Assembly (NCBI GenBank): GCA_002356455.1
Contig: AP017968.1
Location: forward strand, 3,348,001-3,412,000
Length of the DNA stretch: 64,000 nt
Source: Fusobacterium varium
GTDB lineage: Bacteria > Fusobacteriota > Fusobacteriia > Fusobacteriales > Fusobacteriaceae
Reading direction: 5' to 3'
The notes beneath the pieces are model-generated. The model had not been told where the DNA came from. It saw only the letters and a program-made list of their open reading frames with translations, and ran no database searches. This document shows positions 1 to 64,000 of this stretch, in pieces (positions within the stretch are counted from its first letter, which is position 1; every line of letters begins with the position of its first letter). Position numbers and translations under genes: made by a program.

Positions 1-593
1 AAGTAACTAAAGGTGAAATTCTTATAGATGGCATAAATGTTAATAAATATAAAGAAAAAGAATTAAGAGATAAAATAGGAATAGTAATGCAGAAATCATT
101 TCTTTTCTCTCAAAGTATAGAGCAGAATATTAAATGGGGGAAAGAACAAGCTTCTGATGAAGCTGTTAGAAATGTCATATCTATAGTTCAAGGAAAAGAT
201 TTTGTTGAAAAGCTTCCTGACCAGTATAAAACTGAAGTGACTAAAGGTGGAACTAATTTTTCTGGTGGTCAGAAACAAAGACTTTCTATAGCTAGAACTC
301 TTATCAAAGAACCTGAAATACTAATATTTGATGACAGTTTTAGTGCTTTAGATTTTATAACAGAATATAATCTTAAAAACAAACTTAAAACTTATCTTAA
401 AAATACTACTATTCTTACTATTTCCCAAAGAGTTGCTTCTCTTATGAAAATGGACAGAATAATAGTAATGGATAATGGAAAAGTAGTAGGATTTGATTCC
501 CATGCTGCTTTAACTAAAAATTGTGAAATCTATAGAGAAATATGTGAATCACAAGAAATTTGTATACCAGGGGGGAATCATTGTGAAGTATAA
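1..593 (+). CDS. ABC exporter half-transporter, ATPase C-terminal part (5' end outside window)
   Basis: The reading frame is open from the left edge (codons from base 3) to TGA at 593, so only about 196 C-terminal residues are present: most of an ABC ATPase domain. Visible motifs are a Q-loop (VMQKSFLFSQ), a canonical signature (FSGGQKQR) and a Walker B ILIFDD. The residue after the Walker B Asp, normally catalytic Glu, is Asp, and the H-loop position reads SQRV instead of AHRL. Loss of both catalytic residues is typical of the degenerate subunit of heterodimeric exporters such as LmrCD or TM287/288. It overlaps the next gene by 11 bases, so the two are translated together and probably form a heterodimer. 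The substrate cannot be read from the sequence. Confidence 0.9.
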   Translation, partial: VTKGEILIDGINVNKYKEKELRDKIGIVMQKSFLFSQSIEQNIKWGKEQASDEAVRNVISIVQGKDFVEKLPDQYKTEVTKGGTNFSGGQKQRLSIARTLIKEPEILIFDDSFSALDFITEYNLKNKLKTYLKNTTILTISQRVASLMKMDRIIVMDNGKVVGFDSHAALTKNCEIYREICESQEICIPGGNHCEV

Positions 594-2319
594 TTTATTT
601 AAAAAACTACTCCCTTATTTAAAAAAATATAAACTTGAATTTATTTTTTTGATTTTTCTGGCAATAATAGGAAATCTTCTTACTTTAGTAGGACCCTATC
701 TTGTAGGAAAAGGAATAAATCAAATACATTTTCAAATGAGTAAAAGTGACTTTATTCAGCTTGGAAAAATGTCCATATTACTTCTTTTCTCATATATAAC
801 TGGAGCAGTCCTCACTTTAATACAAAACATAAAAATGAATATCATATCACAGGATATTGTAAATAAGATGAGAAAAGATGGAATAGAAAAAATCCATAAA
901 TTTCCATTAAAATATTTTGATGGAATTTCACAAGGAAATATTATAAGTATAATGATAAATGATATTGATAATATAAGTGGTTCTCTTTCTCAAATAGGTA
1001 CAAGAGTAATAGTAAATATCCTCACTATATTTACCGCTTTAGGAATAATGTTATATATTAGTCCTTCTCTTACTCTAATACAGCTTTTCCTAGTTTCTTT
1101 TACTGGGGTATTTTTAAAAAAAATAACAGAAAAAAGCCGTGAAAAAAGAAGAGTACAGCAAAAATATCTTGGAAAACTCAGTGGATATATTGATGAAATA
1201 CTTACAGGACAAGCTGAAGTAAAATCTTTCTCATATGAGGAAAGAGCTATTGAAACTTTTAGAAATCTTAATTCCTCTTATAAAGAAAATGCAATAAAAT
1301 CAATTTTTCTTGCAGGATTTAATTTTCCTACACTTAACTTTATAGGAAATCTGGGATATTCACTAATTATACTGATTGGTGCCATATTTATGCTTCAAGG
1401 TAAAATAACCCTTGGAGGACTTTCAAGCTTTGTTATTTACTCTAAACTGTTTAATAGACCTATAGCAAGCATATCTGAAGCATATAGTATTATTCAAACT
1501 GTTTTAGTCAGTGCTGAAAGATTTTTTCAATTCATGGATCAAGATGAAGATTTAGACATAGGTAAAAAAGATATTGACTTTGATAATTTAAAAGGAAATA
1601 TAGAATTTAAAAATGTAGATTTTGCATATAATGAAAAAACTCCTGTACTCAAAAACCTTTCATTTAAAACTGAAAATGGGGAAGTTGTTGCTATAGTTGG
1701 CCCAACTGGTGGTGGGAAAACTACTATTGTAAATCTTCTAATGAGATTTTATGATATAACTTCTGGAGAAATACTTCTGGATGGAATAAATATAGAAGAA
1801 TATAAAAAAAGTGAAATAAGAAAACTTTTTGGTATGGTACTTCAGGACAGCTGGCTGTTCACAGGAACTATTAAAGACAATATAAGTTATGGAAACAGTG
1901 ATATTCCATTTGAAAAAGTTATAGAAAGTGCAAAACTTGCTTGTGCTCATGACTTTATAATGAAATTTCCTGATGGATATGATACTATGATCAGTGAAGA
2001 TAATATGATACTTTCTCAAGGTCAGAAGCAGCTTATTACAATAGCAAGAATTATTGCTTCTGATCCTAAATTTTTGATTCTTGATGAGGCTACAAGTGGA
2101 GTTGACACAAGAACAGAAATAAGACTGCAAAAAGCTATTGCTAATCTTATTAAAGGCAGAACAAGTTTCATAATAGCTCACAGACTTTCTACTATTAAAA
2201 ATGCTGATCTTATTCTTGTATTAAAAGATGGAAAAATAGCTGAACAAGGAACACATGATGAATTGATGAATAAAAATGGATTTTATTTCAATTTATATAG
2301 CACTCAGTATGCTCTGTAG
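583..2319 (+). CDS. ABC exporter half-transporter, full-length partner with canonical catalytic residues
   Basis: A 578-residue membrane-ATPase fusion. The start is taken as GTG at 583 because a GGGGGGAA Shine-Dalgarno lies just upstream at 570-577; a GTG at 523 is possible but has no such site. The N-terminal ~320 residues hold hydrophobic segments of the type-I exporter fold. The ATPase domain has Walker A GPTGGGKTT (about residue 372), signature LSQGQKQL (about 476), Walker B LILDEATSG (about 497) and H-loop AHRLST (about 531). The signature has Gln where Gly is usual, complementing the catalytic losses in the upstream partner, so one of the two ATP sites is degenerate. An insertion sequence begins directly after the stop codon. 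Confidence 0.93.
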   Translation: MKYNLFKKLLPYLKKYKLEFIFLIFLAIIGNLLTLVGPYLVGKGINQIHFQMSKSDFIQLGKMSILLLFSYITGAVLTLIQNIKMNIISQDIVNKMRKDGIEKIHKFPLKYFDGISQGNIISIMINDIDNISGSLSQIGTRVIVNILTIFTALGIMLYISPSLTLIQLFLVSFTGVFLKKITEKSREKRRVQQKYLGKLSGYIDEILTGQAEVKSFSYEERAIETFRNLNSSYKENAIKSIFLAGFNFPTLNFIGNLGYSLIILIGAIFMLQGKITLGGLSSFVIYSKLFNRPIASISEAYSIIQTVLVSAERFFQFMDQDEDLDIGKKDIDFDNLKGNIEFKNVDFAYNEKTPVLKNLSFKTENGEVVAIVGPTGGGKTTIVNLLMRFYDITSGEILLDGINIEEYKKSEIRKLFGMVLQDSWLFTGTIKDNISYGNSDIPFEKVIESAKLACAHDFIMKFPDGYDTMISEDNMILSQGQKQLITIARIIASDPKFLILDEATSGVDTRTEIRLQKAIANLIKGRTSFIIAHRLSTIKNADLILVLKDGKIAEQGTHDELMNKNGFYFNLYSTQYAL

Positions 2320-2323
2320 AAAA

Positions 2324-2373
2324 GGGGCTGTTGCAAATTAGTGATTGATAAACTAATTTGTGCAGCCTCTCTT
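2324..2373. terminator. IS left-end hairpin, likely doubles as terminator
   Basis: GGGGCTG..CAAATTAGT pairs with ACTAATTTG..CAGCCTC around a short loop, followed by CTTATTTTTC. It lies directly after the rightward ABC exporter operon and is part of the IS end, so the element has probably brought its own terminator. Confidence 0.6.
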
Positions 2374-2478
2374 ATTTTTCATAAAAAAATAGAAATCTAT
2401 TTTATAGATTTCTGCTAATTTATATTTTTATATTTATTTTTAAGTATCAAAAAAAGAAGTAGATGATTTTTTATTTAT

Positions 2479-3957
2479 CTAAGCTACTTTTAATGAGTGA
2501 AGTGTTGTTCCTAAGCGATTATTTATATTTCTGCTTAGATATCTGTTGAAGTTGTAAGCGATACAAAACAAACATATTTCTCTTAAAACACTTTTTTTAC
2601 TTCGAACTTTTAATTTTCGCAATTTCATATCTTCTTTCAAAACTGCAAAAGCACCTTCTACTTGAATACTTCTGTTCATTCTTAATTGTTTTCCATAATT
2701 GCTTGATACATTCTCTTTTGATTTATTTGATAAAATTCTAAATCTCGCATTGTACTTAATTTTTTTGTTAGTTTCAGGATTCCAAAAATATTGAACTGTA
2801 TTATTTTTGTTAGAGTATAGAAATTCTAATTCTAATCCATCTTTTCTAAATAGCTTATTTTCAGAATGATTATATATTAAATTTTCTACTCTGTTTAAAT
2901 CATTTTTAAACTTTCTGATTTTAGATTTTTCAAAATATATTGGTTTTATGTATGAAGTATAGTCCATTTTTTCCAAATATTCATAATTTGAAATACTTTC
3001 ATATCCTGCATCAGCTACAATATTTTTAACTTCTAAATTTTGAGATGAAATTTTCTCTAAAAATGGAATCAAAGTTTTAGAATCAGAAGGGTTAGAAAAA
3101 ATTTCATCTGAAGAAATATATTCACTAATCACTCCTATTTGCAGATTATATCCAGGTTTTAATTGACCATTTCTCATATGGTCATCTTTCATTCTCATAA
3201 AAGTAGCATCTATATCAGTTTTTGAATAGCTATTTCTACCATTAAGATTTTTAAAATGATTAGAATATTTTTGATACTTTTCTAAGTATTCTGCACATAA
3301 TTCTAAATATTTTTGTTCTTTAGATTTTCGCTTTCCTCTACCTTTGACTATTTGAAAATTCAAATTAGAAAGATACAAATGTATTCCAAGGAAGTTATCA
3401 TATTGTAAGTTGAAATCATCATTAAAATTTGAAATTAGTTCAAGAATTTTTTCATCTAATCTATCTCTGTATTTCTCAATAGATTTTTTCCAAACAAATG
3501 AATATTTATTAGCATATGCTTCAATTTTAGTACCATCAATATATATTGTTTCAGTAGAAATATCTTCCATTTCAAAAATTTTTTCAATGAATTGTTCAAA
3601 TAGATCTGGAAGAATATCTTCAGTTTTTGCTAAAAATCTAGAAATAGTAGAGTGAACAGGAATTTTAGAATTTTGTAAAAGAAACCTGAATTTAATATTT
3701 TCATGGCAAGCCATTTCTATATCTCTAGTAGAAGTTAAATTGCGCGAATAGGCATAAACAATGATAGAAAACATTCTGATAGGATGTACCTTTGTTTTGT
3801 AAGAAAATACTTGCATTAAACTACTAAAATCTAATCCCTCCAATATTGAGCTAAGTTTTCTTACAGGATCATTATCAGAAATTTCATATTGTAAAAAGTT
3901 AAAAAGTTTGGGTTGATTTAATTGAAAAAAAATGTTATTATTAGTTAGTTTTTGCAT
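2479..3957 (-). CDS. IS1182-family DDE transposase
   Basis: A 492-residue transposase of the IS1182 type. The N-terminal region has the family's typical start (NDPVRKLSSILEGLDF) and a helical DNA-binding part. The RNase H-like core shows candidate acidic triad positions at Asp about 139 (IYIDGTKIEA), Asp about 315 (VADAGYES) and Glu about 434 (VEGAFAVLKEDM). Length is normal and no frameshift or stop interrupts it, so it is probably functional. It is the only gene in the element and is transcribed against the upstream ABC operon. Confidence 0.92.
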   Translation of the reverse strand: MQKLTNNNIFFQLNQPKLFNFLQYEISDNDPVRKLSSILEGLDFSSLMQVFSYKTKVHPIRMFSIIVYAYSRNLTSTRDIEMACHENIKFRFLLQNSKIPVHSTISRFLAKTEDILPDLFEQFIEKIFEMEDISTETIYIDGTKIEAYANKYSFVWKKSIEKYRDRLDEKILELISNFNDDFNLQYDNFLGIHLYLSNLNFQIVKGRGKRKSKEQKYLELCAEYLEKYQKYSNHFKNLNGRNSYSKTDIDATFMRMKDDHMRNGQLKPGYNLQIGVISEYISSDEIFSNPSDSKTLIPFLEKISSQNLEVKNIVADAGYESISNYEYLEKMDYTSYIKPIYFEKSKIRKFKNDLNRVENLIYNHSENKLFRKDGLELEFLYSNKNNTVQYFWNPETNKKIKYNARFRILSNKSKENVSSNYGKQLRMNRSIQVEGAFAVLKEDMKLRKLKVRSKKSVLREICLFCIAYNFNRYLSRNINNRLGTTLHSLKVA

Positions 3958-4104
3958 AGGTATATTATATTAGAAATTTGAAAAAATTTTTAGTATTTTA
4001 TACCTTTTTTTATTTTAAAAGAAAAAGCTGACAAGAAGAAAACTTCAAGTCAGCTTTTTGGGTAATTGGGCTATTTTGAATTTGCAACAGCCTCTTTTTT
4101 TAAT

Positions 4105-5181
4105 TTATCCTCTCACATACTCCTCTAATCTATCCACTGCATCTGCCAATTTATCTTTTGTAATATTTACAGCTGCTACCTTTACATCATTTACTTCAGA
4201 AGCTTTCTGTAACACCCCTTCCATCTCTTCTCTTGTTACTCCAAAATCTTTATAAGATGTAGGAAGTCTTATTTCTTTATAAAAAGGAAGAAGCTTATCT
4301 ATTTCTTTAGTATTGTTATCCAACATTAGCTGCACCAATACTCCATATGATACAATCTCCCCATGAAGATGATTATGCTCTACCTTTGACATATTAGAGA
4401 ATCCATAACACATTGCATGAGCCACACAGCTGTTATAGTCATTAATAACATGATTAGACACAAGTCCTGTATTTACAATAATAGACAGAACAATTTCTTC
4501 AAGATCATCAGATGCCCTATTTTCTTTACAATCTGCCAACGCTTTTGAGCCATACTCCACTAAAGGTTCCTGGCAAAGTTTAGACAATGTCACTCCTAAA
4601 GCATTAGGATGATTCAATTTTCTTCTTCTTGATGAAAATTCAGGTTCATAACCCTTAGCAAGAGTATCTCCAATTCCAGCCCACAAATATTTATCAGGTG
4701 CTTCTGCTATAATTTTTGTATTGATGAAAGTATGCTCAGCTGGAGCACTTCTCCAGTACAATCCTTCAAATACTCCATCTACAGTATAGATAGCACAGAC
4801 TGATGTAACAGCTGCACAAGTAGATGAGATAGTAGGAAATACAAACAGAGGTTTATTCAAATCTCCAGTAAGAACTTTACATGTATCTATTGCTTTTCCT
4901 CCACCAAAAGCAAAGACCATATCTGCCTCATGAACAGATTTCATCTCTTTTAATTTTTCCACATTGGCATAAGCTGCTTCTCCTCCATACCACAAAGTAT
5001 CTACCACTTCTAAATTACTTCTATTTAACATATTTTTTACTAAATCTCCTGCTTTTTCTAAAGCTGTTCTCCCTCCAATAAATACAACTTTTTTTCCATA
5101 GTTAGAACAAATTTTCACAATTTCATTATATGCTGAATCTCCAACAGTATAATTGGGTAAAAATACACTTCTATTTGACAT
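4105..5181 (-). CDS. Iron-containing alcohol dehydrogenase family, 2-hydroxycarboxylate/glycerol dehydrogenase-like
   Basis: A 358-residue NAD(P)-dependent oxidoreductase of the GldA/YbdH (HcxA) group. It has the dinucleotide loop FGGGKAIDTCK near residues 92-102 and likely metal ligands Asp in GIGDTLAK and the two His in VAHAMCYGF and HLHGEIVSYG. The start has a good AAGGAG site. It lies 18 bases behind a BASS-family transporter, and the YbdH-like sequence suggests reduction of a 2-keto acid or oxidation of a hydroxyacid rather than glycerol, possibly the compound the transporter carries. That substrate link is inference. The IS element sits 6 bases beyond its stop codon, where its own terminator would be expected. 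Confidence 0.85.
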   Translation of the reverse strand: MSNRSVFLPNYTVGDSAYNEIVKICSNYGKKVVFIGGRTALEKAGDLVKNMLNRSNLEVVDTLWYGGEAAYANVEKLKEMKSVHEADMVFAFGGGKAIDTCKVLTGDLNKPLFVFPTISSTCAAVTSVCAIYTVDGVFEGLYWRSAPAEHTFINTKIIAEAPDKYLWAGIGDTLAKGYEPEFSSRRRKLNHPNALGVTLSKLCQEPLVEYGSKALADCKENRASDDLEEIVLSIIVNTGLVSNHVINDYNSCVAHAMCYGFSNMSKVEHNHLHGEIVSYGVLVQLMLDNNTKEIDKLLPFYKEIRLPTSYKDFGVTREEMEGVLQKASEVNDVKVAAVNITKDKLADAVDRLEEYVRG

Positions 5182-5199
5182 TTTTGTTATCTCCTTTTA

Positions 5200-6204
5200 T
5201 TATTTGTTCATCATGCTGATATTTGCTGCTGATTTAACTCTCTTCTTAAAGAAATTAAATGATAGATTTCCTGAAAATGCATTAGCTAACAGAGAGCCTG
5301 AAACTTGATGTACTACAGTAGCTACTGCTGCTGGCAATGCACATAAAGGATTGGAAAACTGTGCTGCTAATCCTACTGCTAATCCTGAATTTTGCAATCC
5401 AACTTCAATAGAAAGTGCTTTTTTCTTAAAATCGTTCATTTTTGTAAATATTCCAATAATATATCCTAAAAGAAATCCAAACCAGTTATGAAGGCATACA
5501 GCCATAATAAGCACAGCTCCAGAATTAATAAGATTCATTTTATTAGGTGCAACACATAATCCCATAATCATTAAAATACATACAATTGGAATAATTACCA
5601 AGACTTTTGATACTTTATGTATTTTTTCTCCAAATGATTTATGTACTGCCATTCCTAGAAATATAGGAACAATGACAACTTTTACAATATCAAGAAGCAT
5701 TGCATACATATTAATCTCTACCCATTCTCCAGCTAACAAATATGTTAAAGCTGGTGTTAAAAGAGGAGCTACTAATGTAGATACAGTAGTCATTCCAATT
5801 GAAAGAGCTACATCTCCTTTTGCCAGATAAGTCATAACATTACTTGCAGTTCCTCCTGGACAAGTCCCTAAAAGAACTAATCCCACTGCTAATTCAGGAG
5901 GAAGCCTTAATGTTTTTGCTAGAAAATAGGCCATTAGAGGCATTACAGTGAACTGTGCAAGACATCCAATAAATACATCTTTAGGTCTTGTTACAATCAC
6001 TTTAAAATCTTTTTCATTAAGAGTAAGTCCCATAACAAACATAATAGAACCAAGCCCTAATGTTACCATAGATTGACCCAAAACTCTTGTTCTTCCCAAA
6101 GTGATAAATGCCTGTGGCAATACCATAGCTACTGCTACCATAAGTAAAACTAAAACAATAAAATATTTCCCTAAAAAGTCACTCAATTTATTTAATAATT
6201 TCAT
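5200..6204 (-). CDS. BASS-family (bile acid:sodium symporter) transporter
   Basis: A 334-residue integral membrane protein with about ten hydrophobic segments. Two family signatures are visible: GTCPGGTASNVMTYLAKGD near residue 112 and the EVGLQNSGLAVGLA crossover motif near residue 270. Both are typical of BASS proteins, which bind sodium and an organic anion; the bacterial subgroup includes ketopantoate and 2-keto-acid carriers. TAAGGAGAT is positioned well before the ATG. Transcribed with the downstream dehydrogenase. Upstream on the same strand are a 25-codon ORF, a terminator hairpin and a 43-codon ORF. The actual substrate is unknown. Confidence 0.9.
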   Translation of the reverse strand: MKLLNKLSDFLGKYFIVLVLLMVAVAMVLPQAFITLGRTRVLGQSMVTLGLGSIMFVMGLTLNEKDFKVIVTRPKDVFIGCLAQFTVMPLMAYFLAKTLRLPPELAVGLVLLGTCPGGTASNVMTYLAKGDVALSIGMTTVSTLVAPLLTPALTYLLAGEWVEINMYAMLLDIVKVVIVPIFLGMAVHKSFGEKIHKVSKVLVIIPIVCILMIMGLCVAPNKMNLINSGAVLIMAVCLHNWFGFLLGYIIGIFTKMNDFKKKALSIEVGLQNSGLAVGLAAQFSNPLCALPAAVATVVHQVSGSLLANAFSGNLSFNFFKKRVKSAANISMMNK

Positions 6205-6230
6205 TTTATATCTCCTTATTCATCTCTCTA

Positions 6231-6308
6231 TCAAAATTTACTTTCAAATGCCATTACCATCTTGCCAGTTTTTAATCTTCTTATCCGATCTGTTATGTAC
6301 TTTTTCAT
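6231..6308 (-). CDS. Small ORF (25 aa), possible leader peptide of the BASS transporter gene
   Basis: An ATG at 6308 preceded by GGAAGGGG (7-base spacer) opens a 25-codon frame ending in TGA at 6231, with 26 bases to the transporter start. The peptide begins MKKYITDRIRRLK and is strongly basic with no membrane segment. Position and ribosome site suggest either a translated leader coupled to the transporter or a small protein. Nothing in the sequence identifies a function. Confidence 0.4.
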   Translation of the reverse strand: MKKYITDRIRRLKTGKMVMAFESKF

Positions 6309-6345
6309 TTTCTTTCCCCTTCCATATTTTTCAAAATTTTTGTAA

Positions 6346-6373
6346 AAAAAAACAGCCCTGTCAGGCTGTTAAA
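6346..6373 (-). terminator. Rho-independent terminator or attenuator upstream of the BASS operon
   Basis: On the minus strand AACAGCC-TGACAG-GGCTGTT is followed by a run of T residues. It separates the 43-codon ORF from the 25-codon ORF and the transporter, so it could end the former or attenuate transcription into the latter. Confidence 0.7.
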
Positions 6374-6409
6374 CTTGCATTTTAAATTTATTTAGTCAGA
6401 TTCACTATT

Positions 6410-6541
6410 TCATCCTAAATATCTTAAATTCAGTCTATTTTCCCTAACATAATCTTTTGCATATAAAAATTTATTGCTTATAATGACTATTATAACCAAT
6501 ATTATACATATGCTTATTATTATGTTAGCTGCTGAATACAT
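6410..6541 (-). CDS. Small membrane protein (43 aa), unknown function
   Basis: ATG at 6541 with an AAAGGAG site 7 bases upstream opens a 43-codon frame to TGA at 6410. The first ~25 residues are a single hydrophobic helix rich in Ile, starting MYSAANIIISICI. The tail is charged and basic (YVRENRLNLRYLG). The layout resembles small accessory subunits of membrane transporters, and a BASS transporter lies downstream beyond a terminator. No family is recognised. Confidence 0.5.
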   Translation of the reverse strand: MYSAANIIISICIILVIIVIISNKFLYAKDYVRENRLNLRYLG

Positions 6542-6757
6542 ATCTGAACTCCTTTTCTCAATTTTTTATTTTTTTTATAATACTCCTTTTTTTAAAAAAA
6601 TACAAGTGTTTTTTTGAAAAAAATAAAAATTTATTTTTATTTTTATTTTAATGTCCTCTTTATTTTTAATTTTTTAATAAAATTTAAATCTTTTATTTTT
6701 ATTTATCATACTAAAAAATATTTTCAAAGCAAAATTATTTTGAATATCAAATTTTTA

Positions 6758-6786
6758 TTGACACAAAATAATTATATTGATATAAT
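6758..6786 (+). promoter_or_regulatory. Perfect sigma-70-type promoter pointing into the IS91 array
   Basis: TTGACA at 6758-6763, 17 bases, TATAAT at 6781-6786: an exact consensus. It faces right and lies 26 bases before the left-end hairpin of the first IS91-type copy. The next non-mobile gene in this direction is the binding-protein gene at 9.8 kb, so this may be its original promoter, now separated by the mobile elements. The surrounding 6542-6757 stretch is very AT-rich with no gene that I can support. Confidence 0.75.
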
Positions 6787-6812
6787 CCAATCATAAAAAG
6801 CTTATAAAAAAA

Positions 6813-6858
6813 GCTGAGTAACATTTAAAAAAAATGTTTTACTCAGCTCTCTTTTTTG
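6813..6858 (+). terminator. IS91 copy 1 left-end hairpin
   Basis: AGCTGAGTAA..AAATG..TTTTACTCAGCT followed by CTCTCTTTTTT. It is the left terminal structure of the element and reads as a terminator for transcription arriving from the promoter at 6758. The same structure recurs at 8251-8296. Confidence 0.6.
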
Positions 6859-6899
6859 TATAATATAGTTACCACCCTAATTATACAAAGGAGACATTC

Positions 6900-8108
6900 A
6901 TGCAAATCAAACATATTATCTCTAAAATCAATATAACAAATCTTTTAGGTAAAATCAAGAAATATTTTAAAAATGAACATTTTGAGGATGTTAAACAGAC
7001 TATTCAAAAATTCTTAGCTTGTTCTATTGATAAATCTTTTCTCTCTCTTCAATGCCCTAAGTGTCATGATGCGCATAAAATTAAAGTTACTTGTAAATCT
7101 AGATTTTGTCCTTCCTGCGGTAAACGTTATTCTGCTGTTTGAACTGAAAAAACTTCCACTTCTCTTATTGATGTTAAACATCGAAGTGTCCTTTTTACTA
7201 TTCCTGAAGAACTTAGAATGTTTTTCTTCTATGATAGAGACCTTTTAACTAAGCTTGCTTATGCTGTTAATGATGTTTTTAAATATCAATTTCATAACAT
7301 TAAAGCAAAAAATCAAAGAATTCATAAAATTTCAAAATATTCCTCTAAATACTTTACTAACTCAGATATCATTCATTATGGATTGATTACTGTTATTCAT
7401 ACCTTTGGACGCGATCTTAAATGGAACCCTCATATTCATGCTATTGTTACTTTAGGTGGATTCAATAAAAACTACCAATTTCTTGAAAAAAAATATTTTC
7501 ATGTCAATTCCATTGCTGGACAATGGAAAAAAATGGTTATTGATATTGTTAAATCTGGAAATTATGACAAGCCTGAAATTAAAGCTAAAGCTTATGCTGC
7601 TGCTAACTACCTTTATCGCAAAAATACAAGATTCTTTTTCAATGTTGCAAAAAATGATTTAAATAATAATATTTATGCAATTAAATATATTGGCAGATAT
7701 CTGTCAAGAGCTCCTATCGCGGAATATAAAATTATTGATTTCTATGATAATAAGGTTACTTTCTATTATGAAAGTCTTGCTGATGATAAACAAAGAATTG
7801 AGCTTACTTTAGATGCAGAAACATTTCTTTCTAAATTAATTATTCACATTCCCCCTAAACATTTCAAAATGATTAGGCGCTTTGGAATCTATTCTAGAAA
7901 TATTAAATCAGAACTTAAAAATATCATGAAATTCATGAGAAAATATGTCTCTAAATATTCCAATTCTACTTTTTATCAACTTGAAATATGGAAAGCTTTT
8001 GGAGTAAATCCTTTTTATTGTTTTAAATGTAATGCCAGAATGAAAGTTAAAAAAATATCATATTTTAATATACATACAGGCTCCATTTGCTGGAAAGAAT
8101 ATCGCTAA
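6900..8108 (+). pseudogene. IS91-type HUH transposase interrupted by in-frame TGA, copy 1
   Basis: The first 80 codons (6900-7142) encode the N-terminal zinc-binding domain (CPKC, then CKSRFCPSCGK) and end in TGA at 7140-7142. The frame continues without shift to 8108 through the catalytic part. The metal-binding HUH motif is WNPHIHAIV (about residue 177) and the paired tyrosines are in YIGRYLSR (about 262-266). A C-terminal CFKCNARM cysteine pair follows. The residue before TEKTSTS is probably Trp in relatives, so TGG to TGA is the simplest explanation. GGAGAC precedes the first ATG. Whether a separate C-terminal fragment from ATG 7218 is made is unknown. Confidence 0.8.
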
Positions 8109-8250
8109 ACAGCTGATTAACAATCAGCTTTTTTGTGCTGTCAATTTTAATCTTATTCAATTAATATATCTAATATGAATACAAAATAATTAACATTTTT
8201 TATTTTTTCAACAAATTTATCAAATTATAATTTCCTAAGAAATAAAAAAA

Positions 8251-9688
8251 GCTGAGTAACATTTAAAAAAAATGTTTTACTCAGCTCTCTTTTTTGTATA
8301 ATATAGTTACCACCCTAATTATACAAAGGAGACATTCATGCAAATCAAACATATTATCTCTAAAGTCAATATAACAAATCTTTTAGGTAAAATCAAGAAA
8401 TATTTTAAAAATGAACATTTTGAGGATGTTAAACAGACTATTCAAAAATTCTTAGCTTGTTCTATTGATAAATCTTTTCTCTCTCTTCAATGCCCTAAGT
8501 GTCATGAGGCGCATAAAATTAAAGTTACTTGTAAATCTAGATTTTGTCCTTCCTGTGGTAAACGTTATTCTGCTGTTTGAACTGAAAAAACTTCCACTTC
8601 TCTTATTGATGTTAAACATAGAAGTGTCCTTTTTACTATTCCTGAAGAACTTAGAATGTTTTTCTTCTATGATAGAGACCTTTTAACTAAGCTTGCTTAT
8701 GCTGTTAATGATGTTTTTAAATATCAATTTCATAACATTAAAGCAAAAAATCAAAGAATTCATAAAATTTCAAAATATTCCTCTAAATACTTTACTAACT
8801 CAGATATCATTCATTATGGATTGATTACTGTTATTCATACCTTTGGGCGCGATCTTAAATGGAACCCTCATATTCATGCTATTGTTACTTTAGGTGGATT
8901 CAATAAAAACTTCCAATTTCTTGAAAAAAAATATTTTCATGTCAATTCCATTGCTGGACAATGGAAAAAAATGGTTATTGATATTGTTAAATCTGGAAAT
9001 TATGACAAGCCTGAAATTAAAGCTAAAGCTTATGCTGCTGCTAACTACCTTTATCGCAAAAATACAAGATTCTTTTTCAATGTTGCAAAAAATGATTTAA
9101 ATAATAATATTTATGCAATTAAATATATTGGCAGATATCTGTCAAGAGCTCCTATCGCAGAATATAAAATTGTTGATTTCTATGATAATAAGGTTACTTT
9201 CTATTATGAAAGTCTTGCTGATGATAAACAAAGAATTGAGCTTACTTTAGATGTGGAAACATTTCTTTCCAAATTAATTATTCACATTCCCCCTAAACAT
9301 TTCAAAATGATTAGGCGCTTTGGAATCTATTCTAGAAATATTAAATCAGAACTTAAAAACATCATGAAATTCATGAGAAAATATGTCTCTAAATATTCCA
9401 ATTCTACTTTTTATCAACTTGAAATATGGAACGCTTTTGGAGTAAATCCTTTTTATTGTTTTAAATGTAATGCCAGAATGAAAGTTAAAAAAATATCATA
9501 TTTTAATATACATACAGGCTCCATTTGCTGGAAAGAATATCGCTAAACAGCTGATTAACAATCAGCTTTTTTGTGCTGTCAATTTTAATCTTATTCAATT
9601 AATATATCTAATATGAATACAAAATAATTAACATTTTTTATTTTTTCAACAAATTTATCAAATTATAATTTCCTAAGAAATAAAAAAA
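8251..9688 (+). mobile_element. IS91-type element, copy 2 of a head-to-tail pair
   Basis: Second 1438-bp unit, abutting copy 1 with no spacer beyond the shared ATAAAAAAA. It has the same left hairpin, transposase frame with TGA and right hairpin. The right border is where similarity stops at 9688; unique sequence starting TTTATATTAAG follows. Head-to-tail joining of rolling-circle elements is an expected product of end bypass or one-ended transposition; that mechanism is known for the family, not shown here. Confidence 0.85.
8338..9546 (+). pseudogene. IS91-type HUH transposase interrupted by in-frame TGA, copy 2
   Basis: Same architecture as copy 1: zinc-binding N-terminus (8338-8580) ending in TGA at 8578-8580, then the HUH and twin-Tyr catalytic part continuing in the same frame to 9546. 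Several codons differ from copy 1, for example Asp to Glu near the zinc ligands, Tyr to Phe in NKNFQF, Ala to Val in LDVETF and Lys to Asn in EIWNAF, yet the TGA is identical. The shared stop means the duplication happened after the nonsense change, or that the stop is tolerated. Confidence 0.8.
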
Positions 9689-9689
9689 T

Positions 9690-9726
9690 TTATATTAAGA
9701 TATAGAAATAATATATCTTAATATAA
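9690..9726. promoter_or_regulatory. Long perfect palindrome upstream of the binding-protein gene
   Basis: TATATTAAGATATA (9691-9704) and TATATCTTAATATA (9712-9725) are exact inverted repeats around a 7-base spacer; one more pair extends the arms to 15. It lies immediately beyond the IS91 right border and 73 bases before the start codon of the binding protein. It may be an operator or a strong hairpin. There is no T-run after it, so an ordinary terminator is less likely. Confidence 0.6.
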
Positions 9727-9799
9727 TTCTGTTTCTTTTTGAAGTAATATTTCAACTAAAATTAAAGAGGCTTTATAGTCAAAAGAAGGAGTAGTGAAA

Positions 9800-10687
9800 G
9801 TGAAAAAAATAATAATACTTATAATCTCTTTTTTTACCAGTATATCTTTATATTCTTATGAAATTAAAGAGAATTTTCTGCATGATACTTTTGGAAATTC
9901 TATAGAATTAAAAAAATACAATAGAGTTGTAATTATAGATTTAGCTGTAGCTGAAACTATATTTATGCTCAATGGAGAAGAATGTATAGCTGGAATTGTA
10001 AAAAATTCTCAAAGTAAAGTGTGGCCATATGAGAAAACAGAAAAACTTATTTCTGTTGGTACCCCACATAAGCCTTCATTTGAAAAAATTATATCTTTAG
10101 AACCAGATTTGGTAATATTAACTGAAGATTCTGTACTAGCATCCTCATTAAAAGAATTAAATATTCCGTTTATCTTTCATAATTCTCTAAAAAGTCCTGA
10201 TACAATATTAGAAAGTATAAATATATTTGGAATTCTACTAGATAGAAAAGAAGAGGCAAATATTTTATATAAAGAAAGTAATAAAAAGTTAAAAAATATA
10301 AAAGAAAAAGAGAAAGCAAATCCTTTAAATTTAAAAGGAATGATAGTTTATTCTGCTTCTCCATTGGTTTCTTTCAGCAATAAATATCTTCCAGGAAAAG
10401 CATTAACATATATGGGAGTAAAAAATATTGCTGGTGACCTCACTGGAAATATGCCAATAATATCATCTGAACATATTTTAGCAAAAGATTTAGATATTAT
10501 TATTATTTCAAAAAATGTTGGAGGAGCTGAGGAATTATTGAAAGTAAATCCTCTTTTATCTGAAACAAAAGCTGCTAAAAATAAAAATATCATTGTATTT
10601 GATGCTATTGATTTTTTGAGAGGATCTCCTAGACTTTTTGAAACTATGGAAATCCTTTATGAGCAATTAAGTGAAATAAAAAACTAA
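9800..10687 (+). CDS. Periplasmic binding protein of the Fe-siderophore/cobalamin (FecB/BtuF) type
   Basis: A 295-residue secreted protein. GTG at 9800 is preferred because GAAGGAG ends 8 bases upstream; GTG at 9794 is only 2 bases from it. An N-terminal signal peptide (KKIIILIISFFTSISLYS) has no lipobox Cys, consistent with a soluble periplasmic protein in a diderm. The two-lobed class III binding fold is suggested by RVVIIDLAVAETIFML at the start of lobe 1, LISVGTP..PSFEKIISLEPDLVIL, and a lobe 2 that starts at about residue 180. No permease or ATPase gene is next to it, so it either works with a system encoded elsewhere or is an orphan. Its promoter context has been altered by the IS91 pair. 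Confidence 0.82.
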   Translation: MKKIIILIISFFTSISLYSYEIKENFLHDTFGNSIELKKYNRVVIIDLAVAETIFMLNGEECIAGIVKNSQSKVWPYEKTEKLISVGTPHKPSFEKIISLEPDLVILTEDSVLASSLKELNIPFIFHNSLKSPDTILESINIFGILLDRKEEANILYKESNKKLKNIKEKEKANPLNLKGMIVYSASPLVSFSNKYLPGKALTYMGVKNIAGDLTGNMPIISSEHILAKDLDIIIISKNVGGAEELLKVNPLLSETKAAKNKNIIVFDAIDFLRGSPRLFETMEILYEQLSEIKN

Positions 10688-10691
10688 AAAA

Positions 10692-10735
10692 GAGGATAAC
10701 CTATAAAATTATACTTTTACTTAAAGGTTATCCTC
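10692..10735. terminator. Bidirectional terminator between binding protein and disA
   Basis: GAGGATAACCT and AGGTTATCCTC are exact complements (11 bp), flanked by A- and T-rich tracts on both sides. It sits between two convergent genes. Confidence 0.85.
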
Positions 10736-10742
10736 AAATATT

Positions 10743-11792
10743 TTATTTTTCTAATTCTACTGTAAATTTAAGTCTTTTAAGCCCGTTTTTTATAGCTTTT
10801 ATCTTTAATTTACTCAATTTTGTATCTGATAATTCTTCAATAGGAGCTTCTTGAATAGAAGAAAGTTCTCCATAGTTTGATACAAGTTTTTCAATATCTT
10901 TCTTTGTAAGTTTACTTATTTTCCCAAGAATTCTATACCCTTTAGGACTTATTTTATTATCTAGGCTGCTGTAACTTTTCTTATATCCAAGTACACTTGC
11001 AAAATTTTCAATCTCAAGAAGTTCTGTATTATTAAATTCTCTAAGCTGTATAATAATGTTTTCGTATTCAACTTCTTCGCTTTTATAGTCACTTAAAAAT
11101 TCAAGCATCTCTTCATGTATATCCTGAGCCAAATCTTCCAATTGAAGCTCTATTAATCTTCCTTCTGCTCCCAGTTCCAGTACATATCCTTTTAGTTCTT
11201 CTTCTATTCTCATCATCATTTCAAATCTCTGTAAAACCAATGCAGCATCATAAATAGTCACTATATCATCAAGTTCTAATATAGTTAGATTTGCCAATGA
11301 TTTATCTAATACATATCTGTATCTTTCCATAGTTTTCAAAGCCTGTGATGCTTCATTCATTATTTCAGACATATCCTTAAGTTTATATCTCATTTCTCCC
11401 TTATATAAACTTATAGTTTTTCTTCTTTCAGATACAGCTATCACTAATTTATTAGTCTGCTTACCCGCTCTTTGTGCTGTCCTATGTCTAGTTCCACTTT
11501 CTTCAGATGAATATTTTCTGTCAACTTGAAGATGTACATTTGCATATATAATTGTTTTGCACTCTTCGTCAACTATTATAGCTCCATCCATTTTAGCCAA
11601 TTCAAATATTCTCTCTGGTGTATATTCACAGTTTATATAAAAACCACCATCAAGCATTTTTTCTACCGCTTCATCCATACCAACCACTATTAATGCTCCT
11701 ATTCCTGCATCAATGATATTGTACACTCCTTCTCTCAGAGGTGTTCCAGGAGTTATTTGCAAGAGCATTTCTTCAAGTTTTTTATTGACCAT
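10743..11792 (-). CDS. disA: DisA, DNA integrity scanning protein / diadenylate cyclase
   Basis: A 349-residue protein that makes c-di-AMP from two ATP and monitors DNA structure. The DAC domain has the hallmark DGA at residues 69-71 and GTRHRTA at 100-106. A central helical linker and a C-terminal RuvA-like helix-hairpin-helix DNA-binding region (LGKISKLTKKDIEKLVSNYG) complete the octamer-forming architecture. It overlaps the end of radA by 11 bases, the same pairing as in Firmicutes, linking c-di-AMP synthesis to recombination repair. In this window it is the probable source of ligand for the riboswitch at 47.1 kb. Confidence 0.97.
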   Translation of the reverse strand: MVNKKLEEMLLQITPGTPLREGVYNIIDAGIGALIVVGMDEAVEKMLDGGFYINCEYTPERIFELAKMDGAIIVDEECKTIIYANVHLQVDRKYSSEESGTRHRTAQRAGKQTNKLVIAVSERRKTISLYKGEMRYKLKDMSEIMNEASQALKTMERYRYVLDKSLANLTILELDDIVTIYDAALVLQRFEMMMRIEEELKGYVLELGAEGRLIELQLEDLAQDIHEEMLEFLSDYKSEEVEYENIIIQLREFNNTELLEIENFASVLGYKKSYSSLDNKISPKGYRILGKISKLTKKDIEKLVSNYGELSSIQEAPIEELSDTKLSKLKIKAIKNGLKRLKFTVELEK

Positions 11793-13173
11793 CCTTGTTC
11801 ATCCTTTCTAAAAGTTCTTCTAAATTTTTTAAATATATTAATTTTAATTTATATTTATGACTGTTTTTTTCTATTTCTTTTTTATTAGCTTCTGGAATAT
11901 ATACTCCTTTAAATCCTAACTTTTCTAATTCTTTCAGCCTTTTTTCAATAAAAAAAACTTTTCTGATTTCCCCTCTCAATCCTAACTCTCCAATAGCTGC
12001 TATTTTCTGACTTATTTCCACACCTCTGTATACAGACAAGAGTGATATGAGAACAGCTAAATCTGCTGCTGGATCCTCTATATTCAAGCCTCCTGGAATA
12101 TTTACAAACATATCTTTCATGGCAAGGCTCATATTCATCTTTTTTTCTGCTATTGCAGTAAGTATTTGTATCCTGTTTCTGTCAAATCCTTGAACTATTC
12201 TTTTGGGTATCCCTATGCTTGATTCTGTAAGAAGTGTCTGTATTTCTAAAAGAAATACCTTTGTTCCTTCTAAAACCGGAACTACCATACTTCCTGCATT
12301 TTTTTCATCTCTTTCACTCAAAAAGTATTCTGAAGAATTTTTTATTTCTTTCATTCCATCTTCTTCCATACTAAAAACAGCCAATTCATTAGTTGATCCA
12401 AATCTATTTTTAGTACTTCTTAAAATCCTGTAAAAAAGCCCCTCTTCTCCTTCAAAGTTAAATACAGCATCCACCATGTGTTCAAGCATTTTTGGCCCTG
12501 CTACTTTTCCATCTTTAGTTATATGTCCTACTATAAAAAATGATATATTATATTTTTTAGCAAGTTCAATTATTTTTAAAGTACATTCTCTGATTTGTGT
12601 AGGTGTACCTGGTATCGAGTCTATTGATGAATTATATAATGTCTGTATTGAATCTACTATTACTACTTTAGGTTTTTTAGCTATAAGATACTCATAGATA
12701 TTTGAAACATCTGTTTCAGCCATAAGGAATAAATCTTTAGCACTTATTTTAAGTCTTTCTCCTCTATTTTTTACTTGAGAAGGTGACTCCTCTCCCGAAA
12801 TATATATGACTGTTCCATAGGATGTATATTTATCAGCAACTTGAAGCAGAAGCGTTGATTTCCCTATCCCAGGATTTCCTGTTACCAAGACTACTTCCCC
12901 TTGAAGAAGTCCTCCTCCAAGTACTCTGTCAAATTCTTCTACTCCGGTTTTATACCTATACATATCTTCCATTTTTATATCTGAAAATGAATATACTTTT
13001 TCAGAAGTTTCTTTCACAGAAACAGCTGAAGAAACTACAGGAGCACCTGCTGATGTTATCTCTATTTCTTCTTCAAAAGTACCCCATTCATTGCATTGAG
13101 GACACTTTCCCATCCATTTAGATGATTTATATCCACATTCACTGCAAACATAAAAACTTTTATTTTTAGCCAC
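11782..13173 (-). CDS. radA: RadA/Sms, DNA repair helicase-like ATPase
   Basis: 463 residues, GTG start behind AGGAG. A four-cysteine zinc finger (Cys10, 13, 24, 27) is followed by a RecA-like ATPase with Walker A GNPGIGKST (99-107) and the RadA-specific KNRFG motif (about 255). The C-terminal third has the Lon-protease-like domain (GIPKRIVQGFDRNRIQILTA and the following region). It helps branch migration of recombination intermediates. It is 8 bases from coaD upstream and overlaps disA downstream. Confidence 0.97.
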   Translation of the reverse strand: MAKNKSFYVCSECGYKSSKWMGKCPQCNEWGTFEEEIEITSAGAPVVSSAVSVKETSEKVYSFSDIKMEDMYRYKTGVEEFDRVLGGGLLQGEVVLVTGNPGIGKSTLLLQVADKYTSYGTVIYISGEESPSQVKNRGERLKISAKDLFLMAETDVSNIYEYLIAKKPKVVIVDSIQTLYNSSIDSIPGTPTQIRECTLKIIELAKKYNISFFIVGHITKDGKVAGPKMLEHMVDAVFNFEGEEGLFYRILRSTKNRFGSTNELAVFSMEEDGMKEIKNSSEYFLSERDEKNAGSMVVPVLEGTKVFLLEIQTLLTESSIGIPKRIVQGFDRNRIQILTAIAEKKMNMSLAMKDMFVNIPGGLNIEDPAADLAVLISLLSVYRGVEISQKIAAIGELGLRGEIRKVFFIEKRLKELEKLGFKGVYIPEANKKEIEKNSHKYKLKLIYLKNLEELLERMNKDGQ

Positions 13174-13181
13174 TTTTTCTC

Positions 13182-13676
13182 CTATTCTTTGATAGTTTTT
13201 GCTTTTTGCTTCACTATCTCAGCTATCTTATCATCTACAAATATATCAAGTCTAGCTCCTACCATAGCGGCTTCTCTTACAGAACTAGAACTTAAATACA
13301 TATATTCTCTTGCAGCTGGAATAAATACTGTTTCTACTTCTCCATAAGAAAGGTCATGATTGGCAAAAGCATATCCAAGCTCATATTCATAATCTGAAAC
13401 TGCTCTCAATCCTCTAATTATTATATCTGCCCCGTTTTCTTTCATAAAATTTATCAGAAGTCCATCAAAACTTTTTACTTCTATTTTATCATTATTTTCT
13501 CCAACCAGAAGTTTTATCATATTTTTTCTCTCTTCAAGAGAAAACCAGCCTTTTTTATTACTATTGTTCATAACTGCCACAATAAGCTTATCTGTTATTT
13601 TTAATGATTTTTTTATAACATCATAATGACCTTTAGTTATAGGATCAAAGCTTCCAGCATAAACACCTATTTTCAT
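13182..13676 (-). CDS. coaD: Phosphopantetheine adenylyltransferase
   Basis: 164 residues, the usual length. It catalyses the penultimate step of coenzyme A synthesis, transferring AMP from ATP to 4'-phosphopantetheine. The nucleotidyltransferase signature GSFDPITKGH is at residues 8-17 and the second ATP motif YLSSSSVREA is at about 126-135. It is embedded in the housekeeping operon between rng and radA, which connects CoA supply with the fatty-acid genes further upstream. Confidence 0.97.
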   Translation of the reverse strand: MKIGVYAGSFDPITKGHYDVIKKSLKITDKLIVAVMNNSNKKGWFSLEERKNMIKLLVGENNDKIEVKSFDGLLINFMKENGADIIIRGLRAVSDYEYELGYAFANHDLSYGEVETVFIPAAREYMYLSSSSVREAAMVGARLDIFVDDKIAEIVKQKAKTIKE

Positions 13677-13687
13677 AGTTCTCTCCT

Positions 13688-15157
13688 CTATTTAACCAGA
13701 ATTATTTCATATTGGCAACTATTATTTGTATCCACTTCTAATTCTATAGCCTTTTTCTTCATTTTTAAGAACTCTTTAATAATTTCAAAATATATTTCTT
13801 TAAAAGATTCTATAAGCGTTTTTGATAATTTTACTTTTATTGTACTAATATCTTTATCCTCAGAACACATCTTAATTTCCTTCATAAGTTCGTGAATAAG
13901 TGCATCTTGTGATTTAATTTTTCCTGTTCCATTACAATGAGGACATACTTCCTGAAAATAATATGCTAATGGCTTCCCTGAACGTTTTCTTGTCATTTCT
14001 ACAAGTCCAAGATCAGTAAAATGTACTATATTATTTTTTATTCTATCCTTTTGTAAATGTTTCTCTAAAGCTTCCAGTACTTTTATTTTATCTTCTTCCA
14101 CTCTCATATCAATGAAGTCTATTATTATTATTCCACCAAAATTTCTCAATCTAAGTTGTCTAGGTATCTCTTTAGCTGCTTCTATATTTGTATTTACAAC
14201 TGTTTCTTCAAGATTTAAGCTTCCTGTATTTTTTCCTGTATTTACATCAATGCTGATAAGAGCTTCTGTTTTTTGGATAACAAGATATCCTCCACACTCT
14301 AACCAAACTACTTCATTAAGAGCTTTATCTATTTCTTCAGTTATTCCATACAAGTCAAAAATATCTTTATCTCTTCCATCTTTGTATAATTTTATTTTTG
14401 TTTTAAGAGTTTTTTCACTAAAAGCATTAATATAATCTATAACTTCCCAATACACTTCTTCATTATCTACAATAAGCTCATCTATATCATTGGAAAAAAT
14501 ATCTCTTAATACTGTAGTAATAATTCCATTATCTTTATACAGTATTTCTCCTATTTTAGCCCCTTTTATCTTCTTTTCTATGTCTTCCCATTTTTTTACA
14601 AGATATTCTATTTCTCTTTCAAAATGAAATTCACTTTTCCCGAAAGCGGCAGTTCTTATTATCACACCCATATTTTCAGGTTTTATTTCTTTAAATATAC
14701 TCTCTAACCTCTCTCTTTCCTTTTCATCTTTTATTTTTTTTGAAATAGCTATATGATCATTGTTGGGCATAAGCACAAGATATTTTCCTGGTATTGTAAA
14801 ATGTGTAGTGACTCTAGCTCCCTTTGTACCACGAGGCTCATTGAGTATCTGTACCACTACATCATCTCCTACATTTAATATATCTTCAATAGGTCTGCTG
14901 CTATTTAATATTCCATCCAAATATTTTTCTTCAAACTCTCTCAAATCATTTACATAAAGAAAACCATTTTTTTCTAATCCAATGTTTACAAAAGCTGATT
15001 CCATCCCTGGAAGAACATTAGCCACTTTTCCTTTATATATACTTCCATTTATTCTTCCTTCTTCTTCTCTCTCTACAAGTATCTCTACAACTTTTCCATC
15101 TTCTATTATTGCTGCTCTGGATTGAAATTCATCTATATTAATTACTATCTGATTCAT
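13688..15157 (-). CDS. rng: Ribonuclease G/E family endoribonuclease
   Basis: 489 residues. ATG at 15157 is chosen because AAAGGAG lies just before it; an upstream TTG at 15172 would place the site inside the coding region. The protein has an N-terminal S1 RNA-binding part (GRINGSIYKGKVANVLPGME), a catalytic region with IIIIDFIDMR supplying the magnesium-binding Asp residues, and the CPHCNGTG zinc-link motif near residue 410. It lacks the long C-terminal scaffold of E. coli RNase E, so it is RNase G-like. Its 5' end overlaps the radical SAM gene by 20 bases. Confidence 0.93.
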   Translation of the reverse strand: MNQIVINIDEFQSRAAIIEDGKVVEILVEREEEGRINGSIYKGKVANVLPGMESAFVNIGLEKNGFLYVNDLREFEEKYLDGILNSSRPIEDILNVGDDVVVQILNEPRGTKGARVTTHFTIPGKYLVLMPNNDHIAISKKIKDEKERERLESIFKEIKPENMGVIIRTAAFGKSEFHFEREIEYLVKKWEDIEKKIKGAKIGEILYKDNGIITTVLRDIFSNDIDELIVDNEEVYWEVIDYINAFSEKTLKTKIKLYKDGRDKDIFDLYGITEEIDKALNEVVWLECGGYLVIQKTEALISIDVNTGKNTGSLNLEETVVNTNIEAAKEIPRQLRLRNFGGIIIIDFIDMRVEEDKIKVLEALEKHLQKDRIKNNIVHFTDLGLVEMTRKRSGKPLAYYFQEVCPHCNGTGKIKSQDALIHELMKEIKMCSEDKDISTIKVKLSKTLIESFKEIYFEIIKEFLKMKKKAIELEVDTNNSCQYEIILVK

Positions 15158-16178
15158 TAATCTCCTTTCCAAGGATATCTAGTCTTGAATATATTCTGTC
15201 ATTTACAACAACTTCATCTTTTCCAATACCATTGTCTATTTTTATATTAAAATATTCCTTCAATCTCATTCTATTTGCTTTTTTTATTCCTACCAATTTT
15301 GATATATTTCTTTCGTTTGCTCTTATATCTAACCTTTTTTCTTTTTTAACTATCAAACTAAAAAATTTATAATAAATTTCTGTTTCTACAAGTTCTCTGA
15401 AAGCAGGATGAAATGGTCCACCTAAAACTACACCTTCTTCTCGTAAATCTTCACTTGGCTGAAGTCCAACTCTTATGACATTTACTCCATTTATTTCCAA
15501 AAGTGAATATATTTTCCTAGTTCTTTCTATTGCTTCCTCTATAGATAAGGCTTCATATTCTCCATTTTTAAACATTTCTTCCATCTTTGTTCCCTTTATA
15601 ACAAGAGTAGGGTATATTCTTGCTGCATCTGGATTCATTTTCAAAGCTCTTTTTGCTGTCAAAAAATCGCTTTCAAATGTTGATTCTGGAAGTCCTATCA
15701 TTAATTGTATTCCTAATTCAATATTATATTTTTTCAGTAAACTGCAAGCTTTAGCTACTGTTTCTACAGGATAATATCTTGCTGTAGCTTTAAGCACTTT
15801 CTCATCTAAAGACTGAACTCCAAGTTCCACTGAAGTCACCCCATATTTTTTCAACTGTTCCACTATCTCTTTATTTATACAGTCAGGTCTTGTAGATAAC
15901 CTTATTCCATCTATCAAACCTTCTTTTATATATTTATGTACTGTCTCTAGATATTGTCTCTGGAGATCAAAAGAGATCCCTGTAAAAGTTCCACCAAAAA
16001 AAGCCACTTCTTTTTTGGAATTCTTTGGCAGAGTTTCTAAATATGTTTCTATTATTTCTTTCAAATCTTCCATTGTCACATCAGTTTCGCGTCCATTTAT
16101 TTTCTTTTGATTACAAAAAACACAGGCATTAGGACACCCAAAATGACTTATGAAAATTGGAATATTATAATGCTTCAT
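15138..16178 (-). CDS. Radical SAM protein, Elp3-like without acetyltransferase domain
   Basis: 346 residues. The 4Fe-4S/SAM motif CPNACVFC lies near residues 15-22, followed by the glycine-rich FFGGTFTGI and LSTRPDCI stretches characteristic of Elp3/YhcC-type radical SAM proteins. The protein ends after the radical SAM core and a short tail, so it lacks the KAT domain of tRNA-modifying Elp3. The exact reaction is unknown. It overlaps rnc by 14 bases and rng by 20, indicating strict cotranscription with RNA-processing enzymes. Confidence 0.85.
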   Translation of the reverse strand: MKHYNIPIFISHFGCPNACVFCNQKKINGRETDVTMEDLKEIIETYLETLPKNSKKEVAFFGGTFTGISFDLQRQYLETVHKYIKEGLIDGIRLSTRPDCINKEIVEQLKKYGVTSVELGVQSLDEKVLKATARYYPVETVAKACSLLKKYNIELGIQLMIGLPESTFESDFLTAKRALKMNPDAARIYPTLVIKGTKMEEMFKNGEYEALSIEEAIERTRKIYSLLEINGVNVIRVGLQPSEDLREEGVVLGGPFHPAFRELVETEIYYKFFSLIVKKEKRLDIRANERNISKLVGIKKANRMRLKEYFNIKIDNGIGKDEVVVNDRIYSRLDILGKEINESDSN

Positions 16179-16872
16179 GTGTTTTTACACCTAACTTTTT
16201 ACATAATTCTTTAGCTGCTGACTGTTCTGCACTCTTTTTATTTTTTCCTGTTCCTCTACCTGTTCTTTCACCAATTTTTACTTCAATTTCAAATATTTTT
16301 TGATGATCAGGCCCAGTTTCCCTTATTACTTCATAAGAGGGTATTATTTTATATTCTCTTTGGCTATATTCTTGAAGTATAGTTTTAAAGTCTAATATAT
16401 CTTCATTTTTATCTACATGATCTATTGAATCTTTTATATGACTTAAAGCATATTTTTTTGCTGTTTCAAAATCTGAATCAAGGTATATTGCTCCCAATAT
16501 TGCTTCAAATGCATCACCCAATATAGAACTTCTCTCTCTTCCCCCTGTCATTTCTTCTCCTTTACTTAAAAGAAGATATTTTCCAACATCCATTTTTTTA
16601 GAAATAGATGCCAATACAGGTTCACTTACAACCATAGATTTTATTTTGGCTAAGTCTCCTTCTGTTGAACTTTCATGGCTTTTATACAAATATTCAGTAA
16701 CAACAAGATCTAGAACTGCATCTCCCAGCAGTTCTAGTCTTTCATTACTTATTTTTTTATATCTCCAATGCTCATTTCCAAAAGATCTATGGATAAGTGA
16801 ATTTTTTAAAAGCTCTTTATTATTAAAAGAATAACCTAAGTTTCCTTCAAGCTCCAAATAATTCTTTTTCAA
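16165..16872 (-). CDS. rnc: Ribonuclease III
   Basis: 235 residues from a TTG start with AGGAGG well placed. The catalytic signature ERLELLGDAVLDLV is at about residues 43-56, the second acidic site is in LGDAFEAILGAIYLD, and a double-stranded-RNA-binding domain fills the last ~70 residues (KNKKSAEQSAAKELCKKL). It processes rRNA precursors and double-stranded RNA. It lies 10 bases after fabF, a neighbourhood shared with many bacteria. Confidence 0.96.
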   Translation of the reverse strand: MKKNYLELEGNLGYSFNNKELLKNSLIHRSFGNEHWRYKKISNERLELLGDAVLDLVVTEYLYKSHESSTEGDLAKIKSMVVSEPVLASISKKMDVGKYLLLSKGEEMTGGRERSSILGDAFEAILGAIYLDSDFETAKKYALSHIKDSIDHVDKNEDILDFKTILQEYSQREYKIIPSYEVIRETGPDHQKIFEIEVKIGERTGRGTGKNKKSAEQSAAKELCKKLGVKTHEAL

Positions 16873-16882
16873 CTTATCCTCC

Positions 16883-18121
16883 TTATTTATATCTTCTCAT
16901 TGCAACTACAGCGTTATGTCCTCCAAATCCAAGAGAACTTGACATAGCTACTTCTACAGCTCTTTCTATTGGTTTATTAGGTACATAGTTAAGATCACAA
17001 ATTTCATCAGGATTGTCATAGTTTATAGTAGGTGGCACAATTCCTGTAAAAATAGTATTAGCTATTAATACAGCTTCTATTCCACCAGCTGCTCCTAATC
17101 CATGACCTGTTGCTCCTTTAGTAGAAGAAACTAAAAGATCCTTAGCTCTTTCACCAAATACAGTTTTTATTGCCATAGTTTCATTTTTATCATTTGCAGG
17201 TGTAGAAGTTCCATGAGCATTTATATAGTCAACATCGTTCATTTCAATATTTCCCTCTTTTAATGCCATTTTAAAAGCTCTTGCAGCTCCTTCTCCACCA
17301 TCAGCAGGAGCAGTTATATGATATGCATCACAAGTTTCTCCATATCCAACTACCTCAGCATATATTTTAGCTCCTCTTGCTTTTGCAGATTCTAATTCTT
17401 CAAGAATAAGAATTCCAGCTCCTTCTCCCATTACAAAACCATCTCTATCTGCTGAAAATGGTCTTGAAGCTTTTTGAGGCTCATCATTTCTAGTAGATAA
17501 AGCTTTCATATTAGCAAAAGCATTCATTGCAAATGGAGTAATTGAAGCTTCTGTACCACCTGCTATCATTGCTTTGGCTCTTCCTGATTTTATCATTTCA
17601 AAAGCATCCCCAACTGAATGAGTTCCTGCTGCACAAGCTGTAACTATAGATTTATTTGGTCCTTTTGCACCAAAGTATATTCCTATATTCCCTGCTGCCA
17701 TATTAGAAATCATTCCAGGTATAGTAAATGGAGATATTCTTTTTACTCCTTTTTCCAGCATAGTTTGATGCTGTCCTTCAAATATTTCTATTCCTCCTAT
17801 ACCAGAAGAAACAATTACACCTATATCTTCACAATTATTTTCATCTATAACAAGTCCTGAATCTTCCAGTGCCATTTTAGTTGCAGCAATAGCAAATTGT
17901 GTATTTCTAGCTAATTTCTTAACTTCTTTTTTTTCAATCCCAAATTCTAATGGATCAAAATCCTTTACTTCAGCTGCTATTTTTACAGGCATATCTGTAG
18001 TATCATATGACTCTATAAGTCCTACTCCAGTTTCTCCTGCCAATATTCTTTTCCAACTTTTTTCTAAACCAGTCCCCAATGCAGTTATCAATCCAAGTCC
18101 AGTAACTACTACTCTTTTCAC
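16883..18121 (-). CDS. fabF: Beta-ketoacyl-ACP synthase II
   Basis: 412 residues from GTG at 18121, which follows GAGGTGAG and gives the standard family length and N-terminus (VKRVVVTGLG). It is the elongating condensing enzyme of type II fatty acid synthesis. The catalytic Cys is in VTACAAGTHS and the two His are in NAHGTSTPAND and KGATGHGLGAAGG. It follows acpP with a 9-bp hairpin between them. Confidence 0.97.
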   Translation of the reverse strand: MKRVVVTGLGLITALGTGLEKSWKRILAGETGVGLIESYDTTDMPVKIAAEVKDFDPLEFGIEKKEVKKLARNTQFAIAATKMALEDSGLVIDENNCEDIGVIVSSGIGGIEIFEGQHQTMLEKGVKRISPFTIPGMISNMAAGNIGIYFGAKGPNKSIVTACAAGTHSVGDAFEMIKSGRAKAMIAGGTEASITPFAMNAFANMKALSTRNDEPQKASRPFSADRDGFVMGEGAGILILEELESAKARGAKIYAEVVGYGETCDAYHITAPADGGEGAARAFKMALKEGNIEMNDVDYINAHGTSTPANDKNETMAIKTVFGERAKDLLVSSTKGATGHGLGAAGGIEAVLIANTIFTGIVPPTINYDNPDEICDLNYVPNKPIERAVEVAMSSSLGFGGHNAVVAMRRYK

Positions 18122-18160
18122 ATTCTCACCTCTATTTTTATAATTATGGTATATATAAGG

Positions 18161-18184
18161 AACGGGGTACATTCATACCCCGTT
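18161..18184. other. Hairpin between acpP and fabF
   Basis: AACGGGGTA and TACCCCGTT are exact inverted repeats around CATTCA. No T-run follows on the minus strand, so it is more likely an mRNA processing or stabilising structure than a full terminator; it could set the high acpP to fabF ratio. Confidence 0.55.
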
Positions 18185-18204
18185 TCTTAATATATTAGAT
18201 TTTC

Positions 18205-18429
18205 TTATCTTTTTGATTCAATGTAATCCATAACATCTTGTACAGTTTTAATTTTTTCAGCATCTGTATCAGGAATTTCTACATCAAATTCTTCTTCAAA
18301 AGCCATTATTAATTCAACTGTATCTAGTGAATCTGCTCCTAAATCTTCTACAAAGTTAGCTTCTGGAGTTACTTGTTCAGCGTCAACCCCTAATTGTTCT
18401 ACTACAATTTCTCTTATTTTATCTAACAT
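18205..18429 (-). CDS. acpP: Acyl carrier protein
   Basis: 74 residues, very acidic, with the phosphopantetheine attachment Ser in [10 protein letters not shown] (about residue 35). Length and sequence are fully typical. It lies between fabD and fabF in the fatty acid synthesis operon and has a TAAGGAGG-like site before its ATG. Confidence 0.98.
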
Positions 18430-18474
18430 TTTTTTCCTCCTTAAAATTCTTTATCTATGCATTATACTTAGATT

Positions 18475-19389
18475 TTACATTAAATTTTCCAAATCTTCAA
18501 GTTTTTCTATATTTTTTATTTCCATTTCCTTGTCGATTTTCTTTACAAGTCCTGCCAATACTTTACCTGGGCCTATTTCATAAATTTTTGTTACTCCCTC
18601 AGATTTTAATTTTTTTATAGTATCTACCCATTTAACTGGTCCAAAACTTTGAGCATATATCTCATTTTTTATATCTTCAATACTATTTAAAATATCTCCT
18701 GTAGTATTAGCTACAAGTTTTATATCTGTTATTTGGAAAGTAAATTTTTCTGCTTCTTCTTTTAACTTTTCTCCAGCTTCTTTCATCAAAGAAGAATGGA
18801 AAGGTCCTGATACAGCCAGTGGCATTGCTCTTCTTGCACCAGCCTCTTTTAAAACTATACATGCTCTTTCTATAGCATCTTTTTGCCCAGCTATTACTGT
18901 TTGATTTGGTTCATTAAAGTTTACAGCTTCTACTATTCCTTCAATATTTTCTAAAACTTCCTTTATTTTTTCTGAGTCAAGTCCAATGATTGCAGCCATT
19001 CCACCATTTACTTTTACAGCTGTATCATTCATAAACTTTCCTCTTGCACTTGTAAGTTTCACTGTATCTTCTGTACTTAAATAGCCTGCTGCACCAAAAG
19101 CTGCATATTCTCCGACTGAATGTCCAGCAACATAATCAGGTTTTATCCCTTTAGCTTCTAATAATTTTGTAAGTATAAGGCTCATAGAAACGATAGCCGG
19201 TTGAGTATTTTTTGTTTCTTTCAACGCTTCTTCTGGTCCCTCAAACATTATTGTTTTAAGATCAAAATCCAACTTTGAAAACAGACTGTCAAACTCTTTT
19301 CTTGCCAGTTCACTGTTCTCATAAAGTTCTTTTCCCATTCCAACATATTGTGTTCCTTGTCCTGGAAATATAAAAGCAATTTTTGACAT
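18475..19389 (-). CDS. fabD: Malonyl-CoA:ACP transacylase
   Basis: 304 residues. The nucleophile elbow GHSVGEYAA carries the catalytic Ser near residue 92, the active-site His is in VSGPFHSSLM near 200, and the oxyanion-side Gln is in FPGQGTQ at the N-terminus. It loads malonyl groups onto the acyl carrier protein encoded just downstream. It is 66 bases after fabH, with no obvious terminator in the gap. Confidence 0.97.
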   Translation of the reverse strand: MSKIAFIFPGQGTQYVGMGKELYENSELARKEFDSLFSKLDFDLKTIMFEGPEEALKETKNTQPAIVSMSLILTKLLEAKGIKPDYVAGHSVGEYAAFGAAGYLSTEDTVKLTSARGKFMNDTAVKVNGGMAAIIGLDSEKIKEVLENIEGIVEAVNFNEPNQTVIAGQKDAIERACIVLKEAGARRAMPLAVSGPFHSSLMKEAGEKLKEEAEKFTFQITDIKLVANTTGDILNSIEDIKNEIYAQSFGPVKWVDTIKKLKSEGVTKIYEIGPGKVLAGLVKKIDKEMEIKNIEKLEDLENLM

Positions 19390-19455
19390 AAAAAGCCCCC
19401 TTATTAATTACACCTGTTTTTTTAATATATCACAGCATTCAAAATATGTCAATAA

Positions 19456-20448
19456 TTAATAAGCCCATTTCATAACAATTGATCCATAAGTGAGTCCAGC
19501 ACCAAATCCTGTAAGAGCAATTAAATCTCCTTTTTCAAGAATTCCTTTTTCAAGTGCTTCCCCCAAGGCAATTCCTACAGAAGCTGCTGAAGTATTTCCA
19601 TATCTTTGAATATTCATATAAAACTTATCCATAGGAACATGAATTCTTTTAGCTGCTGATTCTATTATCCTTACATTAGCTTGATGTGGAAATATCATTT
19701 TCAATTCTTCAGATTTGACATTAGCTATTTTCAGAGCTTTATTTGTTGCTGAAGGAAGAGCATGTACTGCAAATTTAAAAACTTCTGATCCTTTCATTAC
19801 AAGGAAATTTTCTCTATTTGCTATTGTGTCAGCATCATTTGGCTTTTTACTTCCCCCTGCTGGTATTTTAAGAATATAATCATCTTCTCCTTTTGCTCCT
19901 AAATATGTAGAAAGCATTCCATATCCTTCTTCTACTTCAGATACAACTGCTGCTGCTGCACCATCTCCAAAAAGAATACAATTACTTCTATTGGTCATAT
20001 CCAAGATTCTTGAAAGAACTTCTGCTCCAATAACCAAAACATTTTTATATATTCCACTTCTTATCATCGAACCTGCTATAGTAAGAGAATATATAAATCC
20101 ACTACATGCAGCATTCACATCAAAAGATGGTACATTTCTTGCTCCCATTTTATATTGTACAAGACATGCTGTACTTTGAACAGGGTAGTCTGGTGTAACT
20201 GTGGCTACAATTATCATGTCTATATCTTCTATAGTCATCCCTGCAACCGTCAATGCTTTTTCAGCTGCCTTTACACAAAGATCAGAGGTTGCTTCTTCAG
20301 GAGCCGCAAATCTTCTTTCCTCTACTCCTGTCATTGTTCTTATCCACTCATCACTAGTATCTAATATTTTTTCAAAATCAAAGTTAGACATAATTCTCTC
20401 TGGAACATAATATCCCATTCCTTTGATCCCTACACTTTTAAATTCCAT
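19456..20448 (-). CDS. fabH: Beta-ketoacyl-ACP synthase III
   Basis: 330 residues. It starts fatty acid synthesis by condensing acetyl-CoA with malonyl-ACP. The Cys-His-Asn triad is visible in VNAACSGFIYSL (about 113), FPHQANVRI and YGNTSAASVG. It directly follows plsX with 8 bases between, the standard plsX-fabH-fabD order. Confidence 0.97.
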   Translation of the reverse strand: MEFKSVGIKGMGYYVPERIMSNFDFEKILDTSDEWIRTMTGVEERRFAAPEEATSDLCVKAAEKALTVAGMTIEDIDMIIVATVTPDYPVQSTACLVQYKMGARNVPSFDVNAACSGFIYSLTIAGSMIRSGIYKNVLVIGAEVLSRILDMTNRSNCILFGDGAAAAVVSEVEEGYGMLSTYLGAKGEDDYILKIPAGGSKKPNDADTIANRENFLVMKGSEVFKFAVHALPSATNKALKIANVKSEELKMIFPHQANVRIIESAAKRIHVPMDKFYMNIQRYGNTSAASVGIALGEALEKGILEKGDLIALTGFGAGLTYGSIVMKWAY

Positions 20449-20456
20449 TCTACCTC

Positions 20457-21467
20457 CTAATTTGTTTCTTCTTTGTCAATATCTATGACTTTCTTTAATT
20501 CTTCTACAAAGTTTATTTCAGCAAATCTATTTGCAACTTTTATTGCATTTTTTATTCCATTTGAATCTGAATTTCCATGTGCTTTTATAGAAAGACCATT
20601 AAGTCCTAAAAATATTGCTCCTCCATATTCAGAAGAATCCATTTTTAATTTTATCATCTTTAAAGCAGGGCGAAGCAAAAGAGCTCCTAACATATAAATA
20701 ACACTCTTTTTAATTTCTGTTTTTATTATACTCAGTACAAACTTTGCAATTCCTTCTGCAGTTTTTAAAACCATATTTCCAGTGAACCCATCTGTTACAA
20801 CAACATCTATTTCACCATTCATTACTTCTGTACTTTCAACATTTCCAACAAAATTAATCATTTTGTTTTCCTTTAAAAGTTCATATGCCCCTCTTGTTAC
20901 TTCATTTCCTTTTCCTTCTTCTGTTCCTATATTTAAAAGTCCTACCTTAGGCTGCTTTCTTCCCAAAAGAATTTCTACATATTTAGAACCCATCATGGCA
21001 TATTGATTAAGAAATTCAGGTTTACAATCTGCTGTAGCTCCTACATCAAGCATTAACATATGTCCCTTTTTATTAGGAAACATAGTTGCAATAGCTGGTC
21101 TTAATACTCCTCTTATTCTCTTTAATTTAAGTTGACTAGCTGTAATCAAGGCTCCTGTATTGCCTGCTGAAACAGAAGCATCTACAATTCCTTCTTTTGC
21201 AAGTTCAAGAGTTTTATTCATAGAAGAATCTTTTTTAGTTTTTACTGCTGTTACAGGATCATCAGTCATCTCTATTACTTCTCTTGTATCTACTATTTCT
21301 ATTCTCTCTTTAGAATACTTATATTTAGAAAGTTCAGCTTCAATTACCTCTTTTTTTCCAACTAATACAAGTTGTAACTTTTCTATTTCACTCAAAGCGG
21401 CTACTGCTCCCTTGATTGTTTCTACTGGAGCATTGTCTCCACCCATAGCATCTAAAGCTATTCTCAT
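20457..21467 (-). CDS. plsX: Phosphate acyltransferase PlsX
   Basis: 336 residues from ATG at 21467, preceded by GGGAGGAAAGA; a longer open frame to 21494 would include the ribosome site. It makes acyl-phosphate from acyl-ACP, feeding phospholipid synthesis. The N-terminal MRIALDAMGGDNAP motif is diagnostic. It lies downstream of rpmF, separated by a hairpin with T-tract that may partly uncouple ribosomal protein and lipid gene expression. Confidence 0.97.
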   Translation of the reverse strand: MRIALDAMGGDNAPVETIKGAVAALSEIEKLQLVLVGKKEVIEAELSKYKYSKERIEIVDTREVIEMTDDPVTAVKTKKDSSMNKTLELAKEGIVDASVSAGNTGALITASQLKLKRIRGVLRPAIATMFPNKKGHMLMLDVGATADCKPEFLNQYAMMGSKYVEILLGRKQPKVGLLNIGTEEGKGNEVTRGAYELLKENKMINFVGNVESTEVMNGEIDVVVTDGFTGNMVLKTAEGIAKFVLSIIKTEIKKSVIYMLGALLLRPALKMIKLKMDSSEYGGAIFLGLNGLSIKAHGNSDSNGIKNAIKVANRFAEINFVEELKKVIDIDKEETN

Positions 21468-21571
21468 TCTTTCCTCCCTAAAATAAAAAAACATTTTCTC
21501 ATATATTATACATTACTTTTTCGAAATAGAAAACTAGATATTTCAATAATTTTAAAAAAATATATGCATAT

Positions 21572-21606
21572 AAAAAAAGACAAGATTATGTTTCTTGTCT
21601 TTTTTT
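21572..21606. terminator. Terminator or attenuator between rpmF and plsX
   Basis: AAAAAAAGACAAG pairs with CTTGTCTTTTTTT around a 9-base loop. On the leftward strand it lies between rpmF and plsX, which are cotranscribed in many bacteria, so it may allow partial readthrough. Confidence 0.7.
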
Positions 21607-21629
21607 ATTTAATTTGCATCTTACGTTGA

Positions 21630-21812
21630 TTACTCAGCGTCTCCAGCTAAAACTTTTTTACCATTATAGTCTCCACAGCTTAAACAAACTCTGTGAGGTC
21701 TTTTTGGTGCTCCGCAAACTTCACAAGTTGCTAAACCAGTTCCAGTTAAAGCGTGATGAGATCTTCTCATGTTCTTTTTAGCCTTAGATGTCTTTTTCTT
21801 AGGTACTGCCAT
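21630..21812 (-). CDS. rpmF: 50S ribosomal protein L32
   Basis: 60 residues with the bL32 N-terminus [12 protein letters not shown] and the zinc-binding type ([16 protein letters not shown], four Cys). Being zinc-binding it is the C+ form. It follows yceD by 36 bases, the conserved yceD-rpmF pairing. Confidence 0.98.
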
Positions 21813-21848
21813 CTTAGTTTCCCTCCTACTACACTCATATTTAAAAAA

Positions 21849-22343
21849 TTAATTTTTTATTTGTAATAATTGCTGCCACCTTGAATCTATCCCATTATCA
21901 CTATACTTTTCTATTTCAGAATCGTCTTCGCATTCAGGATTACATTGTGGGTATGGGGGCAGATCAAGTATTATATACTCTCGTATTAATCCCAATAAAT
22001 CTATTTCTCCATCTATGATTTCATCATAAATTTCATTGCTGTTTATTTCACATTCCATTTTCAAATTTTTCATATATTGCCTATATGCTGCTTCATCCAG
22101 AAAACTTCCTGTAAATTCTCCATTTAAATCTACTTCAATATTTTTTAAACATCTTACACATTGAACAATAGTTTTTGTAGAATATTCTCCACTTACTTCT
22201 ATTTTACCATTGTTATCAGAAACTGCACTTCCAATTACATGTATTTTATCTGAAAGTTCAATATCACCAATATTTTCTGCATAAAAATCAAACTTTATAG
22301 TATTGTTAAGAACGCCGCTAAAATCTTTAACTCTTAATTTCAA
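21849..22343 (-). CDS. yceD: YceD/DUF177 family protein (23S rRNA accumulation)
   Basis: 164 residues from a TTG at 22343 with GGAGGGGG in front, giving the usual LKLRVKDFSG start; an in-frame ATG at 22415 would add 24 residues and lacks a good site. The protein has CVRCLKNIEVDL and CNPECEDD cysteines and the acidic C-terminal half of the family (NSNEIYDEIIDGEIDL). Homologues are needed for normal 23S rRNA levels and are almost always paired with rpmF, as here. Confidence 0.88.
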   Translation of the reverse strand: MKLRVKDFSGVLNNTIKFDFYAENIGDIELSDKIHVIGSAVSDNNGKIEVSGEYSTKTIVQCVRCLKNIEVDLNGEFTGSFLDEAAYRQYMKNLKMECEINSNEIYDEIIDGEIDLLGLIREYIILDLPPYPQCNPECEDDSEIEKYSDNGIDSRWQQLLQIKN

Positions 22344-22427
22344 GACAACCCCCTCCAATCTATACCTAGATATTTTACTAATTTTTTTAAACCTTGTCAA
22401 GTAAAATTTCTTCACAAGGATTTTATT

Positions 22428-23525
22428 TTAAACATTAAACAAGAATTCCATTAAATCTCCATCTTTTACTATATATTCTTTTCCCTCTAATCTTAATACT
22501 CCAGCTTCTTGTGAGCCTTTCCACCCAGAATACTTAATAAAATCATCAAAAGAAACAACTTTAGCCCTTATAAATCCCTTTTCAAAATCAGTATGAATTT
22601 CTCCAGCTGCTTTAGGTGCTGTATCTCCTATTTTTATAGTCCAAGCTCTTACTTCTTTTACCCCAGCTGTAAAATAAGTTTGAAGTCCCAAAAGTTTAAA
22701 TCCTGCCCTTATAAGTCTATTAAGTCCTGCTTCTTCTACTCCTAAAGCTTCTAAATATTCTTGTTTTTCATCTTCATCATCCATTTCTTGAAGCTCTGCC
22801 TCCACTTTTGCAGAAACTATTACTACTTGTGACCCGACTGTTTCAGCATATTCTTTTACTTTTTCAACATATTCATTTCCAGTTGCTAAATCATCTTCAG
22901 ATACATTTGCTGCAAATATCATAGGTTTTAAAGTAAGTAATTGATATGTTCTCAATAATTCCATTTCTTCTGAAGTTAAAGGTAATATTTTCAATAACTG
23001 AAAACTTTCAAGATGTTCTTTACACTTTAACAGCACTGGCATCAATTCTATTGATTCTTTATTTTTACTTGTTACTAATTTTTTATGTTTTTCAATAGCT
23101 TTTTCTATAGTTTCCATATCAGCAAAAATAAGCTCTGTATTTATAATTTCTATATCTCTGATAGGATCTACTGATCCACTTACATGAATAACATTTTCAT
23201 CTTCAAAGCATCTTACTACTTGACATATAGCAGCAGTTGTTCTTATATTTGAAAGAAATTTATTTCCAAGTCCTTCTCCCTTAGCTGCTCCTTTTACAAG
23301 TCCAGCAATATCTATAAACTCAACAGTTGCCTGTACAACTCTTTGTGGATTAATTATAGCAGAAAGTTGATTAAGTCTTTTATCTGGTACTGTTACCATT
23401 CCCACATTTGGTTCTATTGTACAAAAAGGATAGTTTGCAGCTTCAGCAGCTCCAGCTTTAGTTATAGCATTAAAAAGTGTAGATTTCCCTACATTTGGAA
23501 GACCTACTATTCCTATTCCGATCAT
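22428..23525 (-). CDS. ychF: Redox-regulated ribosome-associated ATPase YchF/Obg family
   Basis: 365 residues. G1 motif [14 protein letters not shown] at residues 8-21, then [10 protein letters not shown] and [16 protein letters not shown]. The guanine-specificity motif NKxD is replaced (FAANVSEDD), in line with ATP rather than GTP preference. A TGS-like C-terminal domain ([20 protein letters not shown]) is present. First gene of the downstream housekeeping block. Confidence 0.96.
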
Positions 23526-23659
23526 TAAAAAGCCCCTCCTAAAAATTTATATTACTACAAATTTTACCATATATTAGAATATTTGTAAATACTGAGAAAA
23601 CCTCTATACAAAATAATACTATCCTTTATTTTTTATTCACTAAAAATATTTTTGTATAT

Positions 23660-24592
23660 TTAATTTATATTTTCTTTCATATACTTTTTCAAAAGTTCTA
23701 TAAATTTAGTTTTATATTCACTCTCATCTGACCTTTTTAAAGTTATCAATTCTATTTTTAAAAGTTCAGTTTGATTATTTAAAGGAAATATAAATATCTC
23801 ATTTTCTTTAGAATTCTTTTCATTATGTTCTAAAATTTTCTTGGTTATCATACCAGGACAAACCACTGCTACAAGCCCTGAGGAACATAAGGCCATCTGA
23901 GTATCATAATCTCTTGTATAATACAATGGTTTTAAATATACAGCTTCACGTTTTGAATAAAAGTCTATCAAATCGTTTATTCTGCTCCAACCAGGTTCTC
24001 TTGCAAAAGAAATATTTTTAAATTCAGAAAAGTCAACTCCTTTTTTCATTTTTGCTAAATCTTTTGAACTGAAATTCTTTTTAAAAAGTTTGGAAGAAAT
24101 TATTATATTTATTTTTTCCATTCCAAGAAGATCAGAATTATACTTTGAACTGCTGTTCGCATTTACTCCAACAAATATATCAATATCTCCTTTTAACATC
24201 ATTTGTTCAAGTACTCGTGTTTCATGCATTACAAAAGATATTTCTACATCTGGAAATATTTCATTATATACTGGAAGAAGTTCTGGAAGTATAAGACTTA
24301 TTCTTGTAGCATTCATTCCTACAATAAGTTTTTTATTATTTTTTAATCTATTGAATTTTATTTTTATATCTTCCTCTACTTTTTGTATCTCTAACACAGA
24401 TTCATAAAGCACTTTTCCTGCTTCTGTAAGGGAAAAATGTGGTTTTCTATTGAAAAGCAAAATTCCATAATCTTCTTCTAGCCGCTTTATATGATCACTC
24501 ACACACTGCTGTGTCACAAAACATCTTGCTGCTGCTCTGCTTACACTTAGTTCTTCAGCCACTTTTAAAAATATTTCAAAACTTGTTATCAT
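23660..24592 (-). CDS. LysR-family transcriptional regulator
   Basis: 310 residues with an N-terminal winged helix (FLKVAEELSVSRAAARCFVTQQCVSDHIKRLE..LLFNRKPHFSLTEAG) and a C-terminal effector-binding domain from about residue 90. Target genes are not evident; gltS lies upstream on the same strand. The 420-base gap between them carries two copies of an ACAAG-N6-CTTGT dyad, one of them 34 bases before this start codon, which could be its own operators. Effector unknown. Confidence 0.9.
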   Translation of the reverse strand: MITSFEIFLKVAEELSVSRAAARCFVTQQCVSDHIKRLEEDYGILLFNRKPHFSLTEAGKVLYESVLEIQKVEEDIKIKFNRLKNNKKLIVGMNATRISLILPELLPVYNEIFPDVEISFVMHETRVLEQMMLKGDIDIFVGVNANSSSKYNSDLLGMEKINIIISSKLFKKNFSSKDLAKMKKGVDFSEFKNISFAREPGWSRINDLIDFYSKREAVYLKPLYYTRDYDTQMALCSSGLVAVVCPGMITKKILEHNEKNSKENEIFIFPLNNQTELLKIELITLKRSDESEYKTKFIELLKKYMKENIN

Positions 24593-24625
24593 ACTTTTCT
24601 CCTCCCTTACATTTCATATTTATAT

Positions 24626-24641
24626 ACAAGTTTATTCTTGT
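24626..24641. promoter_or_regulatory. Dyad ACAAG-N6-CTTGT, copy A (upstream of LysR gene)
   Basis: ACAAGTTTATTCTTGT, 34 bases upstream of the LysR ATG. It fits the loose T-N11-A LysR box layout. The surrounding ~60 bases are repeated imperfectly at 24860. Confidence 0.5.
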
Positions 24642-24789
24642 AAGCTATTAAACAATATATTGTTTTACTTTTTTCTGTTTAAAATTTATAATTTTAATAT
24701 AAAGATAAAATTTGATAAATTAAATATAATTTTCCTTGGAATAATAAAAAAATTATCTGAATTTTCTGGATAATTTTGTCATACCCTAT

Positions 24790-24817
24790 AAAAACTACAG
24801 CTGTAACTGTAGTTTTT
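24790..24817. terminator. Hairpin with T-tract between gltS and the LysR gene
   Basis: AAAAACTACAG and CTGTAGTTTTT are exact complements around a 6-base loop, with A/T tracts on both sides so it can work on either strand. Confidence 0.7.
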
Positions 24818-24859
24818 ATTTCCCATATTAATTTTAACATATTCATTTTTATTTGTCTC

Positions 24860-24875
24860 ACAAGTTTATTCTTGT
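24860..24875. promoter_or_regulatory. Dyad ACAAG-N6-CTTGT, copy B
   Basis: Identical 16-base core to copy A, 234 bases away, followed by the same imperfectly repeated AT-rich stretch (TAAG..TTAA..ATATTGTTT.ACTTTTT..GTTTAAAAT). It could be a second operator or the remnant of a duplicated promoter. Confidence 0.5.
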
Positions 24876-24943
24876 AAGTTGTTAATTTATATATTGTTTC
24901 ACTTTTTGTTTAAAATATAGTATAAATAAATATATAAAAATAA

Positions 24944-24965
24944 GGCTGGTCATAAAAGACCAGCC
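24944..24965 (-). terminator. Terminator after gltS
   Basis: GGCTGGTC and GACCAGCC are exact complements around ATAAAA. On the minus strand the stem is followed by TTATTTTTATA. It lies 53 bases past the gltS stop. Confidence 0.75.
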
Positions 24966-25017
24966 CTTGTGAGTTAGGGTTTTCACAACAAAATATAGAA
25001 AGTTCAACAATAAGTTA

Positions 25018-26211
25018 TTATTTAAACATATTGATGAAAAATGTTATTACTGTTGCGTTTGTAAAATCTATAAATAATGCTCCAACTATAGGCAAAACAA
25101 AGAAAGCCCTTGTTGCAGGTCCATTTTCTTTAGTAAATACTTCCATGTTAGCCATTGCATTTGGAGTTGCTCCAAGTCCAAATCCACAATGTCCTGTTGC
25201 TATAACAGCAGCATCATAGTCTTTTCCATTAAAGTTAAATGTAACAAAATAAGCATAAGCTGCCATAATCAATGTTTGAATTAGCAGTATTGAAATAATT
25301 GGAATAGCAAGTGCTGCAAGTTCCCATAGTTTCAATGTCATTAATGCCATTGCTAAGAATAGAGAAAGTGCTATATTTCCTGTAATAGATATTTCCTTCA
25401 TAGGAAGTACTTTCTTTTGTATATCAGCTATATTTCTAATTATAGCAGCAATAAACATTGGTCCAATATATGCTGGAATTACAATTCCATAAGTTTTCAA
25501 AAATGGTGCTATCCAGTATCCAATTCCCATTGCTAATGAAATAACAACTACTGCATCAAATAAAGTAGATTCTGATACTGGTTTTGTAGTTTCATCTTCT
25601 AATTCCTCAATTGACATTCCTGCTTCTTCTAAATTAGGTTTTAAATTATATTTTTCTTTAAGTCTTTTAGCAATAGGCCCACCAATTAAACAACCTGCAA
25701 TTAATCCATAAGTTGCAGCAGCTATTGAAACTGAAAGTCCTCCTGTAGCTCCAAATTCTTCTAGAACTGGTCCAAATGCTCCAGAAGTTCCATGCCCCCC
25801 TGTTAATGGTATAGAACCTACAGCAAGTCCAAGTAATGGATTAAGTCCAAATACTTTAGCTAATGCTACTCCCACTATATCTTGAATAACTACAAGAACA
25901 GTAGCAGTCACTAGGAATATGGCAACTCCAACTCCACCTTTTTTCAATAGTTTTCCACTTGCAGTAAATCCTATTGTAGTAAAGAATATCAGCATTAGAA
26001 AGTCTTTTAAAACACCATCAAAATTAAAGCTGAAAGCACCAGTATTATGTCCAATTAATAAAAGTATAGAGAATATAACTCCTCCTACAACTGGAGCTGG
26101 AATAAAGAATCTTTCAAGAAAAGCAACTCTTTTCTTAACCTCTCTACCAAGTAAAAGAACAATTATTGCAATTGCTAGTGTTTCTGCCATATTAAAGTTT
26201 AGTGTCAACAT
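25018..26211 (-). CDS. gltS: Sodium/glutamate symporter GltS
   Basis: 397 residues with about ten hydrophobic segments. Both halves contain the family pore-loop signatures, GSIPLTGGHGTSGAFGP (about 135) and ATGHCGFGLGATPNAMANM (about 340). It imports glutamate with sodium; glutamate is a major fermentable substrate of fusobacteria. It lies 55 bases behind a small exported-protein gene that has its own promoter, so the two probably form one transcript. Confidence 0.95.
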   Translation of the reverse strand: MLTLNFNMAETLAIAIIVLLLGREVKKRVAFLERFFIPAPVVGGVIFSILLLIGHNTGAFSFNFDGVLKDFLMLIFFTTIGFTASGKLLKKGGVGVAIFLVTATVLVVIQDIVGVALAKVFGLNPLLGLAVGSIPLTGGHGTSGAFGPVLEEFGATGGLSVSIAAATYGLIAGCLIGGPIAKRLKEKYNLKPNLEEAGMSIEELEDETTKPVSESTLFDAVVVISLAMGIGYWIAPFLKTYGIVIPAYIGPMFIAAIIRNIADIQKKVLPMKEISITGNIALSLFLAMALMTLKLWELAALAIPIISILLIQTLIMAAYAYFVTFNFNGKDYDAAVIATGHCGFGLGATPNAMANMEVFTKENGPATRAFFVLPIVGALFIDFTNATVITFFINMFK

Positions 26212-26266
26212 AATTTTCCCTCCATATAATATTTTATTGTTTTAAATAAAAAATATTAGGAGAGTT

Positions 26267-26617
26267 CTAATTCCGAAGCACCCGATCTTTATATCGAGAT
26301 AATATTGTATAATCAGGTCTTAACCCAATCACTTTTTCTATTAATTCAGTTTTCATTTCTGGAAGAGAAAATACTTCAATTTTCAGCATATCTTCCAAAT
26401 ATACAATTTCATCTTTATGAATAACCCCTTTTTCCATATCAATTTTTTTGATTGTAAAAAGTGGATAATTTTTTTCATTATTTTTTTGTATATCTTCAAA
26501 TATTCTATTAGTTGTAACTTCTCTAAAAATAGGAAGGGAAGTATTTTGAGTTGCACTAGATGTAGTTACAATTGCAAATACACAAGCAATCATAAAATAT
26601 AAAAATTTTCTTTTCAA
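26267..26617 (-). CDS. Small exported protein of unknown function, paralogue 1
   Basis: 116 residues; TTG start with GGAGGGG just upstream. An N-terminal signal peptide (KRKFLYFMIACVFAIVTTSSA) is followed by a short charged periplasmic domain. The C-terminus YTILSRYKDRVLRN is nearly the same as that of a second small protein at 28.4 kb (YTILYRYKSRVLRI), and both share signal, length and an acidic middle. This copy precedes gltS, the other precedes an nhaC-like gene. No known family is recognised; a periplasmic accessory or quality-control factor for the downstream transporter is one possibility. Confidence 0.75.
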   Translation of the reverse strand: MKRKFLYFMIACVFAIVTTSSATQNTSLPIFREVTTNRIFEDIQKNNEKNYPLFTIKKIDMEKGVIHKDEIVYLEDMLKIEVFSLPEMKTELIEKVIGLRPDYTILSRYKDRVLRN

Positions 26618-26670
26618 TTTACTCCCCTCCTTATTTAAATAATCTTTTATAATTAAAATTTTATAATTAT

Positions 26671-26699
26671 CTTATACCATTTTTAAACATAATTGTCAA
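26671..26699 (-). promoter_or_regulatory. Promoter for the small exported protein 1 and gltS
   Basis: On the minus strand TTGACA (26699-26694), 17 bases, TATAAG (26676-26671), about 54 bases before the start codon. No promoter of this quality lies directly before gltS. Confidence 0.65.
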
Positions 26700-26847
26700 T
26701 AAAAACTCTTTTTAAATGAAAATCAACTTATCATACTTTTAAAAAATAAAAGTTTTTTTTAATTTCCATTCATTTTATATATTATTCAATTTTATTGTTC
26801 ACTTATTTTAATGAAAGTTATAAAAATTAACTATATTTTCATTGTTT

Positions 26848-28338
26848 TTATACATGAAGAGCTGCCTCATCAGCTGCTTTTTCTTCTTTTGTTTTTAGTC
26901 TTACTTGTGGTTCTCTAGGTAGAGCAAATTTAGGTATAAACCTATCCCATCCTGTCAATGTTAAAATAAGCATACTAAAAACAGCTATATATGCAATAAA
27001 ATTATATTTTATTATATCAATAGGTATAAAATCATGTAATGGATAAACTGTAGCTGCTATACCTATATAAAATCCAATATAAACATGCCATGGAATCAAC
27101 TGAGATCCAAATACTCCCATTGCATCACTAAATGTGGCATTTCTAAGTTTAAGAGTATACATATCTTCTTCACTTCCAACAACATTCTTTTCTACAAGAT
27201 TTTTTATAATAGGTCCAATAGTTACAATTTGAGCCATCTCATCTGCTAACGCCATATTTCCAAATATTGAGAGAACTCCATTCCAGAACATAAGCTGTCT
27301 TACATTTTTTGAAATTCTTCCCAATAAATCTGACAACGGCTTAAAGGCATCCATCATTTTCATGATTCCACCAAATGCTGCTACCCACATCATCATTACT
27401 ACAACCCATGCTCCTGCATCTGCAAATCCTGTCATAATAAGATCATTTATAAAAGAATTTGTATTAGTCACTGTTCCTGCAAATCTTCCTAATATATAAG
27501 CAGATGCTATTCCAAGGAAAAGACATATGAATGTCTGATACCCCATAAATGCAGTTATTAAAACCAGTATTAATGGAATAATCATATAGTAAGGAACTCC
27601 ATCTCTTACTTGATTTAATAATGTAACTGCTGATTCTCTCTCTTCAGCCAGTTTTGCCCAAACTTCTGCTGGTATTTGATTAATAGCTTCTGCTCCATTT
27701 CCAGCTACTGATGAAGGTACCATTATCATTCCTGCTATTCCAAAAGCTATTACACCAGTTAATAGCACAAGTCCTGACCATACACCTTGATGTTTTACTC
27801 TCTTAACAACTTCTACTCCTTGAATTCCAGAACTTACTATTGTAGTATCTGAAATAAGACCTATATTATCTCCAAAACATGCTCCACCAGCTATAGCACC
27901 AACAGTCAGCAAAATATTTCCCCCTACTATATGGTTAAGCCATAAAAAGATAGGTGCACAGGCTGCAAATGTTCCCCAGCTTGTTCCTGTTGCTATTGAC
28001 AATATAGATGTCACTATTGCTCCTACAAGAGCAACAGTTTTTCCTGTTATTCCCAGTGTTAAAGCCATATTAATGATTGAAGCTCCTACTCCAGTTGACA
28101 TAAATACTTCAGCCATAGCATACGCAGCCATTAAAATAAACAATGCTATTGTTATTTCTCTTACATTTGTTATTGCCGCATCAAGAACATGAGAAAAATT
28201 TTTCTTTTCTGTCCACATTGCCACCCCTGCTGCAACTATTGTTGCTAAAGGTGCTGCTATCAGAGCATCAAATCCGCTCATCATAAGTGCTGCTAAAACT
28301 AAAACTGGTAGTAATTTAATTATTGCTATTATCCCCAT
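26848..28338 (-). CDS. NhaC-family sodium/proton antiporter-like transporter, tandem copy 2
   Basis: 496 residues, about twelve membrane segments, of the Na+/H+ antiporter family (COG1757 type). Characteristic stretches are TGTSWGTFAACAPIFL and GGACFGDNIGLISDTTIVSS. CGGAGG precedes the ATG. It is close to nine-tenths identical by eye to the neighbour at 29 kb, so this is a recent tandem duplication. Members of this family carry sodium, organic acids or amino acids, so the name is only a family label. The small exported protein gene at 28.4 kb is its operon leader. Confidence 0.88.
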   Translation of the reverse strand: MGIIAIIKLLPVLVLAALMMSGFDALIAAPLATIVAAGVAMWTEKKNFSHVLDAAITNVREITIALFILMAAYAMAEVFMSTGVGASIINMALTLGITGKTVALVGAIVTSILSIATGTSWGTFAACAPIFLWLNHIVGGNILLTVGAIAGGACFGDNIGLISDTTIVSSGIQGVEVVKRVKHQGVWSGLVLLTGVIAFGIAGMIMVPSSVAGNGAEAINQIPAEVWAKLAEERESAVTLLNQVRDGVPYYMIIPLILVLITAFMGYQTFICLFLGIASAYILGRFAGTVTNTNSFINDLIMTGFADAGAWVVVMMMWVAAFGGIMKMMDAFKPLSDLLGRISKNVRQLMFWNGVLSIFGNMALADEMAQIVTIGPIIKNLVEKNVVGSEEDMYTLKLRNATFSDAMGVFGSQLIPWHVYIGFYIGIAATVYPLHDFIPIDIIKYNFIAYIAVFSMLILTLTGWDRFIPKFALPREPQVRLKTKEEKAADEAALHV

Positions 28339-28393
28339 CTTCGCCTCCGAATAATTTATTTGATTTTAATTATCTAAATAAAGATGGGAAAAA

Positions 28394-28753
28394 TCAAATC
28401 CGGAGTACTCGGCTTTTATAGCGATATAATATTGTATAATAAAAAAAATTACCATCCAATATTTCTACTTCATTGCTCTTTTTGACAATTTCTTTATTTA
28501 TCTCTGAACAAAATATATCCTCATAAAAAAAATCGAATTTTCCTTTTAATTTATTAGTAAAATTATTTGTTGGTTCTATTTTATCAACAAGTATAGGAGT
28601 ATAGTTCTTGATTTTACTTTCTTGTATTTCCAGCAAAAGTATGTTCTGTTCCTTTTCCTTAAATTGAGAATGAACTCTGTCTATTCTATTATTTGTTGAA
28701 GTAAGTATTGCAAAAATACATGAAATGATAAAATAAAATAATTTTATCTTCAT
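28394..28753 (-). CDS. Small exported protein of unknown function, paralogue 2
   Basis: 119 residues from ATG at 28753, 7 bases after GAGGAGGGTGG; an in-frame upstream start at 28795 would make a worse N-terminus. Signal peptide KIKLFYFIISCIFAILTS, then a charged region of about 85 residues ending YTILYRYKSRVLRI. Relationship to the protein at 26.3 kb is clear in the signal peptide and the last 14 residues and weak between. It stands first in a transcription unit with an NhaC-like transporter. Function unknown. Confidence 0.75.
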   Translation of the reverse strand: MKIKLFYFIISCIFAILTSTNNRIDRVHSQFKEKEQNILLLEIQESKIKNYTPILVDKIEPTNNFTNKLKGKFDFFYEDIFCSEINKEIVKKSNEVEILDGNFFYYTILYRYKSRVLRI

Positions 28754-28803
28754 AAATAGTCCACCCTCCTCTAGTTTAATTTCAAAGGTACTCATTAACT
28801 ATA

Positions 28804-28832
28804 TTACTACCACCTTTTGTGTCTTTTGTCAA
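28804..28832 (-). promoter_or_regulatory. Promoter for small exported protein 2 and nhaC copy 2
   Basis: On the minus strand TTGACA (28832-28827), 17 bases, TAGTAA (28809-28804), about 50 bases before the ATG. Layout matches the promoter of paralogue 1. Confidence 0.5.
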
Positions 28833-28906
28833 TAATTATAAAAATACTTTTATATTCAATTGTTTTTATGAAAATCTTCTTTATTTCTAAAATTAGTAAA
28901 AGAATA

Positions 28907-28931
28907 GGGGACAGCAATAGAATCTGCCCCC
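28907..28931 (-). terminator. Terminator after nhaC copy 1
   Basis: On the minus strand GGGGGCAG..CTGTCCCC (8 bp with one G-U) followed by TATTCTTTTAC. It separates the first transporter from the downstream small-protein unit. Confidence 0.65.
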
Positions 28932-28951
28932 ATATTATTTAATTTTAACTA

Positions 28952-30436
28952 CTATGCTTGAGCTACTGCCTCATCAGCTTTTTTCTCTTCAGCAGTTTTT
29001 AATCTTACTTGTGGTTCTCTAGGAAGAGCAAATTTAGGTATAAATCTGTCAAATCCAGTTAAAGTTAAGAATAACATACTGAATACAGCTATGAAGGCTA
29101 TAAAGTTATATTTTATTATATCTATTGCTATAAAATCATGTAGTGGATATACTGTTGAAGCTATCCCTATATAGAATCCAATATAAACATGCCATGGAAT
29201 CAACTGAGATCCAAATACTCCCATTGCATCACTAAATGTGGCATTTCTAAGTTTAAGAGTATACATATCCTCTTCACTTCCTACTACATTCTTTTCAACA
29301 AGGTTTCTAATAATAGGTCCAATAGTTACAATTTGAGCCATTTCATCTGCTAACGCCATATTTCCAAATATTGAAAGAATAGCATTCCAGAACATAAGTT
29401 GTCTTACATTTTTTGAAATTTTTCCAACTAAGTCAGATACAGGTTTAAATGCATCCATTACCTTCATTATCCCACCAAATGCTGCTACCCACATCATCAT
29501 TACTACAACCCATGATCCTGCATCTGCAAATCCTGTCATTACAAGATCATTTAAATAATCAGTTGTGCTAGTTACTGTTCCCGCAAATTTACCAAGTATA
29601 TATGCAGCAGCTATTCCCAAGAATAAACATATAAATGTCTGATATCCCATAAATGCTGCAACAAGAACCAATATTAAAGGAATTACCATATAATAAGGAA
29701 CTCCATCTCTTACTTGATTTAACAATGTAACTGCTGATTCTCTTTCTTCAGCTAGTTTTGTCCAAACTTCTGCTGGTATTTGATTAATAGCTTCTGCTCC
29801 GTTTCCAGTTACTGATGGGAGTCCCATCATCATTCCTGCAACTCCAAAAGCTATTACTCCCAATAATAATACAAGTCCTGACCATACACCTTGGTGTCTA
29901 ATTCTTCTAACAACTTCAACACCCTGAATTCCAGAACTTACTATTGTAGTATCTGAAATAAGACCTATATTATCTCCAAAACATGCTCCTCCTGCTATCG
30001 CAGCAGTAGTAAGAAGAATATTTCCTCCTACTATATGATTAAGCCATAAGAAGATAGGTGCACAGGCTGCAAATGTTCCCCAGCTTGTTCCTGTTGCTAT
30101 TGATAATACAGATGTTACTATTGCTCCTGTCAATGCAACAGTTTTTCCTGTTATCCCCAAATTTAGTGCCATATTGATGATTGATGCTCCTACTCCAGTT
30201 GACATAAATGTTTCTGCCAGAGCATAAGCTGCCATCAAGATAAACAATGCTATTGTTATCTCTCTTACATTTGTTATTGCCGCATCAAGAATATATGCGA
30301 AATTTTTCTTCTCTGTCCACATAGCTATTAATGCTGCAACTATTGTTGCTAATGGTGCTGCGATCAGAGCATCAAATCCGCTTATCATAAGTGCTGCAAG
30401 CACAAATACCGGACTTAACTTAAGTACTGCTATCAT
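28952..30436 (-). CDS. NhaC-family sodium/proton antiporter-like transporter, tandem copy 1
   Basis: 494 residues from ATG at 30436 with GGAGG 5 bases upstream (a TTG at 30448 falls on the ribosome site itself). Same family and motifs as the neighbour at 26.8 kb: TGTSWGTFAACAPIF and GACFGDNIGLISDTT. Most substitutions are conservative and clustered near the ends and in the middle loop. Unlike copy 2 and gltS it is not preceded by a small exported protein; it has its own promoter instead. Substrate unknown. Confidence 0.88.
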   Translation of the reverse strand: MIAVLKLSPVFVLAALMISGFDALIAAPLATIVAALIAMWTEKKNFAYILDAAITNVREITIALFILMAAYALAETFMSTGVGASIINMALNLGITGKTVALTGAIVTSVLSIATGTSWGTFAACAPIFLWLNHIVGGNILLTTAAIAGGACFGDNIGLISDTTIVSSGIQGVEVVRRIRHQGVWSGLVLLLGVIAFGVAGMMMGLPSVTGNGAEAINQIPAEVWTKLAEERESAVTLLNQVRDGVPYYMVIPLILVLVAAFMGYQTFICLFLGIAAAYILGKFAGTVTSTTDYLNDLVMTGFADAGSWVVVMMMWVAAFGGIMKVMDAFKPVSDLVGKISKNVRQLMFWNAILSIFGNMALADEMAQIVTIGPIIRNLVEKNVVGSEEDMYTLKLRNATFSDAMGVFGSQLIPWHVYIGFYIGIASTVYPLHDFIAIDIIKYNFIAFIAVFSMLFLTLTGFDRFIPKFALPREPQVRLKTAEEKKADEAVAQA

Positions 30437-30638
30437 ATTTACCTCCAAAATATTATTAAGTTAAACTGTGAATGATTATAGCAGTAGTAAATCTCAAGTT
30501 TTATTCTATATTCTCCAAAAAAAATAAAAAAATATATCCCTAACTTATACTTTCTTTTTCCTTCTGATTAGAATAGTTTATAAAAATAAATCTTAAATAG
30601 ATATACTCACTCTGCTGTTATTCCAGTTTCCTATTACT

Positions 30639-30667
30639 TTTTTACCATCTTTTCGTTTAGTTGTCAA
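30639..30667 (-). promoter_or_regulatory. Promoter upstream of nhaC copy 1
   Basis: On the minus strand TTGACA (30667-30662), 17 bases, TAAAAA (30644-30639). The leader to the ATG is about 200 bases long, AT-rich, without a gene or riboswitch that I can recognise. The rest of the 30437-30836 gap holds nothing else clear. Confidence 0.5.
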
Positions 30668-30836
30668 GCTATATATTTCAAAACTAAACATATTACACAT
30701 GTTTTTTAATATTTGTATACCATCTTTCAGTTAGAAAAATGTATAAAAATTGCCCCTTCCTTAATTTTTATTTTTTAAATCACTTATTAAAAAAAATCAA
30801 AATTTTTTTTATTTTATTAAAACTTTTCAACTAAAC

Positions 30837-30872
30837 AAAAAAGGTATCTGTTTAAAAAACAGGTACCTTTTA
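30837..30872 (-). terminator. Terminator after gpmI
   Basis: AAAAGGTATCTG pairs with CAGGTACCTTTT (one G-U) around a 12-base loop, with T-tract on the minus strand. Confidence 0.8.
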
Positions 30873-30891
30873 AAAATTTATTATGCATTTT

Positions 30892-32412
30892 TTACTTCTT
30901 CAATAATGATTTCCCATTCATCTCTTTTGGTTTATCTAAACCTAAAATTTCAAGCATAGTTGGTGCTATATCTGATAATTTTCCATCCTCAAGTTTATAA
31001 TTTTTATACCTATCTGATACCATTATAAATGGAACTCTATTTGTTGTATGTGCTGTAAATGGTATTTTTGTAACTGGGTCTTCCATAAGTTCAACATTTC
31101 CATGATCAGCAGTTACAAAAAGTGTTCCTCCTAAATCCAACACTTTTTGAGAAACTTTTCCCAAACAAAAATCTATTTTTTTAACAGCAGCTACAGCTGC
31201 ATCAAATACTCCTGTGTGACCTACCATATCAGGGTTGGCGTAATTAACTATAATAACATCAAATTTTCCTGAATCCAAAGCCTCCATAAGTCCTTCTGTT
31301 ACCCCACATGCTGACATCTCAGGTTGAAGATCATATGTAGCTACTTTAGGTGATGCTACAAGTTTTCTTTCTTCCCCTTCATATTGTGCTTCTTTTCCAC
31401 CATTAAAGAAAAAAGTTACATGTGCATATTTTTCTGTCTCAGCTGTTCTTAATTGTTTCAATCCAGCCTTTGATATTACTTCGCCAAATGTATTAGTTAT
31501 ATCTTTCTCTCCATAAATTACTGGAGCATCTATAGTAGAATCATACTGACGCATACAATAATACTTAAGACCCAAATACTCTCTTTCAAATCCAGAAAAT
31601 TCTTTATCATTCAAAGCTCTTGTTATTTCTCTTGCCCTATCAGGTCTAAAATTAAAGTTTATAAATACATCTCCTTTTTTGATAATTCCCTCTGGATGTA
31701 TCACAGTAGGTATCACAAATTCGTCACTTACATTTTCTGTATATGATTTCTCTATTGCTTCTACTACTGTTGAAGCATGATTTCCTTTTCCATATACCAT
31801 TGCATCATATGCTTTTTTTACTCTATCCCAATTCTTGTCTCTATCCATAGCATAATATCTTCCAGATATAGTTGCAATAACTCCTTCTCCTATTTCTTTC
31901 ATTTTTGCTTCAAGCTCTTTTAAAAATCCCTCTCCTGATTCAGGAGCTGTATCTCTTCCATCAAGAAAAGCATGGATATAAGCTTTCACACCATATTTTT
32001 TAGCCATCATTAAAAGTCCATAAAGATGGTCAGTATGTGAGTGCACTCCTCCTGGAGATACTAAACCTCCAAAATGTACAGGCTTTCCTTCTTTTACTGC
32101 ATATTTAAAAGCTTCTTTTAAAACTTCATTATTAAAAAAAGTTCCCTCTCTGATATCTTTAGATATCTCTACTAATGGCTGATAAACCACTCTTCCTGAT
32201 CCTATATTTAAATGTCCCACTTCTGAATTCCCCATTTGTCCATCCGGTAATCCTACAGCTTCACCAGAAGCTTCAAGTTCAGAATGAGGATATTCTTTCA
32301 TAAGTCTATAAAAATTTTCAGGATTTGCAGCTGTTATTGCATTTTTCTGTTCTGGATGTTTATTTATACCCCATCCATCCAATATCATAAGCATTAATGG
32401 TTTTTTGTTCAT
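30892..32412 (-). CDS. gpmI: 2,3-bisphosphoglycerate-independent phosphoglycerate mutase
   Basis: 506 residues from ATG at 32412, behind GAGGTG; a GTG at 32424 is inside that site. It interconverts 3- and 2-phosphoglycerate in glycolysis using two manganese ions. The metal site begins at LMILDGWG, the phosphorylated Ser is in GQMGNSEVGH, and the second metal cluster includes ADHGNVE and AHTTN near the C-terminus. It follows tpiA by 17 bases, a glycolytic pair. Confidence 0.97.
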   Translation of the reverse strand: MNKKPLMLMILDGWGINKHPEQKNAITAANPENFYRLMKEYPHSELEASGEAVGLPDGQMGNSEVGHLNIGSGRVVYQPLVEISKDIREGTFFNNEVLKEAFKYAVKEGKPVHFGGLVSPGGVHSHTDHLYGLLMMAKKYGVKAYIHAFLDGRDTAPESGEGFLKELEAKMKEIGEGVIATISGRYYAMDRDKNWDRVKKAYDAMVYGKGNHASTVVEAIEKSYTENVSDEFVIPTVIHPEGIIKKGDVFINFNFRPDRAREITRALNDKEFSGFEREYLGLKYYCMRQYDSTIDAPVIYGEKDITNTFGEVISKAGLKQLRTAETEKYAHVTFFFNGGKEAQYEGEERKLVASPKVATYDLQPEMSACGVTEGLMEALDSGKFDVIIVNYANPDMVGHTGVFDAAVAAVKKIDFCLGKVSQKVLDLGGTLFVTADHGNVELMEDPVTKIPFTAHTTNRVPFIMVSDRYKNYKLEDGKLSDIAPTMLEILGLDKPKEMNGKSLLKK

Positions 32413-32429
32413 TTGATTTTTCACCTCTT

Positions 32430-33185
32430 TTATTTTCCTGCTACAACTATTTCAGCAAATGAAGAAGCTTTTAAAGATGCTCCTCCTATAAGTCCACCAT
32501 CAATATCCTTTTGTGCTAATAATTCAACTGCATTATCCGGTTTCATTGATCCTCCATATTGAATTATCATATCTTCAGCAGTTTTATTTCCAAACATAGA
32601 TACTAATACATCCCTTATTTGTCTATGTGTTTCCTGTGCCATTTCAGGTGTAGCAGTTTTTCCTGTACCTATTGCCCATACTGGTTCATAAGCAACTATT
32701 ACTTTTTTGGCTTCTTCAGCAGTAAGATCTTTTAAGCCTCCTCTGATTTGAGTTTCAGTAACTTCACCAGTTTTTCCTGCTTCTCTTTCTTCAAGTTTTT
32801 CCCCAATACAAAGTATTGGTAACATTCCAGCAGCTAATACAGCTTTAACTTTCTCATTAATAAATTCATCATTTTCTTTAAAATATTCTCTTCTTTCAGA
32901 ATGTCCTAAAATAACATACTCTACTCCTATTGATTTAAGCATGACTGGTGAAATTTCTCCTGTATATGCTCCTGAATCTTTTGGATAAACATTTTCTGCT
33001 GCTATTGCTATATTACTTCCATTTACAGCTTTCACAGCATCTGACAAAGCTGTAAATGGTGCTCCTATTATTATCCCTACATTATCTATTCCTTTTACAA
33101 GTTCTTTTAATTCAGTAAGCATTTCCACTGCTTCTGCATTAGTTTTATTCATTTTCCAGTTCCCAGCTATAACTTTTTTTCTCAT
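32430..33185 (-). CDS. tpiA: Triosephosphate isomerase
   Basis: 251 residues. All catalytic parts are present: GNWKMN (Lys about 11), ILGHSERREYF (His about 94), VAYEPVWAIGTG (Glu about 166, with the flexible loop after it) and YGGSMKPDN. Its promoter is visible upstream, and it leads a two-gene operon with gpmI. Confidence 0.98.
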   Translation of the reverse strand: MRKKVIAGNWKMNKTNAEAVEMLTELKELVKGIDNVGIIIGAPFTALSDAVKAVNGSNIAIAAENVYPKDSGAYTGEISPVMLKSIGVEYVILGHSERREYFKENDEFINEKVKAVLAAGMLPILCIGEKLEEREAGKTGEVTETQIRGGLKDLTAEEAKKVIVAYEPVWAIGTGKTATPEMAQETHRQIRDVLVSMFGNKTAEDMIIQYGGSMKPDNAVELLAQKDIDGGLIGGASLKASSFAEIVVAGK

Positions 33186-33223
33186 CCTAAATAACCTCCA
33201 TTTTTATATTTACTTTTCAATAA

Positions 33224-33252
33224 ATATTATCATAGTAATCATTATTTTTCAA
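33224..33252 (-). promoter_or_regulatory. Promoter for tpiA-gpmI
   Basis: On the minus strand TTGAAA (33252-33247), 17 bases, TAATAT (33229-33224), about 40 bases before the ATG. Confidence 0.55.
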
Positions 33253-33278
33253 ATGTATCATTGGTCATATAATAACTA

Positions 33279-33890
33279 TTAATTGAGCAATCTTTTACGA
33301 TTTTCTTCTTCTGCAATATCGTTATAATAATCTTCTACATTATCATAAAACTCTATTAAAAGATCACCTATTGAAAATTCAAGTATATCTATAAAACCAA
33401 TAAGGTCTCTTGCTTCATATGCACGTTCTGCAACTTCCAATTCTTTTTGAAAATCTTCTATATACTCATCAAAATCTTCATATATAAAATCAAGTATATG
33501 ATTTTCTTTTATTAAAAGAAGAAGATTATAAAACCATCTCAAAAAAATAACCATTTCTATAAGTTGTATTTCATCTTCATCATTAAGACTTTCCTGTCCA
33601 CTTTCTTCCATATCATCAAATATATCAAAGTATCTGTCAATAGATTCCTTGGCAGTAAGAATTGATTCCAGTATCATAGCTCCATAAGTTTTGGTTATTA
33701 TCTCAATAACTTTAAGATCCTTTCCACCTATAATGCTGTTATCTCTCAAAGTGCTGCCATTCACATATATTTCATGTGGTATTTTATTTTCTTTCATAAG
33801 TTTTTTATTGATTGCAGAAATTGCATTTCCTAAACTTTTAAAGCTCTTCTGTTTCATCTCCACTTTTACATTATCTACATATACTTCCAT
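33279..33890 (-). CDS. Hypothetical acidic protein, conserved-looking
   Basis: 203 residues if started at ATG 33890, which has AGAGG 5 bases upstream; ATG 33908, directly touching the stop codon of the comF-like gene, is the alternative. The N-terminus (MEVYVDNVKVEMK..HEIYVNGSTLRDNS) suggests a small beta domain. From about residue 65 it is helical and very acidic (DEDEIQLIEM, EDFDEYIEDFQKELEVAE). No signal, membrane segment or known motif is seen. Its position at the end of the rnhB-yraN-comF block suggests cotranscription with nucleic-acid genes. Function unknown. Confidence 0.75.
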   Translation of the reverse strand: MEVYVDNVKVEMKQKSFKSLGNAISAINKKLMKENKIPHEIYVNGSTLRDNSIIGGKDLKVIEIITKTYGAMILESILTAKESIDRYFDIFDDMEESGQESLNDEDEIQLIEMVIFLRWFYNLLLLIKENHILDFIYEDFDEYIEDFQKELEVAERAYEARDLIGFIDILEFSIGDLLIEFYDNVEDYYNDIAEEENRKRLLN

Positions 33891-33908
33891 CATAACCTCT
33901 GTTTTCAT

Positions 33909-34547
33909 TTATTTTTTAAAGAATTTTGACATCGCTATTGAAAAAACATATATCTCTTTTGGAGAATTTTTTTTCCTTATTTCGTTCACTACCTCTTTTA
34001 TTGTACTCCCTGTAGTTACTATATCATCTATTATGAGTATATTTTTTTCATTTGCATTTACCCAATTATTTCTAAAGGCTTTTTTGATGTTTTCTTCTCT
34101 TTTTTTCTCTTCTAATATTGAATACATATGTTCTGTATCCTTTACTCTATCTATTGTTTTATAACCTATTCTCAATTCTTTTAATATTTCCTCTACTTGA
34201 TTGAAGCCTCTTTCTTTCATTCTATTTCTGCTTATTGGAACTGGTATCACTATATTTATTCTTTTTTCTCTTATCAGTTCCTTTAAAGGTTTTTTTATCA
34301 AAATAGAAATTTCTTTCGAAAGTCCCTTTCTATTCTTAAGTTTATAGTCTGTTATAATTTTTTTTATATCTTCATCATAATAATATAGAAAGTAATAATT
34401 ATCTATATTTTTTATCTCACTTTTCCTTCTCAACACTTTAAAACATTCATGACATATATACTGAGTTGTGGTTTCTATATATTTTCCACATACAGAACAT
34501 TTTGTTGAAAAGAAAAGACTTCTAAAACTCTGGCTTAAGTTCTTCAT
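33909..34547 (-). CDS. ComF-family phosphoribosyltransferase-like protein
   Basis: 212 residues. An N-terminal CSVCGK..CHEC zinc finger is followed by a type I phosphoribosyltransferase fold whose PRPP loop reads ILIIDDIVTTGSTIKEV near residue 170. Homologues (ComFC/GntX) take part in DNA uptake or carbon metabolism, but many genomes carry it without competence. It overlaps the zinc-ribbon gene by 26 bases. Confidence 0.88.
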   Translation of the reverse strand: MKNLSQSFRSLFFSTKCSVCGKYIETTTQYICHECFKVLRRKSEIKNIDNYYFLYYYDEDIKKIITDYKLKNRKGLSKEISILIKKPLKELIREKRINIVIPVPISRNRMKERGFNQVEEILKELRIGYKTIDRVKDTEHMYSILEEKKREENIKKAFRNNWVNANEKNILIIDDIVTTGSTIKEVVNEIRKKNSPKEIYVFSIAMSKFFKK

Positions 34548-34725
34548 CTTTTTCCATATCCACTATTTTAGCAGAATATATTTCTGTATACCCACAATTT
34601 AAGCATGTTTTTATATAATAAGTACTCAGTTCCAGCCTCAGTCCTGGACTTTTTTCTGGTAAAATCGAAGTTTTTACCTGATATTTATCACATCCGCATT
34701 TTACACACCTAAAATCCAATTTCAT
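34522..34725 (-). CDS. Small zinc-ribbon nucleic-acid-binding protein
   Basis: 67 residues from ATG 34725 (MKLDFRCVKCGC); a longer form from 34761 is possible and the ribosome site GGGG is close to the inner ATG, so the start is uncertain. Two CxxC pairs (CVKCGC and CLNCGY) build a zinc ribbon of the type found in small uncharacterised nucleic-acid-binding proteins. It overlaps yraN and the comF-like gene, showing tight translational coupling. Confidence 0.75.
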   Translation of the reverse strand: MKLDFRCVKCGCDKYQVKTSILPEKSPGLRLELSTYYIKTCLNCGYTEIYSAKIVDMEKDEELKPEF

Positions 34726-35068
34726 CACCCCATAAAATATTTTTAAGCCATTTTTGTTCATTTTTTAAATAGCTTATACAATCAAATCTAATATCATAAT
34801 CTTCCATATGATTTTTAATAAGATATTCTTCTGCTGTTCTATATATTCTTCTAGCCTTCCTTTTATCTACAGCTTCTACACCATAACCATACTCAGATGT
34901 TTCTCTATATTTTACCTCGATAAATATAATTTGTCCATCCTTTAATGCTATCAAATCTATCTCTCCATATTTTCCATAATAATTTTTTTCTAAAATTTTA
35001 TATGAATTTTCTTCTAAAAATTCTGCTGCTTTATTCTCATAAAGATTTCCTTTTTTTCTCTTATTCAT
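34709..35068 (-). CDS. yraN: YraN/UPF0102-family endonuclease-like protein
   Basis: 119 residues. The restriction-endonuclease-like core is visible: YGKYGEIDLIALKDG..IIFIEVKYRE, that is E-x-D..ExK. Family members are Holliday-junction-type nucleases or of unknown role. It follows rnhB by 16 bases, the usual rnhB-yraN neighbour pair. Confidence 0.9.
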   Translation of the reverse strand: MNKRKKGNLYENKAAEFLEENSYKILEKNYYGKYGEIDLIALKDGQIIFIEVKYRETSEYGYGVEAVDKRKARRIYRTAEEYLIKNHMEDYDIRFDCISYLKNEQKWLKNILWGDEIGF

Positions 35069-35084
35069 AAAAATCTCCAGTCTT

Positions 35085-35804
35085 TTATTCTAATATTTTA
35101 GTAAGAAAACTTTTCCTATGTATTTCCAATACTCCATGTTCTTTTATTGCTTCTCTATGCTGTTTGGTTCCGTATCCTTTATGTTTTTCAAAACCATAAA
35201 GAGGATATTTCACAGCTTCTTCTCTCATCATTCTATCTCTTGTTACTTTTGCTATTATTGAAGCTGCTGCAATAGAAAGACTTTTTGCATCTCCTTTAAT
35301 TATAGGTTCCTGCTTTCCTTTATATTCTCTTATTTTAAAGTTTCCATCTACTAATACAAGATATTCTCCCTTACACTCTTTTTTTAAGTTTTCCAAAGCC
35401 CTTCTCATTGCTAAAAATGTAGCATTAAGTATGTTTATTTCATCTATTTCCTTAGTATCAGCTATTCCAACACCTACATAGAAATGCTCCTTTATAACAT
35501 CAAAAAGTTTTTCTCTTTTCTTTTCTGATATCTGCTTTGAATCATTTATTTCATCTAAATCTTTATCATAGTTCTTCAATTTTACAGCAGCAGCTACTAC
35601 AGCTCCGGCTAAAGGTCCTCTTCCTGCTTCATCCACTCCTATTATTTCTTCACCTATATTAATATCAAATTCATGAAGAGATACAGTTTCTTTTTTCTCA
35701 TTTAAAATATCTTGCTTTTTTTTGCTTTTTAGAACTTTTTTTTCCTCAACTGAAAAAAGTCCCAATTGACTTTCTGCCTTTTCTTCATTTTTTTTATTTT
35801 TCAC
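35085..35804 (-). CDS. rnhB: Ribonuclease HII
   Basis: 239 residues from GTG 35804 (AAGGA 6 bases upstream). The catalytic domain starts with IGVDEAGRGPLAG near residue 55, carrying the first Asp-Glu pair. The third acid is in YLVLVDGNFKI and the fourth in SIIAKVTRDRMM. It removes ribonucleotides and RNA primers from DNA. The first ~50 residues are an extra lysine-rich extension not needed for the fold. Confidence 0.95.
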   Translation of the reverse strand: MKNKKNEEKAESQLGLFSVEEKKVLKSKKKQDILNEKKETVSLHEFDINIGEEIIGVDEAGRGPLAGAVVAAAVKLKNYDKDLDEINDSKQISEKKREKLFDVIKEHFYVGVGIADTKEIDEINILNATFLAMRRALENLKKECKGEYLVLVDGNFKIREYKGKQEPIIKGDAKSLSIAAASIIAKVTRDRMMREEAVKYPLYGFEKHKGYGTKQHREAIKEHGVLEIHRKSFLTKILE

Positions 35805-35817
35805 AATCAATCCTTCT

Positions 35818-36759
35818 TTAAAATTTTATTTTATTTACATCTACTCCTGCAAATTTTGCTGCTTTTTTAAAGTCTTCTGGAATTTCTGCTGTAATTATCA
35901 TCTCTTTTTCGGTTACAGGATGATTAAATTTTAACCTATAGGCATGGAGCATCTGTCTCATTGCTCCTTCACTGCTGCTCCCATATACAGTATCTCCTAA
36001 TATTGGATGATTTAGATATTTCATATGAACTCTTATCTGATGTGTCCTTCCTGTTTCTATTCTCACCTTTACAAGAGAAAAATTTTTCCCTTCATCTAAA
36101 ATTTCATAATTAGAAACAGCATATTTTCCATTAGTTTCTACTACTGCCATTTTTTTTCTATCTTTTATATCTCGTCCTATAAGAGTTTCTATTCTCCCAT
36201 ATTTATTCTTAAATATTCCCTTTGCTATACATACATATACTTTTTCTAAATTTTTTTCTTTAAACATATCTGAGAGAGTTGAATGGGCTTCATCATTCTT
36301 AGCTACTACTATAACACCACTTGTATCTTTATCCAGTCTGTGAACAATTCCTGGTCTTATTACTCCATTTATAGTAGAAAGATCCTTTATATGATATAAT
36401 AAGGCATTTACAAGAGTACCATTATAATTACCATGGGCTGGATGTACTACCATATTAGGAGCTTTATTTATAATAACTATATCTTTATCTTCATATATTA
36501 TATTAAGTGGAATATTTTCTGGTATCACATCAAGAATTTCATCTTCTGGAATATTTACTACTATTGTTTCTGTTCCTTTAAGTTTGTTCCCACTTTTAGT
36601 AACTTTTTTCCCAGTTATTTCCACATATCCATTATCAATTATTTTTTGAATGTATGATCTTGTTGCGTCGTCTATTACTTCATTCAAAAAACTATCTATT
36701 CTTTTTCCCTTATCATTTTCATTAGCAGATACAGTTATTGTTTCTTTAATATTTTCCAT
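35818..36759 (-). CDS. RluA/RluD-family 23S rRNA pseudouridine synthase
   Basis: 313 residues. An S4 RNA-binding domain spans residues 15-75 (GKRIDSFLNEVIDDATRSY), then the synthase domain with the catalytic Asp in GIVHRLDKDTSGV (about 138). The RTHQIRVHMKYLNHPILGD motif follows. RluD is the best guess because of the S4 domain and length, but RluA-group members are hard to separate by eye. It is 8 bases before rnhB. Confidence 0.9.
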   Translation of the reverse strand: MENIKETITVSANENDKGKRIDSFLNEVIDDATRSYIQKIIDNGYVEITGKKVTKSGNKLKGTETIVVNIPEDEILDVIPENIPLNIIYEDKDIVIINKAPNMVVHPAHGNYNGTLVNALLYHIKDLSTINGVIRPGIVHRLDKDTSGVIVVAKNDEAHSTLSDMFKEKNLEKVYVCIAKGIFKNKYGRIETLIGRDIKDRKKMAVVETNGKYAVSNYEILDEGKNFSLVKVRIETGRTHQIRVHMKYLNHPILGDTVYGSSSEGAMRQMLHAYRLKFNHPVTEKEMIITAEIPEDFKKAAKFAGVDVNKIKF

Positions 36760-36815
36760 AATTTCTCCACATTTTTTATTTTTTTTTAATTATAGCATTT
36801 ATTAGAAAAAAAAGA

Positions 36816-36847
36816 AATGAGTCCATTATTAAAATAATGAACTCATT
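36816..36847 (-). terminator. Terminator of the rib operon
   Basis: AATGAGTCCATTATT pairs with AATAATGAACTCATT (one mismatch) with a T-run following on the minus strand, 27 bases beyond ribBA. Confidence 0.8.
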
Positions 36848-36873
36848 CCCCAAAATACTTATTTTTTTTAATA

Positions 36874-38067
36874 TTAGATGTGAAGTATATGACCCATCTT
36901 TTCTTTTTTAGTTTTCATATATCTTTCATTTGATGGATTAAAACCTGTTTCAATAGCTTCTCTCCCTGTTACTTTTATTCCATATTCTTCAAGTCCTTTT
37001 ATTTTTTCAGGATTATTTGTCATAATTCTTACTGACTTTATTCCAAGTGCTTTTATCATTTGAGCTGCTATAGAATAATCTCTCATATCTGGATCAAATC
37101 CAAGTTTTACATTTGCTTCTACAGTATCTGCCCCATTATCCTGAAGAGTATAAGCTCTAAGTTTATTAAGAAGTCCAATTCCTCTTCCTTCCTGTCTTAA
37201 ATAAAGAACTGCTCCCTCTCCCTCTTCATCTACTCTCTTCATAGCTCTTTTTAATTGAGAACCACAGTCACATCTTAATGATCCTAAAATATCTCCAGTG
37301 AAACATTCTGAATGGATTCTTATAAGAACATCTTCTTTTCCTTCTAAATCTCCTTTTATAAGGGCAATATGCTCTTTGTCATCAAGTTTATTATCAAAAC
37401 CAACAATTTCAAATTCTCCCTGAGCAGTTGGCATTTTTGCTTTTACAGATATTTCCATAAGTTTTTCATTTTTTCTTCTGTATTTTTGAAGATCTTCTAT
37501 TGATATCATTTTAAGATTAAATTTTTTGGCAAATTCTTGAAGATCATCCATTCTTGCCATCATTCCATCTTCTTTCATTATTTCACAACATAGTCCTACT
37601 GGTTTAAGCCCTGCAAGTATCATAAGATCAACTGTTGCCTCTGTATGTCCATTTCTTACAAGAACTCCCCCTTCTTTTGCTCTAAGAGGGAACATATGCC
37701 CTGGTCTTCTAAAATCTTTTGGTTTTGCACCTTCTTCTACTACTTTCATAGCTGTAATTCCACGCTCATATGCTGAAATTCCAGTTGTTGTATCCACATG
37801 ATCAATAGACACTGTAAAAGCTGTACAATGATTATCAGTATTATCACTACACATTTGAGGTAGATCTAATTTTTCTATATATTCTTGTGACATAGGCATA
37901 CAGATAAGTCCTCTTGCATGGGCAGCCATAAGATTTACATTTTCTAATGTTGCAAACTCTGCTGCACAGATTATATCTCCTTCATTTTCACGATTTTCAT
38001 CATCTACTACAATTATTGATTTTCCAGCTCTTAAATCTTCCAGAGCGTCTTCTATTCTATCTAACAT
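36874..38067 (-). CDS. ribBA: RibBA: DHBP synthase / GTP cyclohydrolase II fusion
   Basis: 397 residues. The N-terminal half (to about 200) is 3,4-dihydroxy-2-butanone-4-phosphate synthase, with the acidic loop [10 protein letters not shown] near residue 22. The C-terminal half is GTP cyclohydrolase II with zinc ligands in [18 protein letters not shown] and RQEGRGIGL. It supplies both starting branches of riboflavin synthesis. Last gene of the operon. Confidence 0.97.
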
Positions 38068-38084
38068 TATTAATTCACTCTCCT

Positions 38085-38741
38085 TTAAAATCCATTTTCC
38101 AAAAGAAACTCTCTTGTAAGTATTCCTTCTTTTTTATCTTCACCAGAAAAATTAAGCAGTCTTTCTACATATTTTCCTATGAGATCAGTTTCTATATTTA
38201 TATGATCTCCTATATTTTTACTTCCTAATGTTATCATTTCCTGAGTATGGGGTATAAGAGATACACTTAAACTATTGTCTGTCATTCTCATAACTGTCAA
38301 ACTTGCTCCATCTAAAGTTATTCTTCCTTTTTCCACTACATATTTCATATATTGTCTGTCTATCTCTATCTCGTATATCTTAGCTATTCCTTCAGAAGTT
38401 ATTGAAACAATAGTTCCTTCACAGTCCACATCTCCCGTTACAAGATGTCCTCCAAGAGGAGTTGCCAATGTGATAGATTTTTCAAGATTTACCTTATCTC
38501 CTGCTTTAAGTCTTTTTAGATTAGTTCTTTTTACTGTTTCATACATGCAGTCAGCAGTGAAATAGTTCTCCCCTATCTCAACAGCAGTAAGACAAGTTCC
38601 ATTTGTTGCTATACTATCTCCAATCTTACTTTTATCTAATACTTTTTTACATTTTATTTTTATCTTAAGGGATTTCTCACCATTTTCAATAGCAAGGACT
38701 TCTCCCATTTCTTCTACAAGTCCTGTAAAAATAGAACTCAC
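38085..38741 (-). CDS. ribE: Riboflavin synthase, alpha subunit
   Basis: 218 residues as written from GTG 38741. Two internal lumazine-binding repeats of about 95 residues each are visible, the first starting [12 protein letters not shown], the second around [14 protein letters not shown]. It converts two lumazines to riboflavin. The family normally begins MFTG; here the Met position is an ATT codon (38732-38730) and the only upstream candidate, GTG, lies one base behind the AGGAG site, so initiation is unusual. 8 bases from ribD. Confidence 0.93.
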
Positions 38742-38749
38742 TCTCCTCT

Positions 38750-39826
38750 CTATCTGTAAAATTCCATCGATACATTATTCCCATAATTATTTATTTTAAC
38801 ATTTTCCAGCTGAAATCCATCAGAAATATTTTCACAATTAAATCCCTTTATAAAAGGCATTGCCTCCCCATCTCCCAATATTTTTGGAGCAATAAATATC
38901 TCTCCGCCATCTATAGCATTTTCAGCAAAAGCTCTTGATATAAGGAAGCTTCCTCCTTCTAAAAGAACTCCATCTATTCCTATTTCTCCAACTTTTTTCA
39001 ATATATCACATATTTTAAAATCTGTTCCCTCTAAAAAAATCACATTTATATTTCTATTTTTTAAAAAAGAGATTTTTTCTTTTTCTACATTATCATATGA
39101 AGTAACCAGAATACTTTTTCCATCTTCAAAATTTACAAATTTTGAATCTATAGGAATATCTAAAAATGGATCTATCACTATTCTATATGGATTTCTTCCA
39201 TTTTTTATTCTAGCTGTAAGACTTGGGTCATCTGCAAGAACTGTATTTATTCCTACCATTATTCCCATATATTTATTTCTCAGTTTTTGTACTTTTTCTC
39301 TTGCAAGTTCATTAGTTATCCATTTTGAATTACCTGTTCTGCTCGCTATCTTCCCATCTAATGTTATTCCACATTTCAAAAAAAGATATGGTGTCTTTGT
39401 TGATATATATTTCATAAAAACTCTGTTGAGTTTTAAAGCTTCTTTTTCCATGATGCCAGTGATTACTTCAATACCAGCATCTGTCATCATTTTTATACCT
39501 CTTCCAGATACTAGTGGATTAGGGTCTAAAGATGCGATAACGCATCTTTTTATCCCCATATCTATTATCTTTTTGGCACATGGAGGAGTTTTTCCATAAT
39601 GAGAACATGGTTCTAAAGTAACATAGATAGTTGCTCCTTCTGCTTTTTCTCCAGCTTCTTCCAGAGCGAAAACTTCAGCATGAGGTCCACCATATTTTTT
39701 ATGATATCCTTCACCTACAATTTTTCCATCTTTTACTACTACTGCTCCTACCATAGGATTGGGCTTTACTTTCCCTTCCCCCAGAGCAGCAAGTTCCAAT
39801 GCTTTCTCCATGTACTTTTTATCCAT
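38750..39826 (-). CDS. ribD: RibD: pyrimidine deaminase / reductase fusion
   Basis: 358 residues. The zinc-dependent deaminase domain has HAEVFALEEAG (His about 49) and PCSHYGKTPPC (Cys about 74, 83). The reductase domain runs from about residue 145 (FLKCGITLDGKIASRTGNSKWI). It catalyses the second and third steps of the pathway. Almost contiguous with ribH. Confidence 0.97.
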   Translation of the reverse strand: MDKKYMEKALELAALGEGKVKPNPMVGAVVVKDGKIVGEGYHKKYGGPHAEVFALEEAGEKAEGATIYVTLEPCSHYGKTPPCAKKIIDMGIKRCVIASLDPNPLVSGRGIKMMTDAGIEVITGIMEKEALKLNRVFMKYISTKTPYLFLKCGITLDGKIASRTGNSKWITNELAREKVQKLRNKYMGIMVGINTVLADDPSLTARIKNGRNPYRIVIDPFLDIPIDSKFVNFEDGKSILVTSYDNVEKEKISFLKNRNINVIFLEGTDFKICDILKKVGEIGIDGVLLEGGSFLISRAFAENAIDGGEIFIAPKILGDGEAMPFIKGFNCENISDGFQLENVKINNYGNNVSMEFYR

Positions 39827-39828
39827 GA

Positions 39829-40290
39829 TTACATCCCCTTTAGTAAGTTTACCATTTCAATAGCTGTAACTCCTGCATCAAATCCTTTATTTCCTGCTTT
39901 TGTTCCAGCTCTTTGGATAGCTTCTTCTATACTATTTGTAGTAAGTACACCAAATATTACTGGTATATCACTTTGAAGACTTACAGTAGCTACTCCTTTA
40001 GAAACTTCTGCACAAACGTAATCAAAATGCGGTGTTGATCCTTTAATTACTGCTCCTAGAGTGATTACAGCATCATATCTCCCTGATTCTGCCATTTTCT
40101 TTGCTGCTAAAGGAATTTCAAATGCTCCAGGTACCCAAGCTAATTCAATATCATCTTTTGCAACTTCATGTCTAACTAGTGCATCTTCTGCTCCACCTAT
40201 TAATTTAGATGTGATGAACTCATTAAATCTTGCTGCTACTATTCCAATTCTTAACCCTCTACCTGCATAATTTCCTTCTAATACTTTCAT
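39829..40290 (-). CDS. ribH: Lumazine synthase (riboflavin synthase beta)
   Basis: 153 residues. Motifs [35 protein letters not shown] (His about 87) and [16 protein letters not shown] are typical. It forms the icosahedral or decameric synthase that makes lumazine. It is the first gene after the FMN riboswitch and its terminator; in many operons ribH is last. Confidence 0.97.
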
Positions 40291-40322
40291 TTTTCCTCCT
40301 TGTGATTCAGGACAAATAAAAA

Positions 40323-40343
40323 AACCCAGATAAACTCCGGGCT
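40323..40343 (-). terminator. Expression-platform terminator of the FMN riboswitch
   Basis: On the minus strand AGCCCGGA..TCTGGGTT (8 bp with two G-U pairs) followed by seven T, located between the aptamer and ribH. It fits transcription termination on FMN binding. Confidence 0.75.
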
Positions 40344-40382
40344 ATAAAAGCATAAAAAAGACAATCAAAAAAGATTTCTTTT

Positions 40383-40502
40383 CTCTTCTTCCATCCAGAC
40401 TATACTGTCGGTTTTGGAATTACACCAAATCAAGACCAAAGGTCTTCGCGGACTTTTACCGCCGGTCGGGAATTACAAAATGCTCACCCTGCCCTGAAGA
40501 TA
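40383..40502 (-). ncRNA. FMN riboswitch (RFN element)
   Basis: The minus strand reads the classic RFN blocks in order: ATCTTCAGGGCAGGGTG, AATTCCCGACCGGCGGT, AAAAGTCCGCGA, GGTGTAATTCCAAAACCGAC, AGTATAGTCTGGATGG and AAGA closing the outer stem. It controls ribH-ribD-ribE-ribBA; excess FMN should favour the terminator downstream. Confidence 0.97.
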
Positions 40503-40529
40503 ATTTTTATTTAATTTCTCTACATAAAT

Positions 40530-40558
40530 AGTATAAAGCTGCTTTCTATTTTTGTCAA
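40530..40558 (-). promoter_or_regulatory. Promoter of the rib operon
   Basis: On the minus strand TTGACA (40558-40553), 17 bases, TATACT (40535-40530), about 30 bases before the aptamer. Confidence 0.8.
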
Positions 40559-40675
40559 CTATATATTTTTCTCTATTTTTAAAATTTACTCTTAAATTCT
40601 ATTGAAATTTTTTATTTATAGTGTATGATATGTATTGTTCATATAAATTTTATCAATATTTGGAAGGGGAAAAAA

Positions 40676-42007
40676 ATGAAACAGAATTTAAATCTAGAGT
40701 CAGGAAAGATATCAAAACTTTTTTTTAGTTTTGCTGTTCCTTCAACTATCAGTATGATAGTAACATCTCTTTACACCATTGCAGATGGTGTCTTTATTAC
40801 AAGAGGAGTAGGAAGCGATGGAATTGCTGCTGTAAACATTGGATATCCCATCATTAATTTTACTGTTGCTCTTAGTTTAATGTTTGGAATAGGAGGAGCC
40901 ACTCTTATTGCATTCAAAAAAGATGATATTAAATATCAAAATAAATGTTTCTCCCATATAATCCTTCTCAATATTTTTGTATATATAATAGTAGCAAGTA
41001 TGATATTTTTATTTACCAAGCCTTTAATGATGGCTATGGGAGCAAATGAAAAACTGTTACCAATGATAAAAGGATATATGTATCCATGTACAGTATCTAC
41101 TTTTTTTCTTATGATATCCATGTCATTAAATGCAGTAGTAAGAAATGATAATGCTCCTAGAAGAGCAATGGTTTCTACTCTTTTAGGAGCTGGATTGAAT
41201 ATCATATTAGATTACTTATTCATCTTTAAATTTAATTTAGGAATAGAGGGTGGTGCTTATGCTACAGCCATCAGTCAAATAATATCTGCTGTATATTTAT
41301 GCAGACATTTTATTGGCTCTACCTTTAAGCTTGATCTTTCTTTAAAAAAAATAGATTTCTTTCTTTTAAAGAAACTTTTATCTATTGGATTTCCTTCATT
41401 TGTACTGGAATTTGCAGTAGCTGTTATTACAGTTCTTCTTAATATCGCATTTATGAATGCTGTCGGAGTTTTTGGAGCTTCTGCCTATGGAATAATATCT
41501 TATAGTTTTATGTTTTTCAGAATGCTTTTCACTGGACTTTCACAAGGAATTCAGCCAATAGTAAGTTTTAATTATGGTAGAAAAAATTTAGATAGAGTTA
41601 AAAAAATGCTTATTTTTGCTCATAAAGTAACTTTTGGAACTTCCATAGTCTCTCTTATAATAATATTTTTCCTTGCTACCCCAGTAGTAAGAATCTTTAC
41701 TCATGATGCACCACTTGTCGTGGAATCAGCTAAAGGATTTATTCTTTATTCCATAGCTCTTTCATTTTTGGGATTTAATTTTGTAAATATTGCTTATCTT
41801 CAGGCAGTTGACAGACCCATGGTTTCTAATGTAATATGTATGTCTAGAAGTTTTCTTTTTGTATTTATAGGACTGATTTTCCTTCCAAAGTTAATAGGAG
41901 TAAATGGTATCTGGCTTGCCTTGCCTTTTGCAGATTTCATAACAGCTATACTCACTATTCCCTTTATGAAGAAAATTACTGTCAATTATGTAAAAGCTTC
42001 TGTCTAA
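40676..42007 (+). CDS. MATE-family efflux transporter
   Basis: 443 residues from ATG 40676 with GGAAGGGG in front; an in-frame upstream start at 40625 gives a poor N-terminus. About twelve membrane segments in two similar halves of six, with typical loop sequences such as PSTISMIVTSLYTIADGVFI and the GLSQGIQPIVSFNYG stretch in the second half. It exports cationic drugs or metabolites with sodium or protons; the substrate is not predictable. It is followed by the M23 peptidase gene after 23 bases. Confidence 0.92.
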   Translation: MKQNLNLESGKISKLFFSFAVPSTISMIVTSLYTIADGVFITRGVGSDGIAAVNIGYPIINFTVALSLMFGIGGATLIAFKKDDIKYQNKCFSHIILLNIFVYIIVASMIFLFTKPLMMAMGANEKLLPMIKGYMYPCTVSTFFLMISMSLNAVVRNDNAPRRAMVSTLLGAGLNIILDYLFIFKFNLGIEGGAYATAISQIISAVYLCRHFIGSTFKLDLSLKKIDFFLLKKLLSIGFPSFVLEFAVAVITVLLNIAFMNAVGVFGASAYGIISYSFMFFRMLFTGLSQGIQPIVSFNYGRKNLDRVKKMLIFAHKVTFGTSIVSLIIIFFLATPVVRIFTHDAPLVVESAKGFILYSIALSFLGFNFVNIAYLQAVDRPMVSNVICMSRSFLFVFIGLIFLPKLIGVNGIWLALPFADFITAILTIPFMKKITVNYVKASV

Positions 42008-42030
42008 AAACAACTAACAAGGAGAAATAA

Positions 42031-42864
42031 ATGAAAAAATTAATATTACTGATATTTTTTACTTTAACTATTTCAATTTTTGCATTAGAAGATATAAAAT
42101 TTTCAGGTAACGAAGTTAAACAAGGTGGATTTTTTTATGTTGAATATCCTATTAATAAAAACTATGAAATAATTTTTAAAAACTCTTTGACAAAAGTAAA
42201 AAGTTTTGAAGAAAATAATAAAAAAATTGCTCTTATCCCTGTACATTATTCAACTCCTGTAGGAGTATACACTGTAAAAATAATTGAAGAAAATAATGAG
42301 GTTTTTTCTAAAACTGTAAAAATTCTTGATGGGAATTTTAAAAAAAGTTATATAACAGTTTCAAAGACTATGTCAGAAAAGCGTTCTGATAAAAATATGA
42401 AAACAATGACTAATTTTGTAGCTGAAGCAAAAAAAAATCCTGTTAAAACAAAACTATGGAACAGTAATTTTATCCTTCCTGTAAAAAGCAAAATCAGCAG
42501 TCCTTTTGGAGCAATGCGATTTGTTAATGATAAGGTAGTTGGATATCATTCTGGTATTGATTTCCCAGTTCCTGTAGGAACTACTTTAAAAGCTGCCAAC
42601 TCTGGAAAAATAGTTCTTGCTAGAGAACTTACTACTACTGGAAATACTATTGTTATTGATCATGGAATGAATGTATTTTCAAGTTATGCTCATATGAGTG
42701 TTTTAAATGTAAAAGAAGGAGATACAATAAAAAAAGGTGATATTATTGGAAAAAGTGGAAATACAGGTTTTACTACTGGTCCTCATCTTCATTTTACAAT
42801 CAGTATTGGAACTACTTTTGTAAATCCACATATTTTCCTTGATTCTCCTATACTAGAAAACTAA
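42031..42864 (+). CDS. Secreted M23-family (LytM-type) peptidase
   Basis: 277 residues. A signal peptide (KKLILLIFFTLTISIFA) is followed by an N-terminal beta domain and the lysostaphin-like catalytic domain at residues ~165-275. Zinc ligands are His and Asp in YHSGIDFPV and the His in GPHLHFTISI. It probably cuts peptidoglycan crosslinks or activates other hydrolases in the periplasm. AAGGAG precedes the ATG. Confidence 0.92.
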   Translation: MKKLILLIFFTLTISIFALEDIKFSGNEVKQGGFFYVEYPINKNYEIIFKNSLTKVKSFEENNKKIALIPVHYSTPVGVYTVKIIEENNEVFSKTVKILDGNFKKSYITVSKTMSEKRSDKNMKTMTNFVAEAKKNPVKTKLWNSNFILPVKSKISSPFGAMRFVNDKVVGYHSGIDFPVPVGTTLKAANSGKIVLARELTTTGNTIVIDHGMNVFSSYAHMSVLNVKEGDTIKKGDIIGKSGNTGFTTGPHLHFTISIGTTFVNPHIFLDSPILEN

Positions 42865-42865
42865 T

Positions 42866-42911
42866 AAAAAACATCTTTCATATATTAATTAAATATAGAA
42901 AGATGTTTTTT
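42866..42911. terminator. Bidirectional terminator between the M23 gene and short kdpD
   Basis: AAAAAACATCTTTC and GAAAGATGTTTTTT are exact 14-bp complements. It serves both the rightward peptidase gene and the leftward sensor operon; its right end reaches the stop codon of kdpD. Confidence 0.85.
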
Positions 42912-44053
42912 TACATATTTTCCCAAGGAACTATTCTTATCTCTACTCCTTTAGAATTTTCTATTATTTTATTTATTACAGAGCCTTTAAAAAAAGTAGC
43001 TAATTTACTTCTTTTGCTGTGTCCTAAAACTATTTGTGTTATCCTTCTTTCAAAAGAAAATTTTAATATTTCTTTAACTATATCCTTTCCTTTCACTCTT
43101 ATAACTTCAGCTCCTAAAGTTTTAGCCAGTTCTTCATGCTGTTCTATTGCTTTCCATTCTTCAATTGTAAATCCTTTTTTTAAAATTCCATTGGTTTCTA
43201 TTGAAATAACATAGAATTCACATTTATATCTTTGAGCTATTCTTGCACCATATCTAATTATTCTTCCAGCTTTAGGGCTAGAGGATATTGAAACTAAAAC
43301 TCTTTCTGTCGTATGCCAATTAGTATTTATTTTTTTATTTTCCATATATTCAACAAGATTATTATCAACTTCCTGAGCTATTTGTCTTAAAGCTATTTCT
43401 CTTAATGCATTAAGATTTCCTTGCCTAAAAAAATTTTTAAGGGCATTTGGAACAGTCTGAAGATTATATATTTCTCCTCTTCTAAGTCTTTCCTCAAGTC
43501 CAGTAGCTGATATATCAATAACTTCCACTTCATCAGCTATATTTATTATTTTGTCAGGAATGGTTTCTCTCACTATTATTCCTGTTATTATACGAATTGT
43601 GTCATTTAAACTTTCAAGATGCTGAATATTCATAGTTGTATGAACATTTATCCCTGAATCTAATATTTCCAAGATATCTTCATATCTTTTTTTATTTTTA
43701 CTCCCTTTTATATTAGTATGAGCAAGTTCATCTATAAGAACTGTTTCTGGTTTTCTTCTTTTAATCCCTTCTACATCCACTTCTTTGTATTTTTTACTGC
43801 AATATTCTATCTCCAAAGGTAAAATTTCTTCTAATATACCTATTTGCTCTGTTGTAGCTTTTCTATCATGAGGTTCAATATATCCGATACATATATCTTC
43901 ACCTCTTTTTAGTCTTATGTTGGCTTCTCTCAACATTGTATAAGTTTTTCCTACTCCTGGTGAATAACCAAGGTATATTTTTAATTTTCCCTTTTTTTCT
44001 TTATTATATATTTTTAATGCCTCTTCTGGAGTTAATCTTTTTTCTTCTTCCAT
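42911..44053 (-). CDS. kdpD: Short KdpD: N-terminal KdpD domain plus universal-stress domain, no histidine kinase
   Basis: 380 residues, far shorter than the ~900 of full KdpD. The KdpD N-terminal domain has Walker A GYSPGVGKT (about 29) and VLIDELAHTN (about 110). A Usp domain follows from about residue 245 (VLVSISSSPKAGRIIRYGARIA) and the protein ends with it; the four-helix membrane and kinase parts are absent. In S. aureus the KdpD Usp domain binds c-di-AMP through an SxS-X20-FTAxY motif; here SxS and a Phe 20 residues later are present but TAxY is not. It probably acts on the separate kinase encoded at 45.1 kb. Last gene of the four-gene sensor operon. Confidence 0.92.
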   Translation of the reverse strand: MEEEKRLTPEEALKIYNKEKKGKLKIYLGYSPGVGKTYTMLREANIRLKRGEDICIGYIEPHDRKATTEQIGILEEILPLEIEYCSKKYKEVDVEGIKRRKPETVLIDELAHTNIKGSKNKKRYEDILEILDSGINVHTTMNIQHLESLNDTIRIITGIIVRETIPDKIINIADEVEVIDISATGLEERLRRGEIYNLQTVPNALKNFFRQGNLNALREIALRQIAQEVDNNLVEYMENKKINTNWHTTERVLVSISSSPKAGRIIRYGARIAQRYKCEFYVISIETNGILKKGFTIEEWKAIEQHEELAKTLGAEVIRVKGKDIVKEILKFSFERRITQIVLGHSKRSKLATFFKGSVINKIIENSKGVEIRIVPWENM

Positions 44054-44066
44054 ATTCTCTACATTC

Positions 44067-44738
44067 CTACCCTAACTTTATATCTTCATTAGAATAATCC
44101 ATTTCAGTTATTCTTTCCAAGTTACTTGCAGCAGGTTCATAAGAGGAATCTAAAGCTAAAGCGGCACGATATTGCTTTTGGGCTTCTCCTATTTTCCCTT
44201 TGCATTCAGCAATCACTCCTAATAAATTATGTGCTTCTGGAGAATTAATGCTTTTCCCAATTGCTATTTTTAAAAGATTTTCTCCTTTTTCAAAATTTCT
44301 TCCAATTATATTCAGTTTTGCATATTCTATATAATCTTCATAAGTTTCAAGTTTTTCTTCTATTAATTCTTCTCTTGAAAATACTTTTTTTACTATTACC
44401 CTTATTTGTTCTGGAGTAAATGGTTTGCTTATAAAATCAATAGCATTTAATTTCATTGCTTCTACAGCTTCTTTTATAGTCCCATATGCAGTCATCATAA
44501 TAATATTAGTTTTATTTTCTGATGATCTTAATTTTCTCAAAACTTCCATTCCATCCATATCTGGCATTTTAATATCTAATAAAATCAAATCATAATTTTT
44601 TTTCTGTTCCAAAGTCATTTTTAATGCTTCTTCTCCATTAGATGCTGTTTCTATTTCAAAACCTTCAGCTGCTAAACAACAGTTTAGAGTGGTTCTTATA
44701 TTTTTTTCATCATCTGTAATCAATATCTTTTTTTTCAT
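44067..44738 (-). CDS. Response regulator with TPR output domain
   Basis: 223 residues. The receiver domain occupies 1-120: acidic pair DDEKN, phosphorylated Asp in LILLDIKMPDMDGM (about 54), Thr in MMTAYG and Lys in ISKPFT. The rest is two or three tetratricopeptide-like repeats (NSPEAHNLLGVIAECKGKIG, EAQKQYRAALALDSSYEP). There is no winged helix or other DNA-binding domain, unlike KdpE. Output is therefore probably by protein-protein contact. It overlaps the upstream receiver gene by 4 bases (ATGA). Confidence 0.9.
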   Translation of the reverse strand: MKKKILITDDEKNIRTTLNCCLAAEGFEIETASNGEEALKMTLEQKKNYDLILLDIKMPDMDGMEVLRKLRSSENKTNIIMMTAYGTIKEAVEAMKLNAIDFISKPFTPEQIRVIVKKVFSREELIEEKLETYEDYIEYAKLNIIGRNFEKGENLLKIAIGKSINSPEAHNLLGVIAECKGKIGEAQKQYRAALALDSSYEPAASNLERITEMDYSNEDIKLG

Positions 44739-45112
44739 TTTTCCCCCTTGCTTATATTCTTTTCAATAACATCTAATATTTCTTTTTTGCTAAAAGGTTT
44801 TAATATATACCCATCTCCTCCTGAATCAAAAGCTTCTTCTATATCATTTTCACCATGTTTTGAACTCATAAATATTATTGGAATTTCTTTAAGATCAACA
44901 TCACATCTTAGAGATCTGCATACAGAATATCCATCTGCTTTTGGTAAACATATATCCAATAATATTAAATCTGGTCTCAATTCTCCTGCTTTTCTTACAC
45001 CTTCTAAACTGTCAAAAGCAACAAAAACGTCATATCCCTCATTTCTTAACATCAAATTTAAAGTTAGTAGAATATTTTTTTCATCATCTATAATAAGAAT
45101 TTTTTTTGACAT
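44735..45112 (-). CDS. Stand-alone receiver domain (CheY-like)
   Basis: 125 residues, a single receiver domain: DDEKN at 9-13, phosphoacceptor Asp in LILLDICLPKADGYS (about 53), Ser in FMSSKHGE and Lys in ILKPFSKKE. No output domain. It may pass phosphate between the kinase and the TPR regulator or act as an allosteric partner. It follows the kinase gene by 19 bases. Confidence 0.92.
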   Translation of the reverse strand: MSKKILIIDDEKNILLTLNLMLRNEGYDVFVAFDSLEGVRKAGELRPDLILLDICLPKADGYSVCRSLRCDVDLKEIPIIFMSSKHGENDIEEAFDSGGDGYILKPFSKKEILDVIEKNISKGEK

Positions 45113-45131
45113 TTTTCTCCTGTTCTCAATT

Positions 45132-46985
45132 TTAATCTATACTTTTTAATGAAAAATAAAAAGTACTTCCTTTTCCCAAAACACTATTAACCCATATTTC
45201 TCCACCATGAGCTTTTATAATTTCTTTACATATAGAAAGACCTAACCCAGTTCCTTCTATTTTCCCATCACTAGAAACTTTAACTTGTATAAATTTATTG
45301 AATATTTTTTCTAAATATTCTTCTGGTATTCCTTTCCCATTATCTTCTACAGAAACAATTATATTTTCTCCTCTTTTAAAAGCTTCTATTATTATATGCC
45401 CTTCTCTTTCTTCACTTCTATACTTTATTGCATTTGTTATGAGATTGGTCAATACTAATATAATTTTGTTTATATCAGCCAGAACAAAAAGTGAATTTCC
45501 TATATTTTTAATTTCAATTTTTACATTCCTATTTCCAGAAAAGTTTTTTAAAGAATTTACTGCTGTTTCTATAATTTCTTTAATATTATTTTTTTCAAAT
45601 TTCATATGAGTTTTTCCAGATTCTAATCTTGAAAGATCTAAAAGATCCTTAATAAGAAAATTTAATCTTTCACTATCTTCCTTTATTACTTTCAAAAGCT
45701 CTTTCTGCATTTCATTTATATCTCCCATAGAACCATCTGCTAAAAGCTCTACAGCCATCCCCATAGATGTGAGAGGAGTCCTAAATTCATGAGAAACTGT
45801 TGATACAAAATCTGATTTCATCTGATCTATTTCTTTCATCTTTGTTATATCCTGCAATAAAGTTACTATTCCTAAATTTTCTTTATTTTTTCCAATTATA
45901 GAATTTATAAAAATTCTGCAATAAATATTTTTTTCCAAATCAGAGTTTAAAGATAATTCCAATTGTTTAAAAGTAGATTTTATTTCCCTGTTAGTTAGAA
46001 CTTCATTAATACTTTCATATATTTTTTTATTTGGAATTGCTGTAAAAAATGGTTTATCTAATAATTCTGATTCTTTTACATTCAAAAGTTTTTCAGCAGC
46101 ATTATTAACAAGAAGTATCTTGTTTTCTCTATCAGTTACAATTATTCCATCACTTATACTTTCAACAATAGCTTCTGCCTTACTTTTTTCTGTCATTATT
46201 TTTTTTATATTTATGTTTTTATAATTATTCAATTTTTCTGCCATTTGATTAAATGCAATTCCTAATTCATTAAATTCCTTATCTAAATCTGCTGGTATTC
46301 TTTGTGAATAGTTTTCTTTAGATACTCCTTCAATTTTTTCAATAAAAATTTTAAATTGGCTTAAAATTTTTTTTATAAGATAACTAATTATCAACATTCC
46401 TAAAAATATTGTAACTGCTGCTACCATTATTGTAAAAAATGTAGCTTTCTCTGCTATTTTTCCAGCTTCATATCTTTTTGCCACCATAGAATCCTGATTG
46501 ATTTCTAATAATTTCTTGGAAATATTCTTTATCTTTTCAAATTTAGGAAAGACTTCTTTAAAATAAAAATTTCTTTGTTCTCCTATATCTTTAATTTTCA
46601 TAAAATCATAAAATAATTTTATATATTCTTTGTAGGAGTCACCAAGACTGGTTACTATTTCTTTTTCACCAATTTCTGTTATATTATCTTGAGCATTTTT
46701 TAAAAAATCATAAAATTGGGATTCATTTTTCATAAAATCCATTATATATTTTTCATCTCTTGTGAAAATATAAGATAATTGCAAACTATCTTGTCTTTCT
46801 ATTGCTGTTGTCATATTTTGGGCAGCAACTATACTCTTATAATTGGAATCCAGTATTCTTTCAATCGAATTATTTAAAATATTAAAATTAAAAACAGCCC
46901 ATAAACTATTTAAAGTTAAAATTACTAAGACTGTTACAAAAATTAAAAAAACTCTCATTTTAACACTTTTAATACTTACTTTCAT
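45132..46985 (-). CDS. Membrane sensor histidine kinase with HAMP and PAS domains
   Basis: 617 residues. TM1 at about 10-32, a helical extracytoplasmic domain of about 150 residues, TM2 at about 185-207, then HAMP, PAS (AIVESISDGIIVTDRENKIL), the phosphoacceptor His in STVSHEFRTPLTS (about 400) and the ATPase domain with NLITNAIKYRSEE, DNGKGIPEEYL and GTGLGLSICKEI. It is the only kinase in the operon, so it should supply the kinase function missing from the short KdpD. The ribosome site is weak (GGTG 7 bases before the ATG). A riboswitch and terminator precede it. Confidence 0.93.
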   Translation of the reverse strand: MKVSIKSVKMRVFLIFVTVLVILTLNSLWAVFNFNILNNSIERILDSNYKSIVAAQNMTTAIERQDSLQLSYIFTRDEKYIMDFMKNESQFYDFLKNAQDNITEIGEKEIVTSLGDSYKEYIKLFYDFMKIKDIGEQRNFYFKEVFPKFEKIKNISKKLLEINQDSMVAKRYEAGKIAEKATFFTIMVAAVTIFLGMLIISYLIKKILSQFKIFIEKIEGVSKENYSQRIPADLDKEFNELGIAFNQMAEKLNNYKNINIKKIMTEKSKAEAIVESISDGIIVTDRENKILLVNNAAEKLLNVKESELLDKPFFTAIPNKKIYESINEVLTNREIKSTFKQLELSLNSDLEKNIYCRIFINSIIGKNKENLGIVTLLQDITKMKEIDQMKSDFVSTVSHEFRTPLTSMGMAVELLADGSMGDINEMQKELLKVIKEDSERLNFLIKDLLDLSRLESGKTHMKFEKNNIKEIIETAVNSLKNFSGNRNVKIEIKNIGNSLFVLADINKIILVLTNLITNAIKYRSEEREGHIIIEAFKRGENIIVSVEDNGKGIPEEYLEKIFNKFIQVKVSSDGKIEGTGLGLSICKEIIKAHGGEIWVNSVLGKGSTFYFSLKSID

Positions 46986-47022
46986 TTTCTTTCACCATTT
47001 GCCTCTTTGTCGTTTAAAATTG

Positions 47023-47053
47023 AAAAACACCACAACAAAAAAGTCATGGTGTT
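47023..47053 (-). terminator. Expression-platform terminator between riboswitch and kinase gene
   Basis: On the minus strand AACACCA..TGGTGTT followed by TTTTTC, directly after the c-di-AMP aptamer and 38 bases before the kinase ATG. Confidence 0.75.
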
Positions 47054-47061
47054 ATGTTAAA

Positions 47062-47195
47062 CAAACCCAGGCTCTTTTCAACGCTGACGAGGTTAGCTGA
47101 CGGGCTCGGATTGAAAAGTATCCTATTCCTAATGGAAATACGCCCCAAAATAATGGTTCCCCCGCTTTATTTAAAAAATAAACTAAGCGATTTGG
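47062..47195 (-). ncRNA. c-di-AMP riboswitch (ydaO-yuaA type)
   Basis: The minus strand carries the aptamer blocks in order: AATCGCTTAG, AAAGCGGGGGAACC, TTTTGGGGCGTATT, TAGGAATAGGATA, and TCCGAGCCCGTCAGCTAACC followed by TCGTCAGCG. These match the B. subtilis ydaO arrangement as I recall it, including the CGCTTAG start. The element leads into the sensor kinase operon, not the kdpFABC operon. Known members of the class turn gene expression off when c-di-AMP binds. Confidence 0.93.
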
Positions 47196-47218
47196 TATTA
47201 TTCAATTTTCATTTTCAG

Positions 47219-47247
47219 ATATTACTCCTAAAATAAATAAAAGTCAA
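47219..47247 (-). promoter_or_regulatory. Promoter of the sensor operon (riboswitch transcript)
   Basis: On the minus strand TTGACT (47247-47242), 17 bases, TAATAT (47224-47219), about 25 bases before the aptamer. It carries the same TTGACTTTTAT block as the facing kdp promoter. Confidence 0.7.
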
Positions 47248-47325
47248 GTTTTTTTATATAAAATTTTTTTTCTGTTCTCTTTATAGTATAGCAAAAATTA
47301 TTAATTAAATTTTTAAAAAAAAGTA

Positions 47326-47353
47326 TTGACTTTTATGAGGAGTTAATGATAAT
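47326..47353 (+). promoter_or_regulatory. Promoter of the kdp operon
   Basis: TTGACT at 47326-47331, 16 bases, GATAAT at 47348-47353. It gives a leader of about 300 bases before kdpF containing a 26-codon ORF and three hairpins. TTGACTTTTAT here is the inverted copy of the block in the divergent promoter. Confidence 0.65.
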
Positions 47354-47379
47354 ATCCATAGCTATGAAACCTCTTTGTT

Positions 47380-47414
47380 AATAAAAATAATTTTTCACCA
47401 TTATTATTTTTATT
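47380..47414 (+). other. AT-only hairpin in the kdp leader
   Basis: AATAAAAATAAT and ATTATTTTTATT are exact 12-bp complements around an 11-base loop, just before the ribosome site of the 26-codon ORF. Low stability because all pairs are A-T. Confidence 0.45.
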
Positions 47415-47444
47415 TTAATTCTTTAATTGGAGGTGTTTAATAAC

Positions 47445-47525
47445 ATGATAAAATTATTTTCTTTACTATCAGCTGCTCTTTTTGTCTTAATATTTTTTTA
47501 TATTTTGAGATTTTTAGTTTTTTAA
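47445..47525 (+). CDS. 26-codon hydrophobic ORF in the kdp leader
   Basis: ATG at 47445 with GGAGGTG 9 bases upstream, TAA at 47523-47525. The peptide (MIKLFSLLSAALFVL...) is one membrane-spanning helix rich in Leu and Phe. A perfect 10-bp hairpin (47504-47533) overlaps its last codons and stop. It may be a second small Kdp-type membrane peptide or a leader peptide coupling translation to read-through into kdpFABC. Not a recognised family. Confidence 0.55.
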   Translation: MIKLFSLLSAALFVLIFFYILRFLVF

Positions 47526-47533
47526 ATCTCAAA
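47504..47533 (+). terminator. Hairpin across the end of the leader ORF
   Basis: TTTGAGATTT and AAATCTCAAA are exact complements with a 10-base loop, followed by TATTTTT. The arm starts within the last codons of the 26-codon ORF, so a translating ribosome would prevent pairing. Confidence 0.6.
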
Positions 47534-47580
47534 TATTTTTAAGCATTAACAGCAGTTTTTGTTTTGTCTATTTTTGTCAA

Positions 47581-47616
47581 AAAAATAGTATTTTCATATA
47601 TAAAAATACTATTTTT
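47581..47616 (+). terminator. Second hairpin before kdpF
   Basis: AAAAATAGTATTTT and AAAATACTATTTTT are exact 14-bp complements with an 8-base loop, followed by AAAATATTTTTATATTTTT. It lies 43 bases before the kdpF start and looks like a terminator or attenuator. Confidence 0.6.
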
Positions 47617-47659
47617 AAAATATTTTTATATTTTTATAAATATTAAGGAGGAAGGGAAA

Positions 47660-47737
47660 ATGATAATTTTAGGTGTCATTATATTTTTTTTGTTTTGTTA
47701 TTTATTTTATGCTTTATTTAAACCAGAAAAATTTTAG
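47660..47737 (+). CDS. kdpF: KdpF, small subunit of the K+-transporting ATPase
   Basis: 25 codons, ATG at 47660 with AAGGAGGAAGGG upstream. One membrane helix ending YLFYALFKPEKF, which matches the (Y)ALxxPExF tail of KdpF. It stabilises the KdpABC complex. It ends 13 bases before kdpA. Confidence 0.9.
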   Translation: MIILGVIIFFLFCYLFYALFKPEKF

Positions 47738-47750
47738 GGAGGGATTTTAG

Positions 47751-49376
47751 ATGTCTTTATTAAATGTATTTATTTTTCTTATTGTTTTTATTTTATTGAT
47801 AATTCCTGTTGGAAAACATATATCAAAATTGATTTTACATGAAAAAACAATTTTTGATTCTTTATTTTCTAAAATGGAAAAAATTATATTTAAAGTTACA
47901 GGAAATGAAAATATGAGTCTTAAAACTTATATTACAGCCTTTTTAGGAACTAACTTAATTATGCTTATTTTAACATATATTATTCTAGGTTTAGATGGTT
48001 CTTCTCCTTCTCTGGCTTTTAATACAGCAGTAAGTTTTGTTACTAATACAAATTTACAGCATTATTCTGGTGAATGGTTAAATGGAATAATATCTAGGTT
48101 AGCTTTAATAAATCTGATGTTTACATCTGCAGCAAGCGGTCTTGCTATATCTATGGCGATTATTAGAGGAATATTAAAAATCAGATTAGGGAATTTCTTT
48201 GAAGATTTAACAAAGTCTATGACAAGACTATTACTTCCTTTATCAATAATTGTTGCAGTTTCTTTGGTTATTTTAGGTACTCCCCAAACTTTTGATACTC
48301 AGATAATAGTAAAAACAATAGAAGGTCAATATCAAGTAATTACTTTAGGACCTTCAGCTGCCTGGGAAGCTATAAAACATTTAGGTACAAATGGTGGTGG
48401 AATTTTTTCAGCTAATTCGTCACATCCTTTTGAAAATATTTCATTATATACAAATTATATTGAAATGATGTGCATGATGATTATTCCAGGGTCTACTATT
48501 ATAGGATTTGGAATGGCTGCTAAAAATAAAAAACAAGGTTGGTTCATATTTTTACCAATATTTGCTTTATTTCTTTTCTCTTTTTTCATGTTATATCACT
48601 TTGAAAAACAAGGAGTTCCATTGTTTTCACAATATGGAATAAATGGTATTAATATGGAAGGTAAAGAAATGAGATTCGGCCTCATCGCTTCGATTTTATT
48701 TACAGATATAACAACATCCTTTACAACAGGAAGTGTTAATAACATGCATGACTCTTTAACTCCAATAGCTGGAATGATGCCTTTATGGAATATGATGCTG
48801 AATTGCATATTTGGAGGAAAAGGTGTTGGATTTATGAATATCATTATGTATATGATGTTTGGAGTATTCTTATGTGGACTTATGGTTGGAAGAACTCCTG
48901 AATTCTTTGGAAAAAAACTTGAAGCTAAAGAAATGCAGATAATAACATTTTTAATATTAATTCACCCAATTATAATATTAGTTCCCAGTGCTGTATCTCT
49001 TATCAGTGATTTAGGTGTTTCTGGAATTACAAATTCTGGATTCCATGGAATATCTCAAGTGCTGTATGAGTACACTTCAAGTGCTGCTAATAATGGTTCT
49101 GGATTTGAAGGTCTTGGAGATGGAACTACATTTTGGAATATAATGACAGGAATAGTAATGCTTTTAGGAAGATATATAAGTATGATATTAATGACAGTAG
49201 TTGGATATTCACTTTATAAAAAACAACCTGTTCCTGTTAATGCATCAACATTTAAAACAGATAATCTGACTTTTTCTTTTATTTTATTTTTTATAATTTT
49301 GATAATTGGTGCTCTTACATTTTTACCTGCTTTGGCTTTGGGACCTATTGCTGAGCATTTGAGTATCTGGGGGTAA
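47751..49376 (+). CDS. kdpA: KdpA, potassium-binding and translocating subunit
   Basis: 541 residues with about ten membrane helices. The selectivity-filter-like loops are visible: NTAVSFVTNTNLQHYSGE, GPSAAWEAIKHLGTNGGG and the later NNGSGFEGLGDGT stretch. GGGAGGG precedes the ATG. First large gene of kdpFABC, and 6 bases from kdpB. Confidence 0.97.
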   Translation: MSLLNVFIFLIVFILLIIPVGKHISKLILHEKTIFDSLFSKMEKIIFKVTGNENMSLKTYITAFLGTNLIMLILTYIILGLDGSSPSLAFNTAVSFVTNTNLQHYSGEWLNGIISRLALINLMFTSAASGLAISMAIIRGILKIRLGNFFEDLTKSMTRLLLPLSIIVAVSLVILGTPQTFDTQIIVKTIEGQYQVITLGPSAAWEAIKHLGTNGGGIFSANSSHPFENISLYTNYIEMMCMMIIPGSTIIGFGMAAKNKKQGWFIFLPIFALFLFSFFMLYHFEKQGVPLFSQYGINGINMEGKEMRFGLIASILFTDITTSFTTGSVNNMHDSLTPIAGMMPLWNMMLNCIFGGKGVGFMNIIMYMMFGVFLCGLMVGRTPEFFGKKLEAKEMQIITFLILIHPIIILVPSAVSLISDLGVSGITNSGFHGISQVLYEYTSSAANNGSGFEGLGDGTTFWNIMTGIVMLLGRYISMILMTVVGYSLYKKQPVPVNASTFKTDNLTFSFILFFIILIIGALTFLPALALGPIAEHLSIWG

Positions 49377-49382
49377 TTAACT

Positions 49383-51437
49383 ATGAGTAAAAAACAAATT
49401 AAATCTTTTTCTAAAGATATAATAAATAAAGCTTTAATTGATTCTTTTAAAAAATTTAATCCTAGAATTTTGATTAAAAATCCTGTTATATTTGTTGTTG
49501 AAATAGGTTTTTTTCTAACATTAATTTTAACTGTCAATCCTACATTATTTACAGAAAATGAAGCTGATTTGAGAATGTTCAATGGAATTATTTCGTTTAT
49601 TCTTTTTATCACTGTAATATTTGCAAACTTTGCTGAATCAATTGCTGAAGGGAGAGGAAAAGCACAAGCTGACAGTTTGAAAAAAACCAGAAAAGAAACT
49701 TCTGCTAATCTTTTAAAAGAAGATAACAGTATAGAAAAGGTTGATGCTGGTTCCCTGAAAAAAGGAGATATTGTTATCGTAAATACTGGAGAACTTATTC
49801 CAAATGATGGAGTTGTTATTGAAGGGATAGCATCTGTAGATGAATCAGCTATTACAGGAGAGTCTGCCCCTGTTATCAAAGAAGCTGGTGGAGATTTTTC
49901 ATCAGTTACTGGAGGAACTCGTGTTGTTAGTGATAAAATTAAGGTTCAAATATCTGTTTCTAGCGGAGAATCTTTCCTTGATAAAATGATTAGTCTTGTT
50001 GAAGGAGCTGAGAGAAAGAAAACTCCTAATGAAATTGCTCTGAATACTGTATTGGTTGGTTTGACTCTTATATTTTTAGTGGTTATTGTAACTTTATTTC
50101 CAATGGGATTATATGCTGGAGTTCATCTTCCTTTATCTACACTTATTGCTCTGCTTGTCTGTTTAATTCCAACTACTATTGGAGGGCTGCTTTCAGCCAT
50201 AGGTATAGCTGGTATGGATAGAGTAAATAAATTTAATGTCATTGCTATGTCTGGTAAAGCTGTTGAAACTTGTGGTGATATTAATACAATTATTTTAGAT
50301 AAAACAGGAACTATTACATTTGGTAATAGACTTGCTGATGAATTTTTCCCTGTAAAAGGAATTCCTAAAGATGAAATGATAGAATATTCTGCTATTTCTT
50401 CATTAAAAGACTTAACTCCAGAAGGAAGGTCTATTGTAGAATTAAGTAAAAAATTTGGTGTCATTTTAACTGAAAAAGATTTTGATAAAGCTGAATTTAT
50501 TGATTTTAGTGCTCAAACAAAAACCAGTGGAATTAATCTAGAAAATGGTCAAAAAATTAGAAAAGGTTCAGGTTCTTCAATTAAAAAATTTGTTCAGGAA
50601 CAAAATGGACCCATTCCTAAAGATCTTGATAGTATAATTGATAAAATTTCAAGACTTGGTGGAACTCCTTTGGTGCTTGCTGTTGACAGTAAAATTTATG
50701 GTGTTATTTATTTAAAGGACACAGTTAAACCAGGATTAAAGGAAAGGTTTAATAATATAAGGAAAATGGGAATCAAAACTATTATGTGTACTGGAGATAA
50801 TCCTCTAACTGCTGAAACAATAGCTAAAGAAGCTGGAATAGATGAATTTGTAGCTGAATGTACACCAGAAGAAAAAATTGAAGTTATAAAAAGAGAACAA
50901 TCTCAAGGTAAATTAGTAGCTATGACAGGAGATGGAACTAATGATGCTCCTGCACTTGCACAAGCTGATGTAGGTATTGCAATGAACAGTGGTACTATTG
51001 CTGCTAAAGAAGCTGCTAATATGGTAGATTTAGATTCTAATCCTACAAAAATTCTTGAAGTTGTAGAAATAGGTAAGCAATTGCTAATAACTCGTGGGGC
51101 TCTTACTACATTCAGTATAGCCAATGATGTTGCGAAATACTTTGCTATTATCCCTGCTATGTTTATAACTGCTATTCCACAGATGGAGAAACTTAATATT
51201 ATGCATCTTTCTTCACCTATAAGTGCAATAATTTCAGCATTAATATTTAATGCAATCATTATTCCGCTCCTAGTTCCAATTGCACTAAAAGGAGTTAAAT
51301 ATAAACCTATGAATGTACAAATAATGCTGCTTAAAAATTTAGGTATATATGGACTTGGTGGAATTATAGTTCCATTTATTGGAATAAAATTAATTGATTT
51401 AATCGTTACTCCATTCCTTTCAATTTTAGGAATGTAA
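49383..51437 (+). CDS. kdpB: KdpB, P-type ATPase subunit
   Basis: 684 residues. TGES-type actuator motif [15 protein letters not shown] (about 157-171), phosphorylated Asp in [12 protein letters not shown] (about 303), the nucleotide-binding [10 protein letters not shown] and the hinge [18 protein letters not shown]. Seven membrane segments in the usual order. It couples ATP hydrolysis to potassium uptake through KdpA. Confidence 0.98.
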
Positions 51438-51454
51438 TTATAGGAGGAAATAAA

Positions 51455-52024
51455 ATGAACTTAATAAAAAAGGGTATTCATATTACTATCGTTCTATTTA
51501 TAATTGCTGCTGTTTATACAGTTATAATAAATATCTTTGCTCAGACATTCTTTAAAGATAGTGCAAATGGAAGCATTATTTATAAAAATGGACAAGCCAT
51601 AGGAAGTAAATATATAGGCCAGCTTTTTACAAGTGAAAAATATTTTCACGGAAGACCATCAGCTTATAATTATAATACATATAACTCTAATGGAGAAGCT
51701 GAAACACTTCCCGCTTCTGGAGGTTCAAACTTAGCAATAAGTAATCCCACATATTCTGAAAATTTAAAAAATAGAATTGAAAAACTTTTAAATGACAATC
51801 CAGAATTAAAAACTAAAGAAATTCCTGTTGATATGGTAACGACTTCTGGTTCAGGAGTTGATCCTAATATATCAATTCAAGGTGCAATGATACAAACTAA
51901 AAGAATTGCTAAAGCTAATAATATTCCTGAAGAAAAAATCATAGAATTAATAAAAAATAATATAAATAATAATATGATTAATGTTTTAGAATTAAACTTA
52001 GCTTTAAATGAATTAGTAAAATAG
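51455..52024 (+). CDS. kdpC: KdpC, accessory subunit of the K+-transporting ATPase
   Basis: 189 residues with one N-terminal membrane helix and a periplasmic domain including GSKYIGQLFTSEKYFHGRPSAYNY and the VTTSGSGVDPNISIQGAMIQ motif typical of the family. AGGAGG precedes the ATG. Last gene of kdpFABC, followed by a strong terminator. Confidence 0.96.
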   Translation: MNLIKKGIHITIVLFIIAAVYTVIINIFAQTFFKDSANGSIIYKNGQAIGSKYIGQLFTSEKYFHGRPSAYNYNTYNSNGEAETLPASGGSNLAISNPTYSENLKNRIEKLLNDNPELKTKEIPVDMVTTSGSGVDPNISIQGAMIQTKRIAKANNIPEEKIIELIKNNINNNMINVLELNLALNELVK

Positions 52025-52038
52025 TCAACCCTTATTAA

Positions 52039-52074
52039 TCTATGATAATAATTTTATAAAGTTATTATCATAGA
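52039..52074. terminator. Terminator after kdpC
   Basis: TCTATGATAATAA and TTATTATCATAGA are exact 13-bp complements, followed by TTATACTTTAAAATTTTTT. Confidence 0.75.
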
Positions 52075-52109
52075 TTATACTTTAAAATTTTTTATCAAGG
52101 AAGGTATTA

Positions 52110-53261
52110 ATGATAGAATTTAAAAATGTATATAAATCTTATAAAAATAAACCTGTTCTTATGGATATAAATTTAAAAATTAAATCTGGTGAGTTTTTCA
52201 TATTAATTGGATCAAGTGGTTGCGGAAAAACAACTCTTCTAAAAACCATCAACAAATTGCAAACTATAAATGATGGTTTTATTTTAATGGATAATGTTCC
52301 TATATCTAATATAAAAAATACTGCTCTAAGAAAAAAAATAGGATATGTTGTCCAAGAAGGAGGTCTCTTTCCTCATTTAACTGTTGCAGAAAATATTTCA
52401 ATTATATTGGATAATAAAAACTTGGAAAAAGAAAAATTAAATAGGCATATTGATAACTTATTAAGAATGGTCAATCTTGATCCTATTACTTTTAGAGATT
52501 CCTATCCTATTCAACTCAGTGGTGGACAAAAACAAAGGGTCGGAGTTGCAAGAGCTTTTGCCAATGATCCTGATATTATTCTTATGGATGAACCTTTTTC
52601 AGCTCTTGACCCAGTTACCAGAGCTGAACTTCAGGATGAAATATATAAATTACAAAAAAACGAAAAAAAGACAATAATTTTTGTAACCCATGATATGGAT
52701 GAAGCCATAAAACTAGCTGACAGAATCTGTATAATTCAAAATGGAAAAATAGTACAATGTGATACTCCTGAATATATTTTAAAAAATCCAGTCAATTCCT
52801 ATGTAGAAGATTTTATTGGAAAAAATAAACTATGGAGTAATCCAGAATTTATTAAAGCGATAGATATTATGAAAAAAAATCCATTTAAAATTTCTAAAGA
52901 ACGAACTACTTTCCAGGCTGTACAAATAATGAAACATAATACTGTTGACAGCATTTTAGTTACAGATGAAAATAAACTTATAGGAATAATCTATCTTAAA
53001 GATATTTTAAATTTCAATGACTACAGTATTCCATTAGAACAGTATATTTCTCAAGATTATGTATCTGTTTATGAGAATACAAGCCTTCATAAAATATTGA
53101 ATACTATTGACTATGATATCTCTGGAGTTATTCCTGTTATTAATCATGAGAATGTTCTAACTGGTTTTCTTACTAAAAGTATTCTTTTAGCCACTTTAAG
53201 TAAACAATATACAAAGATTAATGAAAAAAATGATATAGTAGAGAGGGGCGAAACAATATGA
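52110..53261 (+). CDS. Osmoprotectant ABC transporter ATPase with CBS domains (OpuCA-like)
   Basis: 383 residues. Walker A GSSGCGKTTLL (about 36), signature LSGGQKQRVGVARA (about 137), Walker B IILMDEPFSALD. The C-terminal ~120 residues form a CBS pair (TTFQAVQIMKHNTVDSILVT and DYVSVYENTSLHKILN). In Listeria the CBS pair of OpuCA binds c-di-AMP and inhibits uptake, so this is a plausible second target of that nucleotide. AAGGAAGG precedes the ATG. It overlaps the next gene by 4 bases. Confidence 0.93.
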   Translation: MIEFKNVYKSYKNKPVLMDINLKIKSGEFFILIGSSGCGKTTLLKTINKLQTINDGFILMDNVPISNIKNTALRKKIGYVVQEGGLFPHLTVAENISIILDNKNLEKEKLNRHIDNLLRMVNLDPITFRDSYPIQLSGGQKQRVGVARAFANDPDIILMDEPFSALDPVTRAELQDEIYKLQKNEKKTIIFVTHDMDEAIKLADRICIIQNGKIVQCDTPEYILKNPVNSYVEDFIGKNKLWSNPEFIKAIDIMKKNPFKISKERTTFQAVQIMKHNTVDSILVTDENKLIGIIYLKDILNFNDYSIPLEQYISQDYVSVYENTSLHKILNTIDYDISGVIPVINHENVLTGFLTKSILLATLSKQYTKINEKNDIVERGETI

Positions 53262-54835
53262 CTGATTTTTTTAACTTGCTCATAACTAGAAGAGCAGATG
53301 TTGTTGAAAGGCTTTTAGAACATATATCTATGACAACAATGTCAGTTTTAATTTCTTTATTCATAGGTATACCACTTGGTATAATTATAACTAAAAATAA
53401 ATTTTTAGCTAATATAATTATTGGAATAGCCAATTTATTGCAATCTATTCCCTGTATTGCTCTCTTAGCCTTTTCAGTTCCATTTGTTGGCATTGGAGAA
53501 AAACCAGCTATTTTAATGGTTATCATTTATGCTTTGCTTCCAATCATAAAAAATACTTATACAGGTTTAAAAAGTATTGATTCAAAAACATTAGAATCTG
53601 CTTATGGAATTGGTCTATCTTCATTAGAGATATTATTTAAGATAGAACTTCCAATAGCAGCTTCATTTATTATGGCTGGAATAAGAATATCTGCTGTTGC
53701 AGCTGTTGGAACCATGACCATAGCAGCATTTGCTGGAGCTGGTGGTCTTGGATGGTTTATCAATATGGGGCTGATAGGTTTAAATATAAACATGGTTCTT
53801 TTGGGCGCTATTCCAGCTTCTATTTTAGCTCTTTTAATAGATTATATATTAGCTAATCTCGAAACAATAATAACTCCTGAAGGTTTAAAACCAGTTGAAG
53901 AAATAAATAGGCTTACTAAACATCAATTATTCATAAAAAAAATTATTATCTGTTCTATATCTTTTATGGTATTTTTTATTCCTTTAGGTATAAATTTAAA
54001 TAAATATTTTGAAAAAGATGAAAAAACAATAGTAGTAGGAACTACTAATTTTACAGAAGCATTTACTTTAGGATATATTTATAGTGAATTAATAGAAAAA
54101 AACACTGATATAAAAGTCATTAAAAGATTCAATCTCAATGGAGCCGATTTTGCTTTTAATGCACTCAACAGTGGAAAAATTGATATTTTTGTGGAATATA
54201 CAGGAACTATTTTAGCTAACTTTCTCAAAAAACCTATTGTTTCTGATCCAGACATAGTATATCAAACAGCATATGATGGTCTTTTGAAAAACTTTGATGT
54301 CTTTCTTTCAAAACCTATTGGATTTAACAATACTTATGTGATGAGCACTACTGAAAACACTGCTAAAAAATATGGCCTAAAAAATCTTTCTGATCTTGTA
54401 AATATTTCAAATGTATTAACTTTAGGTTGTACTTCTGAATTTATTCAAAGAGAAGATGGATTATTAGGAATGGAGAAAAAATTAGGAATAAATTTTAAAA
54501 CAGTAAAAACTCTTGATGCAACTGTTAGATATCAAGCAGTTGCTAATGATGAAGTAGATGTTATTGATGCTTTTTCTACAGATGCTCTTTTAAAAAAACT
54601 ATCATTGGTTCCTTTAAAAGATGATATAGGATTTTTTCCTCCTTTCTATGCTGTAAATTTAATGAAAATTGATCTTTTTAAAAAATACCCTGAATTAAAA
54701 CCTTTGTTTTCAAAATTAGATGGTTTAATTAATGATGAAGAAATGCGAACCATGAATTATATGGTAGATGTTGAAGGAAAGGATTCTAAAGATGTAGCTC
54801 ATGAATTTTTATTAAAAAATAATCTTATTCCTTAA
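53258..54835 (+). CDS. Osmoprotectant ABC permease fused to substrate-binding domain
   Basis: 525 residues. An N-terminal permease of about 225 residues with six hydrophobic segments and the EAA-like loop ESAYGIGLSSLEILFKIELP is joined through a further membrane segment (IICSISFMVFFIPLGINL) to a periplasmic OpuAC-type binding domain from about residue 260 (TIVVGTTNFTEAFTLGYIYS). Fused permease-binding proteins of this kind transport glycine betaine, choline or carnitine. The ligand cannot be fixed from the sequence. With the preceding ATPase it forms a complete two-gene uptake system next to kdpFABC. Confidence 0.92.
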   Translation: MTDFFNLLITRRADVVERLLEHISMTTMSVLISLFIGIPLGIIITKNKFLANIIIGIANLLQSIPCIALLAFSVPFVGIGEKPAILMVIIYALLPIIKNTYTGLKSIDSKTLESAYGIGLSSLEILFKIELPIAASFIMAGIRISAVAAVGTMTIAAFAGAGGLGWFINMGLIGLNINMVLLGAIPASILALLIDYILANLETIITPEGLKPVEEINRLTKHQLFIKKIIICSISFMVFFIPLGINLNKYFEKDEKTIVVGTTNFTEAFTLGYIYSELIEKNTDIKVIKRFNLNGADFAFNALNSGKIDIFVEYTGTILANFLKKPIVSDPDIVYQTAYDGLLKNFDVFLSKPIGFNNTYVMSTTENTAKKYGLKNLSDLVNISNVLTLGCTSEFIQREDGLLGMEKKLGINFKTVKTLDATVRYQAVANDEVDVIDAFSTDALLKKLSLVPLKDDIGFFPPFYAVNLMKIDLFKKYPELKPLFSKLDGLINDEEMRTMNYMVDVEGKDSKDVAHEFLLKNNLIP

Positions 54836-54840
54836 AATAA

Positions 54841-54882
54841 AAGTCTCTTCTGAAAATATTTTTATGAAATCAGAAGAGACTT
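54841..54882. terminator. Bidirectional terminator between the osmolyte transporter and the MocR gene
   Basis: AAGTCTCTTCTGA and TCAGAAGAGACTT are exact 13-bp complements with A/T tracts outside. It serves both convergent genes. Confidence 0.85.
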
Positions 54883-54893
54883 TATATTTATTT

Positions 54894-56333
54894 TTATACT
54901 TTTTTTCCTGTAATTTTCTTTGCTCCCTCACAATTTATGAGGACATTTTCCATTATTTTTATACCTGTTTCAATCTCTTCCATAGTTGTAGATAAAAAAC
55001 TTATTCTTATTTTGCATGAATTTCTTTTATTATAATAAAATATACTGCCTGGTAATATAGAAAGTCCCCTCAATTTACATTTATAATAAAATTTTTCTCC
55101 ATCAATATAGTCCGCCAGCTCTACCCAAATAAAAAAACCACCTCTTGGTATATTCAATATTTTTATATGTGGTATTTTTAAAAGTAAAGAAAGCATTTTT
55201 TGAAATTTAGCTGCCAGTATTTTTTTAGACTCTTCTAAATGCCTGTCAAGATGACCTTCTGTTATAAAGTATTCTAATATTTTCTGATTTAATCCTGGTG
55301 TATTGGGATCAAGGCCATATTTTATCAACACAAACTTTTCCATAAATTTTCTTGGTGGAATCATAAAAGCTAAAGCTATTCCAGGCATAAACATCTTTGA
55401 ATATGTTCTTATATATATAACTCTTTCTTCTCCACTTTTATCCATACTTTTTATTGAATATACTTTATTATCATCATAATAAAATTCACAAAAGCAATCA
55501 TCTTCTATTATATAAAAATCATATTCTTCTGCCAGCTGAATAAGTCTTTTTTTCTTCTCATCTGACCATACTATTCCTGTTGGATTTTGAAAATTAGATA
55601 TTACATAAACCATATGTATTTTTTCTTTTTTTATCATTTCTTCAAATTTTTCCATATCCCAGCCATCATTTTCAATATCCATTGTCTTGATGTTACATAC
55701 ATCACCTAAAAAGTTTATTGCATTTGGATAGGTAGGATTGGATATAACTATTGTTTTTACAGGATGACATCCAAAAGCTTTAACCACTATATCTAAAGAT
55801 TGTTGTGTTCCAGATGTTATAATTATATCTTCTCTCTCTACAAAAATATCATCTTTTTCAAGATAATCAGCTAAAGCATCCCTTAAACTAGTTAATCCCT
55901 GTACATTTTGATACCCAAACAGCTCCTTTCCACAATCTCTTATTGCTTTTTCAGAAAGTTTCTGATACACTTCTACTGGAAAGAAATCTTTTGATGGAGT
56001 ACCATTTGAAAAAATTATTTCAGGAAGTTCATTCTGTTGTCCATATCTGAAGCTTTCCATAATAGGAATAACTTTATCACTGATGGTAAAATCTGAATGC
56101 TCTTTTACAAAGCATCCCTTTCCCTTTATTGAGTATATATATCCATTTTCTTCAAGCATTCTGTAGACTCTCAAAACTGTATTAATATTCACATCAAATT
56201 TAATAACTGTCTGTCTCACAGAATAAAATTTTGAATCAGGTTTCATTTTTTTTGTAATTATTTCAGCTTTCAATAATTCATACAGTTGAGTATAAAAATT
56301 AGTCCCTGTATTCCTAATTATTTTCTCATTCAT
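54894..56333 (-). CDS. MocR-type regulator (GntR helix-turn-helix fused to aminotransferase-like domain)
   Basis: 479 residues. A GntR winged helix fills the first ~75 residues (LYELLKAEIITKKMKPDSK..SVRQTVIKFDVNINTVLRVY). A fold-type I aminotransferase domain follows, with the PLP lysine in RTYSKMFMPG. Such regulators sense PLP or amino acids and usually control a neighbouring divergent gene, here megL, itself a PLP enzyme. The target is an inference from position. Direct repeats TTTTGAGGT lie in the shared gap. Confidence 0.93.
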   Translation of the reverse strand: MNEKIIRNTGTNFYTQLYELLKAEIITKKMKPDSKFYSVRQTVIKFDVNINTVLRVYRMLEENGYIYSIKGKGCFVKEHSDFTISDKVIPIMESFRYGQQNELPEIIFSNGTPSKDFFPVEVYQKLSEKAIRDCGKELFGYQNVQGLTSLRDALADYLEKDDIFVEREDIIITSGTQQSLDIVVKAFGCHPVKTIVISNPTYPNAINFLGDVCNIKTMDIENDGWDMEKFEEMIKKEKIHMVYVISNFQNPTGIVWSDEKKKRLIQLAEEYDFYIIEDDCFCEFYYDDNKVYSIKSMDKSGEERVIYIRTYSKMFMPGIALAFMIPPRKFMEKFVLIKYGLDPNTPGLNQKILEYFITEGHLDRHLEESKKILAAKFQKMLSLLLKIPHIKILNIPRGGFFIWVELADYIDGEKFYYKCKLRGLSILPGSIFYYNKRNSCKIRISFLSTTMEEIETGIKIMENVLINCEGAKKITGKKV

Positions 56334-56351
56334 AGTAATATTTTCCTCCCA

Positions 56352-56406
56352 TTTTGAGGTATTCTAAAAGCATTTTATTCAAAGTGTCATAAGACACTTT
56401 TGAGGT
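56352..56406. promoter_or_regulatory. Direct repeats and palindrome in the MocR-megL gap
   Basis: TTTTGAGGT occurs at 56352-56360 and again at 56398-56406, 46 bases apart. Between them AAAGTGTC-ATAA-GACACTTT (56381-56400) forms an 8-bp palindrome. MocR regulators such as PdxR often use spaced direct repeats, so these are candidate operators for the regulator and megL. Confidence 0.5.
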
Positions 56407-56518
56407 CAAATGTTTGATTTTTCTTATATTATATAATAGAATCGTATTATAACAAAGCGTTTTATTCTTATATTATATATTTAAAACATATACTTAACAT
56501 TTTTAAGGAGGAAATATT

Positions 56519-57706
56519 ATGGAAAACAAAAAAGCTGGATTTGGAACTGTAAGTATTCATGGAGGTAGCTGTAAAAACCCTTATGGTACATTAGCTGTAC
56601 CTATATTTCAAACTTCTACTTTCGTATTTGACTCAGCAGAACAAGGTGGGAAAAGATTTGCATTAGAAGAACCAGGATACATATATTCAAGACTTGGAAA
56701 CCCTACTACTACTGTATTAGAAGATAAAATAGCACAATTAGAACATGGAGAAGCAGCTGTTGCTACATCTTCTGGTATGGGAGCTATTTCTTCAGTTATG
56801 TGGACTATATTAAAGGCTGGAGATCACATTATATCTGACAAGACACTTTATGGATGTACTTTTGCATTCTTTAATCATGGATTATCAAGATTTGGAATCG
56901 AAGTAAGTTTTGTTGATACTGCAGATGCTGAAGCTGTTAAAAAAGCTATGAAACCTAACACTAGAGCTGTTTATTTAGAAACTCCAGCAAATCCTAACTT
57001 GAAAATAGTTGATATAAAAGCAATAGCTGAAGTAGCTCATACTAATCCAAATACACTAGTTATTGTTGATAATACATTCTCTACTCCTTACTGCCAAAGA
57101 CCTATTGAATTAGGGGCTGATATAGTTGTTCACTCAGCTACAAAATATCTAAATGGACATGGAGACGTTATTGCAGGTATTGTTATTTCTAGAAAAGATT
57201 TAATTGATCAAATAAGATTAGTTGGAATAAAAGATATGACTGGATCAGTTTTAGGACCTATGGAAGCATATTTGATAATCAGAGGAATGAAAACTCTTGA
57301 AGTAAGAATGAAAAAACATTGTGAAAATGCTATGAAAGTTGCTGAATTCCTAGCAGCTCATAATAAAGTTGCTGAAGTTTATTTCCCTGGACTTAAATCA
57401 CATCCAGGTCATGACATTGCAGCAAAACAAATGGATGCTTTTGGTGGAATCATGTCTTTTGAATTAAAAGGTGGATTTGAAGCTGGAAAGATTCTTCTAA
57501 ATAATTTAAATCTATGTTCTTTGGCTGTATCTCTAGGAGACACTGAAACTCTAATTCAGCATCCAGCATCTATGACTCACTCTCCTTATACTAAAGAGGA
57601 AAGAATGGAAGCTGGAATAACTGATGGATTAGTTAGATTGTCAGTTGGACTTGAAAATATTGAAGATATTATAGCAGATTTAGAATACGGTCTCAGCAAA
57701 ATATAG
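56519..57706 (+). CDS. megL: Methionine gamma-lyase
   Basis: 395 residues of the Cys/Met metabolism PLP family. PLP lysine in HSATKYLNGHGD (about 208), phosphate-binding YSRLGNPT (about 59) and the Cys of LYGCTF (about 114) that marks methionine gamma-lyases rather than cystathionine enzymes. It breaks methionine to methanethiol, ammonia and 2-oxobutyrate. AAGGAGG precedes the ATG. It is followed by an NhaC-family transporter after 20 bases, probably supplying the amino acid. Confidence 0.93.
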   Translation: MENKKAGFGTVSIHGGSCKNPYGTLAVPIFQTSTFVFDSAEQGGKRFALEEPGYIYSRLGNPTTTVLEDKIAQLEHGEAAVATSSGMGAISSVMWTILKAGDHIISDKTLYGCTFAFFNHGLSRFGIEVSFVDTADAEAVKKAMKPNTRAVYLETPANPNLKIVDIKAIAEVAHTNPNTLVIVDNTFSTPYCQRPIELGADIVVHSATKYLNGHGDVIAGIVISRKDLIDQIRLVGIKDMTGSVLGPMEAYLIIRGMKTLEVRMKKHCENAMKVAEFLAAHNKVAEVYFPGLKSHPGHDIAAKQMDAFGGIMSFELKGGFEAGKILLNNLNLCSLAVSLGDTETLIQHPASMTHSPYTKEERMEAGITDGLVRLSVGLENIEDIIADLEYGLSKI

Positions 57707-57726
57707 AGATATAATGGGAGGTCCAT

Positions 57727-59067
57727 ATGGAGAACAAATCTAAACCAAGTTTTATAGGGTTAATTCCCCTTCTGATATTTGTTATCATCTATCTTGGAAC
57801 TGGTATCGTACTTCAAATGAAAGGTGTAGCAATGGCATTCTATCAATTGCCTTCACCAGTTGCTGTTTTTGTTGGTATCATTTTTGCATTCATAATGTTT
57901 AAAGGAACTATCATAGAAAAATTTGATACTTTCCTTGAAGGATGCGGACATCAAGATATAATTACAATGTGTATAATTTATTTGCTTGCAGGTGCATTTG
58001 CAGGTGTATCTAAAGCCATGGGTGGAGTAGATGCTACTGTAAATATGGGACTTACATATATCCCTGCTCACTATATTGCAGCAGGATTATTTATAATAGC
58101 TGCTTTTATATCTACTGCTACTGGTACTTCAGTAGGGGCTATAGTTTCCATTACTCCTATTGCAGTAGGACTGGCTGAAAAAAGTGGAGTTCCACTTCCT
58201 TTGATTTTAGCTGCTGTTATGGGTGGATCTATGTTTGGAGATAATCTTTCAGTTATATCAGATACTACTATTGCAGCAACAAAAACTCAAGGTGTAGAAA
58301 TGAGAGATAAATTCAGAGTAAACTTGTATATTGCTGCTCCAGCTGCAATTCTTACAATTATTTTACTCTTAATATTTGGAAAACCGGATCATATTCCTCA
58401 TATAGAAGTTCTTACATATAACTTCTTGAAAGTACTTCCATATCTTGTAGTTCTCATCCTGGCTATTGTAGGATTAAATGTTTTTGTTGTTCTTACTAGT
58501 GGTATATTTCTTTCAGGAATAATTGGACTAGCTTATGGAAACTTTACTCTACTTTCTTTAACAAATGAAATATATGCTGGTTTTATGGGTATGAATGAAA
58601 TATTCCTTCTTTCATTATTAACTGGAGGTCTAGCTGCTATGTCTACAAAAGCTGGTGGTATCCAATGGTTAATTGAACAGATACAAAAAATAATAATTGG
58701 AAAGAAAAGTGCTAAAATTGGTGTTGGACTTTTAGTTGCAGTAACAGATATGGCAGTAGCTAATAACACTGTTGCAATTATTATAAATGGTTCTATTGCG
58801 AAAAGAATATGTCAGAAATATAATGTTGATCTCAGAGAAAGTGCAGCTATACTGGATATCTTCTCTTGTATATTCCAAGGACTTATCCCTTATGGAGCTC
58901 AAATGCTTATTCTTTTAGGATTTACTGCTGGTAAAGTTTCTCCATTAGATGTGATTCCTTTATTATGGTATCAACTTCTATTATTTATATTTACAGCTAT
59001 CTTCATATTCTTCTCTATTAATGAAAAAATTATTGCTAAATTAGATAAAAATAAAATAAAAGCTTAA
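57727..59067 (+). CDS. NhaC-family transporter cotranscribed with megL
   Basis: 446 residues, about eleven membrane segments. Family motifs STATGTSVGAIVSITPIAVG and GGSMFGDNLSVISDTTIAATKTQG are visible. It is distinct from the tandem pair at 26.8-30.4 kb (a different subgroup, shorter and with divergent loops). Coupling to megL suggests import of methionine or a sulfur amino acid, or ion balance for the lyase reaction; neither is shown. A small mobile element lies behind its stop. Confidence 0.85.
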   Translation: MENKSKPSFIGLIPLLIFVIIYLGTGIVLQMKGVAMAFYQLPSPVAVFVGIIFAFIMFKGTIIEKFDTFLEGCGHQDIITMCIIYLLAGAFAGVSKAMGGVDATVNMGLTYIPAHYIAAGLFIIAAFISTATGTSVGAIVSITPIAVGLAEKSGVPLPLILAAVMGGSMFGDNLSVISDTTIAATKTQGVEMRDKFRVNLYIAAPAAILTIILLLIFGKPDHIPHIEVLTYNFLKVLPYLVVLILAIVGLNVFVVLTSGIFLSGIIGLAYGNFTLLSLTNEIYAGFMGMNEIFLLSLLTGGLAAMSTKAGGIQWLIEQIQKIIIGKKSAKIGVGLLVAVTDMAVANNTVAIIINGSIAKRICQKYNVDLRESAAILDIFSCIFQGLIPYGAQMLILLGFTAGKVSPLDVIPLLWYQLLLFIFTAIFIFFSINEKIIAKLDKNKIKA

Positions 59068-59094
59068 TTAATGTTAATTAAAAAAAATTGATTT

Positions 59095-59246
59095 AAAAAA
59101 GGGACTGCTGCAAATTAGTAAATTAATTTACCAATTTCTCAGTCCTTTTTATTAAACATAAAAAAAATGCTGATAGAAGAAAATCAAATTCTTTTATCAA
59201 CATTTTTCATATTTGGACTATTTTAAATTTACAATAGCCCTTTACT
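59095..59246. mobile_element. MITE derived from an IS1182-type element
   Basis: About 150 bp without a gene. Its left ~65 bases match the left end of the IS at 2320 (GGGACTGCTGCAAATTAGT against GGGGCTGTTGCAAATTAGT, then hairpin and CATAAAAAAA). Its right ~85 bases match that element's right end (GCTGATAGAAGAAAAT, TTTGGACTATTTTAAATTT, ACAATAGCCC against GCTGACAAGAAGAAAACT, TTGGGCTATTTTGAATTT, GCAACAGCC). The transposase region is deleted. Imperfect terminal inverted repeats of ~16 bp remain. It lies between two convergent genes and ends about 7 bases before the stop of the right one. Confidence 0.8.
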
Positions 59247-59252
59247 TTAATA

Positions 59253-60110
59253 TTATTGTTCTAATAATTTTAAATCTACAATTACAGGAATATGGTCACT
59301 TACTTTATTCCATTGAATTCCATCTTTTTCATTTTCATTATTAGGTACATATGTTTTAACTTCCCAAACCTGTGCTTTATTTAAATATATTTGATCTATT
59401 GCTACTTCTGGATTTACTGCTGGCCATGTTCTATGATCTATTTTATCATCAAATACAGATACCCAGTATCTTTCCATTTCTTTTCCTATTACAGAATTAA
59501 CAGTATCATTAAAATCTCCTGCTAATATTTTTATTCCTCTCATATCAAGAGTTATTTCATTTATAGTTCTTACCTGCTGCAAACGTACTGCTGGATCTTC
59601 ATGCCAATCTAAATGAGTATTGATAAAAGTAATAGGTACTTCAAATCCTGGAACTTCTATTTGAGTAACTAAAGCTATTCTTTGTTCATACCCAGGACTT
59701 GTTGTATCTCCATTTGGGAAAGAAGGCAAAACAAGACTTTGCTGACTTAAAATAGGATATTTAGATAAAATTGCTATTCCATAATCCCCACCATCATGGT
59801 CAATAGTTTTTCCAAATACCATATTATAACCAGTAAGATCAGCAAGAATTTGTGCTTGATCTATTTTTCCACTACGATTAGTATTCCTATCCACTTCTTG
59901 TACAGCTATAATATCTGGATTTACTTTTTTTATTGTTTCTGCTGTGACCTTCAAATCTACTTTAAAATTATTTGCCCCTGCTGCAATGTTGTAAGTCATA
60001 ATTTTCATCTTTGGATTGTTTTTTATTATTTTTTTATTGTATAAAACCTTTGCTTCTGCAAAAGATACAACAGAAAAAATTACAAATAACAATGCTAACA
60101 CTTTTTTCAT
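59253..60110 (-). CDS. Secreted endonuclease/exonuclease/phosphatase-fold protein
   Basis: 285 residues from ATG 60110 (GGGGG 6 bases upstream); a longer frame to 60158 gives no signal peptide at the N-terminus. Signal peptide KKVLALLFVIFSVVSFAEA. The metal-dependent EEP fold shows MTYNIAAG, AVQEVDRNT (catalytic Glu), NTHLDWHE, AGDFNDTVN and SDHIPVIVD. Exported members are nucleases, sphingomyelinases or phosphodiesterases; the substrate is open. Its promoter was not found. The MITE replaces its terminator region. Confidence 0.88.
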   Translation of the reverse strand: MKKVLALLFVIFSVVSFAEAKVLYNKKIIKNNPKMKIMTYNIAAGANNFKVDLKVTAETIKKVNPDIIAVQEVDRNTNRSGKIDQAQILADLTGYNMVFGKTIDHDGGDYGIAILSKYPILSQQSLVLPSFPNGDTTSPGYEQRIALVTQIEVPGFEVPITFINTHLDWHEDPAVRLQQVRTINEITLDMRGIKILAGDFNDTVNSVIGKEMERYWVSVFDDKIDHRTWPAVNPEVAIDQIYLNKAQVWEVKTYVPNNENEKDGIQWNKVSDHIPVIVDLKLLEQ

Positions 60111-60500
60111 TTTGAACCCCCTTATTATTAAATTTTTAATAGGACATTTTGTATTCAATATCCAATTTTATAGTAGCACTTATGAATTAAAATTTCAACT
60201 GTTTTTTTATTTTTATTATTAAAAAATCAGAAAATATTATTTTATTTCAAAATAATTTGTTCTATATTTAATATATAAAATGAAAAAATAAAATCAATTA
60301 AAAATAGACTTAATTTTAAAAATTTAGAAAATCCATGTAATTATTCAAGTCAATAAAACATAAAAATATTGTTCTAATAAAAACAGTTCCATAATAATTA
60401 AATAGCCTTGACTATAATAATTACCATGAAACTGTTATAATTTTTTATTCTTATATTTTTTACAAATAAAATTATTACTATTTTTTTTTAAAATTACTTA
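60111..60500. other. AT-rich intergenic gap without recognised gene
   Basis: 390 bases, very AT-rich. It contains an imperfect inverted repeat (AACAGTTCCAT near 60380 and ATGAAACTGTT near 60427) and no ORF with a plausible ribosome site that I could support. Confidence 0.5.
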
Positions 60501-61322
60501 TTATAATTTTTCAATTTCTTTAATAATATTTACAGCAATAGGAGTAAATAATTCTCCTATCCCTTCTTCTTTTCCTTTTGTAAGCCCTGCTATTCCTCTA
60601 GTCATAGGAAGTTCCCCTAATAAAGTAAGACCCATTTCATTTAAAAAATCATTCATTCCATTTTCTTCATTAAAACTTATTTTAGTTTCACATCCTGGAC
60701 AAACTATATAACTCATATTTTCTACTACACCTAATACGGGTATATTCATTTTCTTAGTCATATTTACAGCCTTTGCTACTATCATAGACACCATATCCTG
60801 AGGAACAGATACCATTACTACTCCATTTACTGGAGTTGACTGCATGACTGTTAAAGCTACATCTCCTGTTCCAGGAGGCATGTCTATCAATAAAAAGTCA
60901 AGATCTCCCCATATTACATCTTCCCAGAACTGTTTTACAGCTCCGCCTACTACTGGTCCTCTCCAAATTACTGGTTCATTTTCATCATCTATCAGCAAAT
61001 TAAGAGAAATAACTTTTATTCCTTCTTTAGATACTACAGGATATATATTTTCTCCATCACCCATAGCTTTTTCATCTTTCATTCCCATTAATCTTGGAAT
61101 ACTTGGTCCAGTTATATCAGCATCCATTATTCCAACCTTATATCCCAATTTATTCAATTCTTTTGCAAATAAAGCTGTCACTGTAGATTTTCCAACTCCA
61201 CCTTTACCACTCATTATTCCAATTACTTTTTTTATATTATTATGTGGATTATTTACTATTCCACAACTTTCTTTATCTTTTGTACAACTACTTCCTGATG
61301 GACAAGTATTACAATCTGACAT
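60501..61322 (-). CDS. Mrp/NBP35-family iron-sulfur carrier ATPase
   Basis: 273 residues. An N-terminal cysteine cluster (CNTCPSGSSCTKDKESC) precedes the deviant Walker A GKGGVGKST (about 40). DADITGPSIPRLMG follows, and the CPGC metal-binding pair lies near residue 205. Members assemble or carry Fe-S clusters to apoproteins. It stands alone between two gaps; the ATG has GGGAGG before it. Confidence 0.93.
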   Translation of the reverse strand: MSDCNTCPSGSSCTKDKESCGIVNNPHNNIKKVIGIMSGKGGVGKSTVTALFAKELNKLGYKVGIMDADITGPSIPRLMGMKDEKAMGDGENIYPVVSKEGIKVISLNLLIDDENEPVIWRGPVVGGAVKQFWEDVIWGDLDFLLIDMPPGTGDVALTVMQSTPVNGVVMVSVPQDMVSMIVAKAVNMTKKMNIPVLGVVENMSYIVCPGCETKISFNEENGMNDFLNEMGLTLLGELPMTRGIAGLTKGKEEGIGELFTPIAVNIIKEIEKL

Positions 61323-61438
61323 TTGATTCCCTCCCTAAATTTTTCTACCAAACTATCTATTATAATACTACTTCTATTGTTTTTTGTCAATCAGTATCAA
61401 ACACTTGTAAAGATATAAAAATATTTTTTTAATAAAAA

Positions 61439-61491
61439 AAGTTTTAGAATTTTTCCATTAAAAGTATTCTAACTAAAAAACTCTAAAACTT
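61439..61491 (-). terminator. Terminator of the ABC uptake operon
   Basis: AAGTTTTAGA and TCTAAAACTT are exact 10-bp complements with an inner AGAAT/ATTCT pair; on the minus strand a T-run follows. Confidence 0.75.
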
Positions 61492-61501
61492 AATTTTTAT
61501 T

Positions 61502-62278
61502 TTATCCTGCTGCCCTCATCTGTTCTTTTTCTATTTTAGAATTATAGATTTTTACAAGCTCTGATTCAGTTATCTTCTTGCTTTCTACATCAAGTATAAC
61601 CTTTCCTTTATCCAACATGATTATCCTATCTGCATATTGTACTGCATCTCTCAAATTATGAGATATCATCATAGCAGTAATATGTTGTTTATCAATAAGC
61701 TGTTTTGTTTTTTCCATTATTACCTTTGATGTTTTTGGATCAAGGGCTGCTGTATGCTCATCTAACAGGAGGAGCTTTGGCTTTTTAAGGGTTGCCATAA
61801 TAAGAGAAAGAGCTTGTCTTTGTCCTCCAGACAAAAACTTTACCTGTGTATCCAGTTTATTTTCAAGTCCCAAATCTACTTCTTTTAAAATTTCTACAAA
61901 TCTTTTTATTTTATCCTTTTTTATAAGATTTCTCAAAGAAAATTTTTCACATTTTTTATCTGCCAGAGAAAGATTTTCCAATATAGTAAGAGAAGGAGAT
62001 ACTCCCTTTGATGGGTCTTGATGAACTTTTCCTATTCCCCAAGCTCTCTCTTCTTCTTTTAAGTCATTTATTGATCTTTCATCAAGAATAATACTTCCAG
62101 CATCCTCCCTCAATGAACCGCTTATAAGGTTAAAAAGAGTACTCTTTCCACATCCATTTGACCCTAATATTGCTACAAACTCACTTTCTTCTATATTAAT
62201 ATTAAAATTTTCAAATATATTTAATTCATTTTCAGTTCCACCATTAAAGCTCTTTGACAAGTTCTTTATTTTTAGCAT
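61502..62278 (-). CDS. ABC transporter ATPase (ABC_sub_bind-type uptake system)
   Basis: 258 residues. Walker A GSNGCGKSTLF, signature LSGGQRQALSLI and Walker B LLLLDEHTAALD (His where Pro is usual). The ribosome site GGGAGGAG lies 6 bases before the ATG and the gene overlaps the permease by 35 bases. It powers the three-gene system that continues beyond the window. Confidence 0.93.
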   Translation of the reverse strand: MLKIKNLSKSFNGGTENELNIFENFNINIEESEFVAILGSNGCGKSTLFNLISGSLREDAGSIILDERSINDLKEEERAWGIGKVHQDPSKGVSPSLTILENLSLADKKCEKFSLRNLIKKDKIKRFVEILKEVDLGLENKLDTQVKFLSGGQRQALSLIMATLKKPKLLLLDEHTAALDPKTSKVIMEKTKQLIDKQHITAMMISHNLRDAVQYADRIIMLDKGKVILDVESKKITESELVKIYNSKIEKEQMRAAG

Positions 62279-63134
62279 TTTCTTCTCCTCCCTTCTTTTT
62301 TAAACTAAAGAATGATGCATTATTATATCCTATAAATATTATCACTATTATTGCACTGATAGCTTTCAAATCTGTTGGAGCAAGACCTAAATCTATTGCT
62401 ATTCCCCCTATTATTTTATAGCTTATAGAACCTAGTATTGCTCTTGTTGTTCCTTTTAACTTTGTTGATTTTTTAAGAATTGTATCTCCTATTATTATAG
62501 AAGCAAGTGCAGAAACTATTATAGAAGTTCCCATATTTATATCTGCGAATCCCTGCCTTTGTCCCATAAGAGCTCCACTTACAGCTACCAGTCCATTTGA
62601 AAGCATAAGACCTAAAAGTTTAAATTTATCACAACTCACACCTAAAGATTTTACAAGAGTTTCATTATCTCCAGTTGCTATAAGAAGATATCCTATTTCT
62701 GTTTTAAGGAACATATCCATCAATATTTTTATAATCATAACTATTATCACAAGAACTACTATCTTATTTCCTAATGAGAAAACAGATGGACTGTTATATA
62801 GAGGAATATTAGCTTTTCCATTTATTCTCAAATTTACAGAATAAAGAATAGTCATTGTAAGAATTCCAGCTAATATAGGAGCTATTTTCATTTTTATATG
62901 CAGAAAATATGTTATCACCCCAGCTAATGATCCAAATACAAATGCTAAAACTGTACTTGTTATTGGATCAAGACCTAAAGTTGCGAATCTTGCGAAGATA
63001 AATGCTCCAAATGGAAATGTTCCTTCAACTGACAAATCAGGAAAATCCAAAATCTTATATGTTATAAATACTCCCATTGCTAATACTGCAAATATGAGTC
63101 CCTGTTCTATTGATATAGTCATTAACGAATTCAT
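62244..63134 (-). CDS. ABC transporter permease
   Basis: 296 residues with about eight or nine membrane segments, of the BPD_transp_2-like type found with ABC_sub_bind proteins (Trp/Tyr-type or uncharacterised uptake systems). Stretches such as DFPDLSVEGTFPFGAF, LRINGKANIPLY and SNGLVAVSGALMGQRQGFADI are characteristic. The start has AAGGGG upstream. It sits between binding protein and ATPase. Confidence 0.9.
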   Translation of the reverse strand: MNSLMTISIEQGLIFAVLAMGVFITYKILDFPDLSVEGTFPFGAFIFARFATLGLDPITSTVLAFVFGSLAGVITYFLHIKMKIAPILAGILTMTILYSVNLRINGKANIPLYNSPSVFSLGNKIVVLVIIVMIIKILMDMFLKTEIGYLLIATGDNETLVKSLGVSCDKFKLLGLMLSNGLVAVSGALMGQRQGFADINMGTSIIVSALASIIIGDTILKKSTKLKGTTRAILGSISYKIIGGIAIDLGLAPTDLKAISAIIVIIFIGYNNASFFSLKKKGGEENAKNKELVKEL

Positions 63135-63150
63135 TTTTTACCCCTTTTTC

Positions 63151-64000
63151 CTATTGTTCTATAAATTCTGCTCCTTCAAAAACTGGAAGCTCTTTATTTA
63201 ATTTAAGATTTTTCATTGTTTTTTCATTTACTACTTTAGTAGTGTTAGCTAATGTTTCCACTGGCATATCTTCTGGTTTCTTTCCATCAACAAGTATTTC
63301 TTTAGCCATACGACCAGTTTGTCTTCCTAATTCATAATAACTAAGTCCATCTGTTAAAAGTATTCCACCTTTTACATGAGCTTCCTCTGCTCCAACTGTT
63401 ACCATTCCTCTTTCATTAGCTGCCATAGAAATAAGATTTATAGCAGAAGCAACTATATTATCTGTGATAGTATAGAATCCATCTACTTTAGATATCATAG
63501 AATTTACAGCCTGAGGTATATCATTAATATTATTTACTCCAACAGCTCTTATTTCAAGCCCTAACTTTGCCCCTATTTCTTTTGCATTGGCCACTTGTAT
63601 TTCTGAGTTTGACTCACTTGTATTATATATTATTCCCACTTTTTTAATTTTAGGATTAATTTTTTGAAATAGCCCTAATTGTTTTTCCATAGGAGTTGCA
63701 TCAGTTGTTCCTGTTACATTTCCTCCTACTTTATCCATTGTTTTTACTAATTGCGAATTTACTGGATCTGTCACTGCACTGAAAAGAACTGGTATATTAT
63801 CAGTTGACTGTTTGGCAGCCTGGGCTGATACAGTTGCTATTCCAAATATAAGATCTGATTTATCTGATACAAATTTCTGTGCTATTACTCCTGCTACTCC
63901 AGTATCTCCCTGTGAATTTTTATATGTTATGTCTGCGTTTACTCCTAAAGATTTTAACTCATCTTCAAAACCTTTTCTAACATCATCTAATGCTGGATGT
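63151..64000 (-). CDS. ABC transporter substrate-binding protein, 5' end outside window
   Basis: The frame stays open to the right edge, so the N-terminus including the signal is missing and about 282 residues are seen. The sequence is a class I two-lobed binding protein of the ABC_sub_bind family: HPALDDVRKGFEDELKSLG, LIFGIATVSAQAAKQ, PVLFSAVTDPVNSQLVK, KVGIIYNTSESNSE, DGFYTITDNIVASA. Likely ligand is an aromatic amino acid or similar small molecule; not determined. First gene of the uptake operon. Confidence 0.92.
   Translation of the reverse strand, partial: HPALDDVRKGFEDELKSLGVNADITYKNSQGDTGVAGVIAQKFVSDKSDLIFGIATVSAQAAKQSTDNIPVLFSAVTDPVNSQLVKTMDKVGGNVTGTTDATPMEKQLGLFQKINPKIKKVGIIYNTSESNSEIQVANAKEIGAKLGLEIRAVGVNNINDIPQAVNSMISKVDGFYTITDNIVASAINLISMAANERGMVTVGAEEAHVKGGILLTDGLSYYELGRQTGRMAKEILVDGKKPEDMPVETLANTTKVVNEKTMKNLKLNKELPVFEGAEFIEQ

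What the first reader, a model, noticed from the sequence alone, without database searches (positions are those of the whole stretch)
42911..47195. c-di-AMP riboswitch in front of a K+ sensor operon rather than the K+ pump
The minus strand from 47195 reads a ydaO-type c-di-AMP aptamer with a terminator (47023-47053) directly before a histidine kinase, two receiver proteins and a short KdpD. Known riboswitches of this class usually sit before transporter or cell-wall genes. Here the nucleotide would set the amount of the sensing machinery, not directly of kdpFABC, which is on the other strand. The disA synthase gene is in the same window.
Basis: partly seen in the sequence, partly recalled or inferred. 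Interest (0 to 1): 0.8.

Follow-up and report, generated by a model that had tools for sequence, protein, structure and literature searches.

The report
c-di-AMP off-switch on Kdp regulator operon
A genuine riboswitch for the signal molecule c-di-AMP sits in front of the genes that control a bacterial potassium pump rather than the pump itself, and probably shuts those genes off when potassium is plentiful; the parts are known but the placement is not described in the papers I could search.

Summary
A full-length c-di-AMP (ydaO) aptamer (98.3 bits, cut-off 38) lies at 47199-47067 on the minus strand. One intrinsic terminator (47053-47026) follows, then an uninterrupted operon: histidine kinase, receiver-only protein, receiver-TPR protein, and short KdpD (KdpD+Usp, no kinase core). 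It is the only such aptamer in the genome. kdpFABC is divergent and has no aptamer. DisA is the only diadenylate cyclase.

All 8 kdpD-bearing genomes of the genus have an aptamer in front of their KdpD-containing operon. In two relatives the operon also carries TrkA-TrkA-TrkH, a K+ transporter; in two others it holds KdpD alone. So "sensor rather than transporter" describes this genome, and KdpD is the constant passenger. Neither receiver has a DNA-binding domain.

The expression platform predicts an OFF switch: the aptamer's pseudoknot strand doubles as anti-terminator, as reported for a Dehalobacter c-di-AMP riboswitch. c-di-AMP should therefore stop synthesis of a KdpD that, in Deinococcus, c-di-AMP activates as a brake on the pump. 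I read this as a brake stocked while K+ is scarce and fired when K+ returns. New variant of a known kind; no experiment.

The parts
47219..47247 (-). sigma-70-like promoter of the riboswitch operon (TTGACT, 17, TAATAT)
   Evidence: consensus scan, 9 of 12; a TTGAC/-10 block is also seen in the other seven kdp loci
47067..47199 (-). c-di-AMP (ydaO/yuaA) aptamer RF00379, full length, with the pseudoknot between the P6 loop (CUUUUCA) and the 3' tail (UGAAAAG)
   Evidence: 98.3 bits, cut-off 38, model 1-134; 14 copies in the 12 genomes of the genus
47026..47081 (-). predicted expression platform: anti-terminator strand (AAAAGAGCC-UGG, shared with the aptamer pseudoknot) that can pair with the terminator 5' arm and loop (CCAUGACUUUUUU)
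   Evidence: alternative helix found in 14 of 14 platforms, individually weak; matched strands pair better than permuted ones, 491 of 20000
47022..47053 (-). intrinsic terminator, 11-pair stem and T-run
   Evidence: conserved in position in all 14 loci
45132..46985 (-). membrane histidine kinase (HAMP-PAS-HisKA-HATPase)
   Evidence: Pfam; full-length homologue (33%) divergent from kdpABC in Clostridium sp. L074 and (32%) beside kdpC in L082
44735..45112 (-). receiver-only response regulator
   Evidence: Pfam PF00072 only
44067..44738 (-). receiver plus TPR-like C-terminus, no DNA-binding domain
   Evidence: Pfam PF00072 plus sub-threshold TPR_2; similar layout in kdp-linked clostridial RRs
42911..44053 (-). 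short KdpD: KdpD ATP-binding domain + Usp, no histidine kinase
   Evidence: PF02702 281.8 bits, PF00582 42.3 bits; Walker A G-X5-GKT and Walker B DE invariant in alignment A1
47326..47355 (+). sigma-70-like promoter of kdpFABC, divergent
   Evidence: block conserved in the 8 kdp loci
47660..52024 (+). kdpF (47660-47737), kdpA, kdpB, kdpC

Best explanation
The element is a transcription-terminating c-di-AMP OFF riboswitch that sets how much of the Kdp regulatory operon is made. When K+ is scarce and c-di-AMP (from DisA) is low, the 3' tail of the aptamer (AAAAGAGCC) pairs with the terminator's left arm and loop, the terminator does not form, and the kinase, the two receivers and short KdpD are made. 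When K+ is plentiful and c-di-AMP is high, the same tail is held in the aptamer pseudoknot, the terminator forms and the operon is shut. Short KdpD already made is then itself c-di-AMP-activated and phosphorylates KdpB, stopping pumps already in the membrane. The riboswitch thus ensures that the brake is stocked only while the pump is likely to be in use. Shown here: aptamer, terminator, operon, conservation, and the strand geometry as a prediction. Inferred: ligand binding, OFF direction in vivo, serine-kinase activity of this KdpD, and that the kinase/receivers act on kdpFABC at all.
For: Aptamer far above threshold. The only terminator lies between aptamer and first gene, with none inside the operon. 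The alternative helix between the pseudoknot tail and the terminator left arm/loop is found in all 14 platforms of the genus, both the kdp ones and those in front of osmolyte-transporter genes. It shows some covariation across loci: matched strands average -8.0 kcal/mol, mismatched -7.1, 491 of 20000 permutations as good. The same logic (aptamer P1/pseudoknot nucleotides pairing with the left terminator shoulder, OFF) was proposed for, and fits in vitro transcription of, the Dehalobacter c-di-AMP riboswitch (PMC9337991), and c-di-AMP promotes termination at the B. thuringiensis kdp riboswitch (PMC6488665). Aptamer in front of a KdpD-containing operon in 8 of 8 kdpD-bearing genomes of the genus, including two where KdpD is the only gene left. 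Walker A/B residues of the serine-kinase domain invariant. Sole cyclase DisA. Short KdpD of D. geothermalis is a c-di-AMP-stimulated KdpB kinase (PMC11018627); truncated KdpD of B. anthracis binds c-di-AMP (PMC11302148).
Against: The riboswitch would turn off the very protein that c-di-AMP switches on, which looks self-defeating unless timing (stocked brake) matters. The Usp domain keeps only part of the S. aureus c-di-AMP motif: SxS, a 20-residue gap and F are kept, but not TAxY (alignment to 7ji4; motif from PMC4686210). No DNA-binding output domain in either receiver, so a path to the kdpFABC promoter is missing. Duplex z-scores per sequence are weak (mostly -1 to -2, one at 0.1) and the permutation signal comes from the osmolyte-transporter platforms; the kdp ones are too alike to inform (24 of 24 permutations).
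Confidence: 0.7

Rival explanations
1. The riboswitch is there for the K+ transporter Trk, as usual for this class; HK, receivers and KdpD are passengers in an ancestral K+ uptake operon, and the window genome simply lost the trk genes, leaving a relic control.
For: TrkA-TrkA-TrkH lie in the same slot, between the receiver-TPR gene and kdpD, in G027 and G019; G025 has the same TrkH type on another contig. The genome nearest to the window among those compared (G027, 95% KdpD identity) still has them.
Against: In at least five of the eight loci trk is absent next to the riboswitch, yet aptamer, pseudoknot and terminator are intact. In G021/G022 only KdpD remains and the switch is kept, so KdpD, not Trk, is the constant passenger.
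Confidence: 0.2
2. It is an ON switch here: c-di-AMP promotes read-through so that the c-di-AMP-dependent brake KdpD is made when K+ is high.
For: It would make biological sense with a c-di-AMP-activated inhibitor of the pump (PMC11018627).
Against: The platform has the same strand order and the same tail/terminator complementarity as the osmolyte-transporter copies in the same genus and as the published OFF switch; no anti-anti-terminator strand was seen.
Confidence: 0.08
3. The kinase and receivers are the real target: c-di-AMP limits a kdpFABC-activating two-component system, an indirect copy of the Bacillales logic in which the riboswitch stops kdpFABC directly. (Not exclusive of the best explanation.)
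For: HK and receiver-TPR are kdp-linked also in Clostridium (HK 33% over full length); low c-di-AMP would raise activator and pump together.
Against: No DNA-binding domain in either receiver; HK and receivers are missing beside the riboswitch in G021/G022, which keep kdpFABC and the riboswitch.
Confidence: 0.3

Closest known systems
c-di-AMP riboswitch of kdpFABC in Bacillus thuringiensis / B. anthracis (PMC6488665; PMC11302148)
   Same: Same aptamer family, transcription-termination OFF logic, a Kdp locus, and a truncated KdpD.
   Different: There the riboswitch precedes kdpFABC, with kdpD downstream. Here it precedes HK-RR-RR-KdpD and kdpFABC is divergent without an aptamer. The 2019 survey found riboswitch-kdp only in Bacillales; these loci are outside that order.
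Short KdpD (KdpD/Usp) serine kinase of Deinococcus geothermalis (PMC11018627)
   Same: Domain layout KdpD+Usp, Walker A G-X5-GKT and Walker B DE.
   Different: No riboswitch is described for the Deinococcus gene; activity and ligand binding of the present protein are untested.
Dehalobacter Na+/c-di-AMP tandem riboswitch (PMC9337991)
   Same: c-di-AMP aptamer tail/pseudoknot strand acts as anti-terminator; terminator lies apart from the aptamer; OFF.
   Different: No Na+ aptamer here; the target is regulator genes, not lysine-2,3-aminomutase.
c-di-AMP riboswitches before OpuC-type osmolyte ABC transporter genes in the same genus (L020, L023-L026, L031)
   Same: Nearly identical aptamer and platform.
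   Different: Downstream genes are transporters; the terminator loop reads CUCU rather than CUUUUU in four of the six.

Membership tests
c-di-AMP riboswitch (RF00379) | covariance-model score above the gathering cut-off, full-length | tested here: met
   98.3 bits vs 38, model 1-134
c-di-AMP riboswitch (RF00379) | pseudoknot between P6 loop and 3' tail | tested here: met
   CUUUUCA/UGAAAAG complementary in 12 of 14; in L020/L024 both strands change and remain pairable with one bulge (alignment A2, read by eye)
c-di-AMP riboswitch (RF00379) | binds c-di-AMP and changes expression | not testable with these tools
   needs in-line probing and transcription assay
OFF-type terminating riboswitch | terminator downstream of the aptamer and an anti-terminator using aptamer nucleotides | tested here: met
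   structural prediction only
Short KdpD serine kinase | KdpD domain + Usp, no DHp/CA; Walker A G-X5-GKT and Walker B DE | tested here: met
NCBIfam NF038185 KdpD_non_kinase | score above the curated cut-off | tested here: not met
   best model for the protein, but 393 bits against a cut-off of 550
Short KdpD serine kinase | c-di-AMP binding by Usp (SxS-X20-FTAxY in S. aureus) | tested here: inconclusive
   SxS, 20-residue spacing and F kept; T, A, Y not
KdpDE two-component system | KdpE-type regulator with a DNA-binding domain | tested here: not met
   both receivers lack an output DNA-binding domain

The most novel reading that the evidence does not exclude
c-di-AMP controls the brake on the Kdp pump twice with opposite signs: it stops transcription of short KdpD through the riboswitch and activates the KdpD already made. 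The brake is loaded during K+ starvation and fired on K+ return. In two species the riboswitch serves KdpD alone, so this would be a dedicated, incoherent c-di-AMP circuit on a single inhibitor.
Probability: 0.45. Interest if true: 0.65.

Novelty: new variant of a known kind. Interest (0 to 1): 0.5.

Why it matters
It extends c-di-AMP riboswitch control of Kdp outside Bacillales and moves it from the pump to the pump's regulator. It also places the riboswitch and a protein of the c-di-AMP-activated KdpD type in one circuit, where the order of events (brake made, then fired) can be tested directly. The genomes with riboswitch-KdpD alone (G021, G022) are the minimal system for that test.

Tried and rejected
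ON-switch reading: sought in the predicted folds, no supporting strand geometry. A second aptamer or known RNA on the kdpFABC leader: no credible Rfam match even at E up to 5. The same arrangement outside the genus: none among 86 loci of other KdpD relatives; aptamers there are upstream of kdpFABC, or beside a decayed second kdp copy in B. methanolicus. Relocated HK in G021/G022: no match at E 1e-60. A kdp-type TrkH elsewhere in the window genome: only 31-32% paralogues. The genome-contig scan returned no member of the genus itself. The 2013 c-di-AMP riboswitch paper (PMC3830699) is not held, so its gene-association tables were not checked.

Full report
WHAT IS THERE. On the minus strand, 47199-47067 is a full-length c-di-AMP (ydaO/yuaA) aptamer, 98.3 bits against a gathering score of 38. 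It is the only RF00379 match in the 4.12 Mb genome. A promoter-like TTGACT-17-TAATAT lies at 47247-47219 and the terminator stem at 47053-47026 with its T-run to about 47022; that is the only terminator-like site in 42800-47800 (one such site is also the chance expectation, so its support is its place and its conservation). Four genes follow without a break: a HAMP-PAS-HisKA-HATPase kinase (46985-45132), a receiver-only protein (45112-44735), a receiver with a TPR-like tail (44738-44067) and a short KdpD of the KdpD-domain + Usp type without kinase core (44053-42911). kdpF, A, B, C run divergently from 47660 with their own promoter-like site at 47326-47355 and no aptamer. DisA at 10743-11792 is the only diadenylate cyclase in the genome; it is 35 kb away.

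CONSERVATION. In 98 genomes of the phylum, RF00379 matches above cut-off occur in all 12 genomes of the genus and nowhere else (large sets are scored with stricter filters, which can lose weak matches). They fall into two kinds: before OpuC-type osmolyte ABC transporter genes (G020, G023, G024, G029, and second copies in G019, G025), and before a KdpD-containing operon divergent from kdpA (G000, G019, G021, G022, G025, G026, G027, G028). Those eight are exactly the genomes of the genus with a KdpD above the curated cut-off. Six genomes of other genera of the phylum with a KdpD above cut-off have no aptamer.

OPERON CONTENT VARIES. G026 and G028 match the window, although the kinase reading frame of G028 is broken in this assembly. 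G027 and G019 have two TrkA-type proteins and a TrkH between the receiver-TPR gene and KdpD. The window genome has no TrkH of that type, only 31-32% paralogues elsewhere. G021 and G022 have riboswitch then KdpD only, and no such HK in the genome. In G025 KdpD comes first and an HK fragment follows at a contig end.

DIRECTION OF THE SWITCH. Folding without the terminator's right arm suggests, and pairwise duplex prediction finds in all 14 platforms, an alternative helix: the pseudoknot tail (AAAAGAGCC in kdp copies, AGAGUU in most osmolyte copies) pairs with the terminator left arm and loop (GACUUUUU or GACUCU). Individual z-scores are modest (0.1 to -4.2). A permutation of strands between ten representatives gives matched -8.0 against mismatched -7.1 kcal/mol, 491 of 20000 permutations as good. 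The four kdp representatives alone carry no signal because they are nearly identical; the six osmolyte-transporter ones give 17 of 720. White et al. describe the same geometry for a Dehalobacter c-di-AMP riboswitch, and their in vitro transcription data fit OFF (PMC9337991). OFF is therefore the prediction; it is not measured here.

OUTSIDE THE GENUS. Among 80 other KdpD loci plus six from the phylum, aptamers occur only in Bacillota. They lie upstream of kdpFABC with short KdpD as a later gene, except B. methanolicus, where the aptamer is beside a decayed second kdp copy; one aptamer, in Paenibacillus sedimenti, looks damaged. Clostridial relatives carry the same kind of HK (33% over full length) and receiver-TPR protein beside kdp, without aptamer. 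A regulator without DNA-binding domain is thus a recurring feature of kdp loci and not damage in this genome.

MECHANISM. Short KdpD of D. geothermalis is a c-di-AMP-stimulated serine kinase that inactivates KdpB (PMC11018627); the truncated KdpD of B. anthracis binds c-di-AMP and its transcript rises about threefold when the riboswitch region is deleted (PMC11302148). The present protein keeps the Walker A and B residues but only part of the S. aureus Usp motif. Putting these together, I propose a stocked brake: low c-di-AMP permits synthesis of KdpD (and HK/receivers); rising c-di-AMP stops synthesis and fires the KdpD present. How, and whether, the HK and receivers reach the kdpFABC promoter is unknown.

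NOVELTY. The 2019 survey stated that riboswitch-controlled kdp operons seemed restricted to Bacillales (PMC6488665). Text searches found no paper joining c-di-AMP, Fusobacterium, potassium and KdpD. The 2013 class paper could not be read, and automatic genome annotation may already mark these aptamers. I rate this a new variant of a known kind.

Noticed in passing
L154, L155, L156, L157, L158, L159, L160, L161, L171, L172 (matches near base 1500 of each locus); also L033:6590-6692, L034:6782-6875, L035:7474-7564, L036:8066-8158 and 6185-6282: A short ydaO-like RNA directly before an NhaC-type antiporter gene: 10 copies in 8 genomes of two genera. Core GCGGGGGACCCA - small variable hairpin - GCUAACCUCGUC, with an upstream CGCUU...AAGCG helix and a terminator-like hairpin after it in most. 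It lacks the middle of the c-di-AMP aptamer; the five copies that RF00379 picks up score only 25-30 bits, below the gathering score, and no other Rfam family fits. Candidate variant riboswitch, possibly with changed ligand or stoichiometry.
   Followed up: partly
window 47445-47525 (+); similar sORFs in L021, L022, L028, L030, L032: A 21-26 aa hydrophobic reading frame with a good ribosome-binding site upstream of kdpF (MIKLFSLLSAALFVLIFFYILRFLVF), present in 6 of 8 kdp loci, two in L030, not seen in L027/L029. Possible leader peptide or second KdpF-like small protein.
   Followed up: partly
window 47360-47660 (+): Long kdpF leader (about 300 nt) with A/T-rich inverted repeats; in L027/L029/L030 a conserved GTTTATT...AATAAAC stretch and short hairpins that resemble a structured RNA; no credible Rfam hit for the window.
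   Followed up: partly
window 52110-54835 (+): An OpuC-type osmolyte ABC transporter (ATPase with CBS domains; permease fused to binding protein) starts 85 bases after kdpC and may be co-transcribed with the pump; other members of the genus keep an OpuC-type operon under its own c-di-AMP riboswitch.
   Followed up: no
L084:11869-13049: Bacillus methanolicus: a c-di-AMP aptamer is followed by fragments of kdpB and kdpC, apparently a decayed second kdp operon.
   Followed up: no
window 40505-40379 (-): FMN riboswitch, 108.1 bits, in front of riboflavin synthesis genes; ordinary.
   Followed up: no

Follow-up and report, generated by a model that had tools for sequence, protein, structure and literature searches.

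A conserved putative terminator in the kdp leader of Fusobacterium and its possible control by translation of a leader ORF

The potassium pump Kdp is usually presented as controlled at its promoter by KdpD and KdpE. In the Fusobacterium genomes compared here, Kdp lies beside regulators without a DNA-binding domain, or beside the sensor half of KdpD only, which raises the question of how the pump is switched. We analysed a window (the whole stretch of DNA studied, 64,000 nucleotides) of a 4.12 Mb Fusobacterium genome, coded G000, and compared its kdp leader with those of seven other Fusobacterium genomes (G001, G002, G006, G007, G009, G010 and G011). The operon runs on the plus strand in the order kdpF-kdpA-kdpB-kdpC. 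The ribosome site AAGGAGG and kdpF, which encodes 25 residues (Pfam PF09604, E 6.7e-8), occupy 47645-47737 with KdpF at 47660, followed by kdpA (47751-49376, PF03814), kdpB (49383-51437, assigned by translation and position) and kdpC (51455-52024, PF02669). The kdpA gene of G001 (L009/L010, C1:139982-141603) is split into two overlapping reading-frame pieces, one of them with a stop, reflecting either a frameshift or an assembly error. A divergent operon is preceded by a c-di-AMP riboswitch (47067-47199, minus strand, Rfam match of 98 bits) that stands back to back with the kdp promoter. The operon encodes a histidine kinase, a protein with a receiver domain alone, a receiver-TPR protein and a KdpD of 380 residues with the sensor and Usp domains only; the riboswitch is placed likewise at the other seven kdp loci examined in the genus. 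The two response regulators beside kdp, receiver alone and receiver plus TPR (44067-45112, minus strand), both lack a DNA-binding output domain in a Pfam domain search. The interval from kdp to the KdpD gene in G010 was found to hold neither a histidine kinase nor a response regulator. Elsewhere in the window, an FMN riboswitch lies on the minus strand at 40379-40505 (108 bits).

Transcription of kdp probably starts near 47361-47363, downstream of a plus-strand promoter located by consensus scan at 47326-47355, with the -35 element TTGACT (47326-47331), an 18-nt spacer and the extended -10 element TAATAT (47350-47355). A promoter of the same type is present at the matching place in all eight aligned leaders. 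The 5' part of the RNA carries an anti-Shine-Dalgarno-like ACCUCU (47369-47374), kept as CCUCU or CCCUUU near the RNA 5' end in 8/8 leaders, and then an AU-only hairpin at about 47377-47413, which was found by folding and is conserved in the four closest genomes. It is followed on the same strand by a ribosome site GGAGGU (47429-47434) and a leader ORF of 26 codons plus stop (MIKLFSLLSAALFVLIFFYILRFLVF, 47445-47525). The promoter upstream of the leader, an AT hairpin (placed at 47380-47414) and the 26-codon ORF with its ribosome site had all been claimed in an earlier note on this DNA, and each of them was borne out by the analysis.

The firmest result is a conserved, putative intrinsic terminator between the promoter and kdpF. 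In the window it is an 85-nt hairpin on the plus strand (47472-47556), whose GC-containing base pairs GCUGCU (47472-47477) with AGCAGU (47551-47556) and runs directly into TTTTTGTTTTG, with the U-tract at 47556-47566. The hairpin is long and AU-rich, with only four G-C pairs in its base, and has an energy of -19.5 kcal/mol (z -4.6). When every T-tract in the window was checked for a closed hairpin just upstream, it ranked 14th of 1253. The terminator arms of the eight leaders were compared by hand; in the MAFFT alignment the GCAG arm of G006 is misplaced, and pair counts from that alignment are therefore left out. The base and the U-tract are kept in 8/8 leaders, whereas the sequence between the arms has widely diverged. 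The base reads AGCTGCT/AGCAGTT in G000, G007 and G001, ACTGCT/AGCAGT in G002, AACTGTTTG/CAAGCAGTT in G006, AAACTGTTTT/AAAAGCAGTTT in G009 and AAACTGTTTTTT..GGGGCAGTTT or GGAGCAGTTT in G010 and G011, followed by a T-rich tract in each case. Energies range from -14.6 to -24.4 kcal/mol, with z of -4.1 to -6.5 against shuffles, in the seven leaders tested (G007 is identical to G000 here). The substitutions in G001 and G002 leave the hairpin as stable as before or make it more so, and random changes did as well with P of 0.056 for G001 and 0.0135 for G002. With up to two mismatches, the motif AAGCAGTTTTTATTTTGC has few matches elsewhere in the genus; both matches inspected for AGCAGTTTTT at other sites proved to lie inside unrelated coding sequence and were discarded.

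Could such a fold belong to an ordinary 5' UTR, its hairpins serving RNA stability or translation of kdpF, with the terminator itself unused and regulation exerted at the promoter? AT-rich sequence forms many hairpins, and 3 of 300 shuffled leaders (1%) matched the energy of the hairpin 47472-47556. However, the recurrence of one base and U-tract in eight leaders, and folding energies below those of shuffles in every leader tested, make this explanation very unlikely.

The terminator overlaps the leader ORF. Its 5' arm GCUGCU corresponds to codons 10-11, and its tip, a hairpin TTGAGATTTTTAG..AAATCTCAA at 47505-47532 on the plus strand, spans the last ORF codons and the stop. The earlier note had described a perfect hairpin across the last codons (47504-47533); that hairpin is present, but it forms the tip of the larger and much stronger structure at 47472-47556. 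In G006, an 8-bp hairpin of differing sequence (GCAAGAUU/AAUUUUGC) occupies the same place. The ORF is carried by a clade of five genomes, comprising G000, three genomes with 86-94% identity to the window (G001, G002 and G007) and G006 as the sole distant member. ORF, ribosome site, frame and stop persist in 5/5 of them; in G006 the ORF is 23 codons long and shows a single in-frame 9-nt gap. Among shuffled leaders, 37% contain an ORF of 20 codons or more, and 0.3% contain one that also has a ribosome site.

The overlap may be read in another way, with the ORF encoding a second small Kdp-associated membrane peptide that acts as a protein, similar to KdpF, and with the terminator as a separate attenuator or a chance overlap. 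The product is very hydrophobic (GRAVY 2.29) and resembles KdpF-type peptides in its length of about 25 residues, its single hydrophobic span and its place before kdpA. In a profile search of 12 genomes of the genus, convincing peptide matches were confined to kdp, one per genome in the ORF clade and two in G009. The latter are encoded by two tandem ORFs of 21-22 residues, hydrophobic and with good ribosome sites, between the terminator and kdpF (L005, 1189-1353), and their peptides end in a common [KR][FI]x[VIA]F. They group with the clade ORF peptides as one weak kdp-only family, although the profile was made from these same peptides, whose own scores are therefore expected. The kdp operon of Clostridium acetobutylicum also reportedly begins with two small ORFs for hydrophobic peptides. 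On the other hand, any frame of such T-rich DNA is hydrophobic, and no peptide of this kind accompanies Kdp in G010 and G011. Against Pfam, the 26-residue peptide gave no PF09604 match and only PF10960 at E 0.38, below the cut-off; searches for relatives of the peptide on plasmids and of the leader in phages found none.

The pattern of change in the ORF does not look like that of a protein gene, as far as these few sequences indicate. Relative to G006, codon positions 1/2/3 carry 11/8/7 substitutions and 0 of 16 changed codons are synonymous, a small sample, whereas the control kdpF, which is similar in size and composition, shows 2/3/13 with 8 of 15 changed codons synonymous. The excess of synonymous or third-position change seen in kdpF was thus absent from the ORF in this small comparison, and the peptide differs from KdpF in lacking such coding conservation. 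The ORF has 7 nucleotide changes among the four close genomes, of which 4 alter the protein. Its second half is invariant there, at 42 of 42 columns where kdpF has 69 of 78, a pattern that fits an RNA stem rather than a peptide. A weak protein signal is nevertheless seen in the C-terminal 20 residues, whose similarity to G006 exceeds that of shuffles with P of 0.025. In sum, the comparison of ORF codons with hairpin sequence in relatives, which the earlier note had suggested as a check, gave no coding constraint against G006 alongside a terminator base and U-tract kept throughout, and we consider a peptide acting as a protein possible but on the unlikely side.

Initiation at the ORF may itself be controlled by the fold of the leader. 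The whole leader folded better than every one of 100 dinucleotide shuffles (z -3.8). For G000, G001 and G002, the minimum fold pairs GGAGGU with its predicted partner ACCUCU, with a pairing probability of the Shine-Dalgarno sequence of 0.9-1.0, and the AU-only hairpin would bring the two elements close to each other. For G007 and G006, the minimum fold pairs the Shine-Dalgarno sequence with bases other than ACCUCU. The ribosome site is predicted to be mostly paired in all five clade genomes and is probably masked by RNA pairing, and therefore initiation at the ORF is likely to be limited.

Folding with a ribosome footprint indicated how translation might act on the terminator. With the P site at about codons 7-16 the terminator stem is abolished, whereas with the P site at codons 1-4, 19-25 or the stop it is left intact; the footprint was placed one base downstream of the true frame, which has no consequence for the result. 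We infer the direction, the trigger and the K+ link of the attenuator as follows. RNA polymerase starting from the conserved promoter would meet the intrinsic terminator (47472-47566) before kdpF. If the ORF is not initiated, the terminator would form and kdpFABC would stay off. Ribosomes entering the ORF, or slowed in its first two thirds, would let RNA polymerase read through. Low K+ could, speculatively, slow the ribosomes, which need K+, or loosen the AU-rich helix that hides the ribosome site.

Control of kdp termination by the leader ORF is a plausible device, and attenuation coupled to the ORF is the leading explanation, because a predicted terminator overlapping a translatable ORF is supported across species. 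Sequence and folding place an intrinsic terminator before the first structural gene and, in five genomes, its 5' arm within an ORF preceded by a Shine-Dalgarno sequence. Several points stand against it, namely that G006 alone provides distant support for the ORF, that the terminator hairpin is long and AU-rich with so few G-C pairs in its base, that the partners masking the Shine-Dalgarno sequence differ between species, and that the ORF is missing before the terminator of G009-G011. On balance, we give about even odds to the view that the kdp leader attenuates transcription under the control of leader-ORF translation. The earlier note had called the device peptide-coupled attenuation. The overlap of a putative terminator with a translatable ORF is supported, but the structures had been misnamed, the main one being 47472-47556, and the peptide showed no sign of selection in the comparison with G006. 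As the peptide sequence is apparently unselected there, "peptide-coupled" appears a weaker description than "translation-coupled". Inspection of the ORF for regulatory codons or an arrest motif found no run of related codons, and the peptide sequence is not conserved against G006; some ribosome-mediated attenuators lack regulatory codons.

The leaders of G009, G010 and G011, the F. mortiferum group, keep the terminator with no clear ORF before it. In its place they have an unrelated 80-nt element (L006 about 1261-1345 in G010, L005 in G009, L007 in G011) that overlaps the terminator and is near-invariant, with only three differences between G009 and G010. The element is closed by the stem GTTTATT/AATAAAC, which overlaps the terminator 5' arm; formation of a competing hairpin, AAGUUUAUUC..GAGUUAAUUU, would free it. 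Across 98 genomes of the phylum, core and full-length matches were found only at kdp, and a search of Rfam matched no family. From its predicted folds, the element is a candidate for a second attenuator acting on the same terminator, possibly bistable, and a candidate new RNA regulator.

These leaders bear on a further alternative, an attenuator under an RNA-binding protein or a ligand, in which the clades share the terminator but have different sensors, with the ORF only incidental. A near-invariant element with its stem over the terminator 5' arm and no clear ORF would suit such a sensor, and the adjoining response regulators without a DNA-binding domain make an RNA target conceivable. We consider it improbable, as no locus gave a credible Rfam match except for the divergent c-di-AMP riboswitch, and the ORF with its Shine-Dalgarno sequence is kept throughout its clade and rare in shuffled leaders. 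A known riboswitch in the kdp leader itself was discarded: in nine loci, Rfam models matched nothing on the kdp strand of the leader with E values up to 5. Returning to translation-coupled attenuation, its fullest form would be that the attenuator reads K+ through ribosome speed or helix stability, and that the genus has retained one terminator but swapped the sensing half, with a leader ORF in one clade and a previously undescribed bistable RNA of 80 nt in the F. mortiferum group. This fuller scheme is doubtful at present. If eight species shared a terminator to which different upstream sensors can be fitted, the question of how the pump is switched would have a clear and testable answer.

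Attenuation of kdp as such is already published and is not new. In Bacillus thuringiensis, a c-di-AMP (ydaO/yuaA) riboswitch attenuates kdpFABC (PMC6488665). Similar to that system, the locus described here has a leader terminator that would control kdpFABC and a KdpD reduced to its N-terminal part, but its c-di-AMP riboswitch precedes the divergent sensor operon instead of kdp, and the kdp leader is without an Rfam match. For Caulobacter crescentus, kdpF is suspected to be subject to Rho-dependent attenuation, and something similar has been suggested for E. coli (PMC8552747). That case and the present one have in common that transcription would end prematurely near the start of the kdp operon; no intrinsic terminator was found in Caulobacter, whereas here a putative one overlaps the leader ORF. 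The B. subtilis bmrB-bmrCD (PMC4191407) and mef/mel (PMC4335068) leaders are alike in that a short ORF occupied by a ribosome is expected to keep an intrinsic terminator from forming ahead of a transporter operon; they differ in responding to ribosome-acting antibiotics and in that attenuation was tested there by experiment, whereas the present case is a prediction from sequence. The literature searched yielded no case of an intrinsic terminator that overlaps a leader ORF at kdp. Ribosome-dependent attenuation at kdp would be a new variant if the translation dependence holds, and would couple potassium uptake to ribosome function in a novel manner.

Between the terminator and kdpF lies a 14-bp AU palindrome, TAGTATTTT..AAAATACTA (47582-47616, plus strand), which the earlier note had taken as a second terminator (47581-47616). 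It folds as described, but makes a doubtful terminator, with one G-C pair and -9.9 kcal/mol, and it is not specific to kdp. The palindrome has a mismatch in G006 and is absent from the G010 and G011 leaders. It was rejected as the main terminator, being weaker, missing in two species and having a near copy at a non-kdp site. The core TAGTATTTTN8AAAATACTA is at 47586-47611, and three sites in the genome match TAGTATTTTN(3-14)AAAATACTA. The near copy (C1:3057508-3057533) falls in the intergenic region that separates comM from a transporter gene, which inspection suggests to be citrate-type, and is located upstream of the promoter of the transporter gene; it is also present in G001, and in G007 with another centre. 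The palindrome common to the kdp leader and the comM/transporter region is a possible operator.
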